This document shows positions 1 to 34,345 of a stretch of DNA of 34,345 bases, piece after piece (the first letter of the stretch is position 1; the number at the start of each line of letters is the position of its first letter). Made by a program: the position numbers and the translations under genes. The stretch is from a virus. The notes under the pieces were generated by a model that saw nothing but the letters and a program-made list of their open reading frames with translations, had not been told where the DNA came from and did not search any database. The stretch is from positions 1 through 34,345 of IMG/VR virus record IMGVR_UViG_3300042465_004173; one strand, 5' to 3'.

Positions 1-31
1 GTAGATACCCGCCGTGTTGAGCGTACTTTTG

Positions 32-53
32 ACCCGTACGGGGAAGTACGGGT
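32..53. repeat. Perfect inverted repeat near the left end
   Basis: Arms ACCCGTAC and GTACGGGT (8 bp, perfect) flank a GGGGAA spacer, and a run of six G follows at 54-59. Bases 1-93 hold no gene. With the 40 noncoding bases at the right end they form about 133 bases between the HNH gene and the nuclease/terminase genes if the ends are joined. That is where a cos or pac site would be expected. There is no U-tract on either strand, so it is not a typical terminator. Confidence 0.6.
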
Positions 54-81
54 GGGGGGTTCTGTGGTACTGCCCAAGCCA

Positions 82-102
82 TCGCACGCATTATTAGTGC
101 GA
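82..102. repeat. Hairpin overlapping the HNH stop codon
   Basis: Arms TCGCAC and GTGCGA (6 bp, perfect) enclose a 9-base loop holding the stop codon of the HNH gene (94-96). No poly-U follows on the minus strand, so this is an mRNA or DNA structure of unknown role close to the presumed packaging region. Confidence 0.45.
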
Positions 103-390
103 CCCCTTTTCAGAATTGCACTTGCGGCAGAGAACCTGGGCGTTGGCGGCATCGTTTGTGCCACCTCGCGATAAAGGAATGATGTGATCTAAAGTTAAGT
201 CACGGGTGCTTCGACATTTACTGCACCAAGGCTGGGCGGCACGCATTATCTTAGACAATGCACGCCAAGCTGAATCGTATCCGCGTTGCTCACGTCTTAC
301 TCTTGTACGTTCTTTCTTACGACCACACTCAAGACATCTTGTAGCCCTAACAACAACACCGCAATCAACGCAAGGTCTAGGCATTGGCAT
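94..390 (-). CDS. HNH endonuclease next to the terminase genes
   Basis: A 98-residue zinc-binding HNH nuclease. The core D68-H69 (in TLDHIIPLSRGG), N83 and the zinc pairs C56/C59 and C88/C91 are all present; a second zinc knuckle (C7/C10, C19/C22) lies at the N terminus. In HK97-like and many actinobacterial phages an HNH protein beside the terminase is required for cohesive-end cleavage and packaging. Here it is the last minus-strand gene before the window end, and on a joined map it lies just upstream of the nuclease-like ORF, TerS and TerL. Its start overlaps the endonuclease VII-like gene by 14 bases, so the two are probably translationally coupled. Family assignment is firm; the packaging role is inferred from position. 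Confidence 0.9.
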   Translation of the reverse strand: MPMPRPCVDCGVVVRATRCLECGRKKERTRVRREQRGYDSAWRALSKIMRAAQPWCSKCRSTRDLTLDHIIPLSRGGTNDAANAQVLCRKCNSEKGSH

Positions 391-757
391 CTGTATTAAA
401 CCTTTGCAGATATTCGATTGCTTTATCTAATGCAGTGCAATCATCCTTAAACGCACCAAGACCAGTGTTGCAGTTTTGACATAACAACCCGCGCACTTGA
501 TGGGTTGAATGATTATGGTCAATGCTTAGTCGTTTGCCATTTTCTTTTTCAGTCTTACCACAGATGAGGCAACAACCATTTTGATTTCTAAGAAGAGTCT
601 CATAATTCCTTTGAGACTTGCGAATGATAGCGCGATGGGTGTTACGACAATCACGGCAAATATTGCGATAACCGCTTTTATGATTCGATGACTTATTAAA
701 CTCACTTAGGGGTTTCTCATTCTTACACTTAGAGCAGAGTTGATTATTCTCCGTCAT
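377..757 (-). CDS. Recombination endonuclease VII-like protein
   Basis: A 126-residue His-Me finger nuclease of the T4 endonuclease VII type. The signature is IDHNHSTHQVRGLLCQNCN: D80-H81 and H83, then RGLL and the zinc ligands C63/C66 and C93/C96, followed by the usual GLG. An extra pair of CxxC knuckles (C8/C11, C34/C37) precedes the core. In phages these enzymes resolve branched DNA before or during packaging. The gene overlaps its neighbours on both sides by 14 bases and belongs to the same short run (1069 to 94) as the HNH gene. T4 endonuclease VII is longer, with a C-terminal dimerisation part; this one is the short form common in phages. Confidence 0.88.
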   Translation of the reverse strand: MTENNQLCSKCKNEKPLSEFNKSSNHKSGYRNICRDCRNTHRAIIRKSQRNYETLLRNQNGCCLICGKTEKENGKRLSIDHNHSTHQVRGLLCQNCNTGLGAFKDDCTALDKAIEYLQRFNTDANA

Positions 758-926
758 CCTCTAATAACTTTTCAAAATCATCATTGGCAATAACGTAAGA
801 GTTATATGCAACTAAGGTTGCTTGAGTAGCTCTATTGAGTAAGGTCTCAATGCCATCAAAGGAAAGAATCTGATCCGTAACAATATCTGTAACAACATCA
901 CAAACTGCGACTGAAATCTGAATCAT
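744..926 (-). CDS. Small hypothetical acidic protein
   Basis: A 60-residue protein with no family I recognise. The first half is hydrophobic and mildly beta-prone, the last 15 residues are acidic (ending EKLLEDDGE). It is held in place by overlaps: its ATG overlaps the stop of the upstream 48-residue ORF (TCAATGA), and its 3' end overlaps the endonuclease VII-like start by 14 bases. That tight coupling is the main reason to call it real. Confidence 0.55.
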   Translation of the reverse strand: MIQISVAVCDVVTDIVTDQILSFDGIETLLNRATQATLVAYNSYVIANDDFEKLLEDDGE

Positions 927-1069
927 TGAGTCAGTTCCAATCTGCTATCAAGTAGGTCATCTATGAACTTATCAATGAGATGTTTCTTTGAATCTATGGA
1001 TTGTTGCCTCGCAAAGATGGCGTGCATAAGTGCTTCATCTATCTCTGCGATTGTTTCGTGGCTTGGCAT
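923..1069 (-). CDS. Small hypothetical helical protein, first gene of the presumed late run
   Basis: A 48-residue ORF starting MPSHETIAEI and ending DSRLELTQ, mostly helical and charged. An AAGGA lies very close to the ATG (one or two bases), so initiation is not textbook. Its TGA overlaps the next ATG. It is the first gene downstream of the promoter-terminator module at 1088-1175, so if that module controls late transcription this is the first late gene. No recognisable function. Confidence 0.5.
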   Translation of the reverse strand: MPSHETIAEIDEALMHAIFARQQSIDSKKHLIDKFIDDLLDSRLELTQ

Positions 1070-1087
1070 TTCCTTACTCGGTAAATG

Positions 1088-1113
1088 AAAAAACCCACCG
1101 CGTTTGCAGTGGG
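1088..1113 (-). terminator. Strong rho-independent terminator
   Basis: On the minus strand an 8-bp stem, CCCACTGC pairing with GCGGTGGG (one G-T pair), is closed by an AAAC loop and followed directly by six T. It lies 61 bases downstream of the stop of the zinc-finger/HTH gene and 18 bases upstream of the next start. It therefore ends the left-arm operon, and also lies just downstream of the candidate promoter at 1146-1175. Confidence 0.88.
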
Positions 1114-1145
1114 GTGGTGTAGGGATAGCAATACCTATTAACGGA

Positions 1146-1175
1146 AGTGTAGCACGATAAAGTGCAGTTTGTCCT
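1146..1175 (-). promoter_or_regulatory. Candidate late promoter with extended -10
   Basis: On the minus strand AGGACA (1175-1170) and TACACT (1151-1146) are 18 bases apart, and the -10 is preceded by TGC, giving an extended TGnTAnnnT element. The spacer contains an inverted repeat, GCAC-6-GTGC (1152-1165), a possible regulator site. The -35 overlaps the last codons of the zinc-finger/HTH gene. Predicted start is near 1139, so the terminator at 1088-1113 would stop transcripts after about 50 bases unless read through. Assignment is by sequence pattern only. Confidence 0.55.
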
Positions 1176-1929
1176 AATTTCTAGCGTTAATGACATCACC
1201 TAAACTGTAGAGGTTTCCACTCTGCTTTTGGATGCCGTTCTCTTTGATGATGGCATAGACCTGGCGCGGTTTGATTCCTAGCCACAATGCAATCGCCTCG
1301 ACATCAAGGAAGAACTTACGGGTTGGGTTGCTCATCGCAAGAGTTACCAAACGGATCAGCGACCAAGACTGCCGACACCCGAAGCAAGTGACCTCATCGG
1401 CCAAGCCGTTCTCTTTCACCTTCACCACATCAATCACCACGAACTTCTTGCACTCATCGGTAGGGCAGGGGATTCGCCTTGGTTGCTCCGTGAATCGCTT
1501 AGCAGCAGCCATTCCTTTTGCGTGAAGCTCAGCGACCTCACCCGCAAAGTCGCGTACCCATTCCTGCCCAATAATCCAATCAAGGTGAGCCAAGTGGAAA
1601 TCACAGGTTGCCTGAACCTCGGCATCGGTTGTTGGTTCTTTCTTCAGTAGCGCCGGTGGTGTGAGGTTCCTAGCCTCACGCACCATCGCTTCCCACCCGT
1701 GAAGGATGGCAAGTAGCTCGGTAGCCATCGAGAAATCCAAGGCACTTACATTGACCCCGATTGAACGCTCGGCAGAGACCGCCCCTGATCCTGTACGCGA
1801 TGGGCTAATGAACTCACTTGATGCCGATTGCAACTCAGGCAGTTCAATCAGATGGCTCTGAAGTTTAAGGCGGCAATTCCAACACGCGCCTTCATTCTTG
1901 CTCGGCTTATGGCAGATGTTACAGGTCAC
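1174..1929 (-). CDS. Zinc-finger and HTH DNA-binding protein
   Basis: A 251-residue protein with a GTG start overlapping the upstream TAG (TAGTG). An N-terminal zinc ribbon (CNIC near residue 3, CWNC near residue 17), a helical middle with several Trp residues, a second Cys cluster around residues 154-181 (CPTDEC, CFGC) and a C-terminal helix-turn-helix with a recognition helix around KPRQVYAIIKENGI are visible. The C-terminal part resembles excisionase-like winged helices that read a short DNA site. Proteins of this layout occur in actinophages without a proven role. It is the last gene before the promoter-terminator module, and its 3' end carries the -35 box. That makes it a positional candidate for a late regulator, which is an inference. 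Confidence 0.6.
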   Translation of the reverse strand: MTCNICHKPSKNEGACWNCRLKLQSHLIELPELQSASSEFISPSRTGSGAVSAERSIGVNVSALDFSMATELLAILHGWEAMVREARNLTPPALLKKEPTTDAEVQATCDFHLAHLDWIIGQEWVRDFAGEVAELHAKGMAAAKRFTEQPRRIPCPTDECKKFVVIDVVKVKENGLADEVTCFGCRQSWSLIRLVTLAMSNPTRKFFLDVEAIALWLGIKPRQVYAIIKENGIQKQSGNLYSLGDVINARN

Positions 1930-2276
1930 TAGAACGGCACTCCCTCAGACTCGGTGGATTTGATTTTCTTGCGATTGAAGTAGTCAGGGGGTTCAACTTC
2001 GCCAAAGACAAACTCGGATGGGTCGCATTTGTGTTGGGCGAGAACTAGGGCGTTTTTCGCAATGATGCCGATTCTCGGAGTTGCCTCAAAGGATAGAGCA
2101 GTTGCGTGAATTTGGTAGGTGCGCCTTCCCGTAAGTTTGGCTATCAATTCGAATCGGATGTCTAAGAGTTCTACATCAAGACGGGTCAAGAATCCTGCCG
2201 ATGAATAGCCTTCCCAAAAAAGTTTTCCACAGGGTCGGCAGGTGCTGATTTGAAAATGCTCAGATGTCCTAGCCAT
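1929..2276 (-). CDS. Hypothetical protein with N-terminal CxxC
   Basis: A 115-residue protein of unknown function. Near the N terminus C-R-P-C could bind metal with other ligands; the rest is mixed alpha/beta with a polar C terminus. I chose the ATG at 2276, with GAAGG nine bases upstream; a TTG one codon earlier is also possible. It lies between the GTGCCG repeat block and the zinc-finger/HTH gene, whose GTG overlaps its stop. Confidence 0.6.
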   Translation of the reverse strand: MARTSEHFQISTCRPCGKLFWEGYSSAGFLTRLDVELLDIRFELIAKLTGRRTYQIHATALSFEATPRIGIIAKNALVLAQHKCDPSEFVFGEVEPPDYFNRKKIKSTESEGVPF

Positions 2277-2314
2277 CAATCTTTGCCTTCGTACTTTTTG
2301 CCGTGATGTGGGGT

Positions 2315-2419
2315 GTGCCGTGTGCCGTATCTATAGAGATACGGCACGGCACGCACACTCCCACGCTCAATATCGGGTGTGCGTGCCGATACCAAACGGC
2401 ACGCTTCGGCACACGGCAC
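2315..2419. repeat. GTGCCG iteron-like block, candidate replication origin
   Basis: Eight copies of GTGCCG or its complement lie within 105 bases: direct at 2315, 2322 and 2383, inverted at 2342, 2347, 2397, 2407 and 2414. They build two perfect 11-bp inverted repeats: 2322-2332 with 2337-2347 (4-base loop) and 2348-2358 with 2377-2387 (18-base loop). A third, 6-bp, pair is 2383-2388 with 2397-2402. The block starts just after the primase/helicase stop. Iteron clusters beside a replication gene commonly mark origins; operator or partition functions are alternatives. Confidence 0.6.
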
Positions 2420-2420
2420 G

Positions 2421-4517
2421 CTACTCATTAACCCCACCAATGTATGAAATTTTGGCATTAACTAGGTCATATTTGTCCATTCCAGCCGAAGTTATCCACA
2501 GGCTAGACTTCGTTGCCGATCCTTTGTTTTCAATAAATCCGTTCTTCTCCAAGGTCTCAAGGCGCTCGCCAATCAGCCCCTTGTCACCTTTGACACCTTC
2601 ATTTAGCTCACGGCGAGAGCAACCGGGATTGTGGTGGATGAACTCTGCCATCTCATTCATCTTCTTAAACTCGGTGCGTTCGTTCAACTCATCCTCAGAT
2701 GTAGGCGCTCCGATGACATATTGCATTTGTGCGCGGGTTGAGTCAATGGTAAAGACTGCTGCCTCTTGAGTACGATCCGATTTGCGGTACATCCCTGCCG
2801 ATGCTCGAACATCACCGATGCGGTCTTTGGTCACTCGCAGGGTGAGAGTGCCGACCCGCCCAGGCGATAGCACCTCGATTGGCTCCACGATATAGGCAGC
2901 ACCATCAATGGTTGCCAACTTCGCTTGCCCACCGATTGCGAACCTGCCACGCGTATCGGCGTTTTTGGTGATGTGGTCAATGAGAACTACGGCTGCCCCT
3001 GATTCCTTGGCAACCTTGCGTGGGAACTGGCGCATCCATCTTGTGATGTCATCATTGTCCACTGTCTGAGCGCCCCACATAGTTAGGGATTCGGTAACGC
3101 CGTCAATGACTATGAGAGAGGCTGAATCGGGTGCGATGATGGCATCCCAATACGGATCATCTACTTGGCGTGCCGTTTCGGGCCGAATGTAGGTGAGGTA
3201 CTGCAAAAGGTTTGCTCGGCTCACTCCAAGGCTCTTGAGGCGCTTTACGATGTCTTGTGGGTCTGATTCAAAGTCAATGTAGATAACTTTCTTATCTGCT
3301 CGCAAGAGTTCGGCAGTTGCTATTTGAGCGACCCACGATTTACCTGATTCGGATTCACCATAGAATGAGTGAACCTTGCCCGCATAGATAAGGCTCTTGC
3401 CATCGGTTCGGGTGAGGATGTTTGCCTTTACCTCTTGAAAGAGTCCATCGTAGTAATCAGATAAGGCGATTGGTTTCCACGATGAGCTTTCTGCAATTTC
3501 GGCTATCTGTTCCTCGCTTAAATCAAAAGACTCAATCGCCAAAGGTCGTAGCTCATTTGATTGCCCGAAGCCCTGCTCTCTTAGCGCTGTGGCTGCTTGC
3601 TTAAAATCTCCACCATATTGCAGGTGAACTAAGGCTCCGAACTTGTCATAGGATCGCTCAGAGTCAAAGGCAGTTGAGGTTGAAAAGACCATCAACTTAT
3701 CGGTGCCTTGATAGTTCGTGGTGGCAGATACGCCGAAATCCTTACCTGGGCGAGTCCACGCGGTCTTTTCGCCTTGCGTGTATGCCTTCTTCCACCCAAG
3801 CGGTTGCAGTAGCTCATCCCAAGTGGTGCGGGCATTGTAATCATCGCCCGCCGTGAGAGCGCCATCGCTTCGCTTGGCAACCTCTAAGGCAACCGACTCA
3901 GGTTTTGGCATTGCATCAAACATTCTAAACACATCGTGCAAAGCATCTCGCTCTTGCCGTGAGAAGGTCGCAATCGTCTCGATGCTACCGCGAAGCATCT
4001 GCCACGCACCGCCCGAAGGATGGCATTTGCCACCTGAAGGTGCAGTGATGCAGAAACCACCTTCGCCTCTTGTCTCGGCTAAGACATCAACCCCGCCGTT
4101 CTCACCTGGTCTGCGAGCGAGCTTGGTGTTTCCTGGCACGTCTCCTTCAACCTTGTAGAGCCAATGCAAGCCACCTGAAGGTGTTGCCTCGACATAGGAT
4201 GAGTTCAGTTTCTGCCACAAGTCACCTAAACCTGATCCGTTGCATATCTCTGCAATCTCAAGGTGCATCTTCTCGGAGACTGCCCGCCCCTCAAGCTCAA
4301 GCATCTCAAGGTTGCCTGAGATAGTGCCGGTGATAACGCCCACGCCATCTTGAGGTGCGCTAAACCAACTCACAATCTCTTCAGGGGTCGGCGCACTCTC
4401 TTGGTATTGCTTCCAAGAAGATAACCCTGGGCGCTTAGACCCATCTTGGGAGACGGGAACTGCGACAATCCCTGCATTAGCAAATCGAAGCGCTGTTGTC
4501 AGTGTTTCGTTAGTCAT
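2421..4517 (-). CDS. Primase-polymerase / RepA-type helicase
   Basis: A 698-residue replication protein. Residues 1-165 match the bifunctional primase-polymerase (Prim-Pol) domain: an acidic strand at 71-76 (EMLELE), the SGGLH motif at 114-118 and VDVLAE at 143-148. The first acidic motif has Glu where many relatives have Asp. After a linker, residues 375-600 form a RecA/RepA-like ATPase with Walker A GESESGKS (387-394) and Walker B SLIVIDG (467-473). The C terminus (about 620-680) looks like a winged helix (RRELNEG, IGERLETLEKNGFI). Such fusions prime and unwind DNA in phages and plasmids lacking their own replicative polymerase, as appears true here. AAGGGGGA precedes the ATG. The gene overlaps the 51-residue ORF upstream by eight bases and is followed directly by the GTGCCG repeat block. 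Confidence 0.9.
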   Translation of the reverse strand: MTNETLTTALRFANAGIVAVPVSQDGSKRPGLSSWKQYQESAPTPEEIVSWFSAPQDGVGVITGTISGNLEMLELEGRAVSEKMHLEIAEICNGSGLGDLWQKLNSSYVEATPSGGLHWLYKVEGDVPGNTKLARRPGENGGVDVLAETRGEGGFCITAPSGGKCHPSGGAWQMLRGSIETIATFSRQERDALHDVFRMFDAMPKPESVALEVAKRSDGALTAGDDYNARTTWDELLQPLGWKKAYTQGEKTAWTRPGKDFGVSATTNYQGTDKLMVFSTSTAFDSERSYDKFGALVHLQYGGDFKQAATALREQGFGQSNELRPLAIESFDLSEEQIAEIAESSSWKPIALSDYYDGLFQEVKANILTRTDGKSLIYAGKVHSFYGESESGKSWVAQIATAELLRADKKVIYIDFESDPQDIVKRLKSLGVSRANLLQYLTYIRPETARQVDDPYWDAIIAPDSASLIVIDGVTESLTMWGAQTVDNDDITRWMRQFPRKVAKESGAAVVLIDHITKNADTRGRFAIGGQAKLATIDGAAYIVEPIEVLSPGRVGTLTLRVTKDRIGDVRASAGMYRKSDRTQEAAVFTIDSTRAQMQYVIGAPTSEDELNERTEFKKMNEMAEFIHHNPGCSRRELNEGVKGDKGLIGERLETLEKNGFIENKGSATKSSLWITSAGMDKYDLVNAKISYIGGVNE

Positions 4518-4665
4518 CTCGTTCCCCCTTGATAAAGCCTTCTTCGATTAACTGCTGCACAATAAAACCTGCCATACGCCAGGGAGATTCAGGCAACTCC
4601 ATCTGATACCTAGTCCAAAGCGCGTAAGTTATCGCACCGCGAGCTGATTCACGCTGATTCGGCAT
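4510..4665 (-). CDS. Small hypothetical protein coupled to the primase
   Basis: A 51-residue ORF beginning MPNQRESARG and ending IKGERDD. Its stop overlaps the primase start (ATGACTAA) and its own start lies within the last 17 bases of the methyltransferase gene, so all three genes are interlocked. The sequence is amphipathic and helical with several Trp and Arg residues; no family recognised. Overlaps at both ends and sustained coding sequence make it likely to be real. Confidence 0.6.
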   Translation of the reverse strand: MPNQRESARGAITYALWTRYQMELPESPWRMAGFIVQQLIEEGFIKGERDD

Positions 4666-5410
4666 CGGCAATTCTTTTCTGCCAAATTGGTATTAGGTTC
4701 TCATTTATATCGCAACCCCAACCTTTACGGCCAAGTGATGCTGCTGTAAATACAGTGCTACCTGAGCCACACATCAAATCTGCCACTAATTCATTGTCAT
4801 CTGAAGTAGTCAAAATCAACCTTCTCAATAACTCTGAAGGAATTTGATTGACATAATCTTGCTTGTCTTTGCTTACATTCTTGCAAAGATTGATTTCCTG
4901 CCAATCGTAAAGATTGGTGCCAGGACTCCCCCCCCCGATCAGTTCGCGCACGCGCTTATCTGTTGGATTCTTGTACGGCTGAGTGACTGCCTTGATATTG
5001 ACTTTAGGGGTTCCCTTGGTCATCCACAATACAGTTCTTGAAGCGCGAGTAAATTTATGCTTGCTTACTCCGATATTGGAAGGATAAACCCAAGTCATCC
5101 ATTGATGAACCTTCCATCTACTATCAGTTATTGATTGATAATATTCAGCAATTATTTCAGGATAATTGATAAGGAAGAATGAACCGCCGTCATTTGCAGA
5201 GTCATAAGCAAGCTCTAAGAAGTCATAATGCAAATCAGAGTATTCTTGGGGTGTCATCTTGTCATTAAATGAAGATTTGTAGTTATATCCAATGTTATAG
5301 GGCGGATCAACAATCCAGGTTTGAACATTCTCAATCGGCAAATGCCAATCGTAACTGCCTAAATTATAAGATTGATTCTTGCTTTCTAGTTTGAAATCGC
5401 TTTGCATCAT
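4649..5410 (-). CDS. DNA adenine (or N4-cytosine) methyltransferase
   Basis: A 253-residue amino-methyltransferase. The catalytic DPPY motif (IVDPPYNIGYN, about residues 35-45) precedes the AdoMet-binding motif (DLMCGSGST, about 214-222), the order of the beta class. DPPY usually means N6-adenine transfer. The usual DPF before GSG is DLM here. No restriction endonuclease is encoded nearby, so the likely role is protecting phage DNA from host restriction. A run of nine G on the coding strand (4928-4936) encodes part of a Gly stretch in the middle of the protein and could slip. The gene lies three bases after the cytosine methyltransferase C-terminal half. Confidence 0.88.
   Translation of the reverse strand: MMQSDFKLESKNQSYNLGSYDWHLPIENVQTWIVDPPYNIGYNYKSSFNDKMTPQEYSDLHYDFLELAYDSANDGGSFFLINYPEIIAEYYQSITDSRWKVHQWMTWVYPSNIGVSKHKFTRASRTVLWMTKGTPKVNIKAVTQPYKNPTDKRVRELIGGGSPGTNLYDWQEINLCKNVSKDKQDYVNQIPSELLRRLILTTSDDNELVADLMCGSGSTVFTAASLGRKGWGCDINENLIPIWQKRIADAESA
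4928..4936 (-). repeat. Nine-base homopolymer (G9) within the methyltransferase gene
   Basis: Nine consecutive C on the given strand, G on the coding strand, encode three Gly codons in the middle of the gene. A one-base change would truncate the protein before its AdoMet-binding motif. Long G tracts in methyltransferase genes are known phase-variation sites in bacteria, but nine could also be chance or a sequencing-sensitive spot. Confidence 0.7.
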
Positions 5411-5412
5411 TT

Positions 5413-5931
5413 TTATTTCCCCACCACATTGTTAATAATCCATTGAACTACTGGCACCGCTACCGCGTTGCCCATCTGCTTATAGCGGTTGGAATCGGCT
5501 TGCTCGGCAGTCCAACCATCGGGAAATCCCTGCAATCGCTCACACTCAGTTGGTGTGAGTCGGCGTACAGTCACAGGCTCGGCGATGAAGAGCTGTGCGT
5601 GATGAGACTGAACGCTTGGCTGATTGGCCTGAAGAGCAAGAGCAGTATCGGTTTCGGTAGCACTAAAGTTATTTGCCTTTGCATCTTCTCTTACTGAATA
5701 ACATATTGCTGGCACATTACCCCCGCCTGTTCCCCATCTTTGAATAACTGTCTGCATAATTTCATCATCATAAACACGCACATCATTAACACGCGTGCCA
5801 TCAAGAATCAAAATTGTTGCCCTAGTTTCAGTGGCATTATCAAAAGCGTTCAAAGTCGGCGCAATGCCTTCAGCGATCCAAGTTTCAAAATCCTCATCAT
5901 TTTGCGCCCTGCGACTTTTGACAAACCACAT
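5413..5931 (-). CDS. Cytosine-5 methyltransferase, C-terminal (target recognition) half
   Basis: A 172-residue protein carrying conserved motif IX (RRLTPTECERLQGFPDGW, about 119-136) and motif X (GNAVAVPV) of C5-cytosine methyltransferases. A roughly 110-residue N-terminal region would hold the target recognition domain. The catalytic motifs are absent; they lie in the separate gene at 6013-6654. GGGGAG about six bases before the ATG gives it its own ribosome site, so it looks like a translated second subunit, as in the two-gene enzyme M.AquI, whose halves divide at the same point. It is in the same frame as the first half, with three stops between. Active heterodimer is the preferred reading; a broken single gene is the alternative. 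Confidence 0.82.
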   Translation of the reverse strand: MWFVKSRRAQNDEDFETWIAEGIAPTLNAFDNATETRATILILDGTRVNDVRVYDDEIMQTVIQRWGTGGGNVPAICYSVREDAKANNFSATETDTALALQANQPSVQSHHAQLFIAEPVTVRRLTPTECERLQGFPDGWTAEQADSNRYKQMGNAVAVPVVQWIINNVVGK

Positions 5932-6013
5932 TATGACTCCCCGAAATAAAATCGTTGATTGATATTTGGGCTTTGCAATTAGTGCAAAAACCTATTTGGT
6001 CAGCAAAGTTCAT
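5897..6013 (-). CDS. Small Cys-containing ORF between the methyltransferase halves
   Basis: A 38-residue ORF in another frame, MNFADQIGFCTNCKAQ..., with one CxxC (CTNC) and a third Cys near the end. It starts in a TAATG overlap with the stop of the first methyltransferase half, so ribosomes could re-initiate there, and its 3' end overlaps the start of the second half by 35 bases. It could be a small zinc-ribbon protein bridging the two subunits translationally or physically, or a chance ORF. The match to a zinc knuckle is incomplete. Confidence 0.4.
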   Translation of the reverse strand: MNFADQIGFCTNCKAQISINDFISGSHNVVCQKSQGAK

Positions 6014-6654
6014 TATTCGCCACCTGATCCAATGCTTCTTGCAAAATCGTTGGCAGAGTCTTTCCCCTTCGATTGGCTCGCCTCAAGATACCTTGCGCGG
6101 CTTTGGCTGATATTGAGTATTTCTTCAGGTGTTCGCCCTGAGTTTCCAAGACATCCGACAATGAACACTCTACGCCTTCGTTGGGGAACTCCGAAGTATT
6201 GAGCATCAAGCACCCGCCATCCCACGCGATACCCGCGCTCGACCAACGCTTCAATGACAACGGCCATATCTCTTCCGTTATTTGAGGAAAGTAAACCAGG
6301 CACGTTTTCAAGGATAATCGTTTCCGATCCTGTTTCGTCAATGAGTCGGCAGATTTCCCAGAATAGACCACTGCGTTTTCCCGCCAATCCTGCTCGCTTA
6401 CCGGCAACGCTAAGGTCTTGGCAAGGAAATCCACCTGTGATAATTCCACCTCTAGGTTCAAATCCTGCTGCAATGAGTTGTTCACCTGTTACCCCCGTGA
6501 CATCGCCAAAAATGGTTGAGTTCGGGAAGTGTCGGCGTAACACCCCCTGAGCTTTCTTATCAATTTCAACGCTAGCAACAACTTTCACACCTGCGCGTTC
6601 AAGTGCTAAATCAAAGCCACCCACACCTGCAAATAAAGATACTGCGGTTCTCAA
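6013..6654 (-). CDS. Cytosine-5 methyltransferase, N-terminal (catalytic) half
   Basis: About 213 residues holding motifs I (SLFAGVGGFDLAL), IV with the catalytic Cys (GGFPCQDLS), VI (ENVPG) and VIII (QRRRRVFIVG). The sequence ends where the target recognition domain would begin, and motifs IX-X are in the next gene. It should bind AdoMet and form the covalent cytosine intermediate, but would need the second subunit for sequence recognition. I chose TTG at 6654, giving MRTAVSLFAG with GGGGGA four bases upstream; a TTG four codons earlier is possible. The start overlaps the FmdB-like gene stop (TTGA). Likely an anti-restriction or DNA-marking enzyme. Confidence 0.85.
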   Translation of the reverse strand: MRTAVSLFAGVGGFDLALERAGVKVVASVEIDKKAQGVLRRHFPNSTIFGDVTGVTGEQLIAAGFEPRGGIITGGFPCQDLSVAGKRAGLAGKRSGLFWEICRLIDETGSETIILENVPGLLSSNNGRDMAVVIEALVERGYRVGWRVLDAQYFGVPQRRRRVFIVGCLGNSGRTPEEILNISQSRARYLEASQSKGKDSANDFARSIGSGGE

Positions 6655-6812
6655 TCTTTCCCCCAACCCGTTCCTTTGAAGATTGCCGGAATGACTGTAA
6701 AAACACGCCTTGCTTCCTTACCGCACTCGCAGGTATGAGTGATTCCTTCATCAAGTCTTATCTGCTTTTCAGTTACTTTCCCGCACTCACATTCAAATAA
6801 GTAAGTAGGCAT
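6651..6812 (-). CDS. FmdB-type zinc ribbon protein
   Basis: A 53-residue protein, too short for routine ORF lists. It begins MPTYLFECECG, then a second CxCG pair (CECGKEARR), the pattern of the FmdB-like zinc ribbon family (MPxYxFxCxxCG ... CxxC). Most members have CxxC; here both pairs are C-E-C, an unusual spacing. The end (FKGTGWGKD) also fits the family, where the motif GxGWY is common. AGGGGGA lies five bases before the ATG, and the stop overlaps the start of the methyltransferase gene. Members are called regulatory but have no settled biochemical role. Confidence 0.75.
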   Translation of the reverse strand: MPTYLFECECGKVTEKQIRLDEGITHTCECGKEARRVFTVIPAIFKGTGWGKD

Positions 6813-6840
6813 TGCTCCCCCTAATCGGTTTTATTTTGCG

Positions 6841-6898
6841 TGGAGTAAGTGGAATCGAACCACTTGATGACCCCCATCATCGGCAACCTGCCACTCCT
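6841..6898 (-). ncRNA. Compact tRNA-like cloverleaf
   Basis: On the minus strand GGAGT (from 6897) pairs with ACTCC (to 6842) and encloses three consecutive hairpins: GGC-AGGTT-GCC, GATGA-TGGGGG-TCATC, and AGTGG-TTCGATT-CCACT. The last is a canonical tRNA T-arm with the GGTTCGATTCC consensus. The element is only about 57 bases: the D-arm has three pairs, the anticodon-like loop has six bases and no U before a plausible anticodon, and there is almost no variable region. It is unlikely to be a normal translating tRNA. A degenerate tRNA, a tRNA mimic or an RNase P/RNA-processing signal are possible. No CCA is encoded, as in many actinobacterial tRNAs. Confidence 0.55.
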
Positions 6899-6931
6899 TG
6901 CGTTAGGTAGAAAGGACTAATACCTAACGCA
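6899..6931 (-). ncRNA. Long hairpin abutting the tRNA-like element
   Basis: A perfect 11-bp stem, TGCGTTAGGTA with TACCTAACGCA, closes an 11-base loop. Its 3' base lies one nucleotide before the outer stem of the tRNA-like cloverleaf. There is no U-tract after it, so it is not a terminator. It lies just after the SSB-like gene and could protect mRNA ends or be part of the same structured RNA. Confidence 0.65.
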
Positions 6932-6954
6932 CTTTGCTCTGCTCTTAAACCACT

Positions 6955-7419
6955 TTATGCAAGCGGTTTAGCCCCAAGCTGAGCCAAGAGTGCTTGCACC
7001 GCAGGATCGTTAATATCTGCGGTTGGTGTTGGTAGTGCTTGAGTAACCGGCGCGGGCGCTTTGATGCCACCTGCAATGTAAGCGTTTGCCTTGGCAACTG
7101 CCGTTGCATCGCCTGTTGCATCAAGAAGAATCCAAGGTGCGTTCTTACCTGGCTTTGCTACTCCTTGGCCGATTCGACCTAGGACTTTGTTACCGATAAG
7201 TGGCTTGAGTGCGCTACGAAGTGCAACGTTGAACCATAAGACTGAGTGATGCTCTTCGTTTGTGTCAAGATCAACAATCGAAACTTCAATCGCCTCTGCG
7301 ACTCCATTAACTGTGTTGATTCCTGTTTTGTATTCGATTGGGGTGACGATAAGAAGGTGTCCGTTAAGGTCTGCAACCTTAACTCCTTCGGTATTTGATG
7401 CGGGTGCTGTGAAAGCCAT
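6955..7419 (-). CDS. SSB-like single-stranded DNA-binding protein
   Basis: A 154-residue protein resembling a widespread actinophage family annotated as ssDNA-binding. The first 100 residues are beta-rich and fit an OB fold, with conserved-looking stretches NGHLLIVTP, VLWFNVAL, KVLGRIGQG and APWILLDATGD. A flexible Ala/Pro-rich linker follows (about 113-136), then a short helix. AGGGGGA precedes the ATG. It sits beside a RecB-like exonuclease and the primase, consistent with a role in replication or recombination. The call is by recollection of the family pattern, not by a catalytic motif. Confidence 0.65.
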   Translation of the reverse strand: MAFTAPASNTEGVKVADLNGHLLIVTPIEYKTGINTVNGVAEAIEVSIVDLDTNEEHHSVLWFNVALRSALKPLIGNKVLGRIGQGVAKPGKNAPWILLDATGDATAVAKANAYIAGGIKAPAPVTQALPTPTADINDPAVQALLAQLGAKPLA

Positions 7420-7430
7420 TTGGCTTCCCC

Positions 7431-7550
7431 CTATTCTTTAGTTTGTTGGATTGGGTATTGGGGTGGATTTGATTCCATCTCAATTCTTTTTATGTCATTG
7501 ACTGTCGCGTGAATCTTCATAGTGCAATCGCATCCATCACGCTCACACAT
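7431..7550 (-). CDS. Small Cys-rich ORF between exonuclease and SSB-like gene
   Basis: A 39-residue ORF, MCERDGCDCTMKIH..., with three Cys in the first nine residues and a polar Pro/Gln-rich tail. GGAG lies six bases before the ATG, which overlaps the exonuclease stop region, and its own stop is followed at once by the ribosome site of the SSB-like gene. Position and ribosome site support translation; no function recognised. Confidence 0.5.
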   Translation of the reverse strand: MCERDGCDCTMKIHATVNDIKRIEMESNPPQYPIQQTKE

Positions 7551-8292
7551 CGCTATCTCCAGGACACGCCTTGCTCACATCCTTACTAAACGGCTGATAG
7601 TAGGGGCAATACATACAAAGGCGTGAAGGAACTATGGGGATGTGTTCCCACATCGCAGGATTAGCCTCAACATCTATGGTTGAGAGCAGGGTATAAACAT
7701 TGTCAATGCGCTCTAGGGCATCGAGAACAATCTGCTCATCATATTTATGAAGCTCAATATACATATCGGTGATTTGACCGCCTGTAGGCAAGAAAACGAG
7801 TCCGACATACTCGACCTCAACGCCTTCTTTAACCTTGCCGTAGGCATAAGTCATCACCTGAATAATCTCTTTTTGAGTAGCACCTTGCGAGCGCTTTTCT
7901 TTGACACCTGTTGGAGATTTGGTTTTCCAATCAAGCACCATCTTGCGCTCTAAATGAAAGAGGTCAATCGTGCCTTTCAGGTTGCCTCGAATCTGCACGC
8001 GTTGTTCAGTTGCATACATAAGGTCATTGGTGAAGATGCCTTCAAGATGTGAGTGGATGGCAGTGCCAACTTGGGCTGCCCACGATCCGCTTGCAGATTG
8101 ATTCACCTTAGGCCAATCAAGCAATTTGTAAGCAAGTTTGCGCGTACATTCCTCGCCTAACTCGCTCGGCCCAATAGCAATTTGCTTGGATCGCGGTGAG
8201 TAAATCCCTGCATCGGTGATTACTTGGCAGAGTTCCCTTTTGAGTTCGTCTGCAAGTAACACCAATTCAGGTTTGAGTGGAGTAAAGGTCAT
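7543..8292 (-). CDS. RecB/Cas4-like PD-(D/E)XK exonuclease
   Basis: A 249-residue nuclease of the PD-(D/E)XK group. Visible are an N-terminal GPSELGEECTRKLAY motif, GTAIHSHLEG (His and Glu of motif I), GTIDLF and the catalytic LDWKTK (D-x-K), then an alternating beta/alpha stretch including VMTYAYG. The C terminus has CMYCPY and a later Cys, reminiscent of the Cas4-type Fe-S cluster, though I count too few Cys with certainty. Such phage exonucleases generate ssDNA for recombination and fit between the SSB-like protein and the 105-residue partner. Its start overlaps the preceding gene by four bases. Confidence 0.82.
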   Translation of the reverse strand: MTFTPLKPELVLLADELKRELCQVITDAGIYSPRSKQIAIGPSELGEECTRKLAYKLLDWPKVNQSASGSWAAQVGTAIHSHLEGIFTNDLMYATEQRVQIRGNLKGTIDLFHLERKMVLDWKTKSPTGVKEKRSQGATQKEIIQVMTYAYGKVKEGVEVEYVGLVFLPTGGQITDMYIELHKYDEQIVLDALERIDNVYTLLSTIDVEANPAMWEHIPIVPSRLCMYCPYYQPFSKDVSKACPGDSDV

Positions 8293-8606
8293 TCGTCATC
8301 CCTTACAAGTGTGAATCGGCGTGAATAAGAGATGATTTCAAGCGTATCAAGTACCTGCGGTGGCAAGAGTTCTTTGGCACGTTTAGTATCAAAACGCCTT
8401 GATTCAACCTTAGTAAAACGCACTACAGGATGACCCTTGATGCAAGCAGTCTCGGCTTCCCCCAATGCCACCTCTAGATGTTCGCGTGCTACCGCACGCT
8501 TCTCTTCGAGTTCGGCAATCTTGGCGGTTGCATCTTTATACGCCAAAAGCCAAGCCTGTGCAGTCTCATCAAGCTCGATGAGACCTGGTTCTAGTTCTAT
8601 GCTCAT
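8289..8606 (-). CDS. Recombination-associated coiled-coil protein
   Basis: A 105-residue protein. Residues 10-55 are strongly helical and charged (AKIAELEEKRAVAREHLEVAL), likely a coiled coil, followed by a small beta domain with FDTKRAKELLPPQVL and SRRFTLV. This layout is common in small proteins encoded next to phage YqaJ/RecB-type exonucleases. An AGGGGGA ribosome site lies upstream of the ATG and the gene overlaps the exonuclease. Function unknown; the association with recombination is inferred from position. Confidence 0.6.
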   Translation of the reverse strand: MSIELEPGLIELDETAQAWLLAYKDATAKIAELEEKRAVAREHLEVALGEAETACIKGHPVVRFTKVESRRFDTKRAKELLPPQVLDTLEIISYSRRFTLVRDDE

Positions 8607-8627
8607 ATCCGTTCCCCCTATGATTTT

Positions 8628-9059
8628 TTAATAATATCGGTTTGCCTTGAAAAACTGCCACGCCTTGCAAGGCCCACCTGATCCATATTTTCTCGAAATG
8701 TAGGATAGCGCTGCAACTGTCTGAGACACTCGCGACTCGCCCTTCCTCATCCCAAGATTTTCATAAGTGCCTTTGAGCAACTGCCCAACACCTGAAGCGC
8801 TACTTGTCGGATTGTCTTTATCCTGCCAAGCGCTTTCGGCACCCATCAACTTTGAGAAGCATTTGAAATCCCGCGTGTGCAAGAGTTCGCGTGCTACTTC
8901 CTTTGGATTAACCTGCATTAAAGCAGGTGGCTCCTTGTAGATAACCAACGCCGGAACTGCCTGGGTTGGCGATATTGCTTGAACTGCAAGTGATGTCACG
9001 ATGCTTGCGCCTATGATGGCTGCGAGCCTTCGTGCGAGTTTTTTGTCTGTCTGTGTAAT
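8628..9059 (-). CDS. Secreted lysozyme-like (transglycosylase-fold) protein with apparent ATT start
   Basis: The C-terminal region has the signature of lysozyme-like domains seen in actinobacterial and Lactobacillus cell-wall proteins: MGAESAW with the likely catalytic Glu, SSASGVGQLL, ALSYISRKYGSGGPCKAW and a terminal NRYY. The standard start (GTG at 8999) would leave out a clear signal peptide. Reading upstream in frame gives TDKKLARRLAAIIGASIVTSLA, with basic, hydrophobic and Ala-ending parts. The frame runs back only to a TAA at 9075-9077; the sole well-placed start is ATT (9059-9057), seven bases after AAAGGAG. About 143 residues. It overlaps the 3' end of WhiB. It may weaken the peptidoglycan for lysis or act outside the cell. 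Confidence 0.72.
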   Translation of the reverse strand: MTQTDKKLARRLAAIIGASIVTSLAVQAISPTQAVPALVIYKEPPALMQVNPKEVARELLHTRDFKCFSKLMGAESAWQDKDNPTSSASGVGQLLKGTYENLGMRKGESRVSQTVAALSYISRKYGSGGPCKAWQFFKANRYY

Positions 9060-9463
9060 GGTGTAGCTCCTTTGTTAGCCCCACCTCTAAGCACACTGAG
9101 AATTCGATGAACATAATGCTTACGAAATCCAGTAAGAGATGAGATTTCCTCGGCAGATTTACCTTCTTCAGCAAGCCCCTTAATCCGCTTAGCCTTGCCA
9201 GCCTTGGCAAAACCTCGCACTCTTGGCTCCCTTGCTTTATATCTTTCGTCTGCGGATTTACCGCCCCAAAAGCCGTAGTCAATCTGCTTTTCCGTTGCGT
9301 ATTCCAAACACTCCTTTTCGTGGATACAGGTCGCGCACAAGGCGCGTAACTGTGGCAGTCTTTCTGCCTCTTGCTTCCCCGATTTGGGAAAGAAGAAATC
9401 TTTGTCATCTATTGTGGCACATACCGCCTGTGGGAATTCAGGTGAATCAATCTCAAATTTCAC
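9011..9463 (-). CDS. WhiB-family Fe-S regulator with C-terminal HTH
   Basis: A 150-residue WhiB-like protein. The four cluster ligands are C15, C43, C46 and C52, followed by the family turn GFWGG (64-68). Unlike the shortest host WhiB proteins it carries an extra tail with a probable helix-turn-helix (about 90-125: IKGLAEEGKSAEEI, GFRKHYVHRIL). WhiB proteins bind a 4Fe-4S cluster and the sigma factor; phage versions (for example TM4 WhiB) interfere with host WhiB regulation and block superinfection. I chose GTG at 9463 (GTGA overlap, AAAGGAG eight bases upstream) over an upstream TTG. It is strong evidence for an actinobacterial host. Confidence 0.9.
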   Translation of the reverse strand: MKFEIDSPEFPQAVCATIDDKDFFFPKSGKQEAERLPQLRALCATCIHEKECLEYATEKQIDYGFWGGKSADERYKAREPRVRGFAKAGKAKRIKGLAEEGKSAEEISSLTGFRKHYVHRILSVLRGGANKGATPLHRQTKNSHEGSQPS

Positions 9464-9813
9464 CCTTGCTTCTCCTTTAGCCAAGAATCTAGGTTTTGAA
9501 TTACCCAGGCATCTTCAATCCCCGCATTACGGCGCTTGAGGATGATATAAGCAGGGGGTGTGACCCCTAGCCCCCTTGCCTTGGCATAGTTTTCTGCTTC
9601 GACTGTGGCTTCACGCCAAAATTCAGGCAACGAAATGGTCTTGCGGTTTTTGAGTTCAAGGATGTAGCTCTTGCCCGAAATCGTTGCGACAAGATCACCC
9701 TCATCATTTGCGCCCGCCTTTACCAAACGCTCTGCAACGGCTCCCATCTTACGAAGCCATCTCATTACATCGGTTTCAAACTGCGCACCCTTGCGACCAT
9801 TTGGATTAGCCAT
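9460..9813 (-). CDS. PD-(D/E)XK nuclease, Holliday-junction-resolvase-like
   Basis: A 117-residue nuclease. It begins with the pattern of archaeal-type resolvases and related small phage nucleases: GRKGAQFETDVMRWL (Glu in helix 1), EGDLVA with the catalytic Asp, and YILELKNRK (E-x-K). The following helix and PPAYIILKRR strand fit the fold. The likely role is resolving or trimming branched replication and recombination intermediates. Its stop overlaps the WhiB start and it lies directly after the 117-residue hypothetical gene. Confidence 0.78.
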   Translation of the reverse strand: MANPNGRKGAQFETDVMRWLRKMGAVAERLVKAGANDEGDLVATISGKSYILELKNRKTISLPEFWREATVEAENYAKARGLGVTPPAYIILKRRNAGIEDAWVIQNLDSWLKEKQG

Positions 9814-10167
9814 CTACTCAACTAACCTCAATTTCGCCACTTTGCTTGCCATCTCATCGGCATTAAAAAGTCGGCGCTTCTTGATGGAAGTGATGATGTC
9901 TTGGCAGAGATTGAAAGCCTCATCCTCGGTCATTATTGCAATCTTGAGAGCCATCTCAGGCAGGTTATTTCTAGCCCTATCAAGAGCCTCAACTACGCCA
10001 TCTTCCTTGAGGCTTGCAGATGAAGCACCCTTGAGTGCATCCAAATCATCAAGTGAGTTAAAACTAAGAACATCCTCGACCACATCAATGCAAGCCTCTT
10101 GCTCTTCTAAATAGAGGCAGACACTTCCTGAATCTGTGGTGTGAACTGAAAACAATGGATCACGCAT
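9814..10167 (-). CDS. Hypothetical acidic protein
   Basis: A 117-residue acidic protein with mixed beta strands at the N terminus (VCLYLEEQEACIDVV) and helices afterwards, ending in a basic stretch (IKKRRLFNADEM). No family recognised. It is packed between the small membrane protein and the resolvase-like gene, one base from each, so belongs to the same operon. Confidence 0.6.
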   Translation of the reverse strand: MRDPLFSVHTTDSGSVCLYLEEQEACIDVVEDVLSFNSLDDLDALKGASSASLKEDGVVEALDRARNNLPEMALKIAIMTEDEAFNLCQDIITSIKKRRLFNADEMASKVAKLRLVE

Positions 10168-10292
10168 TACTTATCACCTTCCCAGGGTGATTCATTCAGC
10201 TCTTCGCTGAGGAATTTATCTTTGCTCACAATCATCCAAAAGATGAAAAGCATTGCAAGCACGCTGCCTGTAGCAGTCAAAAATAGTTTCAT
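10167..10292 (-). CDS. Small single-pass membrane protein
   Basis: I read this from the ATG at 10292, giving 41 residues: MKLF, one hydrophobic helix (TATGSVLAMLFIFWMIVS) and a charged tail ending EGDK. AAAGGAACGG lies upstream of this ATG; the longer reading from 10433 would overlap the HslV-like gene and has no good site. Membrane location is clear, function is not. Confidence 0.6.
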   Translation of the reverse strand: MKLFLTATGSVLAMLFIFWMIVSKDKFLSEELNESPWEGDK

Positions 10293-10324
10293 TCTTTTTC
10301 CGTTCCTTTCGTCTTGGCCGTAGG

Positions 10325-10359
10325 GTGTCACAAAGTAACCTATCAAAGACGGGTGACAC
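10325..10359. repeat. Inverted repeat between the HslV-like gene and the membrane protein
   Basis: GTGTCAC and GTGACAC are perfect 7-bp arms with a 21-base spacer, in the 76-base gap downstream of the HslV-like gene. No U-tract follows. It may be an operator or an mRNA stabilising structure. Confidence 0.35.
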
Positions 10360-10368
10360 GCCATTTGG

Positions 10369-10917
10369 CTAGGCTTTTTGAACCTCGATTTGGAAGGGTT
10401 CGCAGGTGTTGATGTCATATTTGGCTGCGACACCTAGCGCTTCAATTATCTGATCCTGCGCCCATTCGGGTTTGACAAGGTTGCCGATAGTTCCTGCAAG
10501 GAAACCAAGCGCGTAAGGCGAGCCACTGCCCACGCCATAGATTCCATCTTGGCTTTGGCTAATGGAAAGCTCATCGCCTATCTCAAAGATATTGCCAGCG
10601 AAGGCGAGAAGATAGGAATAACTTGAGCCTTCTTTGGTGTGGTCGTAGCCGTGAGACTTAAAGGTGAGGATGATGCTTGGGATTATCTTCCTGCCCATAA
10701 ACTTCACGGGGTCGGTGCCATCATAGGAAGGTGGTTTCCAGTTATACATAAGCAAATCCCCAGGTCGGCAATCCCCTGAGACTGCAAGCAGGTATCGGCC
10801 CACCTTCACGATTTTGGGCGTGCTTGGGCTAATGATTCGCTTATCCCCATCGGTGATTTGGCTATCAGCGCCTAGGATGGCGAAATCTGCCCCCTGATAG
10901 CCCACAATGGTTGTCAT
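10369..10917 (-). CDS. HslV / proteasome-beta-like Ntn hydrolase
   Basis: A 182-residue protein of peptidase family T1. After Met removal the N terminus is TTIVGY, matching HslV TTIV: Thr1 as nucleophile, Asp17 (in LGADSQ) and Lys34 (in PKIVKVG, one residue off the usual 33). Further on are SGD and GVGSGSPYALG, matching the conserved GSG(G/S) segment, then helices resembling the C-terminal half of the fold. Length is close to HslV (about 175), and as in HslV there is no propeptide. No HslU-like ATPase is visible in the window. It may form its own peptidase ring, work with a host ATPase, or mix with the host proteasome. It is the first gene of the left arm, so probably early. Confidence 0.82.
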   Translation of the reverse strand: MTTIVGYQGADFAILGADSQITDGDKRIISPSTPKIVKVGRYLLAVSGDCRPGDLLMYNWKPPSYDGTDPVKFMGRKIIPSIILTFKSHGYDHTKEGSSYSYLLAFAGNIFEIGDELSISQSQDGIYGVGSGSPYALGFLAGTIGNLVKPEWAQDQIIEALGVAAKYDINTCEPFQIEVQKA

Positions 10918-10918
10918 A

Positions 10919-10982
10919 GGGCGATTTTACCCCCCAAGAGTGGGATTACCTAGGTTTTACTCCAAACACGCTCAAATCGCCC
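10919..10982. repeat. Separated inverted repeat around the left-arm promoter
   Basis: GGGCGATTT (10919-10927) and AAATCGCCC (10974-10982) are perfect 9-bp complements 46 bases apart. The first covers the candidate -10 of the HslV-like gene and the second is near the expected upstream control region, as in repression by looping. A direct repeat GCTCAAA...TCG also occurs at 10970 and 10991. Confidence 0.4.
10924..10952 (-). promoter_or_regulatory. Candidate leaderless promoter of the left-arm operon
   Basis: On the minus strand TAAAAT (10929-10924) lies six bases before the ATG of the HslV-like gene, with a weak -35 TAGGTA 17 bases upstream. Transcription would start at or next to the ATG, giving a leaderless message, which is common in actinobacteria. 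A GGGGGG just upstream of the -10 lies too far for an ordinary ribosome site. Confidence 0.4.
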
Positions 10983-11001
10983 CCAAATAGGCTCAAAAAT
11001 C

Positions 11002-11028
11002 GTTACCAAAAAGTTACCAAAAGTTACC
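11002..11028. promoter_or_regulatory. Three helically phased GTTACC boxes
   Basis: GTTACC occurs at 11002, 11013 and 11023, spaced 11 and 10 bases, so all face the same side of the helix. They stand immediately upstream of the plus-strand promoter region. Such tandem direct boxes usually bind response regulators or other activators. Confidence 0.55.
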
Positions 11029-11057
11029 TGTATTGACACGAACTTGTCCATACAGGT
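11026..11057. promoter_or_regulatory. 32-bp imperfect palindrome, candidate operator
   Basis: Outer arms ACCTGTAT and ATACAGGT are perfect; inner arms GACA and TGTC are perfect and symmetrically placed, with mismatches between. The site covers TTGACA (11033-11038) and would block transcription when bound by a dimer or tetramer. The ribbon-helix-helix protein encoded in the adjoining cluster is a possible, untested ligand. Confidence 0.55.
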
Positions 11058-11065
11058 GCTAAGTT
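11057..11065 (+). promoter_or_regulatory. Candidate extended -10 of the plus-strand operon
   Basis: TGCTAAGTT is an extended -10 (TGnTAnnnT) 46 bases before the first plus-strand ATG and resembles TGCTACACT of the candidate late promoter at 1146-1154. TTGACA lies upstream but with a 21-base gap, longer than usual, so recognition may rely on the extended -10 and an activator. Confidence 0.4.
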
Positions 11066-11110
11066 TTACCTATTGGAAAACGAACGGGTTTCCAAGAAAC
11101 GGATCAGATT

Positions 11111-11425
11111 ATGACAAAGCAAATGCACACTTCAGTTAAGGTTGATTTCTCATTTGAAGAATCAGCTACTTCGCAAGATATGGCACGCATTGAAAAGAAA
11201 GTTGCAACTTTAATCAAGAATTCTTCTTATGAAGCAACTGCAAGTTTTTTTTCAACACGAAATGAAATTACTGTTGTTATTACTTTTGACATTACATTTG
11301 CCCCACATAAGTTTGTTGATAAAACACGCTCTGTATTAACTCGCTTGATTGATAGCCACAAGCAACCTGCAACTTATCAATGGGATTTTACAACAATTTC
11401 CAATACAGAAATGGCGGTTGCATAA
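11111..11425 (+). CDS. Hypothetical protein, first gene of the plus-strand cluster
   Basis: A 104-residue protein of unknown family: a short polar N terminus, a helix (TSQDMARIEKKVATLIK), then alternating strands (EITVVITFDITFA) and a helix. The alternation suggests a small alpha/beta domain. GGAT lies eight bases before the ATG. It is the first gene after the palindromic control region. Position suggests an early anti-host protein, but nothing in the sequence proves it. Confidence 0.65.
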   Translation: MTKQMHTSVKVDFSFEESATSQDMARIEKKVATLIKNSSYEATASFFSTRNEITVVITFDITFAPHKFVDKTRSVLTRLIDSHKQPATYQWDFTTISNTEMAVA

Positions 11426-11664
11426 TGACTGCACAAAGACTTTGGGTTTCAGATAATGGCGATGTTACTTGCGAGCCACACTCAGGCGCATATCTTCGTT
11501 GCGCGATTGAGGCAAAGCCAACCGCAAAGAAGCATAGAACTCCGCTTGGTAATTGGTCGCTCTACTTCACTCACCTTCTTGGTGGGGAGAATCTAGTTTG
11601 CGAAACCTGTGTACCTTGGAATTCACCTGAGCATCCATTTAACAAAATCAAGGCAGGTGCATAA
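11425..11664 (+). CDS. Hypothetical Cys-containing small protein
   Basis: A 79-residue protein starting MTAQRLWVSDNGD in a TAATG overlap with the previous gene. It holds Cys at about 15, 24, 61 and 64 (CEPH, RCAI, VCETCVPW), possibly a zinc site; the PWNSPEHPF tail is aromatic and polar. It ends KAGA, as does the next gene. No family recognised. Confidence 0.6.
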   Translation: MTAQRLWVSDNGDVTCEPHSGAYLRCAIEAKPTAKKHRTPLGNWSLYFTHLLGGENLVCETCVPWNSPEHPFNKIKAGA

Positions 11665-11909
11665 TGACACGCAAGAGAATACAAGTTGCAAAAGTTACGA
11701 TGTTCCTCATTGGCAAAACTGCGGTTTCAGATGAAAAAGTCAATCGTTGGCTTGAGGCTTCAGGCAAAAAGGCAGATGAACTTCGTCTTGATGGTGTAAA
11801 TGCCATTGGATTTTACCCAACCAAAATCGTTGCATATTACAATTTTTCTTATCTAGATGCTTCAGTTGATAAGACTGAGATTCTTTATTCTGCAAAGGCA
11901 GGTGCATAA
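11664..11909 (+). CDS. Hypothetical small protein
   Basis: An 81-residue basic protein with a helical first half (AVSDEKVNRWLEASGKKADEL) and a beta-like second half rich in Tyr and Phe. It starts in a TAATG overlap. Its first and last junctions share an exact 20-base sequence around GCAGGTGCATAATGAC. Function not recognised. Confidence 0.6.
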   Translation: MTRKRIQVAKVTMFLIGKTAVSDEKVNRWLEASGKKADELRLDGVNAIGFYPTKIVAYYNFSYLDASVDKTEILYSAKAGA

Positions 11910-12046
11910 TGACAATTCAAGAGATTACAAATTGGCACTTAGAGCAGGTTGCTGAACTTCGCCGTGATGGTGATGAGAACCAACGCAATTTCCACCTTGG
12001 AATTGTTGCAGAGTTAGTCCGAATTGAACGGGAATTGGAGAAGTAA
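11909..12046 (+). CDS. Hypothetical small helical protein
   Basis: A 45-residue ORF from a TAATG overlap, MTIQEITNWHLEQVAELRRD..., almost wholly helical with heptad-like Leu spacing and ending RIERELEK, so it could be a short coiled coil. The AGGTG before the start is shared with the previous junction. Too short for routine ORF lists but tightly packed with its neighbours. Confidence 0.55.
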   Translation: MTIQEITNWHLEQVAELRRDGDENQRNFHLGIVAELVRIERELEK

Positions 12047-12047
12047 A

Positions 12048-12221
12048 ATGGGTGCATACAAAGAGATTTTTACGCAGATTCAAGATAACTGTTGCAATAT
12101 CGGTGAGAGCCTTATTGGGTCTGCCGAAGAAGGCGATATTGACCTAATGAAGCAATCACTACGCGATGCAATCAGAAACTCAGCTTTAGCCTTGGCATTT
12201 ATCGCAGAGGTGGAGAACTAA
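12048..12221 (+). CDS. Hypothetical small helical protein
   Basis: A 57-residue protein starting MGAYKEIFTQIQDNCC, with GGAG seven bases upstream; an earlier in-frame ATG would overlap the previous gene without a better site. Two probable helices, the second ending in a hydrophobic ALALAFIAEVE. No family recognised. Confidence 0.55.
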   Translation: MGAYKEIFTQIQDNCCNIGESLIGSAEEGDIDLMKQSLRDAIRNSALALAFIAEVEN

Positions 12222-12222
12222 G

Positions 12223-12387
12223 ATGAAACTCAATAAGCGCGGTGTAATCGTGATGTGGTCGCTTGCAATCTTGATTGTGAGCCTTTTTACCTACGCCACA
12301 AGAGATGTTTGTTATGTGGGCAATATGGAAGGCAATACCTTGGGATACGGCTCTTGCTCAAAGATGATTGATTTGGTGATTGAGTAA
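12223..12387 (+). CDS. Small membrane-anchored or exported protein
   Basis: A 54-residue ORF: basic start (MKLNKRG), one hydrophobic segment (VIVMWSLAILIVSLFTYA), then a polar part with two Cys (DVCYVG, GSCSK) that could form a disulfide outside the cell. Its TAA overlaps the next ATG (TAATG). Signal anchor or uncleaved signal peptide; role unknown. Confidence 0.55.
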   Translation: MKLNKRGVIVMWSLAILIVSLFTYATRDVCYVGNMEGNTLGYGSCSKMIDLVIE

Positions 12388-12515
12388 TGGCAACCAAAAT
12401 CCGATCCGTTCGAATCAATGACAAGTTATGGGAAAAAGCGCAAGAAAAGGCAGGAAATGACGGCGTGAGCAAAGTAATCAATGAACTGCTTGCCGATTGG
12501 GTGCAAGATGCTTAA
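12387..12515 (+). CDS. Ribbon-helix-helix (Arc/CopG-type) regulator
   Basis: A 42-residue protein, too short for routine ORF lists. It matches the ribbon-helix-helix pattern: an N-terminal strand with alternating contacts (TKIRSVRIND), helix A (KLWEKAQEKAG), a turn (DGVS) and helix B (KVINELLADWVQ). Such proteins bind operators as dimers of dimers. It is the only evident transcription factor in the plus-strand cluster, so self-regulation through the palindrome at 11026-11057 is reasonable but untested. The start is TAATG-coupled to the previous gene and the stop overlaps the next start. Confidence 0.78.
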   Translation: MATKIRSVRINDKLWEKAQEKAGNDGVSKVINELLADWVQDA

Positions 12516-12717
12516 GTTCTTGCCCCTGATTATCTGCGCCATTCTCGCCTTCGGCGTAGGTCGAAGCGTAATCTTTTGGGCAATCGCAGGATGGTTCCTA
12601 GGCTTTTGGGCGCTACTGCCGATGGTGTTGCTCCCAATCAAGTATGACAAGCGAGCCGATGCCGTTAAGCATCAAGAAGAGATTGAGAAGTTTAAGAAGG
12701 AACTTAAAGGTCTATAA
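12508..12717 (+). CDS. Small two-helix membrane protein
   Basis: A 69-residue protein with two hydrophobic segments (FLPLIICAILAFGVG and WAIAGWFLGFWALLPMVLL) and a basic, charged C-terminal helix (HQEEIEKFKKELKGL). The ATG at 12508 overlaps the end of the ribbon-helix-helix gene by eight bases. Topology resembles small phage membrane proteins that act on the host envelope or exclude superinfection; nothing specific can be said. It is the last gene before the terminator. Confidence 0.65.
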   Translation: MLKFLPLIICAILAFGVGRSVIFWAIAGWFLGFWALLPMVLLPIKYDKRADAVKHQEEIEKFKKELKGL

Positions 12718-12724
12718 ATAGGAA

Positions 12725-12762
12725 AAAGACCCACCCCTAGGAACGGCTAGAGGTGGGTCTTT
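12725..12762. terminator. Bidirectional terminator between converging operons
   Basis: A perfect 11-bp stem, AAAGACCCACC with GGTGGGTCTTT, plus a short inner CTAG pairing, lies between the plus-strand cluster and the end of the late operon. On the minus strand it is followed by further T (TCTTTTTCC), and on the plus strand by TCTTTGCTTTCC, so it should stop both transcripts. Confidence 0.88.
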
Positions 12763-12786
12763 GCTTTCCCCGATTAGAAGGAAAAT

Positions 12787-13650
12787 CTATTTGTTAAGTG
12801 CGAGATACACGCCTTCTTCAAGCGTGATTCGTGGTTGGTAGAAACTTAGCATAAATTCAGGGTTGCCTACGCGGTTTGCCACCCCTACAGGTGCCTCAGG
12901 ATTTGTGAGAATCGGTGCAGAATATCCCGCAGTTTTCATCACTATTTGAGCCAATTCTAAGAAGTTTGTGCCACGCCCTGTGCAGAGATTGGCAACTTCC
13001 ACATCTGCTTCAAAGGCGGCTATTGTTCCCACTACTACATCCTTGATGTGGATAAAGTCGCGAACCTGTGTGCCTGTTCCCCATACCTTGAATGGGTCTG
13101 CCTTAGCCCTACCGCGAGCGATAAAGGAAGGAAATGGGTAATCCAAATCCTGATCCTCGCCATATCCTGAGAATGGGCGCAAGATTGTCACCTTTAAGCC
13201 TTGCTCGCGTGCGTACTTTGCGAGCATCTCGCCCGTGAGTTTGACCCACCCATAGGTTAAATCAGGGGTGCGAATATCGCTTAAATCAATATCAGACTCT
13301 TTGAGTTGATGTGCGGATTCAGCGCTCTGTAGCTCGGTTGGGTAAGCAGCCGAAGATGAGAAATAAACGATGCGCCCAGGGCGAGTGCGAAGCGCCCATT
13401 GAAAGAGGTCTGAGTCAATGGCAAGGTCGGTGGCAACCGCCAATGGGTTGCCTTCAATCGTGGCTCTGCCCCCGACAACTGCCGCCAAATGAATTACAAG
13501 GTCAAAATGCGTTTGGTCTGTGGCAAAGAAAAATCGAGCATCCACGCCATTCTTAATATCAACCTTGGTTACTTGATAGTTTCTGCTTTCAAAAAAATTT
13601 AAGAAGTTGCGCCCTACGAAGCCCTCACTGCCGGTGATAAGGATTTTCAC
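12787..13650 (-). CDS. NAD-dependent sugar epimerase/dehydratase (extended SDR)
   Basis: A 287-residue enzyme of the GalE/GDP-fucose-synthase type. The Rossmann motif TGSEGFVG (residues 6-13), the Ser stretch YFSSSAAYP and the catalytic YGWVK (Tyr-x3-Lys) are present, as are the LRPFSGYGE and DFIHIKDV segments typical of nucleotide-sugar epimerases and reductases. It should change the sugar of an NDP-sugar; exact substrate cannot be read. It overlaps the glycosyltransferase gene by four bases, so the two probably make and transfer a sugar to virion proteins, DNA or the host surface. It is the last gene of the late operon. Confidence 0.88.
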   Translation of the reverse strand: MKILITGSEGFVGRNFLNFFESRNYQVTKVDIKNGVDARFFFATDQTHFDLVIHLAAVVGGRATIEGNPLAVATDLAIDSDLFQWALRTRPGRIVYFSSSAAYPTELQSAESAHQLKESDIDLSDIRTPDLTYGWVKLTGEMLAKYAREQGLKVTILRPFSGYGEDQDLDYPFPSFIARGRAKADPFKVWGTGTQVRDFIHIKDVVVGTIAAFEADVEVANLCTGRGTNFLELAQIVMKTAGYSAPILTNPEAPVGVANRVGNPEFMLSFYQPRITLEEGVYLALNK

Positions 13651-14321
13651 GCTTGATCCGTTAGTTCTTCAATTAGGTGCTTATAGCCATCACTTGCCAT
13701 ATATTCCTTGAAAGCAAGCTCATCGGCTGAATAGACTTCTTGGGCGTTCACCTCTCGGTAGTTATCATCCCACTGCGCTTTGCCCGCAATCGGGTGCAAG
13801 TGTTCGATAATGACATCTTCGCGGTAGGTGATTGCGTTCAAGTCACGCCCAAGTTGAAGCCAAAAGTTATCAAGATATAGGTGAATCATATTTGGGGGAA
13901 CCATCCCACCCAGGGTTCTCACAATATCTGCCGTCATAAATACGGCGGTGGGCAGGCCCGCGCCTTGGATTAAATCGTTGCCATAGGCAAGCCCAGTGCC
14001 TAGTTTGCTCAGTTCTTCTTGGATTGCAATATCCCACCCCTGAGTGCGGGGTCTGTGGTCATCGCCCATAAAGGCGAAAAAGTCGTAGTGATAGGCAAGT
14101 TCTTTTGCTGCCTTATTGAGAGGCTTTGCCATCCCCTTGCCTTCGCGTGGATACACCAATCCACTTGCGCCTGTGGCTTTATATTCCTCTAATTTCGAAT
14201 CATCTTCATCGCAGACAATTACCAACTTGGCCGTTGCCTTTGTATCTTCAAAGGCTTTGGCTAACTCGACAATGTTTTCAGGTCTGCCTCTTGTCGGCAC
14301 AAGAACTACTAAGCGGCTCAT
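13647..14321 (-). CDS. GT-A-type glycosyltransferase
   Basis: A 224-residue protein with the start of a GT-A fold (LVVLVPTRGRPENIVELAKA), a nucleotide-sugar part (KLVIVCDEDD) and an acidic metal site (FFAFMGDDHRPR). The second half includes WDIAIQEEL and aromatic segments such as YLDNFWLQLG, and ends with an acidic helix. Family 2-like transfer of a sugar is likely; acceptor unknown. It is coupled to the epimerase gene downstream and to the DUF6378 gene upstream (ATGA). Confidence 0.7.
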   Translation of the reverse strand: MSRLVVLVPTRGRPENIVELAKAFEDTKATAKLVIVCDEDDSKLEEYKATGASGLVYPREGKGMAKPLNKAAKELAYHYDFFAFMGDDHRPRTQGWDIAIQEELSKLGTGLAYGNDLIQGAGLPTAVFMTADIVRTLGGMVPPNMIHLYLDNFWLQLGRDLNAITYREDVIIEHLHPIAGKAQWDDNYREVNAQEVYSADELAFKEYMASDGYKHLIEELTDQA

Positions 14322-14593
14322 AATGGGCGCTCTTCGCGGTGGCTAATCTCGCCTGAAATCGCGGCGTAACCACACATATCTGTGAAGGTGTCATCAATGG
14401 GTGCATAAGAGGCGCGAGCTAGTTTTAGCCCGACCATCATCAAAGATGCTTGATAAGCGCTAATCTCAACGCCTAGGATAACGCTCCAAATACCTGCAAT
14501 CCGTTGATGATTTTCTAGCGGATCGCCGTGTGCTTTATTTCTTTGACCATTGACAAGGCTCTTGGCCTCATCAAGAAAATCCCCCCGATTCAT
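14318..14593 (-). CDS. DUF6378-type small phage protein
   Basis: A 91-residue protein with the family pattern: NKAHGDPLENHQRIAGIW, LGVEISAYQASLMMVGLKLAR and a final FTDMCGYAAISGE. Members are common in phages and often lie in lysis or metabolic regions, but no activity is established. Its fold is probably all helical, similar to MazG/nucleotide-handling proteins in shape, which is a guess. The start is placed three bases from the end of the holin-like gene. Confidence 0.75.
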   Translation of the reverse strand: MNRGDFLDEAKSLVNGQRNKAHGDPLENHQRIAGIWSVILGVEISAYQASLMMVGLKLARASYAPIDDTFTDMCGYAAISGEISHREERPL

Positions 14594-14785
14594 TTACTTA
14601 GCCCCACGCCCAAATTCTTTTGCCTTTGGATCAAGTGACTTCCAAATTGGCGCGATGAAGGCGGTGATAAAAGCATAAGCAAGTGTCTTTGGGTCGGTTA
14701 CTCCTGCCATATAAAGCGCTGTAACTGCGGGTACTGCTGCGCGAGCGTATGTGGTTGCAACTGCAATCAACTTAGTTGAGTTCAT
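14594..14785 (-). CDS. Holin-like small membrane protein
   Basis: A 63-residue protein with one or two hydrophobic segments (RAAVPAVTALYMAGV and LAYAFITAFIAPIW) and a charged tail (DPKAKEFGRGAK). It directly follows the CHAP endolysin gene with a four-base overlap. Size, topology and position suit a holin; no holin family signature is clear, and the 92-residue membrane protein upstream is a competing candidate. Confidence 0.5.
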   Translation of the reverse strand: MNSTKLIAVATTYARAAVPAVTALYMAGVTDPKTLAYAFITAFIAPIWKSLDPKAKEFGRGAK

Positions 14786-15294
14786 TTTGTCTCCTTATAT
14801 GTTGGTTTGCCGAATCCTACAATGAACACCGGCAAAGATGGCTTTAACCCACGATTCTTCTTCTTGTAGGCACGAATCTTGAGGCAAACTTCGCCCCCGT
14901 TGCGCTGATCCCCTTTTTTATCGGGTGCGGTATTGCCTTCGACTACTTTTACAGTGCCATCGGTATTAACCATTACCACGATGCCGATATGAGAAATCCT
15001 ATCAACGCCGTCTCCTGGGAAATCGTAGAAGGCTAAATCTCCAACTTCAGGGGTGGCGCTTTCGGCATCTTGCCATTTGCCAACCTTTTCAAAGGCAGTA
15101 GCACCGGCAAGGGTGGAAACACAATTAGGGATTTTTAGCCCTACTTGATGAGCGCACCACATAACAAAGGAACCGCACCAAGGTTGAAAATTCGCCTTGG
15201 TGAAGGCTCCGTACTTTGTCTCATTATCCTTCGGGCCTTCGATGACACCGATTTCTGCGCGAGCTACCTTTGCAATCTCAACTCTTTGGCTCAT
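14782..15294 (-). CDS. CHAP-domain endolysin
   Basis: A 170-residue peptidoglycan hydrolase. CHAP-type motifs are visible: the catalytic Cys in PWCGSFVMWC, the His in RISHIGIVV and the polar residue in VVEGNT. CHAP enzymes cleave peptide bridges or the amide bond in peptidoglycan. No cell-wall binding domain is evident; the C terminus (RGLKPSLPVFIVGFGKP) only completes the fold. There is no signal peptide, so it probably depends on a holin. I chose the second ATG (15294), seven bases after AAAGGGG; the first ATG at 15300 is too close. Confidence 0.86.
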   Translation of the reverse strand: MSQRVEIAKVARAEIGVIEGPKDNETKYGAFTKANFQPWCGSFVMWCAHQVGLKIPNCVSTLAGATAFEKVGKWQDAESATPEVGDLAFYDFPGDGVDRISHIGIVVMVNTDGTVKVVEGNTAPDKKGDQRNGGEVCLKIRAYKKKNRGLKPSLPVFIVGFGKPTYKETK

Positions 15295-15556
15295 CTTCAT
15301 TCCCCTTTGCTTTATCTTTCAATCCGTTGCTTGCTAAAACTGCCCCAAGGCTACCTGTTAAAAATACTGTGAGCGTGCTGAGTAGCTCGATAAAGGCTCG
15401 GTCATTTGGCGCTTGTTCACCTAAAGGTTGAGTCACAAATATCAACGCCCAAAGGATGCCGAAAACTGATCCTGCAAATACCACCGCAAGGATGATGCCG
15501 ATAAATACAATCAGGCGTGCTTTCAGTTGTTCGTTGCTGAGTCTATTTCTAGCCAT
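15278..15556 (-). CDS. Two-helix membrane protein, holin candidate
   Basis: A 92-residue protein with a basic N terminus (MARNRLSNEQLKARL), two hydrophobic helices (IVFIGIILAVVFAGSVFGILW and LLSTLTVFLTGSLGAVLA) and a charged C-terminal tail. That is the class II holin layout. It overlaps the endolysin gene. With the 63-residue protein downstream there could be a holin and an antiholin or pinholin pair. Confidence 0.55.
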   Translation of the reverse strand: MARNRLSNEQLKARLIVFIGIILAVVFAGSVFGILWALIFVTQPLGEQAPNDRAFIELLSTLTVFLTGSLGAVLASNGLKDKAKGNEDEPKS

Positions 15557-15749
15557 TTAGCCTCTCTTCAGGAATAATATCTTTGGTGCAAGTGCCAGTA
15601 GGCACGCACTGAGGCGGGTTACATTCAGGTTTATCCCAATTTTCATACTCTTGGCAAGGATAACGAACCCAACCTTGATATTGCTGGCAACCGCTAAGGC
15701 TTACGGCGAGAAACGAGAAGGCTATAAATTTCATCAACCCTATTTTCAA
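15549..15749 (-). CDS. Small Cys-rich lipoprotein
   Basis: A 66-residue protein with a short signal sequence (MKIGLMKFIAFSFLAV) and a lipobox LSGC, followed by a Cys-rich part: YPCQEYENWDKPECNPPQCV and TGTCTKD. This Cys/Pro pattern recurs in small lipoproteins of marine phages of Gram-negative hosts. It overlaps both the DUF2746-like gene and the membrane protein. A spanin-like role is possible there but not in a host with no outer membrane, so function here is open. Confidence 0.7.
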   Translation of the reverse strand: MKIGLMKFIAFSFLAVSLSGCQQYQGWVRYPCQEYENWDKPECNPPQCVPTGTCTKDIIPEERLNG

Positions 15750-15918
15750 GTCTTTCCAGCCTCTCTGAATTTGTATTAACGGAGTCTCTCATCGAGCTAC
15801 CGCCATTCGGTTTAAGTTCGTTGAGGTAATGCTTCACAAGCCACCTAATCGCCCCTGCAAATGCTGTAATAATGGCGATGACTGAAACGGAAACTGTGGC
15901 ATAATCTGTAGCGGTCAT
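15694..15918 (-). CDS. DUF2746-like membrane/coiled-coil protein
   Basis: A 74-residue protein: one transmembrane helix (VSVSVIAIITAFAGAIRWL), then KPNGGSSMRDSV, which matches the conserved NGGSSxRD of DUF2746-like actinophage proteins, and a coiled-coil tail (SERLERLENRVDEIYSLL). In actinophages this family lies in the lysis region. It overlaps the next gene by 56 bases. Confidence 0.7.
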   Translation of the reverse strand: MTATDYATVSVSVIAIITAFAGAIRWLVKHYLNELKPNGGSSMRDSVNTNSERLERLENRVDEIYSLLVSRRKP

Positions 15919-16169
15919 CGAGATAATACCAAAATCATTATTACTGTTGATCCCGCCGATGTGATTGCATAAATCTCATCTCCTGGGTGAACTGTAAAAA
16001 CAATCTTTTCATTGTTATCAACTTTGAAACCATTGCTTGAAGTTACATCTGATCCACCAAGATAGGAAACACCTGATTCAGAGTGGAAATGAATCTCTTG
16101 TGCTGAACCATCTTTGGGAACAATCAATTGCCTTGTGGTGGTGATTGTAAAATGCCGTGAGTAAGCCAC
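15915..16169 (-). CDS. Hypothetical beta-rich protein
   Basis: An 84-residue protein with alternating strands and a Gly/Ser turn, ending in a hydrophobic strand (STVIMILVLS). It looks like a compact jelly-roll or Ig-like structural piece. No family recognised; it follows the tail-tip genes and is four bases into the next gene. Confidence 0.55.
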   Translation of the reverse strand: MAYSRHFTITTTRQLIVPKDGSAQEIHFHSESGVSYLGGSDVTSSNGFKVDNNEKIVFTVHPGDEIYAITSAGSTVIMILVLSR

Positions 16170-16207
16170 GATTGCTCCTTAAATTCTAGCCCCCGATGAA
16201 ATGAAAG

Positions 16208-16441
16208 TTAGATAACGAGCGTGTCTGCTTCTTCAGCCGTTAGCGGTTGCCCTGCAATGAGCTTTGCTTTCGCAGATGCCTTGAGTGTTGCCAATGCTTG
16301 CGCTGCTTCCTCACGCGCTACGCGATCCGCTTCGGCTGCTGCTGCATCTGCTTCCATCTCGGCCACTTCGGCATCGGTCAATTCAATAATTGACTCCACG
16401 CCTGTTTCGCAGTTGATTTCGATTCGTGTTGGATTAGGCAT
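16208..16441 (-). CDS. Helical tail-associated protein
   Basis: A 77-residue protein: a short beta start (TRIEINCETGVESIIEL) followed by a long Ala/Glu-rich helix (TDAEVAEMEADAAAAEADRV) and a C-terminal hairpin (AGQPLTAEEADTL). This pattern is common in phages directly after fibre genes, where it may assist fibre assembly; that role is an inference. It overlaps the tail-tip protein gene by eight bases. Confidence 0.6.
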   Translation of the reverse strand: MPNPTRIEINCETGVESIIELTDAEVAEMEADAAAAEADRVAREEAAQALATLKASAKAKLIAGQPLTAEEADTLVI

Positions 16442-16943
16442 TTTTTACTCCATATAGGTAGGCGGTTGAGTATTGGACGAATGAGCCGTTGCGCGGCGTA
16501 AAATTAACTGCGGTAATCGCTGCGCTGTTAGACCATAAGCCAGCAACCAAATCAGCAACTGCGGTAGTTCCGTTATTTTCGGTTACTGCATCGACTGAAA
16601 AGGATTTGTTTGTGCTTCCTGCGTAGTTTGGAATGTAAACTTCATAATTACCAAAGGTTGATGCTGTGGCAGTTCCGTCTGTTATGTCACCAGCGTATTG
16701 TGTCGTGTTGTTATATGAGGCAGCACTTGATCCGTTGCCTTGTAGCAAGCGGTAAGAATAGCCAGTAGTCGATGAATTAAACTTGATATAAACCCATTCA
16801 TAGATTGACCCTGTTGATGATGTACGACCTGACAATTTTAAGCAAAGGTCTGTGTAGGTTGCAGGAATACTTGTGAACTCGATAGAAGCAGCCCCGCCTG
16901 AACCGACTGTAGAAGAAGCGATTAACTCAAATGTATTTGCCAT
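16434..16943 (-). CDS. Tail-tip/receptor-type structural protein C
   Basis: A 169-residue beta-rich protein, the third of three related genes (with 16943-17446 and 17451-18059). All share an opening about valine/Ser-rich repeats, an SIPATYTDL-like segment, a central KSF/KTF strand after Asn, an Asn-Ser-Ala-Ile stretch and a last LYG(V/I) strand. These look like variants of one jelly-roll domain. Placed after the tail fibre gene, they probably contact the host. Confidence 0.65.
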   Translation of the reverse strand: MANTFELIASSTVGSGGAASIEFTSIPATYTDLCLKLSGRTSSTGSIYEWVYIKFNSSTTGYSYRLLQGNGSSAASYNNTTQYAGDITDGTATASTFGNYEVYIPNYAGSTNKSFSVDAVTENNGTTAVADLVAGLWSNSAAITAVNFTPRNGSFVQYSTAYLYGVKNA

Positions 16944-17446
16944 TATGCGCTCGCAATTCCGTATAGGGTAAAGGTTGAGCCAGTTGCAAAGTTACGACTA
17001 GGGCAGAATAGATAAATGCTGTTGATTGCAGAAGTGTTGCGCCATAGATTGACATAGGCATCTGTACCACTATCGGCTCGGTTTGACCTACCGATAAAAG
17101 TCTTGTTTGTAGTTGTGTTGGAATAGTTCATAAAATTTGTAATTGAGATGGCTCTTTGAGTTGTAGAAAAGGAAGCATAGAAATCTAAAATGCCAGCAGT
17201 ATCACTTGTATATCTAAAAGACCCTGCTGTGCTGCCTGTTCCATACAGGTTAGTCGCTGAATAATTAGAGCCACCATCGCTGTTGAGTTGGACTCTTAAA
17301 TCTTGGGCTGTTCCACTATCGAGTAAACCATTGACGATTAGAACTAGGTCTGTGTAAGTGCTAGGGATACTGCTAAAGGTAACGCTTGCTGTTGCGCTTC
17401 CAAGCGTGTTAGTGGCTATCGGCGTGTAAGTAGAACCTGCGGGCAT
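16943..17446 (-). CDS. Tail-tip/receptor-type structural protein B
   Basis: A 167-residue beta-rich protein with the same marks as its two neighbours: SIPSTYTDLVLIV, NTTTNKTF, a NTSAINSIYLF strand and a final FTLYGI. It is divergent enough that sequence identity is limited to these positions. The stop/start with gene C touch at one base. Likely a tail appendage; receptor binding is inferred from position and paralogy. Confidence 0.65.
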   Translation of the reverse strand: MPAGSTYTPIATNTLGSATASVTFSSIPSTYTDLVLIVNGLLDSGTAQDLRVQLNSDGGSNYSATNLYGTGSTAGSFRYTSDTAGILDFYASFSTTQRAISITNFMNYSNTTTNKTFIGRSNRADSGTDAYVNLWRNTSAINSIYLFCPSRNFATGSTFTLYGIASA

Positions 17447-17450
17447 TTAT

Positions 17451-18059
17451 CTATCCTTTGATTCCGTAAAGGGCGAACTGGGAGTATTGATTAAATGATG
17501 AACCAAATTCAGGTCTAAATTGAATTGTCGTAATTGCAGAAGTAGAACGCCAGTTACCCGAATTAAAAACAATTTGCCCGCCGTATCCTGCAATTGTTCC
17601 GTTATGGTCTGCGCCGCTTAAAATCCTTGCAGTCTTGTTAATGTTCGTATTTGCATATTCCAGTATGTCTAACACGCCTGCGCCATAGGTTGATGTAGCC
17701 GCGCTTCCTGAAGCCTGTGCTAAGAATTGCGTACTGCTTGTTCCTGCGCCAGCAGTAGCCGATGCACCATCTCCAGTTAATGCGTGGAAAGAATAATTAG
17801 CCCCTGTGTCAATTGAACCATTACCCACGCGAATCAAAATGTTATCTGTGCCATATGTTCCTCTATTTGTTTGCGCTATGAAACGCACTTGCAAATGCTT
17901 GTAAGTGCTAGCAATAGACGAGAACGAGACTGTGCTTGAACCACCTGCCCCGACTGTTACTGTGGCAATTGATTCATAGGCTAAAAGACCACCTGCGGCT
18001 GCGCCAAACATCCCATAGCCTCTAGCTGAGGCGTTTGCTAGTGTGCTAATAAGTGGCAT
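17451..18059 (-). CDS. Tail-tip/receptor-type structural protein A
   Basis: A 202-residue version with a longer N terminus (LANASARGYGMFGAAAGGLLAYE) that may anchor it to the tail, then the shared domain: SSIASTYKHLQVRF, TNINKTARI, STSAITTIQFR and a final FALYGI. As the longest, and first after the fibre gene, it is the likeliest to hold the other two. No homologue of known structure recognised. Confidence 0.65.
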   Translation of the reverse strand: MPLISTLANASARGYGMFGAAAGGLLAYESIATVTVGAGGSSTVSFSSIASTYKHLQVRFIAQTNRGTYGTDNILIRVGNGSIDTGANYSFHALTGDGASATAGAGTSSTQFLAQASGSAATSTYGAGVLDILEYANTNINKTARILSGADHNGTIAGYGGQIVFNSGNWRSTSAITTIQFRPEFGSSFNQYSQFALYGIKG

Positions 18060-18070
18060 TGCTAATCCCC

Positions 18071-18772
18071 TTAAGCAAACTTAGTCTGTGTCTCAAGCAC
18101 TGTGAATGTAGCAGAGGCGGTCTTGATGATTGTGAAGGTGTAAGCATCAATGGCAGTTGCGTTTCCTGCGCTGATTGCAGCAGGAACCTTTGGGGTTACT
18201 GTGGTGCCGTCAATTTGAATCACGTTTGGATAGTAGGCGGTTGCTCCGTTAGTGTTGAGCCACACCAAGGTGATTGCATCGCCTGTTGCCATCGCTGTAT
18301 TGAGTGAGGTACCGCTTGAATATCTGAAGTTGAGCGTGTGATTGGCGGTGGCATTTGACGTGTAGTACCACACCGAAGCGGTAGTAACATCAAAGTTAAT
18401 CGTGCCTGTCGCTGCCGATGCCACCACATTCACATCTTCTTCAAAGCCTTTGATGACCAAATCAGATTGGCTTGTGGCAATCGAAAGGGTAACTGTGCCT
18501 GAAGTACCGCCACCGCTTAATCCTGTACCTGCGGTGACACCATCAATATCACCTGCGCCGATTGCAGTCCACGCTGATCCATCATACTTTTCAACCGCAT
18601 TGGTGTCTGCAAGATAGGACATCATTCCCTCGGCAAGCACACCTGTAAGAGCAGTGGTTCGAGCTGAAGCATCTGCAAACTTCATTACAGTTTGCTGCAT
18701 CAAGTAGCCATCAACTTCGGCAGATGTTAAAACCTGCCCTACAGTGAAATCCTTATAGCCTAGACCTGCCAT
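18071..18772 (-). CDS. Tail fibre-like protein
   Basis: A 233-residue protein. The N terminus (GYKDFTVGQVLTSAEVDGYLM) is the common start of phage fibre proteins that bind to the tail hub; a middle part with GGGTSGTVTLS and a long beta-rich C terminus follow. The pattern with KYDGSAW and TAGTGLSGGGT is typical of phage fibres from aquatic metagenomes. Lies between the hub and the three tail-tip paralogues, consistent with a connector or fibre. Confidence 0.72.
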   Translation of the reverse strand: MAGLGYKDFTVGQVLTSAEVDGYLMQQTVMKFADASARTTALTGVLAEGMMSYLADTNAVEKYDGSAWTAIGAGDIDGVTAGTGLSGGGTSGTVTLSIATSQSDLVIKGFEEDVNVVASAATGTINFDVTTASVWYYTSNATANHTLNFRYSSGTSLNTAMATGDAITLVWLNTNGATAYYPNVIQIDGTTVTPKVPAAISAGNATAIDAYTFTIIKTASATFTVLETQTKFA

Positions 18773-18786
18773 TTATTGCTCCTTAT

Positions 18787-20061
18787 TTAGTAGGACAACA
18801 CCGCATTGGCATTGTCCAGTGTTCCCTGGGTTGTTGAATCTAAAATAAATGCTTGAATCAAAGGCTCGGATGTGAAGATTGTAGTATTCCATATTTTTGG
18901 CGTAATTTCGTGGGCAACGCCCTGGCAGAATAACTCGCGAGTGACCACCGATCCCCCAGGCATCTGCTTGGTGATGTCGAGAAGGTCAAAAATTTCCATT
19001 TCAAGCCCCGCAATGATGCGGTCATTGGCATTTGCATTGGTATCAAAGAGATTCAAGGTCATCGAGTCAATGCGCAGGGTGGCGTTCTTTCGAGCGTTCA
19101 AGAGCATCACCGCTTGGTTATTTGCCTCTTCATCGGTCTGAACCAAGATGCCCGTGCGTTGGCCTGAATGGATGAAGAAGGTTTCGATTGAGGTGGCATC
19201 TTGGACATTTTGAGCCACGCCGTTGAGCCTCTGAACTGTCACATCATTCACAATAAGTTGGTCATCGTAGGCGAAGTCAATCGCCGAGTACCCGATGCCT
19301 GTGCCGTCATCGCTGAAATCGTAGGGTGTCTCATCGGCTTTAAGCGAGACTGTGTTGCGTGATAAAAAGGTAGCGGTGCCGGTCTTTTGGAAGAAGAAGC
19401 CACCAAACTCGGATATTTCAACTGTTTGGATAGCATCAAGCAGGGATCGTGAGGTGCCAGGATCGGCTTGCATTGTCGAATTACCCGCATCTATCGCACG
19501 CTGAGAGGCGGGGTAATCCGCGACATCAAGCAGAGCATTGATCCGCGCACCCGACAACTGCCCACCAGGGGTGCCTGAAACTGTGCTGATTGCAGTGTTG
19601 GTGAAGAGTCGGAAACCATCCACGCATTGAAGCGTGACTGTTGAGGTCTCTTCAAAGCCACGAACAAAGTTCGTGTCATAGGCGGTGATATAGCCCGAAA
19701 AGATGAAGTAGCGGGTGGTGATTGAGGTGACTTCATCGGTGTAATCGGCAAAGACACGAACCTTGCGAAGAGGTACGAGCTTGCCGTAATAAGGTGATGA
19801 AGTGTTAGATGGCGAGAAATCGCCGTTATCATCGCGCAAGACAATCGAAGCCGCACCCGCTTCAAACTTATTCAGGATGCGATTGCGCCCGCGCTTTGTC
19901 TGCACGCGCAGGGTTATGTTGGAAACATCCACCACATCGGCTGCGCTATCGGCAAGAATCGCCTCATCAAGAAATGAGGTCGGATCATCTAGCACTAGCG
20001 GGTTGCCGAAGGCTGGGCCGTTCGCAAAATCAATCGTTACACCTAAAACTGGCAAACTCAT
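18787..20061 (-). CDS. Minor tail protein / tail hub
   Basis: A 424-residue protein immediately downstream of the tape measure gene. It is beta-rich, with FEAGAASIVLRDDNGDFSP near residue 65, typical of siphophage hub or baseplate proteins, and RYFIFSGYITAYD, a strand pattern resembling distal-tail domains. The stop/start with the tape measure gene touch at 20061. Exact role, distal tail versus hub, cannot be fixed from sequence. Confidence 0.7.
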   Translation of the reverse strand: MSLPVLGVTIDFANGPAFGNPLVLDDPTSFLDEAILADSAADVVDVSNITLRVQTKRGRNRILNKFEAGAASIVLRDDNGDFSPSNTSSPYYGKLVPLRKVRVFADYTDEVTSITTRYFIFSGYITAYDTNFVRGFEETSTVTLQCVDGFRLFTNTAISTVSGTPGGQLSGARINALLDVADYPASQRAIDAGNSTMQADPGTSRSLLDAIQTVEISEFGGFFFQKTGTATFLSRNTVSLKADETPYDFSDDGTGIGYSAIDFAYDDQLIVNDVTVQRLNGVAQNVQDATSIETFFIHSGQRTGILVQTDEEANNQAVMLLNARKNATLRIDSMTLNLFDTNANANDRIIAGLEMEIFDLLDITKQMPGGSVVTRELFCQGVAHEITPKIWNTTIFTSEPLIQAFILDSTTQGTLDNANAVLSY

Positions 20062-22235
20062 TAGATGTCCAAAGGATTGTAAGAGATGATGTTTCCGCTT
20101 GATTGACCTGCCAAAATTCCTTGGCGAACTGTATCTACCAAAGCAGCACTGCTTCCAATTACGTTGCCAGCGTTCACTGTTACGTTAATCATTGGGCCAG
20201 CAATCGCACCTGAAGTTGGAATTGCACCATATTGGCTAGTTGGCGTGAAACCTACAACGGCACCCATTGTTGGTGTAGAGATAATCGGCCCTGTTGCATT
20301 TGAGGCTTCTTCAGCTCTACGGAAATCGCCAGGGTTACTGCGTGGAAATGCTCCTGGGAAGATGCCAGCATCTGCAAACTTTTCATTTGCTTTTCTTGCT
20401 CGCTCGGCAGCAGCAAGAGCAGCATCTGAGGCTGCAAGTGCATCTGCGGTGGCTTGGTCAATTTGGCTAATTGTTTCTCGCGTTTGTGGCGAAACCTGCC
20501 CTGTTGCTTGCAAGCTCTTGAGGTACTCATCAAGTTTTTTCTTGGCATTTTCCCAACTATTCGCAGCATCAAGCCCTAAATCCTTGCCAATAACAATGTT
20601 ATTGATGCCAGTGACTTCTTGAATATATTTGAGAACGAACTCTCTTGATTTGCCCCACTTGTAGGCAAGAGCATCAAGTTCGGTGCTTGAAATCTTATTA
20701 TCGTTGATGACGGCGAGAATGTCGGCATAACGCTGAGCCTGAACATTGCTTGCAAACTGCGCCTCAATGAAGGCGTACTGATTCTGAGTAAGCGCCTCAA
20801 TACCTAGAGCCTGTTGCTTAATAAGGTTGAGTCGAGCCGCCTCAAGTTGAATCGGATCATCTTCTTTTGTGGTGATGCCGAACTGCTCCTTGAGTTGCTT
20901 TCTAATTGCAACCAACTTCTTTTCTTCTTCAAGCGCCTTCTTTTGCTTTTCTGTTAAGTTACTTGTCGAAGAATTGTATTTATTGATTGCAGTTGTCGCT
21001 GAATTTGTAACACCTATATTTGCTTTTGTAGAGCCTGTCAAACCCTTTGTGGACTTGGTGACTTTATCAGTGCTTTTTGCGTTGAAGTCCATATAACGCT
21101 TGGTAACGAGTGCGGTAATACCTACTGCTGCAAGTGCAGTTGCGGCTGTTAGTGCGCTTGAACCGGCTGTTGCAAAGGCTAGGGCAATTCCAGTTCCTAT
21201 TGCTGTGGTGCGTAGGACTGCAAGAGTTGCAACAATTGTATTAAGAGATACGATGAAAGCAGCAACTTTATTCGCTACAAACATTCCAGCAATGATTCCG
21301 GCAAGAAGTTTGATTTTGCCTGTATTGTCCGTGACCCACTGCCCAAAGGCTAGTGCGCCTTCGAGTAATCTACGAAGAAAGACTGTGGCAGAGCGCAAAC
21401 CTTCTGATAGTTCATCTTTATTCAGATCAACCCATTCTTGGATGCGTGGCAAGACATCGCTAAGAAGGTATCCCGCAAATTCCTGAACTACAGGGAGAAG
21501 TGCTAATCCTAAACTTGCCTTGATATTCATATAAGAAGCATCTAGGCGTTGAAGTTGCGCTGCAACTGTGTCGTATTCACGAATTGCCTGACCTTGAGCA
21601 GCAGTGGTCTTTGCAATAATCATTTCAAATGCTGTTTGCGCTTCAGCAGCCTTAAGTAAATCACCCTCTAATTTACCTAGACCCTTTGCTGCAACGCGGG
21701 CATTGATGTCTGACTTCTTAATTGCAACGCCGTAACGCTCGATTGGGTTGTATTCACCCTTAAATGTCGAACTGAGCGCTTGAACTGCATCGGCAGTTGT
21801 ACCGCCGTAAGTTGCTGCTAAGTCTGCCGCTAACACCTGAAGAGTTTTTGTGCGGTCAATGGCATCTTCTTCAGATAAGCCTAAACCTTTGAGTTGAGTT
21901 CCTAATAATGCAGCATATCGAGCTGCATCTGCGGTTGAAAGACCATATTCGACCATTGATCTTGAAAAATCTTGCAGATTTTTTGAATTTTTCCCAAATA
22001 CTGCATCCAAAGCGCCGAATTGCTGTTGAATATCAGATGCTGCTTTAATTGAATCAATACCAATTTTAGTCGCAAAACCAGCAAAAGCAGCAGTAGCCAA
22101 GCCGAAAGCCCTAAAAGACTGCTTGGCAAACTTGTCAAAGTCTGCGCCTAACTTCTTAATATCCTTTTGAGCTTGCTTTGAACCCTTATCTGAATATTGG
22201 GTAAGGATGCGTGCGACTATTGCGCCTGTTGCCAT
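20061..22235 (-). CDS. Tape measure protein
   Basis: A 724-residue protein. The first 230 residues are helical with a phage tail tape-measure signature (FGALDAVFGKNSKNLQDF, ADAVQALSSTFKGEYNPIERYGV). Hydrophobic segments follow at about 310-385 (LLAGIIAGMFVANKV, AFIVSLNTIVATLAVL, and others), then helical Lys/Glu-rich repeats and a glycine-rich tail. Length usually scales with tail length, at about 1.5 angstrom per residue, suggesting a tail of roughly 110 nm. The first gene after the tail chaperone and the 193-residue gene, as usual. Confidence 0.9.
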   Translation of the reverse strand: MATGAIVARILTQYSDKGSKQAQKDIKKLGADFDKFAKQSFRAFGLATAAFAGFATKIGIDSIKAASDIQQQFGALDAVFGKNSKNLQDFSRSMVEYGLSTADAARYAALLGTQLKGLGLSEEDAIDRTKTLQVLAADLAATYGGTTADAVQALSSTFKGEYNPIERYGVAIKKSDINARVAAKGLGKLEGDLLKAAEAQTAFEMIIAKTTAAQGQAIREYDTVAAQLQRLDASYMNIKASLGLALLPVVQEFAGYLLSDVLPRIQEWVDLNKDELSEGLRSATVFLRRLLEGALAFGQWVTDNTGKIKLLAGIIAGMFVANKVAAFIVSLNTIVATLAVLRTTAIGTGIALAFATAGSSALTAATALAAVGITALVTKRYMDFNAKSTDKVTKSTKGLTGSTKANIGVTNSATTAINKYNSSTSNLTEKQKKALEEEKKLVAIRKQLKEQFGITTKEDDPIQLEAARLNLIKQQALGIEALTQNQYAFIEAQFASNVQAQRYADILAVINDNKISSTELDALAYKWGKSREFVLKYIQEVTGINNIVIGKDLGLDAANSWENAKKKLDEYLKSLQATGQVSPQTRETISQIDQATADALAASDAALAAAERARKANEKFADAGIFPGAFPRSNPGDFRRAEEASNATGPIISTPTMGAVVGFTPTSQYGAIPTSGAIAGPMINVTVNAGNVIGSSAALVDTVRQGILAGQSSGNIISYNPLDI

Positions 22236-22238
22236 TTG

Positions 22239-22820
22239 TTACCCCTTCTCTTTGTTCAAAGCTCGCTGTAAATCCTGTTTTGCATCATCAAGAGCCTTCG
22301 CGACATTGCGCTGAATTCGGTCTCCATCTTTATCTACTACCGACCAAATGAGGCGTGATGCTCTTTGAAATCTATTAGTTAATGTGCGCAAAAATTGAGC
22401 GCTTGAAGTTCGCGCTGCGCTTGGCTTTGCGTTACGTCCAGCAACTTCAAAAATTGCACCTGCCGCAGACTTATTTATCAACTTACCTGCGCTTGTAGTG
22501 TAGTCACCACGAACTCGACCCTGGGCTTTGGATTTAACGATTCCTGCTGCAACTTCGGCAGGTTTCCACCCAGGCCAACCAGCACCGCCGCGAGTGGATG
22601 AAGGTCGAGTTGGATTCGACTGTCTCCACCCACTCATCGGGGTGCCTGTACCTTGTGAATTGTCAATGCGAGCAACTATGGATCGTGCGCTACTTTCAGC
22701 GCTTGAAAGCTCAGAGTTTATGACCTTATTGAATCGCTTAACGGCATCCTTATCAAACTCTTTAAGAGCATCAATGGTTTCTTTGATACCTGTTAAAACG
22801 ATGACTTCTTTTTCAGCCAC
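22239..22820 (-). CDS. Tail-region protein of unknown function
   Basis: A 193-residue basic protein. A helical N terminus (KETIDALKEFDKDAVKRF), a Gly/Trp-rich middle (TPMSGWRQSNP, GGAGWPGWKP) and a helical C terminus are evident. It sits between the tail chaperone and the tape measure gene. It could be a minor tail or tail completion protein similar to the HK97 gp10 group, which is only a suggestion. The GTG start overlaps the stop of the frameshift product (TAGTG). Confidence 0.5.
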   Translation of the reverse strand: MAEKEVIVLTGIKETIDALKEFDKDAVKRFNKVINSELSSAESSARSIVARIDNSQGTGTPMSGWRQSNPTRPSSTRGGAGWPGWKPAEVAAGIVKSKAQGRVRGDYTTSAGKLINKSAAGAIFEVAGRNAKPSAARTSSAQFLRTLTNRFQRASRLIWSVVDKDGDRIQRNVAKALDDAKQDLQRALNKEKG

Positions 22821-23223
22821 TATTTACTCCGCGCTTTTTGTCTTTGTTTGAGGTAAATGACTATTGCTTCAAGCACTCCATCGGGTGAGTCTAGTAAATC
22901 CACCGGCGAAATGCCTGTTTCCACAGAGATTGCAGCAATGCTGTATGTTAAAGATTCTCTGTGGATTCGGAATTTGGGTCTGAGGTCAATGATGCGCTTT
23001 CAAGGGTATCCATAAATCCACCCTCAAAAGGCTTAACAACAACCCCTGCTTCTCTCATCGCGTGCCATCCAAGCCAATAAATAAATTCAATGCGACCTTC
23101 TTCAAGAAGTTTCGCAAAGCCTTTATTGAACTTTTGTTCAAACGCGATGATGGTGCGTGGTCGCAGAGGATATGTATTTTCCTCTGCGCCAGCGACCTTA
23201 ACTTTTACTGATAATCCATCCAT
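22820..23223 (-). CDS. Tail assembly chaperone, -1 frameshift product (G-T type)
   Basis: Reading the first 84 codons of the shorter gene, slipping back one base on C CCA AAT, and continuing in the -1 frame gives a 134-residue fusion whose extra 50 residues run FRIHRESLTYSIAA... to ...KQRQKARSK and stop at 22820. That tail has the composition of genuine protein. The slip site fits X XXY YYZ exactly and lies 22 bases before the stop of the normal frame, as in lambda G/GT. The fusion would recruit the tape measure and major tail proteins during tail assembly. Confidence 0.85.
22948..23223 (-). CDS. Tail assembly chaperone, short (G-type) product
   Basis: A 91-residue protein lying between the major tail protein and tape measure genes, where the G gene is found in siphophages. 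Visible features: a basic beta start (DGLSVKVKVAG), helical middle (FEQKFNKGFAKLLEEG, FIYWLGWHAMREAG) and acidic C terminus (SDPNSESTENL). It is made when no frameshift occurs. Confidence 0.82.
   Translation of the reverse strand: MDGLSVKVKVAGAEENTYPLRPRTIIAFEQKFNKGFAKLLEEGRIEFIYWLGWHAMREAGVVVKPFEGGFMDTLESASLTSDPNSESTENL
22972..22978 (-). promoter_or_regulatory. Programmed -1 frameshift site (CCCAAAT)
   Basis: On the minus strand C CCA AAT stands in the correct phase of the tail chaperone frame (X XXY YYZ). The new frame is open for 50 more codons. A hairpin downstream was not clearly seen, so the efficiency is unknown. Confidence 0.8.
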
Positions 23224-23243
23224 CTTACTTCCCCCTTAGTTGA

Positions 23244-23657
23244 TTATGCTGATGTTGTTTTTGTGATTGCGCCTGAAATCGGCCAAGTCACAGATGCAGT
23301 TGCCAATTCTCCAACTGCTCCGTTGAGTGGAGTCCACTCGGAGACAAGTGCAGAGAAGGCATATTGAGGATTTGTAGTCGCAACTGTTGTTGCTACTGGC
23401 TTCACCTTGATAGTGACCGCAGTTCCTAGCAGTGGGTAAATGATTGATTCCACTGATCCGCTTGCAAAATCCTGATGGAATTCAAGCGTTACAGAGTTAT
23501 CTGCCAATCCCGCAATTCTAGTTTTCGCAGTATTTCCGAAACTTGTGGTCTCGACAATATCGTGAGTGGTATTAAGAGTGATGCTTGAAATATGGTCGCT
23601 CAAATCATTGGATGTACCAAAGATTACTGAAGCGTTAGTAAGTACGATTCTTGCCAT
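23244..23657 (-). CDS. Major tail protein paralogue 2
   Basis: A 137-residue protein. It shares with the next gene MARIVLT at the start, LSDHISSIT, VTLEFHQDFA, NPQY(A/T)FSAL and SEWTPLNGA(V/I)GEL, and ends VTWPISGAITK. The tandem pair lies just before the tail chaperone, the usual place of the major tail protein. It could be a second tube subunit, a decoration form or a recent duplicate. The GA-rich boundary to its upstream twin touches at 23657. Confidence 0.82.
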   Translation of the reverse strand: MARIVLTNASVIFGTSNDLSDHISSITLNTTHDIVETTSFGNTAKTRIAGLADNSVTLEFHQDFASGSVESIIYPLLGTAVTIKVKPVATTVATTNPQYAFSALVSEWTPLNGAVGELATASVTWPISGAITKTTSA

Positions 23658-24076
23658 TATGCAACCGCCTTAGTAATTGCGCCTGAAATCGGCCAAGTTA
23701 CGGATGCAGTTGATAGTTCACCAATAGCTCCGTTGAGTGGAGTCCATTCTGAGCAAAGAGCAGAGAATGTGTATTGTGGATTTGTAGCACCGACTGAAGC
23801 AGATGTTGGGCGAACCACAATCTGTGTAACTGTGCCAATAAGCGTTGTTGTGCCATTGATTGTTGCCTCAACGTTTGCTGCTGCAAAATCTTGATGAAAC
23901 TCAAGAGTTACTGAGTTATCTTCCAAGCCACCGATGCGTGTTTTGGCGGCAGTTGATGAAAACGCTGAAGTTTCGACAACATCAATGCTTTCTGAGATTG
24001 TGATTGATGCGATGTGGTCTGAGAGATTAACTCCGTTGATTGTCACAAAGGCATCTGTTAGGACTATGCGTGCCAT
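23657..24076 (-). CDS. Major tail protein paralogue 1
   Basis: A 139-residue beta-rich protein that is likely the main tail-tube subunit, closely similar to its downstream neighbour. The core is VNLSDHIASITI, KTRIGGLEDNSVTLEFHQDF and CSEWTPLNGAIGEL. It starts in a TAATG overlap with the small 55-residue gene upstream. Length and position fit short siphophage tube proteins. Confidence 0.85.
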   Translation of the reverse strand: MARIVLTDAFVTINGVNLSDHIASITISESIDVVETSAFSSTAAKTRIGGLEDNSVTLEFHQDFAAANVEATINGTTTLIGTVTQIVVRPTSASVGATNPQYTFSALCSEWTPLNGAIGELSTASVTWPISGAITKAVA

Positions 24077-24243
24077 TATTTAGTTGCTCCTTCGGTTGCT
24101 GGTACTGGCTTAGCGGTTGAATCTGAAATGTGACCTGCACCAATAAGTGCTTCTACATTGAGTTCAACCAAATCTTTTTCGGTGAGTGATTCACCCTTCT
24201 TCTTGCCGCAAACCTCAAGGTCTGAGGTAACTATGTAGCTCAT
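24076..24243 (-). CDS. Small head-tail region protein
   Basis: A 55-residue protein, MSYIVTSDLEVCGKKKGESL..., with a lysine cluster, LTEKDLVELNVEALIGAGHI, and a Pro/Ala-rich tail. Similar short proteins with an LNVEALIxAGHI segment occur beside head-tail genes of actinophages. It joins the major tail gene through a TAATG overlap. Function unknown. Confidence 0.65.
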   Translation of the reverse strand: MSYIVTSDLEVCGKKKGESLTEKDLVELNVEALIGAGHISDSTAKPVPATEGATK

Positions 24244-24252
24244 TTGTTCTCC

Positions 24253-24648
24253 TTATCCCCAAATTGTGAGGCTGAATCGGTATGAAAGAAATGTGACATC
24301 ACCCTGCAAGTAGGTACCTGCTTCGGCTCTTGTCACCCGTAATGTATTTACTGCTCCCCCAAGGGTTCGATCCGCTTCAATCGCTGTCTTAATTGATTTT
24401 GCGCCTGAACCCAAATAATCATCCAACTGATTCTGACTCGAACGAGCATCAAATCGTTGAACAATCACATAAACATCAACATTTGCGATGTCTAAACCTC
24501 GCGCATTGTCAATATCAAATGTGAAATCTAATTGACCAACTACCGCGCCAGGCGGTGTTACTTGGTCGGGGATTACATCCCACACGCGCAAACCTGTGAT
24601 GGTCGCTAGACGTGTTTTAAGCCCTGCTCTTACGTTGCCAACAATCAT
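24253..24648 (-). CDS. Probable tail terminator protein
   Basis: A 131-residue mixed alpha/beta protein lying between the connector and the major tail genes, the position of the tail terminator. The ITGLRVWDVIPDQVTPPGAVVG segment and the LSYRFSLTIWG end are typical of short siphophage tail-terminator or completion proteins. Only position and weak pattern support the call. Confidence 0.6.
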   Translation of the reverse strand: MIVGNVRAGLKTRLATITGLRVWDVIPDQVTPPGAVVGQLDFTFDIDNARGLDIANVDVYVIVQRFDARSSQNQLDDYLGSGAKSIKTAIEADRTLGGAVNTLRVTRAEAGTYLQGDVTFLSYRFSLTIWG

Positions 24649-25257
24649 TTAGTAAGCAACCCCTTTGCGCCTACGGAATGGGCGGCAGAGAACTTCAACA
24701 TCTGCATCAAGGCGGGAAGATAAGCGAACTACACCCAAATCAGGCGCACCGGCAATACCGAATGGAGATTGACGGCGTGCGAAGAGGCGTGAGGATTGGA
24801 GAAGCGTTGCCATTGAGATTTCGGCAGGAACCGCGTTCCAACCCCAAATGCCTTTCACGCGTACTGACTGAGGCAATGGGTAAGGATAAAGATACGATCC
24901 TGTGGCAAGGATGCGAGTGAAAGGCCAACCCTTGCGTGGTGCGTTCACCGGCTCAACTAGATAATCGGATGTGGCGAAAACTGTTGAATATGTTTGGTCA
25001 AAGGCGGCATCAATAGCAACCTCTGTTATTTGATAAACGTCATCAATCATCAAAACTGTAATATCTTGAGGCGTGTAATAGCGCGAAACAGGTGATTGTG
25101 TAGTGCCATCTCTGTAAAAGAATCGCTCGGTATAGTCATCAATCATTCGACTTGCAGCCGTAATCGCTGCCTCAAGAGCTGTATCATCTACGCTGTCGGT
25201 GATACCCAATGATGCTTTTAGTTCAGCCAGTGTGGTGTAGCAGTTAGTTAGAGCCAC
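24649..25257 (-). CDS. Head-tail connector protein (gp6-like)
   Basis: A 202-residue protein. The N terminus LKASLGITDSVDDTALEAAITAASRMIDDYTERFF matches the connector/adaptor family of HK97 gp6 type, which binds to the portal as a ring. The rest is beta-rich. It has a GTG start, with GAGG seven bases upstream, and follows a small basic ORF. Assignment as an adaptor is good; precise fold cannot be judged. Confidence 0.75.
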   Translation of the reverse strand: MALTNCYTTLAELKASLGITDSVDDTALEAAITAASRMIDDYTERFFYRDGTTQSPVSRYYTPQDITVLMIDDVYQITEVAIDAAFDQTYSTVFATSDYLVEPVNAPRKGWPFTRILATGSYLYPYPLPQSVRVKGIWGWNAVPAEISMATLLQSSRLFARRQSPFGIAGAPDLGVVRLSSRLDADVEVLCRPFRRRKGVAY

Positions 25258-25369
25258 GCTTTAACCTCATCTCTGCCTTTGGCAGTATCGCTTTTTCAAG
25301 TTGCGGTAGCGCCGTTGCCGTTTCTTTTGGCTTAGGCTTTCTGCGCAAAATCTTCTTTATTATTTCCAA
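25244..25369 (-). CDS. Possible small basic protein
   Basis: A 41-residue ORF with a TTG start and a Lys/Arg-rich sequence (LEIIKKILRRKPKPKET at the start, ending RLKRGSN). It overlaps the ends of both neighbouring genes, and AAGAG lies two bases before the TTG. The nonstandard start and small size make it uncertain, but it fills an otherwise empty 100-base gap and is free of stops. Confidence 0.35.
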   Translation of the reverse strand: MEIIKKILRRKPKPKETATALPQLEKAILPKAEMRLKRGSN

Positions 25370-26037
25370 TGCTCTTGGTGTCTTTCATCTAGCCAATACG
25401 ATTTTTGATGCGGTAGAACTGCGCCTGTATTAACGTGGATTGGAAAACCTAATGAGCGAATTCTACGCGAAAAGAGTAAATCTTCACCGATCCATTCGCC
25501 GTTGATAGGCCCATCAAAGAACCAACACCAATCTGTGCCTTGGTGCGGATTAGCGTTCTCTCGCATTGCCTCAAGCACGCTTCGGTGAACTAGCAAGCAG
25601 CCTGTTCCTGCGGCATCAATCTCAAAAACTGAATTCTTGTCATAATTGTAAAGAGGCAGGAATCCTTCAGGAACATCTTGAAAGATTGCTGGCACCGGCT
25701 TTGGGTATAAAGCACCCTCGACTCCGAACCCTGCGAAAACTAGACCCGCAACAACTGGGCGGTCTTTATCGTGTGCGGTTTCAATCAACTTATCGAAGGC
25801 ATCGAGCGTTAATTGTTCATCGCTATCAAGGAAGAGAAGCCAATCAGACTTCGTTTCCAAAAATTGTTTTACTACTCGGTTGCGCTGCTTTGAAAGCAAG
25901 CCTGAACCTTTGACCCTAACAAACGGCCCTAGCCGTGTGGATCGTGCTTGAACGAGCTGAATCAACCTATAAGCGAACGCCCCATTGACTGTTCCTGGGT
26001 CGCACGAACCGATTGAAACTGTATGACCTGACTTCAT
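25360..26037 (-). CDS. GT-A glycosyltransferase inside the head gene cluster
   Basis: A 225-residue protein with GT-A features: a beta/alpha start (HTVSIGSCDP, a little unusual), SKQRNRVVKQFL, DWLLFLDSDEQL with an acidic D-S-D metal site and, near the end, GEDLLFSRRIRSLG and IHVNTGAVLPHQK. I use the ATG at 26037, since GGGGGAATCT lies just upstream; a longer reading would cover the terminator. It lies between the capsid and the connector genes, so it may glycosylate a virion protein, probably the capsid. Confidence 0.78.
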   Translation of the reverse strand: MKSGHTVSIGSCDPGTVNGAFAYRLIQLVQARSTRLGPFVRVKGSGLLSKQRNRVVKQFLETKSDWLLFLDSDEQLTLDAFDKLIETAHDKDRPVVAGLVFAGFGVEGALYPKPVPAIFQDVPEGFLPLYNYDKNSVFEIDAAGTGCLLVHRSVLEAMRENANPHQGTDWCWFFDGPINGEWIGEDLLFSRRIRSLGFPIHVNTGAVLPHQKSYWLDERHQEHWK

Positions 26038-26053
26038 AGATTCCCCCGAATCT
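26038..26053 (-). promoter_or_regulatory. Hairpin holding the ribosome site of the glycosyltransferase
   Basis: AGATTC and GAATCT (6 bp, perfect) enclose four C, which on the minus strand puts the G-rich ribosome site in a four-base loop one codon before the ATG. It would tie translation to mRNA folding. Short, but unusually exact. Confidence 0.4.
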
Positions 26054-26060
26054 TTAAGAA

Positions 26061-26102
26061 GTGTGGGCGAGAGCAATCGGGGGGAACTACTCCCGCCCAC
26101 AC
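26061..26102 (-). terminator. Stem-loop after the capsid gene, possible partial terminator
   Basis: GTGTGGGCG and CGCCCACAC form a perfect 9-bp stem with a 24-base loop, starting about 20 bases after the capsid stop. The tract after it on the minus strand is TTCTT, weak. It may cut down transcription of the tail genes relative to capsid, or stabilise the capsid mRNA. Confidence 0.5.
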
Positions 26103-26121
26103 AATTTGTTACTTTCTCAGA

Positions 26122-27471
26122 TTAGAAAGTTGGTGCTACTAAACCAGTGCCTGAGATGATTGAGGCAGCAAGTGGATAACGCTCTGCTGAAGCAGCAGCG
26201 TATCCGTAGATGACTGACTTAATCTGTAGCTTGTCTGCGCCAGTTGCATCGAATGACAATGCGAATGGTGCGCCAGGCTGTTCCCAAAGGTGGAATTCAG
26301 GTGCTGAAACGCAATAGATTTCATCCTGGTTTGTTGCTGCTCCAAGATTTGTCAAAACGTTTGCATCTGCGATGATAGGCAAGCCCATCAACTGATAGCC
26401 AGTGTTTCCGTATCCGACAACACCTGCACCTGCGGCAACTCCGTTCATAGTGCCGTTAATTGCTGGCACTACTAATGGGCGGCCTGTGGTGTCTGTTGCA
26501 GCGAGAAGGAACGCTAGACGGCGTGGGTGCATTACCCAGTGTGTTGGTGTAACAAATGCGTTTGATTGAATTTGCTGAATCGCATCTGCGAGCTTTGGAT
26601 AGAGAAGTGCAACTGTTGGTGTTGTCGCTGTGAATGTGATTGCGTTTCCACCTGAAGCACGAAGGCCCTTGATTGTTCCTGAAGTACCTGCACCATTGAG
26701 GATTTGGTTATCAAGAGTTGTGTGCCAAGAACGGATGAGGTCTGCGATGATGAATGAATCAACACCTGTACCGCGTTCGATTGCCTGACGTGATACATCT
26801 TGCTGTCCGGCGATTGTACGAACGTTGATTGTAAGTAGTGTGTCATCAACATCTGTCTCTGATACTGCATCATTCTGTGTTACCTGTACGGCTGTAGATG
26901 AACCTGTTGTCATTCTAGAGATATTCAGGGTCATACCAGCAGCAGGAAGTGTGTGCTTTGTTGTTGCGAAATCCGCAGTTGGGCGGCCTGCGCGAGCGAG
27001 TGGTGCTGCGAGATCGGTTAGGTACTGTGGAACAACGAGACCTGAGAAGTTAGATGTATCAACATCACGGCGCTCGATTGACTCTTCGCGTGTGTGGCGA
27101 GCTAGGCGCTCTTTCGCAGAATAATCTCCACGAATTTCAGCAGCATAAACATCCTTAACGAATGAGTTTTCTGAACGCTCTGAGTATGTGCGTGCCTCAG
27201 AAACAATCTTTGCTCCACCAACTGCTGCTGGCATTGCGATTGTTGCTACTGCTGCGCGTGCTTCGTTTGCCTTTGTATCTGCATCAGCCTGTGTCTTGAA
27301 CTTTTCAATCTTTGAATCTAGTGAGCGTGACTCTTCTACGAGAGCATCAACCTTTTCGGTTTCTTCTGCGGTAAGGTCGGTACGATTCTCTGCTGCTACT
27401 GCTTCGAGAACTGCATCCATTTCAGCCTTAACTGCATCACGGCGCTCAATTACTTTGTCAAGAAATGACAT
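26122..27471 (-). CDS. Major capsid protein (HK97 fold)
   Basis: A 449-residue protein of the phage capsid family. The first 105 residues are a charged helical region (delta domain/scaffold: DKVIERRDAVKAEMDAVLEAV and later VEESRSLDSKIEKFKTQ). The mature shell part starts after about 120 residues with segments such as VVPQYLTDLAAPLARAGRP, and the C terminus (TGLVAPTF). The delta domain is probably removed by the prohead protease encoded upstream. A good SD, AAGGAG, lies upstream of the ATG. Confidence 0.92.
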   Translation of the reverse strand: MSFLDKVIERRDAVKAEMDAVLEAVAAENRTDLTAEETEKVDALVEESRSLDSKIEKFKTQADADTKANEARAAVATIAMPAAVGGAKIVSEARTYSERSENSFVKDVYAAEIRGDYSAKERLARHTREESIERRDVDTSNFSGLVVPQYLTDLAAPLARAGRPTADFATTKHTLPAAGMTLNISRMTTGSSTAVQVTQNDAVSETDVDDTLLTINVRTIAGQQDVSRQAIERGTGVDSFIIADLIRSWHTTLDNQILNGAGTSGTIKGLRASGGNAITFTATTPTVALLYPKLADAIQQIQSNAFVTPTHWVMHPRRLAFLLAATDTTGRPLVVPAINGTMNGVAAGAGVVGYGNTGYQLMGLPIIADANVLTNLGAATNQDEIYCVSAPEFHLWEQPGAPFALSFDATGADKLQIKSVIYGYAAASAERYPLAASIISGTGLVAPTF

Positions 27472-27565
27472 TTGTTTTGCTCCTTATGAGTTTGGTTTTT
27501 GGTTGAGGTGGTGGCGATGATTCTTCACGGCGCTTTTAGGGTGTGAGATTCGCTCCGACTTCGAT

Positions 27566-27582
27566 CCGCAGATTTTCTGCGG
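27566..27582. repeat. Hairpin downstream of the prohead protease gene
   Basis: CCGCAG and CTGCGG (6 bp) close a 5-base loop, a few bases after the protease stop and about 95 bases before the capsid start. No U-run follows on the minus strand. Possibly a transcript processing or pausing site. Confidence 0.3.
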
Positions 27583-27586
27583 AAAA

Positions 27587-28585
27587 CTATTTTGTGTTGT
27601 TGATAATTGCTTTGGCTAAGCGCAAAGAAATCTTGCGAGCTGCTTCTTCAGGACTTGGCTCATTTAATGGCTCAATCGCTCTCAAGGTTGAGGCTTTATG
27701 GCCGACAAGAGTTTCTGTGGCTTCCCAGCCGTCTCGAACTTCTTGATAAATACGAATCAAGATTGCAGGATCATCCTCTTCGGCGGTAATTGAGAAGTCT
27801 GTGCCTGGTATTCCTAGAACGCCCTCGCGCATAACGTGTTCAATTCTTCCGCGAGCTGTGCCGCCTGAAGAATCCCACTCTACGAAATCGCCAACAACAT
27901 CAACTGCGCGAGTTGATTCTTCTTCTTCTTCCTCATACTCGCCTTCACCCATCAAGAGAGCCATCATCTCAACGGCTCGCATAACGTATTCGTGACCTTC
28001 CTTGAGGTCGCTAAAGACTGTTTGAAGCACTGCCAAAGATTCGCCGGTAACTTCGCGACCTTCTTTGACTGCCATAATCGCCTTGCGGAGTTCTTCACGC
28101 GCTTCAACTGAAGTTGTTGGGTAGGCAGGATATGTGACAACTGAAACGTCACCATCTGCAAGCGAGAGTTCGGTGAGAAGGCGCTCGGTGCGACCTTCAT
28201 TCCACTTTTGACGAATCACACGGAAAGCGAAGCTCATCTGATCCAAATCTCCGCGCTGAACCAAAGTGTAGAGGTCGCGCCCTTCTTGGGTGTCTGCGAT
28301 AACCGCATCCATATAAAGACCGCGCTCATCTTCGCTAAGTGTGAGTGTGCCGTTCTTTGTGCGAGCTAAAGGCAAGCCTTCGTGGTTGATGAGCAAACGC
28401 ACATCGGGGGTTTCGCTTAGGGTCTTGCGGAAAGCGCCAGGTGCGATTCGCTCTACGAATGGCAATGGCACTGAATTATCGTTGAAAACTGCGGCATATC
28501 CTGAAAGGCGCATTGTGCCATCGTCTGCTTGGCGTGCCTCAACATCCTGCACTGTATAAGTACGGCGTTCGATTTTTTTGCTCAT
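27587..28585 (-). CDS. Prohead protease, internal-start form
   Basis: In-frame ATG at 28585 gives 332 residues beginning MSKKIERRTYTVQDVE, the usual start of an S78 protease, with AAGGAG and a four-base spacing. The full-length form begins 177 codons earlier. It would yield a standard-size protease without the N-terminal domain. Which form is used, or whether both are made, cannot be told from sequence. Confidence 0.65.
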   Translation of the reverse strand: MSKKIERRTYTVQDVEARQADDGTMRLSGYAAVFNDNSVPLPFVERIAPGAFRKTLSETPDVRLLINHEGLPLARTKNGTLTLSEDERGLYMDAVIADTQEGRDLYTLVQRGDLDQMSFAFRVIRQKWNEGRTERLLTELSLADGDVSVVTYPAYPTTSVEAREELRKAIMAVKEGREVTGESLAVLQTVFSDLKEGHEYVMRAVEMMALLMGEGEYEEEEEESTRAVDVVGDFVEWDSSGGTARGRIEHVMREGVLGIPGTDFSITAEEDDPAILIRIYQEVRDGWEATETLVGHKASTLRAIEPLNEPSPEEAARKISLRLAKAIINNTK

Positions 28586-29116
28586 TTTGCTCCTTGAATC
28601 GGCCTCAGCATCTAAGGCATCAATTTTGCGCTGCGCCCAATTTTGCGCTCTGTCGCTGAAGTTGGAATCTCCACCCCAAAGTAACCAGGCAACTAAACCT
28701 GCGCCTGGGTATTGGGCATTGGATGGATCATTGTTTTTTGGTGCTTGTCCATCAACTTGATGGCGTGCAAACCAAGGTGCCATCTTGCGCACCTTGTTTT
28801 CTGAAATTCGACCTGCTGCCATTTCGCGAGCTTCTCGCTTGGTGGCATCGGTGAGACCATCTCCCCCAAAACCTTCTTGTAGGTATTTCAACCCACGCTC
28901 TGCATTAGCGCGAATGAAGGAAGGAACCGATAAATCAACTGCACGAACTTCGCCTAGTGGCTCTATCTCTTCGGCAATGGAAACTGCAACCATTTGAGCG
29001 ATTGCATCATCCTTTGTATCGTGACAACCGATAGTGGTGAAAGAGCCGTCTGACTCTTCCTTCACTGTTGCCCAACCTGAGCAATCTGATTGGTTATCAC
29101 TAATTCCGTATGGCAT
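27587..29116 (-). CDS. Prohead protease with extra N- and C-terminal domains
   Basis: A 509-residue fusion. Residues 1-50 are a small Cys-containing domain (SDCSGWATVKE, GCHDTKDDA); 55-170 a helical region (GLKYLQEGFGGDGL, WFARHQVDG, GAGLVAWLLWGGD). Residues 180-345 are an HK97-type S78 protease (H245 in LINHEG, S295 in MSFAF). The C terminus (about 400-509) has an acidic run and a beta domain (GDFVEWDSSGGTARGRI, LVGHKAST) resembling DUF2945/XkdF-type modules. The protease part has a second start at M178 (28585) with AAGGAG four bases upstream, so a shorter form is likely. Confidence 0.85.
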   Translation of the reverse strand: MPYGISDNQSDCSGWATVKEESDGSFTTIGCHDTKDDAIAQMVAVSIAEEIEPLGEVRAVDLSVPSFIRANAERGLKYLQEGFGGDGLTDATKREAREMAAGRISENKVRKMAPWFARHQVDGQAPKNNDPSNAQYPGAGLVAWLLWGGDSNFSDRAQNWAQRKIDALDAEADSRSKMSKKIERRTYTVQDVEARQADDGTMRLSGYAAVFNDNSVPLPFVERIAPGAFRKTLSETPDVRLLINHEGLPLARTKNGTLTLSEDERGLYMDAVIADTQEGRDLYTLVQRGDLDQMSFAFRVIRQKWNEGRTERLLTELSLADGDVSVVTYPAYPTTSVEAREELRKAIMAVKEGREVTGESLAVLQTVFSDLKEGHEYVMRAVEMMALLMGEGEYEEEEEESTRAVDVVGDFVEWDSSGGTARGRIEHVMREGVLGIPGTDFSITAEEDDPAILIRIYQEVRDGWEATETLVGHKASTLRAIEPLNEPSPEEAARKISLRLAKAIINNTK

Positions 29117-29124
29117 TTGATCCC

Positions 29125-29730
29125 TTAAAGCATCGCTAGGATTTCAGCATCATCTTCGACAATGGAGAAATCAATCTGAGATAGTGCGCTTGCATAGGCT
29201 CTACCTAGTAGGGCATCTGCAAATCCGTAATGAACCTTTGGTAATAGGGGTTCAATGACCGGAATTTCTATTGTTTGCAGATTCGGTTGAACGAACTGCA
29301 TCAAAGGGTTTCCGAACGATCCACCCTCTGTTTTTGAGACTGTGACAATCTGCGCTGACAATCCACCAAGGTTCGCCGTAGCGGTAGCGGTGATGTTATC
29401 TGCTGCCGTTGCGTTAGCCGTTAAGCCACCCAAGGAAACCTCACCTGTGGCGATTACAGACACTATGGCGGTTGCGTTAGAGTAACTACCCCCAAGAGGT
29501 GCGCTCGCGCCCGCAGGGTTGGTCACAAGGCTTGTGGCGGTGCCTGTGACACCATTTAGAGGTGCGCTGGCAGAGACTTCTTGAATCGTGATGCTTGAGG
29601 CGCTACTTGTGAGAGCGCCAAGGATTGAAGTTCCTACGCCATCGGATGTAAAGGCAAAGCCTGAACCATCGAGTCCGTAGCCATCACTATCTAAAGGTGA
29701 GACATCCAGCGTGAAGCGCAGGAAACTCAT
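29125..29730 (-). CDS. Repetitive beta structural protein
   Basis: A 201-residue protein with about four repeats of a 22-24-residue unit around LGGLTANAT (APLNGVTGTAT, APLGGSYSNAT, VSLGGLTANAT, ANLGGLSAQ). The C terminus (GFADALLGRAYASALSQ) is helical. Repeats of this kind often make fibres or decoration. Lies between the portal-linked gene and the prohead protease. Function not known; virion location is an inference from position. Confidence 0.55.
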   Translation of the reverse strand: MSFLRFTLDVSPLDSDGYGLDGSGFAFTSDGVGTSILGALTSSASSITIQEVSASAPLNGVTGTATSLVTNPAGASAPLGGSYSNATAIVSVIATGEVSLGGLTANATAADNITATATANLGGLSAQIVTVSKTEGGSFGNPLMQFVQPNLQTIEIPVIEPLLPKVHYGFADALLGRAYASALSQIDFSIVEDDAEILAML

Positions 29731-29736
29731 TTGAGA

Positions 29737-30120
29737 TTAGCTCGCTACAGTGAGGCTTACAGTGAGCGATCCGCTTGGAATCGTATAGGTATCACCTGCG
29801 GTGTAAGGGTTGCCTGTGATTGTTCCTGAAAATAGGAAGTTTCCAGTAGTCAAAGAATCCCAAGCGGTGAAGAAAGTCGCATCTTGAGAACCTGCAATGT
29901 TTGTCCAAGTAATCGCTGCATCGCTAGCGAGTGATCCGCTAGAGGCTGCTGAGAATGAAACGGACTTGCGAGTTGTCTCTGTCGCAGGATTGGCAGTGCC
30001 ATTCGCGCCAGGGTCTGCAACGTGTAGTTTTACATACGCGGTGCTGACTGAGAACGCGGTGGCATTGCCTACTGAATCAAGAAATGCGTTTGCAAGATAT
30101 GTGCTGAGACCTGTTGCCAT
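29737..30120 (-). CDS. Head-region structural protein
   Basis: A 127-residue protein with the pattern LSTYLANAFLDSVGNATAF and VKLHVADPGANGT, recognisable in many phages as a small structural protein of unknown role, often with a Gly/Ser-rich beta body. It starts in the portal stop/start overlap at 30120. Possibly a decoration protein; nothing further is clear. Confidence 0.6.
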   Translation of the reverse strand: MATGLSTYLANAFLDSVGNATAFSVSTAYVKLHVADPGANGTANPATETTRKSVSFSAASSGSLASDAAITWTNIAGSQDATFFTAWDSLTTGNFLFSGTITGNPYTAGDTYTIPSGSLTVSLTVAS

Positions 30121-31736
30121 TATTCGTCATCCTCAACTATCTGCTCGATGATTTCGCTTATGCGGTTATCTTCATCGCGAACTACCTTGCGAACAATGCG
30201 CTTGCGCTGTTCAACATTTTGAATATTGATTACGGCAGGTTCAACTGTGACATTAGGTGCTTCCACGTTGATTTCAGGCGCTTCTACATTCACGCGAGTT
30301 TCAGGAACATTCACGATTGTGTCGGGAACGTTCACATCAACGAATGAGCGAGAGTTCACTTCATAGGCTGCCTGTGGGTTGCCTGGGTCAATCGTAGAGA
30401 TTTGCTGCAACTGAGTTGAAGGCACGCCTGTGTGCTTGATTGCTTCCATACCGATTACTGAAAGAACCTCGGCAGGGTCGAATCCGACCTGAATCAACTT
30501 GGCGATGATTTCAGTGCGTAGGTTTAGGCCCACATCCTTAGCATCCTTGGCATCAATATTCTGAAGAGGCACTCGGTACTGATCCCCATCTTCAATCGGG
30601 GTCATATCTTCCATCGCTCGAACATCGTTGAGGCTCATAAAGCCTTCACGCAATCCCTTGGTGTAGGCATCAAAGCGTTCGATTGTGGTGCCACGAAGTA
30701 GGGCATCAAGATTGAAGCGGATGAAGGCATCCTGCTCAGGTAGCAAAGTTGAGAGTGCTTGCTCGATACGCTCCAAGAGTGGGCGAAGTGAGTGCTGCAC
30801 GAATGAAAGATTTTGAGCTTCAACGCTTGCAAAGCTCATCGCACCGGCTACTGGGTGTCCAAGTAGTGAGATTGGCACGTTGAAGATTCGAGCGATTTCT
30901 TCCACGCCAAATTTACGAGCTTCAAGCAGTTGAGCATCTGAAGCGTTGATTGCAAGAGGCTTGAAAGAACCGCCACCTGTAAGGATGCCGATTTTGCCAG
31001 CCTTGTATGGGCCTGAGTGAGCGATGTTCCAGTTGATTGCTAAATCTTCAACCTGCTCTTGATCCATTTCGCCAGGCACTTCGATAACACCGCCTGGGTT
31101 AGCAGCGTTTCCAAAGTAGGAAGCAGCGTAGGTATCGGCAGCGAGAGCGCCACCAACAACCATACGGCAAGCCTCGATTGGGGATCGCCCACGAATCTCA
31201 CCTGGTAGCAAGAAGGCAGGGATGTGCAAGATGTCGCGGGTGGTCAAATACATAACATCGCCTGTGCGGGATTCTTTGTATTCGTAATAAATTGGCTCAC
31301 CTGGTCGGCGAATGATTCTCACCTTGTCGGGATGTAGCACATAAACTTCAATCACATCGCCCATATCGTCACGGACTGTGAGAATGAAAGCATCTCCGCG
31401 CAAATCCATTGAGGTAATCATCTGCTCAAAGAATTCAAGGCGAGTCTGCTCAGGGTTTGGCTTAATCAACCAAGCCGGAGTTTCGCCATAGGCAGCAGCG
31501 TAGGAAAGGCGCACTCGACCTCGGCGCACATAGGCACCAACCGGCAAAGATGAGATAGTTCCTGAACGAAGGCGAACGCAAGCAAAGACTGTGGAGATAC
31601 GCATTGCAGTATCGGCATCAACATAAACACCTGAAACATCTGTAATTGGCGGTCTGCCAGGGATTAGTGGCCCAACCCAGGCATCGCCTTGCGCACGCTT
31701 TTCGCCTGAATTCCTCAAACGCTTAGATAAACTCAT
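30120..31736 (-). CDS. Portal protein (HK97-like)
   Basis: A 538-residue portal of the HK97 type: N-terminal segment RISTVFACVRLRSGTISSLPVG, then VYVLHPDKVRIIRRPGEPIYYEYK and LHIPAFLLPGEIRGRSPIEACR, and EEIARIFNVPISLLGHP. The C-terminal 70 residues carry a run of short beta repeats (VNVPDTIVNVPETRVNVEAP) followed by a charged tail, an unusual extension. It starts in a TAATG overlap with the small membrane protein. Confidence 0.92.
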   Translation of the reverse strand: MSLSKRLRNSGEKRAQGDAWVGPLIPGRPPITDVSGVYVDADTAMRISTVFACVRLRSGTISSLPVGAYVRRGRVRLSYAAAYGETPAWLIKPNPEQTRLEFFEQMITSMDLRGDAFILTVRDDMGDVIEVYVLHPDKVRIIRRPGEPIYYEYKESRTGDVMYLTTRDILHIPAFLLPGEIRGRSPIEACRMVVGGALAADTYAASYFGNAANPGGVIEVPGEMDQEQVEDLAINWNIAHSGPYKAGKIGILTGGGSFKPLAINASDAQLLEARKFGVEEIARIFNVPISLLGHPVAGAMSFASVEAQNLSFVQHSLRPLLERIEQALSTLLPEQDAFIRFNLDALLRGTTIERFDAYTKGLREGFMSLNDVRAMEDMTPIEDGDQYRVPLQNIDAKDAKDVGLNLRTEIIAKLIQVGFDPAEVLSVIGMEAIKHTGVPSTQLQQISTIDPGNPQAAYEVNSRSFVDVNVPDTIVNVPETRVNVEAPEINVEAPNVTVEPAVINIQNVEQRKRIVRKVVRDEDNRISEIIEQIVEDDE

Positions 31737-31888
31737 TATTCAGCCTTCTCTGTAATCCAAATGAGGAACGAACCAAGAACTATGCAAGCAATCGGAAGTG
31801 AGAACTGCATAATTCCATAGGTGACAAGCACTGCGCCTGTAACTTCGGTGAGGATTGAAACATCAATCTTTGGCAGTTTGAATTTCAT
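31736..31888 (-). CDS. Small two-helix membrane protein upstream of the portal
   Basis: A 50-residue ORF, missed by size cut-offs: MKFKLPKIDVS, then hydrophobic segments (ILTEVTGAVLVTYGIMQF and LPIACIVLGSFLIWIT) and a short charged end. TTAAGGAGACGAG precedes the ATG, an excellent site, and the stop overlaps the portal ATG. Such proteins occur between terminase and portal in some actinophages; function unknown. Confidence 0.65.
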   Translation of the reverse strand: MKFKLPKIDVSILTEVTGAVLVTYGIMQFSLPIACIVLGSFLIWITEKAE

Positions 31889-31897
31889 CTCGTCTCC

Positions 31898-33424
31898 TTA
31901 AATATCTATTGAAAAGAATCTAGTCACCGGCGCTTTAGGCTCAGGTGGTCGGGTGGCTCGGTCATAACCGAAGATTGAAGCAACGGCAGCATCTACCTTA
32001 CGCTTGCTTGATGCCTTCGCGACCATAACGCCACGCGATGATTGTTTGGTAACGCAGTTGGCGATGTGTCGCGCTAAGCGCTCATCTCCATCGTGCGTGA
32101 ATGATTGATTGACTACTGCTTCGTAGAATTGTTGCGTAGCAGGAACCATTCTCTCCGCAGAGTTCGGATAGCTGACAACAGGTAGCCCTGCCTCATCAAG
32201 CACCATAAAGGTTCTCTGCCATCGTGCGGGATCAAAGACAACCTCTTTCACGCTAAAGCGGGAATCGCGATAGGCGTTGATAATGGTCTGCTCAACCTCT
32301 GCGATAGGAACGTGCCAATCTTGCACATCTTCAGGTCTTTCCCAAAGCCCAACCACTTGAAGGTGTGGCTTCTCTTCTCCTAGGAACCACGCCACCAAAG
32401 CGGTTGAGTCATTGGAAAATGCCCCGTCAAAAGCAAGGATGCAATCCTCACCATCAATCGGCGCTCGGTTTTTAAGTTCGAGCGCATCCCACGCACCACT
32501 TGGTAGCCAAGCAGTTGCGGTGGAAGTCCAAATGTTGAGGCGCTTCGTTTTGAATTCAGCCTCAGGGGTTAGCGCGAAAGAAGAGCGCATATCTGCAAGA
32601 GAAGTTAAATCATCAAATCCTGGGTTGGCGATTTCCCAAACTTTTTCATCGGTGTAATCGTCTTTGTCATCGCCACCCCACCAAGCGAAGAAGAAGTTTG
32701 GATCAGCAATCTCACCCTTGGCGATTTGGATGCTTCGATTGAACATCGAGTAGCAGAGCGAATCCTTGCCGGTTGAATCTGTAGTGACTCCGGCGGTGGT
32801 GATTGCCACCAACATCGGCTCTTTTCTAGCACCCATCGAAAGCGACATAACATCATAAAGTTCGCGATTCGGTTGGGCGTGTAATTCGTCAAAGGCGATA
32901 AAGGTTGAGTTCAAGCCTTCTTTGGTAAATGACTCAGAGGAAAGCGCTCGATAGACCGAACCGGTCTTAGGGTTATGAATCACATCGCGGTAAGGCTTGA
33001 GGATTTCTGAAAGTTCAGGCTCTAGCTCGATGCAACGCTTTACAGTGTTGAAAATAATCTTGGCTTGATCCTTATCGGCAGCGCAGGAAAATATCTGCCC
33101 ACCTTGAGGCCCAAGAACTAACTGCTCAAGCACCAACGCTGAAAGCCAAGCAGACTTGCCGGACTTGCGGGGCATCCCGATAAGTGCGCGGCGGTGGCGC
33201 AGGGAACCATCGGCTGCCTCTGCGAAGAGGTGGCGCGTGAGTTCCTTTTGCCAGGGGCGAAGCACAAGCGGATCGCCAGCGTTACCGGCAATTCCATCTT
33301 CGGTGATTCTACAAAGAGCTTCAGCAAAATCAATGACTTCATCACCGCGACTGCGCTTTAGGTCGGCAGGTAGAACGGGTGATAGATGCTTTGGTGGCCA
33401 AGCCTTAATTTTCTTTGTAGCCAC
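31898..33424 (-). CDS. Terminase large subunit
   Basis: A 508-residue DNA packaging motor. The ATPase has a Walker A-like RKSGKSAW (86-93) and Walker B TFIAFDE (174-180), followed by the C motif region. The nuclease half begins DCILAFDGAFSNDS, with its catalytic Asp, and later VVFDPARW. GTG start with GGGGGG four bases upstream. It follows TerS with a 12-base gap. Phages with this type of motor package from cos sites with an HNH partner, as seen here. Confidence 0.92.
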   Translation of the reverse strand: MATKKIKAWPPKHLSPVLPADLKRSRGDEVIDFAEALCRITEDGIAGNAGDPLVLRPWQKELTRHLFAEAADGSLRHRRALIGMPRKSGKSAWLSALVLEQLVLGPQGGQIFSCAADKDQAKIIFNTVKRCIELEPELSEILKPYRDVIHNPKTGSVYRALSSESFTKEGLNSTFIAFDELHAQPNRELYDVMSLSMGARKEPMLVAITTAGVTTDSTGKDSLCYSMFNRSIQIAKGEIADPNFFFAWWGGDDKDDYTDEKVWEIANPGFDDLTSLADMRSSFALTPEAEFKTKRLNIWTSTATAWLPSGAWDALELKNRAPIDGEDCILAFDGAFSNDSTALVAWFLGEEKPHLQVVGLWERPEDVQDWHVPIAEVEQTIINAYRDSRFSVKEVVFDPARWQRTFMVLDEAGLPVVSYPNSAERMVPATQQFYEAVVNQSFTHDGDERLARHIANCVTKQSSRGVMVAKASSKRKVDAAVASIFGYDRATRPPEPKAPVTRFFSIDI

Positions 33425-33436
33425 ATAACCCCCCGG

Positions 33437-33892
33437 TTATTTTTTGTTTCTTGCCTCTCGCTTTGCAACGAGCTTATCAAGAGCTGAAACTGCCTTAATC
33501 TCGGCCACGCCCAACTTGCTTCTTGAAGTAGGGTCAAAGCCAAGCGATGAAAGTGCATCTGTAAATGCTTTGTTCACTGCAACATAGGCACGGGCATCTG
33601 CCGCTTCGTGCGTTGCAAAATACTTTTGTCGGGCGTACTCGCTTGCATCGGCAAGGCGAGCAGCGTTCTCAATCGCTTCTCGATCCGATTGCGGTGAGAG
33701 CCATTGGATAGCCGCATCCCACGCACGCTCCCAAAGCCTGAGTCCGGCTTTGCCTAAGTCGGCAGGGGGTTCAGGCGTTGATAGCGCAGGTGCGAGCGAG
33801 TGAACCATTGCAAGTTCAGGAAGTTTGCGTTGCCCAGGGTTTCCTAGTGCGCGTTTTAATTCTGTTGGCTTTGGTGGTCTGCCAGCCGTCAT
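33437..33892 (-). CDS. Terminase small subunit (P27-like)
   Basis: A 151-residue protein with the P27 family start GRPPKPTELKRALGNPGQRKLPE, then AGLRLWERAWDAAIQWLSPQSD and a basic C-terminal helix. It recognises the packaging site with TerL. Overlaps the nuclease-like ORF by four bases. Family assignment is clear. Confidence 0.9.
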   Translation of the reverse strand: MTAGRPPKPTELKRALGNPGQRKLPELAMVHSLAPALSTPEPPADLGKAGLRLWERAWDAAIQWLSPQSDREAIENAARLADASEYARQKYFATHEAADARAYVAVNKAFTDALSSLGFDPTSRSKLGVAEIKAVSALDKLVAKREARNKK

Positions 33893-34305
33893 TGTTTTTC
33901 CAATCGCTCAAAATCCATCGCCCCCGATAGATGAACCGAATCAGCAACTGATAGAAACCCAACCACCTTTTCTATCTTCTCGGTGTTTGCAAAGTCTGTT
34001 GTTGCTGGCATTAGCTCGGTCTGCCAAGTTGGTTTGACCTTGCTTAAATTAAAACCAAAGATTCCCTGCGGTGTTGAGTTGATGTAGCAGGGAGAAAACT
34101 GAAGTTGCTTTGAACGGACGATGAGAGCATCAAATTTGTTTTTCTCAATTAAGAGTGTGTCGTAATGGGATCGTCTGCATTTAAGTTCAACGTGCAACCT
34201 AGCCGATTGCGATGTGCAATCGAAGCGCTCAAAAGGATCGGCAGACTTTTCCAAGTCCGGCAAAAAATTCAAGCGCAAAAATTCAAATAAGCGTAATTCG
34301 GACAT
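33889..34305 (-). CDS. PD-(D/E)XK-like nuclease candidate
   Basis: A 138-residue protein. FDCTSQSARLHVELKCRR resembles the (D)...E-x-K strand pair of PD-(D/E)XK nucleases, followed by helix and strand (LLIEKNKFDALIVRS). Similar small proteins of this kind are seen next to terminases in aquatic phages. The later half has no recognised motif. ATG start, weak ribosome site. If the ends join, it is downstream of the HNH gene. Nuclease activity is only a possibility. Confidence 0.5.
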   Translation of the reverse strand: MSELRLFEFLRLNFLPDLEKSADPFERFDCTSQSARLHVELKCRRSHYDTLLIEKNKFDALIVRSKQLQFSPCYINSTPQGIFGFNLSKVKPTWQTELMPATTDFANTEKIEKVVGFLSVADSVHLSGAMDFERLEKQ

Positions 34306-34323
34306 TTAACCCAAATCCATAAT

Positions 34324-34341
34324 TTCGCAGGAATGTGCGAA
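34324..34341. repeat. Inverted repeat at the right end
   Basis: TTCGCA and TGCGAA (6 bp) flank GGAATG, four bases from the right end of the window. With the palindrome at 32-53 and the hairpin at 82-102 it makes three inverted repeats in about 133 joined bases. Confidence 0.45.
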
Positions 34342-34345
34342 GTCA

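Follow-up and report, generated by a model that had tools for sequence, protein, structure and literature searches.

A phage-encoded T1 peptidase of the HslV/proteasome-beta superfamily with a conserved, putatively leaderless promoter in freshwater actinophages

Introduction

What could a phage gain from a proteasome-like peptidase if its genome supplies no unfoldase to feed it? The question is raised by a 34,345-nt stretch of viral DNA, analysed here in full (the window), in which a preliminary description had placed an HslV/proteasome-beta-like protease at positions 10369-10917, envisaging a subunit that forms its own chamber, poisons the proteasome of the host or redirects it. Proteasome-like phage proteins have been published. 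Fuchs, Alva and Lupas catalogued 22 new proteasome homologs in 2021, phage-encoded ones included, named PPH the first true viral member, reported AAH in many phages though in no actinobacterial phage, and found neither AAA+ partners nor a function for such homologs (PMC8665760). Beside that catalogue, our literature search on the function of phage proteasome or HslV proteins returned annotation-level mentions only: one paper notes that a Salmonella jumbo phage has HslV but no HslU (PMC7823757), and another assigns a BPH to a Citromicrobium phage (PMC8953757). Phage proteasome homologs are thus already known, from that catalogue and as a PHROGs family, and the novelty of finding one is smaller than the preliminary description supposed; what is new is the conserved leaderless-type promoter, the core status of the gene in a large group of freshwater actinophages, and a homologue in two cultured Planktophila phages, where the gene has a second setting behind the portal gene.

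Family assignment and active site

The coordinates first given are correct and the gene lies on the minus strand, a point left unstated before, since reading from 10917 to 10369 gives an ORF of 182 aa free of stops and the plus-strand frame is interrupted by them. The product scored 30 bits for Pfam Proteasome (PF00227; cut-off 22.4) and matched PHROG 1040 ("peptidase HslV family") over its full length (residues 1-180, E 1.7e-24), both far above chance level. Run against the PDB, a family profile built from 69 sequences matched chains of HslV, BPH and 20S beta, the best match being T. maritima HslV (1m4y, E 1.3e-10), and the profile alignment set Thr2, Asp18 and Lys35 of the ORF on Thr1, Asp17 and Lys33 of HslV, and its GSG (residues 130-132) on the HslV GSG. 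In mature numbering, with the initial Met removed, Thr2 becomes Thr1, Asp18 becomes Asp17 and Gly48 becomes Gly47, with Lys35 the equivalent of Lys33; the peptidase then begins TTIVG and has Asp17, Lys34 and GSGS, the very features that had earlier been read as those of a catalytic T1 enzyme, a reading now borne out by Pfam, PHROG, the alignment to 1m4y and Foldseek.

Structure prediction and a T1 search, which the preliminary description had proposed as a check, agree with this: the AlphaFold monomer model (pLDDT 93.1, pTM 0.88) has the alpha-beta-beta-alpha fold of Ntn hydrolases and matches BPH, HslV and 20S structures with E values of about 1e-10. The best PDB match by Foldseek was BPH from Thiobacillus (5ovs; E 7e-11, TM 0.76); chains of HslV and of the 20S proteasome came next. 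The active site is assigned by profile alignment together with the Foldseek match. Judged from its sequence, the 182-aa ORF is confirmed as a phage-encoded, catalytic-type T1 peptidase of the HslV/proteasome-beta superfamily.

Among 145 non-identical sequences, the window included, eight positions never vary (Thr2, Thr3, Asp18, Lys35, Gly48, Arg51, Gly130 and Gly132, each 145/145). Residue 131 is Ser or Thr throughout, 110 sequences have Asp and 35 Asn at residue 168, and residue 171 is Thr, with Ser once; in an alignment with 6z46, a 20S beta subunit, residues 168 and 171 pair with Asp and Ser. Thr stands immediately after the start codon in 144 of the 145 distinct homologues listed (129 MTT, 15 GTG-started TT), the sole exception being a distant Chromatiales match, and we therefore read the peptidase as one without a propeptide, in which removal of Met would expose the nucleophile. 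The dN/dS of the gene was 0.09-0.13 against its three closest relatives and 0.09-0.20 for more distant pairs, whose dS is partly saturated. Catalytic competence, as far as sequence can tell, is the best explanation for a full catalytic set kept under purifying selection.

Position within the proteasome superfamily

HslV (ClpQ) gave the best profile match and shares with the window peptidase a Thr after the start Met and a similar length, but the phage protein falls far under the equivalog cut-offs (NF003964, 22 bits against 137; TIGR03692, 18.5 against 157.75), and no phage HslU accompanies it. A 20S beta subunit, recognised by a paired alpha subunit, a propeptide and a C-terminal H5, was likewise rejected: the genome gave no second proteasome match, the protein has no N-terminal extension, and the model stops after the last strand. 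BPH (5ovs, 5ovt, 5ovu), which binds epoxomicin (5ovt), is the top match among solved structures; identity to it is 20%, and BPH is bacterial, with a long acidic pore loop. PPH and AAH resemble the window peptidase in being phage-encoded, compact, of group I type and without an AAA+ partner; PPH itself, at about 140 aa and without helix H2, was set aside, the window peptidase having 182 aa and a modelled H2 of 19 residues (70-88). The best reading places the peptidase in the compact bacterial and phage branch of the superfamily (HslV/BPH-like).

In GenBank the gene also occurs in isolated actinophages, where it is annotated as "protease". PHROG 1040 has as members Geobacillus virus E3 gp65, Tenacibaculum phage pT24, Microbacterium phage Pumpernickel gp135 and Arthrobacter phage Hum25 gp81, which share with the window peptidase the full-length profile match and the same catalytic residues, but differ from it in sequence (20-36% identity) and in gene neighbourhood, and for which no leaderless promoter has been reported.

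Genome, host and core status

The two ends of the window (positions 1 and 34345) adjoin in a relative (G004), and no terminal repeat was found in it, so that it most likely represents an entire phage genome that is circularly permuted; it holds no tRNA genes. WhiB, which marks actinobacterial hosts (PMC10611076, PMC6802176), was present in 28 of the 29 phage records searched, the window included, and supports the actinobacterial host assumed earlier.

Pattern-based scans, which can miss distant bacterial homologs, found at least 552 relatives of the peptidase in a viral contig collection and a single one in a genome collection, the latter in a Chromatiales MAG. To anchor a test of core status we used the downstream PD-(D/E)XK exonuclease gene (7543-8292, minus strand; PHROG 1674), which occurred on 80 contigs. 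Of these, 56 could be evaluated, having at least 3.8 kb upstream of it, and in all 56 the T1 gene was present at a distance of 2.1-3.1 kb and in the same orientation as the exonuclease gene; in this group of phages the peptidase gene is therefore core.

As the preliminary description had it, no ATPase partner is encoded: the window contains no AAA or AAA_2 domain. More widely, the AAA_2 domain (HslU) was found in none of the 29 phage records, the control being positive in 14 of 14 genomes, and the AAA domain in none of the 19 records of the window type. The ATPases recognised in the window are a Prim-Pol primase-polymerase with a RecA-like ATPase domain (2421-4517, minus strand), which is not an unfoldase, and the large terminase subunit, assigned by position and sequence only; we thus found no phage unfoldase in this genome. 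Matches to PF00004 in records of the Planktophila phage F5 type (see below) were considered as unfoldase candidates and rejected, being probably a DnaB-like replicative helicase, as judged from the F5 protein. A DSL-LC01-like record also matched PF00004, through an AAA protein of 331 aa whose gene stands some 10 kb away from that of the peptidase.

Operon and promoter

The peptidase gene opens the left, minus-strand operon on the replication side of the genome. Downstream in the same operon follow a conserved gene for a 117-aa protein with no family match (9814-10167, minus strand), a RusA-like Holliday junction resolvase gene (9460-9813, minus strand; PHROG 244) and the WhiB-like regulator gene that serves as host marker (9011-9484, minus strand). 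A -10-like element, TAAAAT (10924-10929, minus strand), lies 6 nt before the ATG. In window-type phages a TAnnnT hexamer ends 6-8 nt ahead of the start codon in all 76 distinct upstream regions, which share descent and hence are not independent tests, and a Shine-Dalgarno-like 4-mer occurs in none of the 76. By comparison, 26 of the 38 other minus-strand genes of the window have a Shine-Dalgarno-like 4-mer and none has TAnnnT at that place, while at random positions in the same loci TAnnnT occurred at 7%. The flanks of the 76 regions vary; the frame and spacing of the hexamer are constant. A conserved TAnnnT at fixed spacing, together with the missing Shine-Dalgarno sequence, supports a leaderless transcript whose 5' end would be the start codon, so that the candidate promoter first described is supported, and the place at the head of the left operon holds. 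From this promoter and from the place of the gene in the replication-side operon, early expression would follow.

Further along the minus strand, at 5413-6666, the gene for a C5 cytosine DNA methyltransferase falls into two same-frame ORFs with two in-frame stops between them; in a relative (L113) one ORF of 473 aa takes their place.

Proposed mode of action and alternatives

The reading that we favour, and hold to be probable, is that the gene provides, early in infection, an active threonine peptidase that is homo-oligomeric and self-compartmentalising and that acts, with no phage unfoldase, on host or phage proteins in a flexible or unfolded state. For its timing, assembly, activity and substrate we infer the following course. 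Soon after DNA entry the gene would be transcribed by host RNA polymerase; the start codon would be the first codon transcribed, so that no Shine-Dalgarno sequence would be needed; and host deformylase and methionine aminopeptidase would expose Thr1. The subunits would then assemble into a single or double homo-oligomeric ring. Peptides, and proteins that are flexible or unfolded, might be cleaved in its chamber with no ATPase as partner, as has been suggested for BPH, or alternatively with a host AAA+ protein. Its likeliest purpose would be the early removal of particular host proteins, or the recycling of host protein. Should it indeed need no unfoldase, the enzyme would amount to a minimal viral proteasome. 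The gene is core, strongly constrained and preceded by a conserved leaderless-type promoter, and two phages already in culture, whose hosts belong to an abundant order of freshwater bacteria, carry a homologue, which makes such a role testable.

Two other modes of action seem to us about equally improbable. The subunit could block or redirect a protease of the host, either the 20S proteasome or some other, by inserting into it or capping it. A 20S proteasome is often present in Actinobacteria, and the predicted fold resembles the 20S beta subunit of M. tuberculosis (3mka), but identity in that structural match is only 18%, and a catalytic set invariant in 145/145 sequences with a dN/dS of about 0.1 would not be expected of a mere blocker; for these last two reasons poisoning of the host proteasome, one of the roles first envisaged, is disfavoured. 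Our literature search found no paper that mentions Nanopelagicales together with the proteasome. No better placed is a connectase-like enzyme of low oligomeric state, a specific processing peptidase or a ligase with one or a few target proteins, as opposed to a chamber that degrades protein in bulk. Proteasome homologs can indeed be monomeric, specific ligases (Fuchs et al., PMC8665760), and an enzyme of this kind would fit a genome in which no unfoldase is present. However, in connectase the first pair of helices is missing and S3/S4 carries an insertion (PMC8665760), whereas the peptidase model has both helices of that pair (50-59 and 70-88) and a short turn only at S3/S4.

A second setting behind the portal gene

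Phages E7 and F5 have been cultured on Ca. Planktophila (PMC10202952), and the homologue in LanE43-AprF5 (OX376641) and LanE43-AprE7 (OX376640) is 34-36% identical to the window peptidase over its whole length. The two share the predicted fold and a freshwater actinobacterial host, but the gene in the cultured phages does not head an early operon: in F5 (17155-17691 of OX376641, locus L277, minus strand) it stands in the head module directly behind the portal gene, and likewise in the related loci L117-L196. Among F5-type phages the T1 gene lies within 60 nt behind the portal gene in 71 of 80. Prohead proteases usually lie behind the portal gene, so a maturation role for the F5-type enzyme comes into view, and proteases of the S78, S14, S49 or PHROG 80 type were not found in the F5-type records searched.

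The window phage, unlike F5, has an S78 prohead protease of its own (27587-29116, minus strand; PF04586 with 144 bits, PHROG 80), which adjoins the capsid gene. S78 was found in 18 of 19 window-type records, the exception being a record of 26.5 kb. The T1 peptidase was itself considered as an S78-type prohead protease and rejected, its fold being different and the window carrying S78 separately. Given this separate enzyme, and with the T1 gene heading a replication-side operon, head maturation by the T1 peptidase is unlikely for the window phage; for the F5 type it is possible, although the argument there is positional only, many phages needing no capsid proteolysis. As a general account of the T1 peptidase, a head-maturation protease or processor of virion proteins is accordingly rated lower still than the host-proteasome and connectase-like readings. 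Somewhat less doubtful than any of these three, if still improbable, is a dual use of the same peptidase: in window-type phages it would be an immediate-early protease, leaderless and autonomous, with no unfoldase, and in the Planktophila F5 type a head-maturation protease. Our literature search found no report of a threonine or Ntn-type prohead protease, and if the head-module version in F5 does mature capsids, it would represent a new class of prohead protease of that type. That the gene is a non-functional or accidental passenger can be dismissed with near certainty on its dN/dS of about 0.1, core status and invariant active site.

The S78 protease of the window matches PHROG 2859 (function unknown) with its N-terminal ~170 residues and has a Hva1_TUDOR-like stretch at its C-terminus. 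In a third group of relatives (L019-L023, ~35% identity) the start codon of the peptidase gene overlaps the stop codon of a metallophosphoesterase gene at both loci examined (1273-2451 with 2451-3092 in L019; 6787-8001 with 8001-8642 in L022), which suggests translational coupling; the metallophosphoesterase was not adopted as a partner of the peptidase, the overlap being missing in the window. In Aeromonas phage 2L372X, two "peptidase HslV family" genes stand side by side (2953-3504 of locus L035 and the gene next to it).
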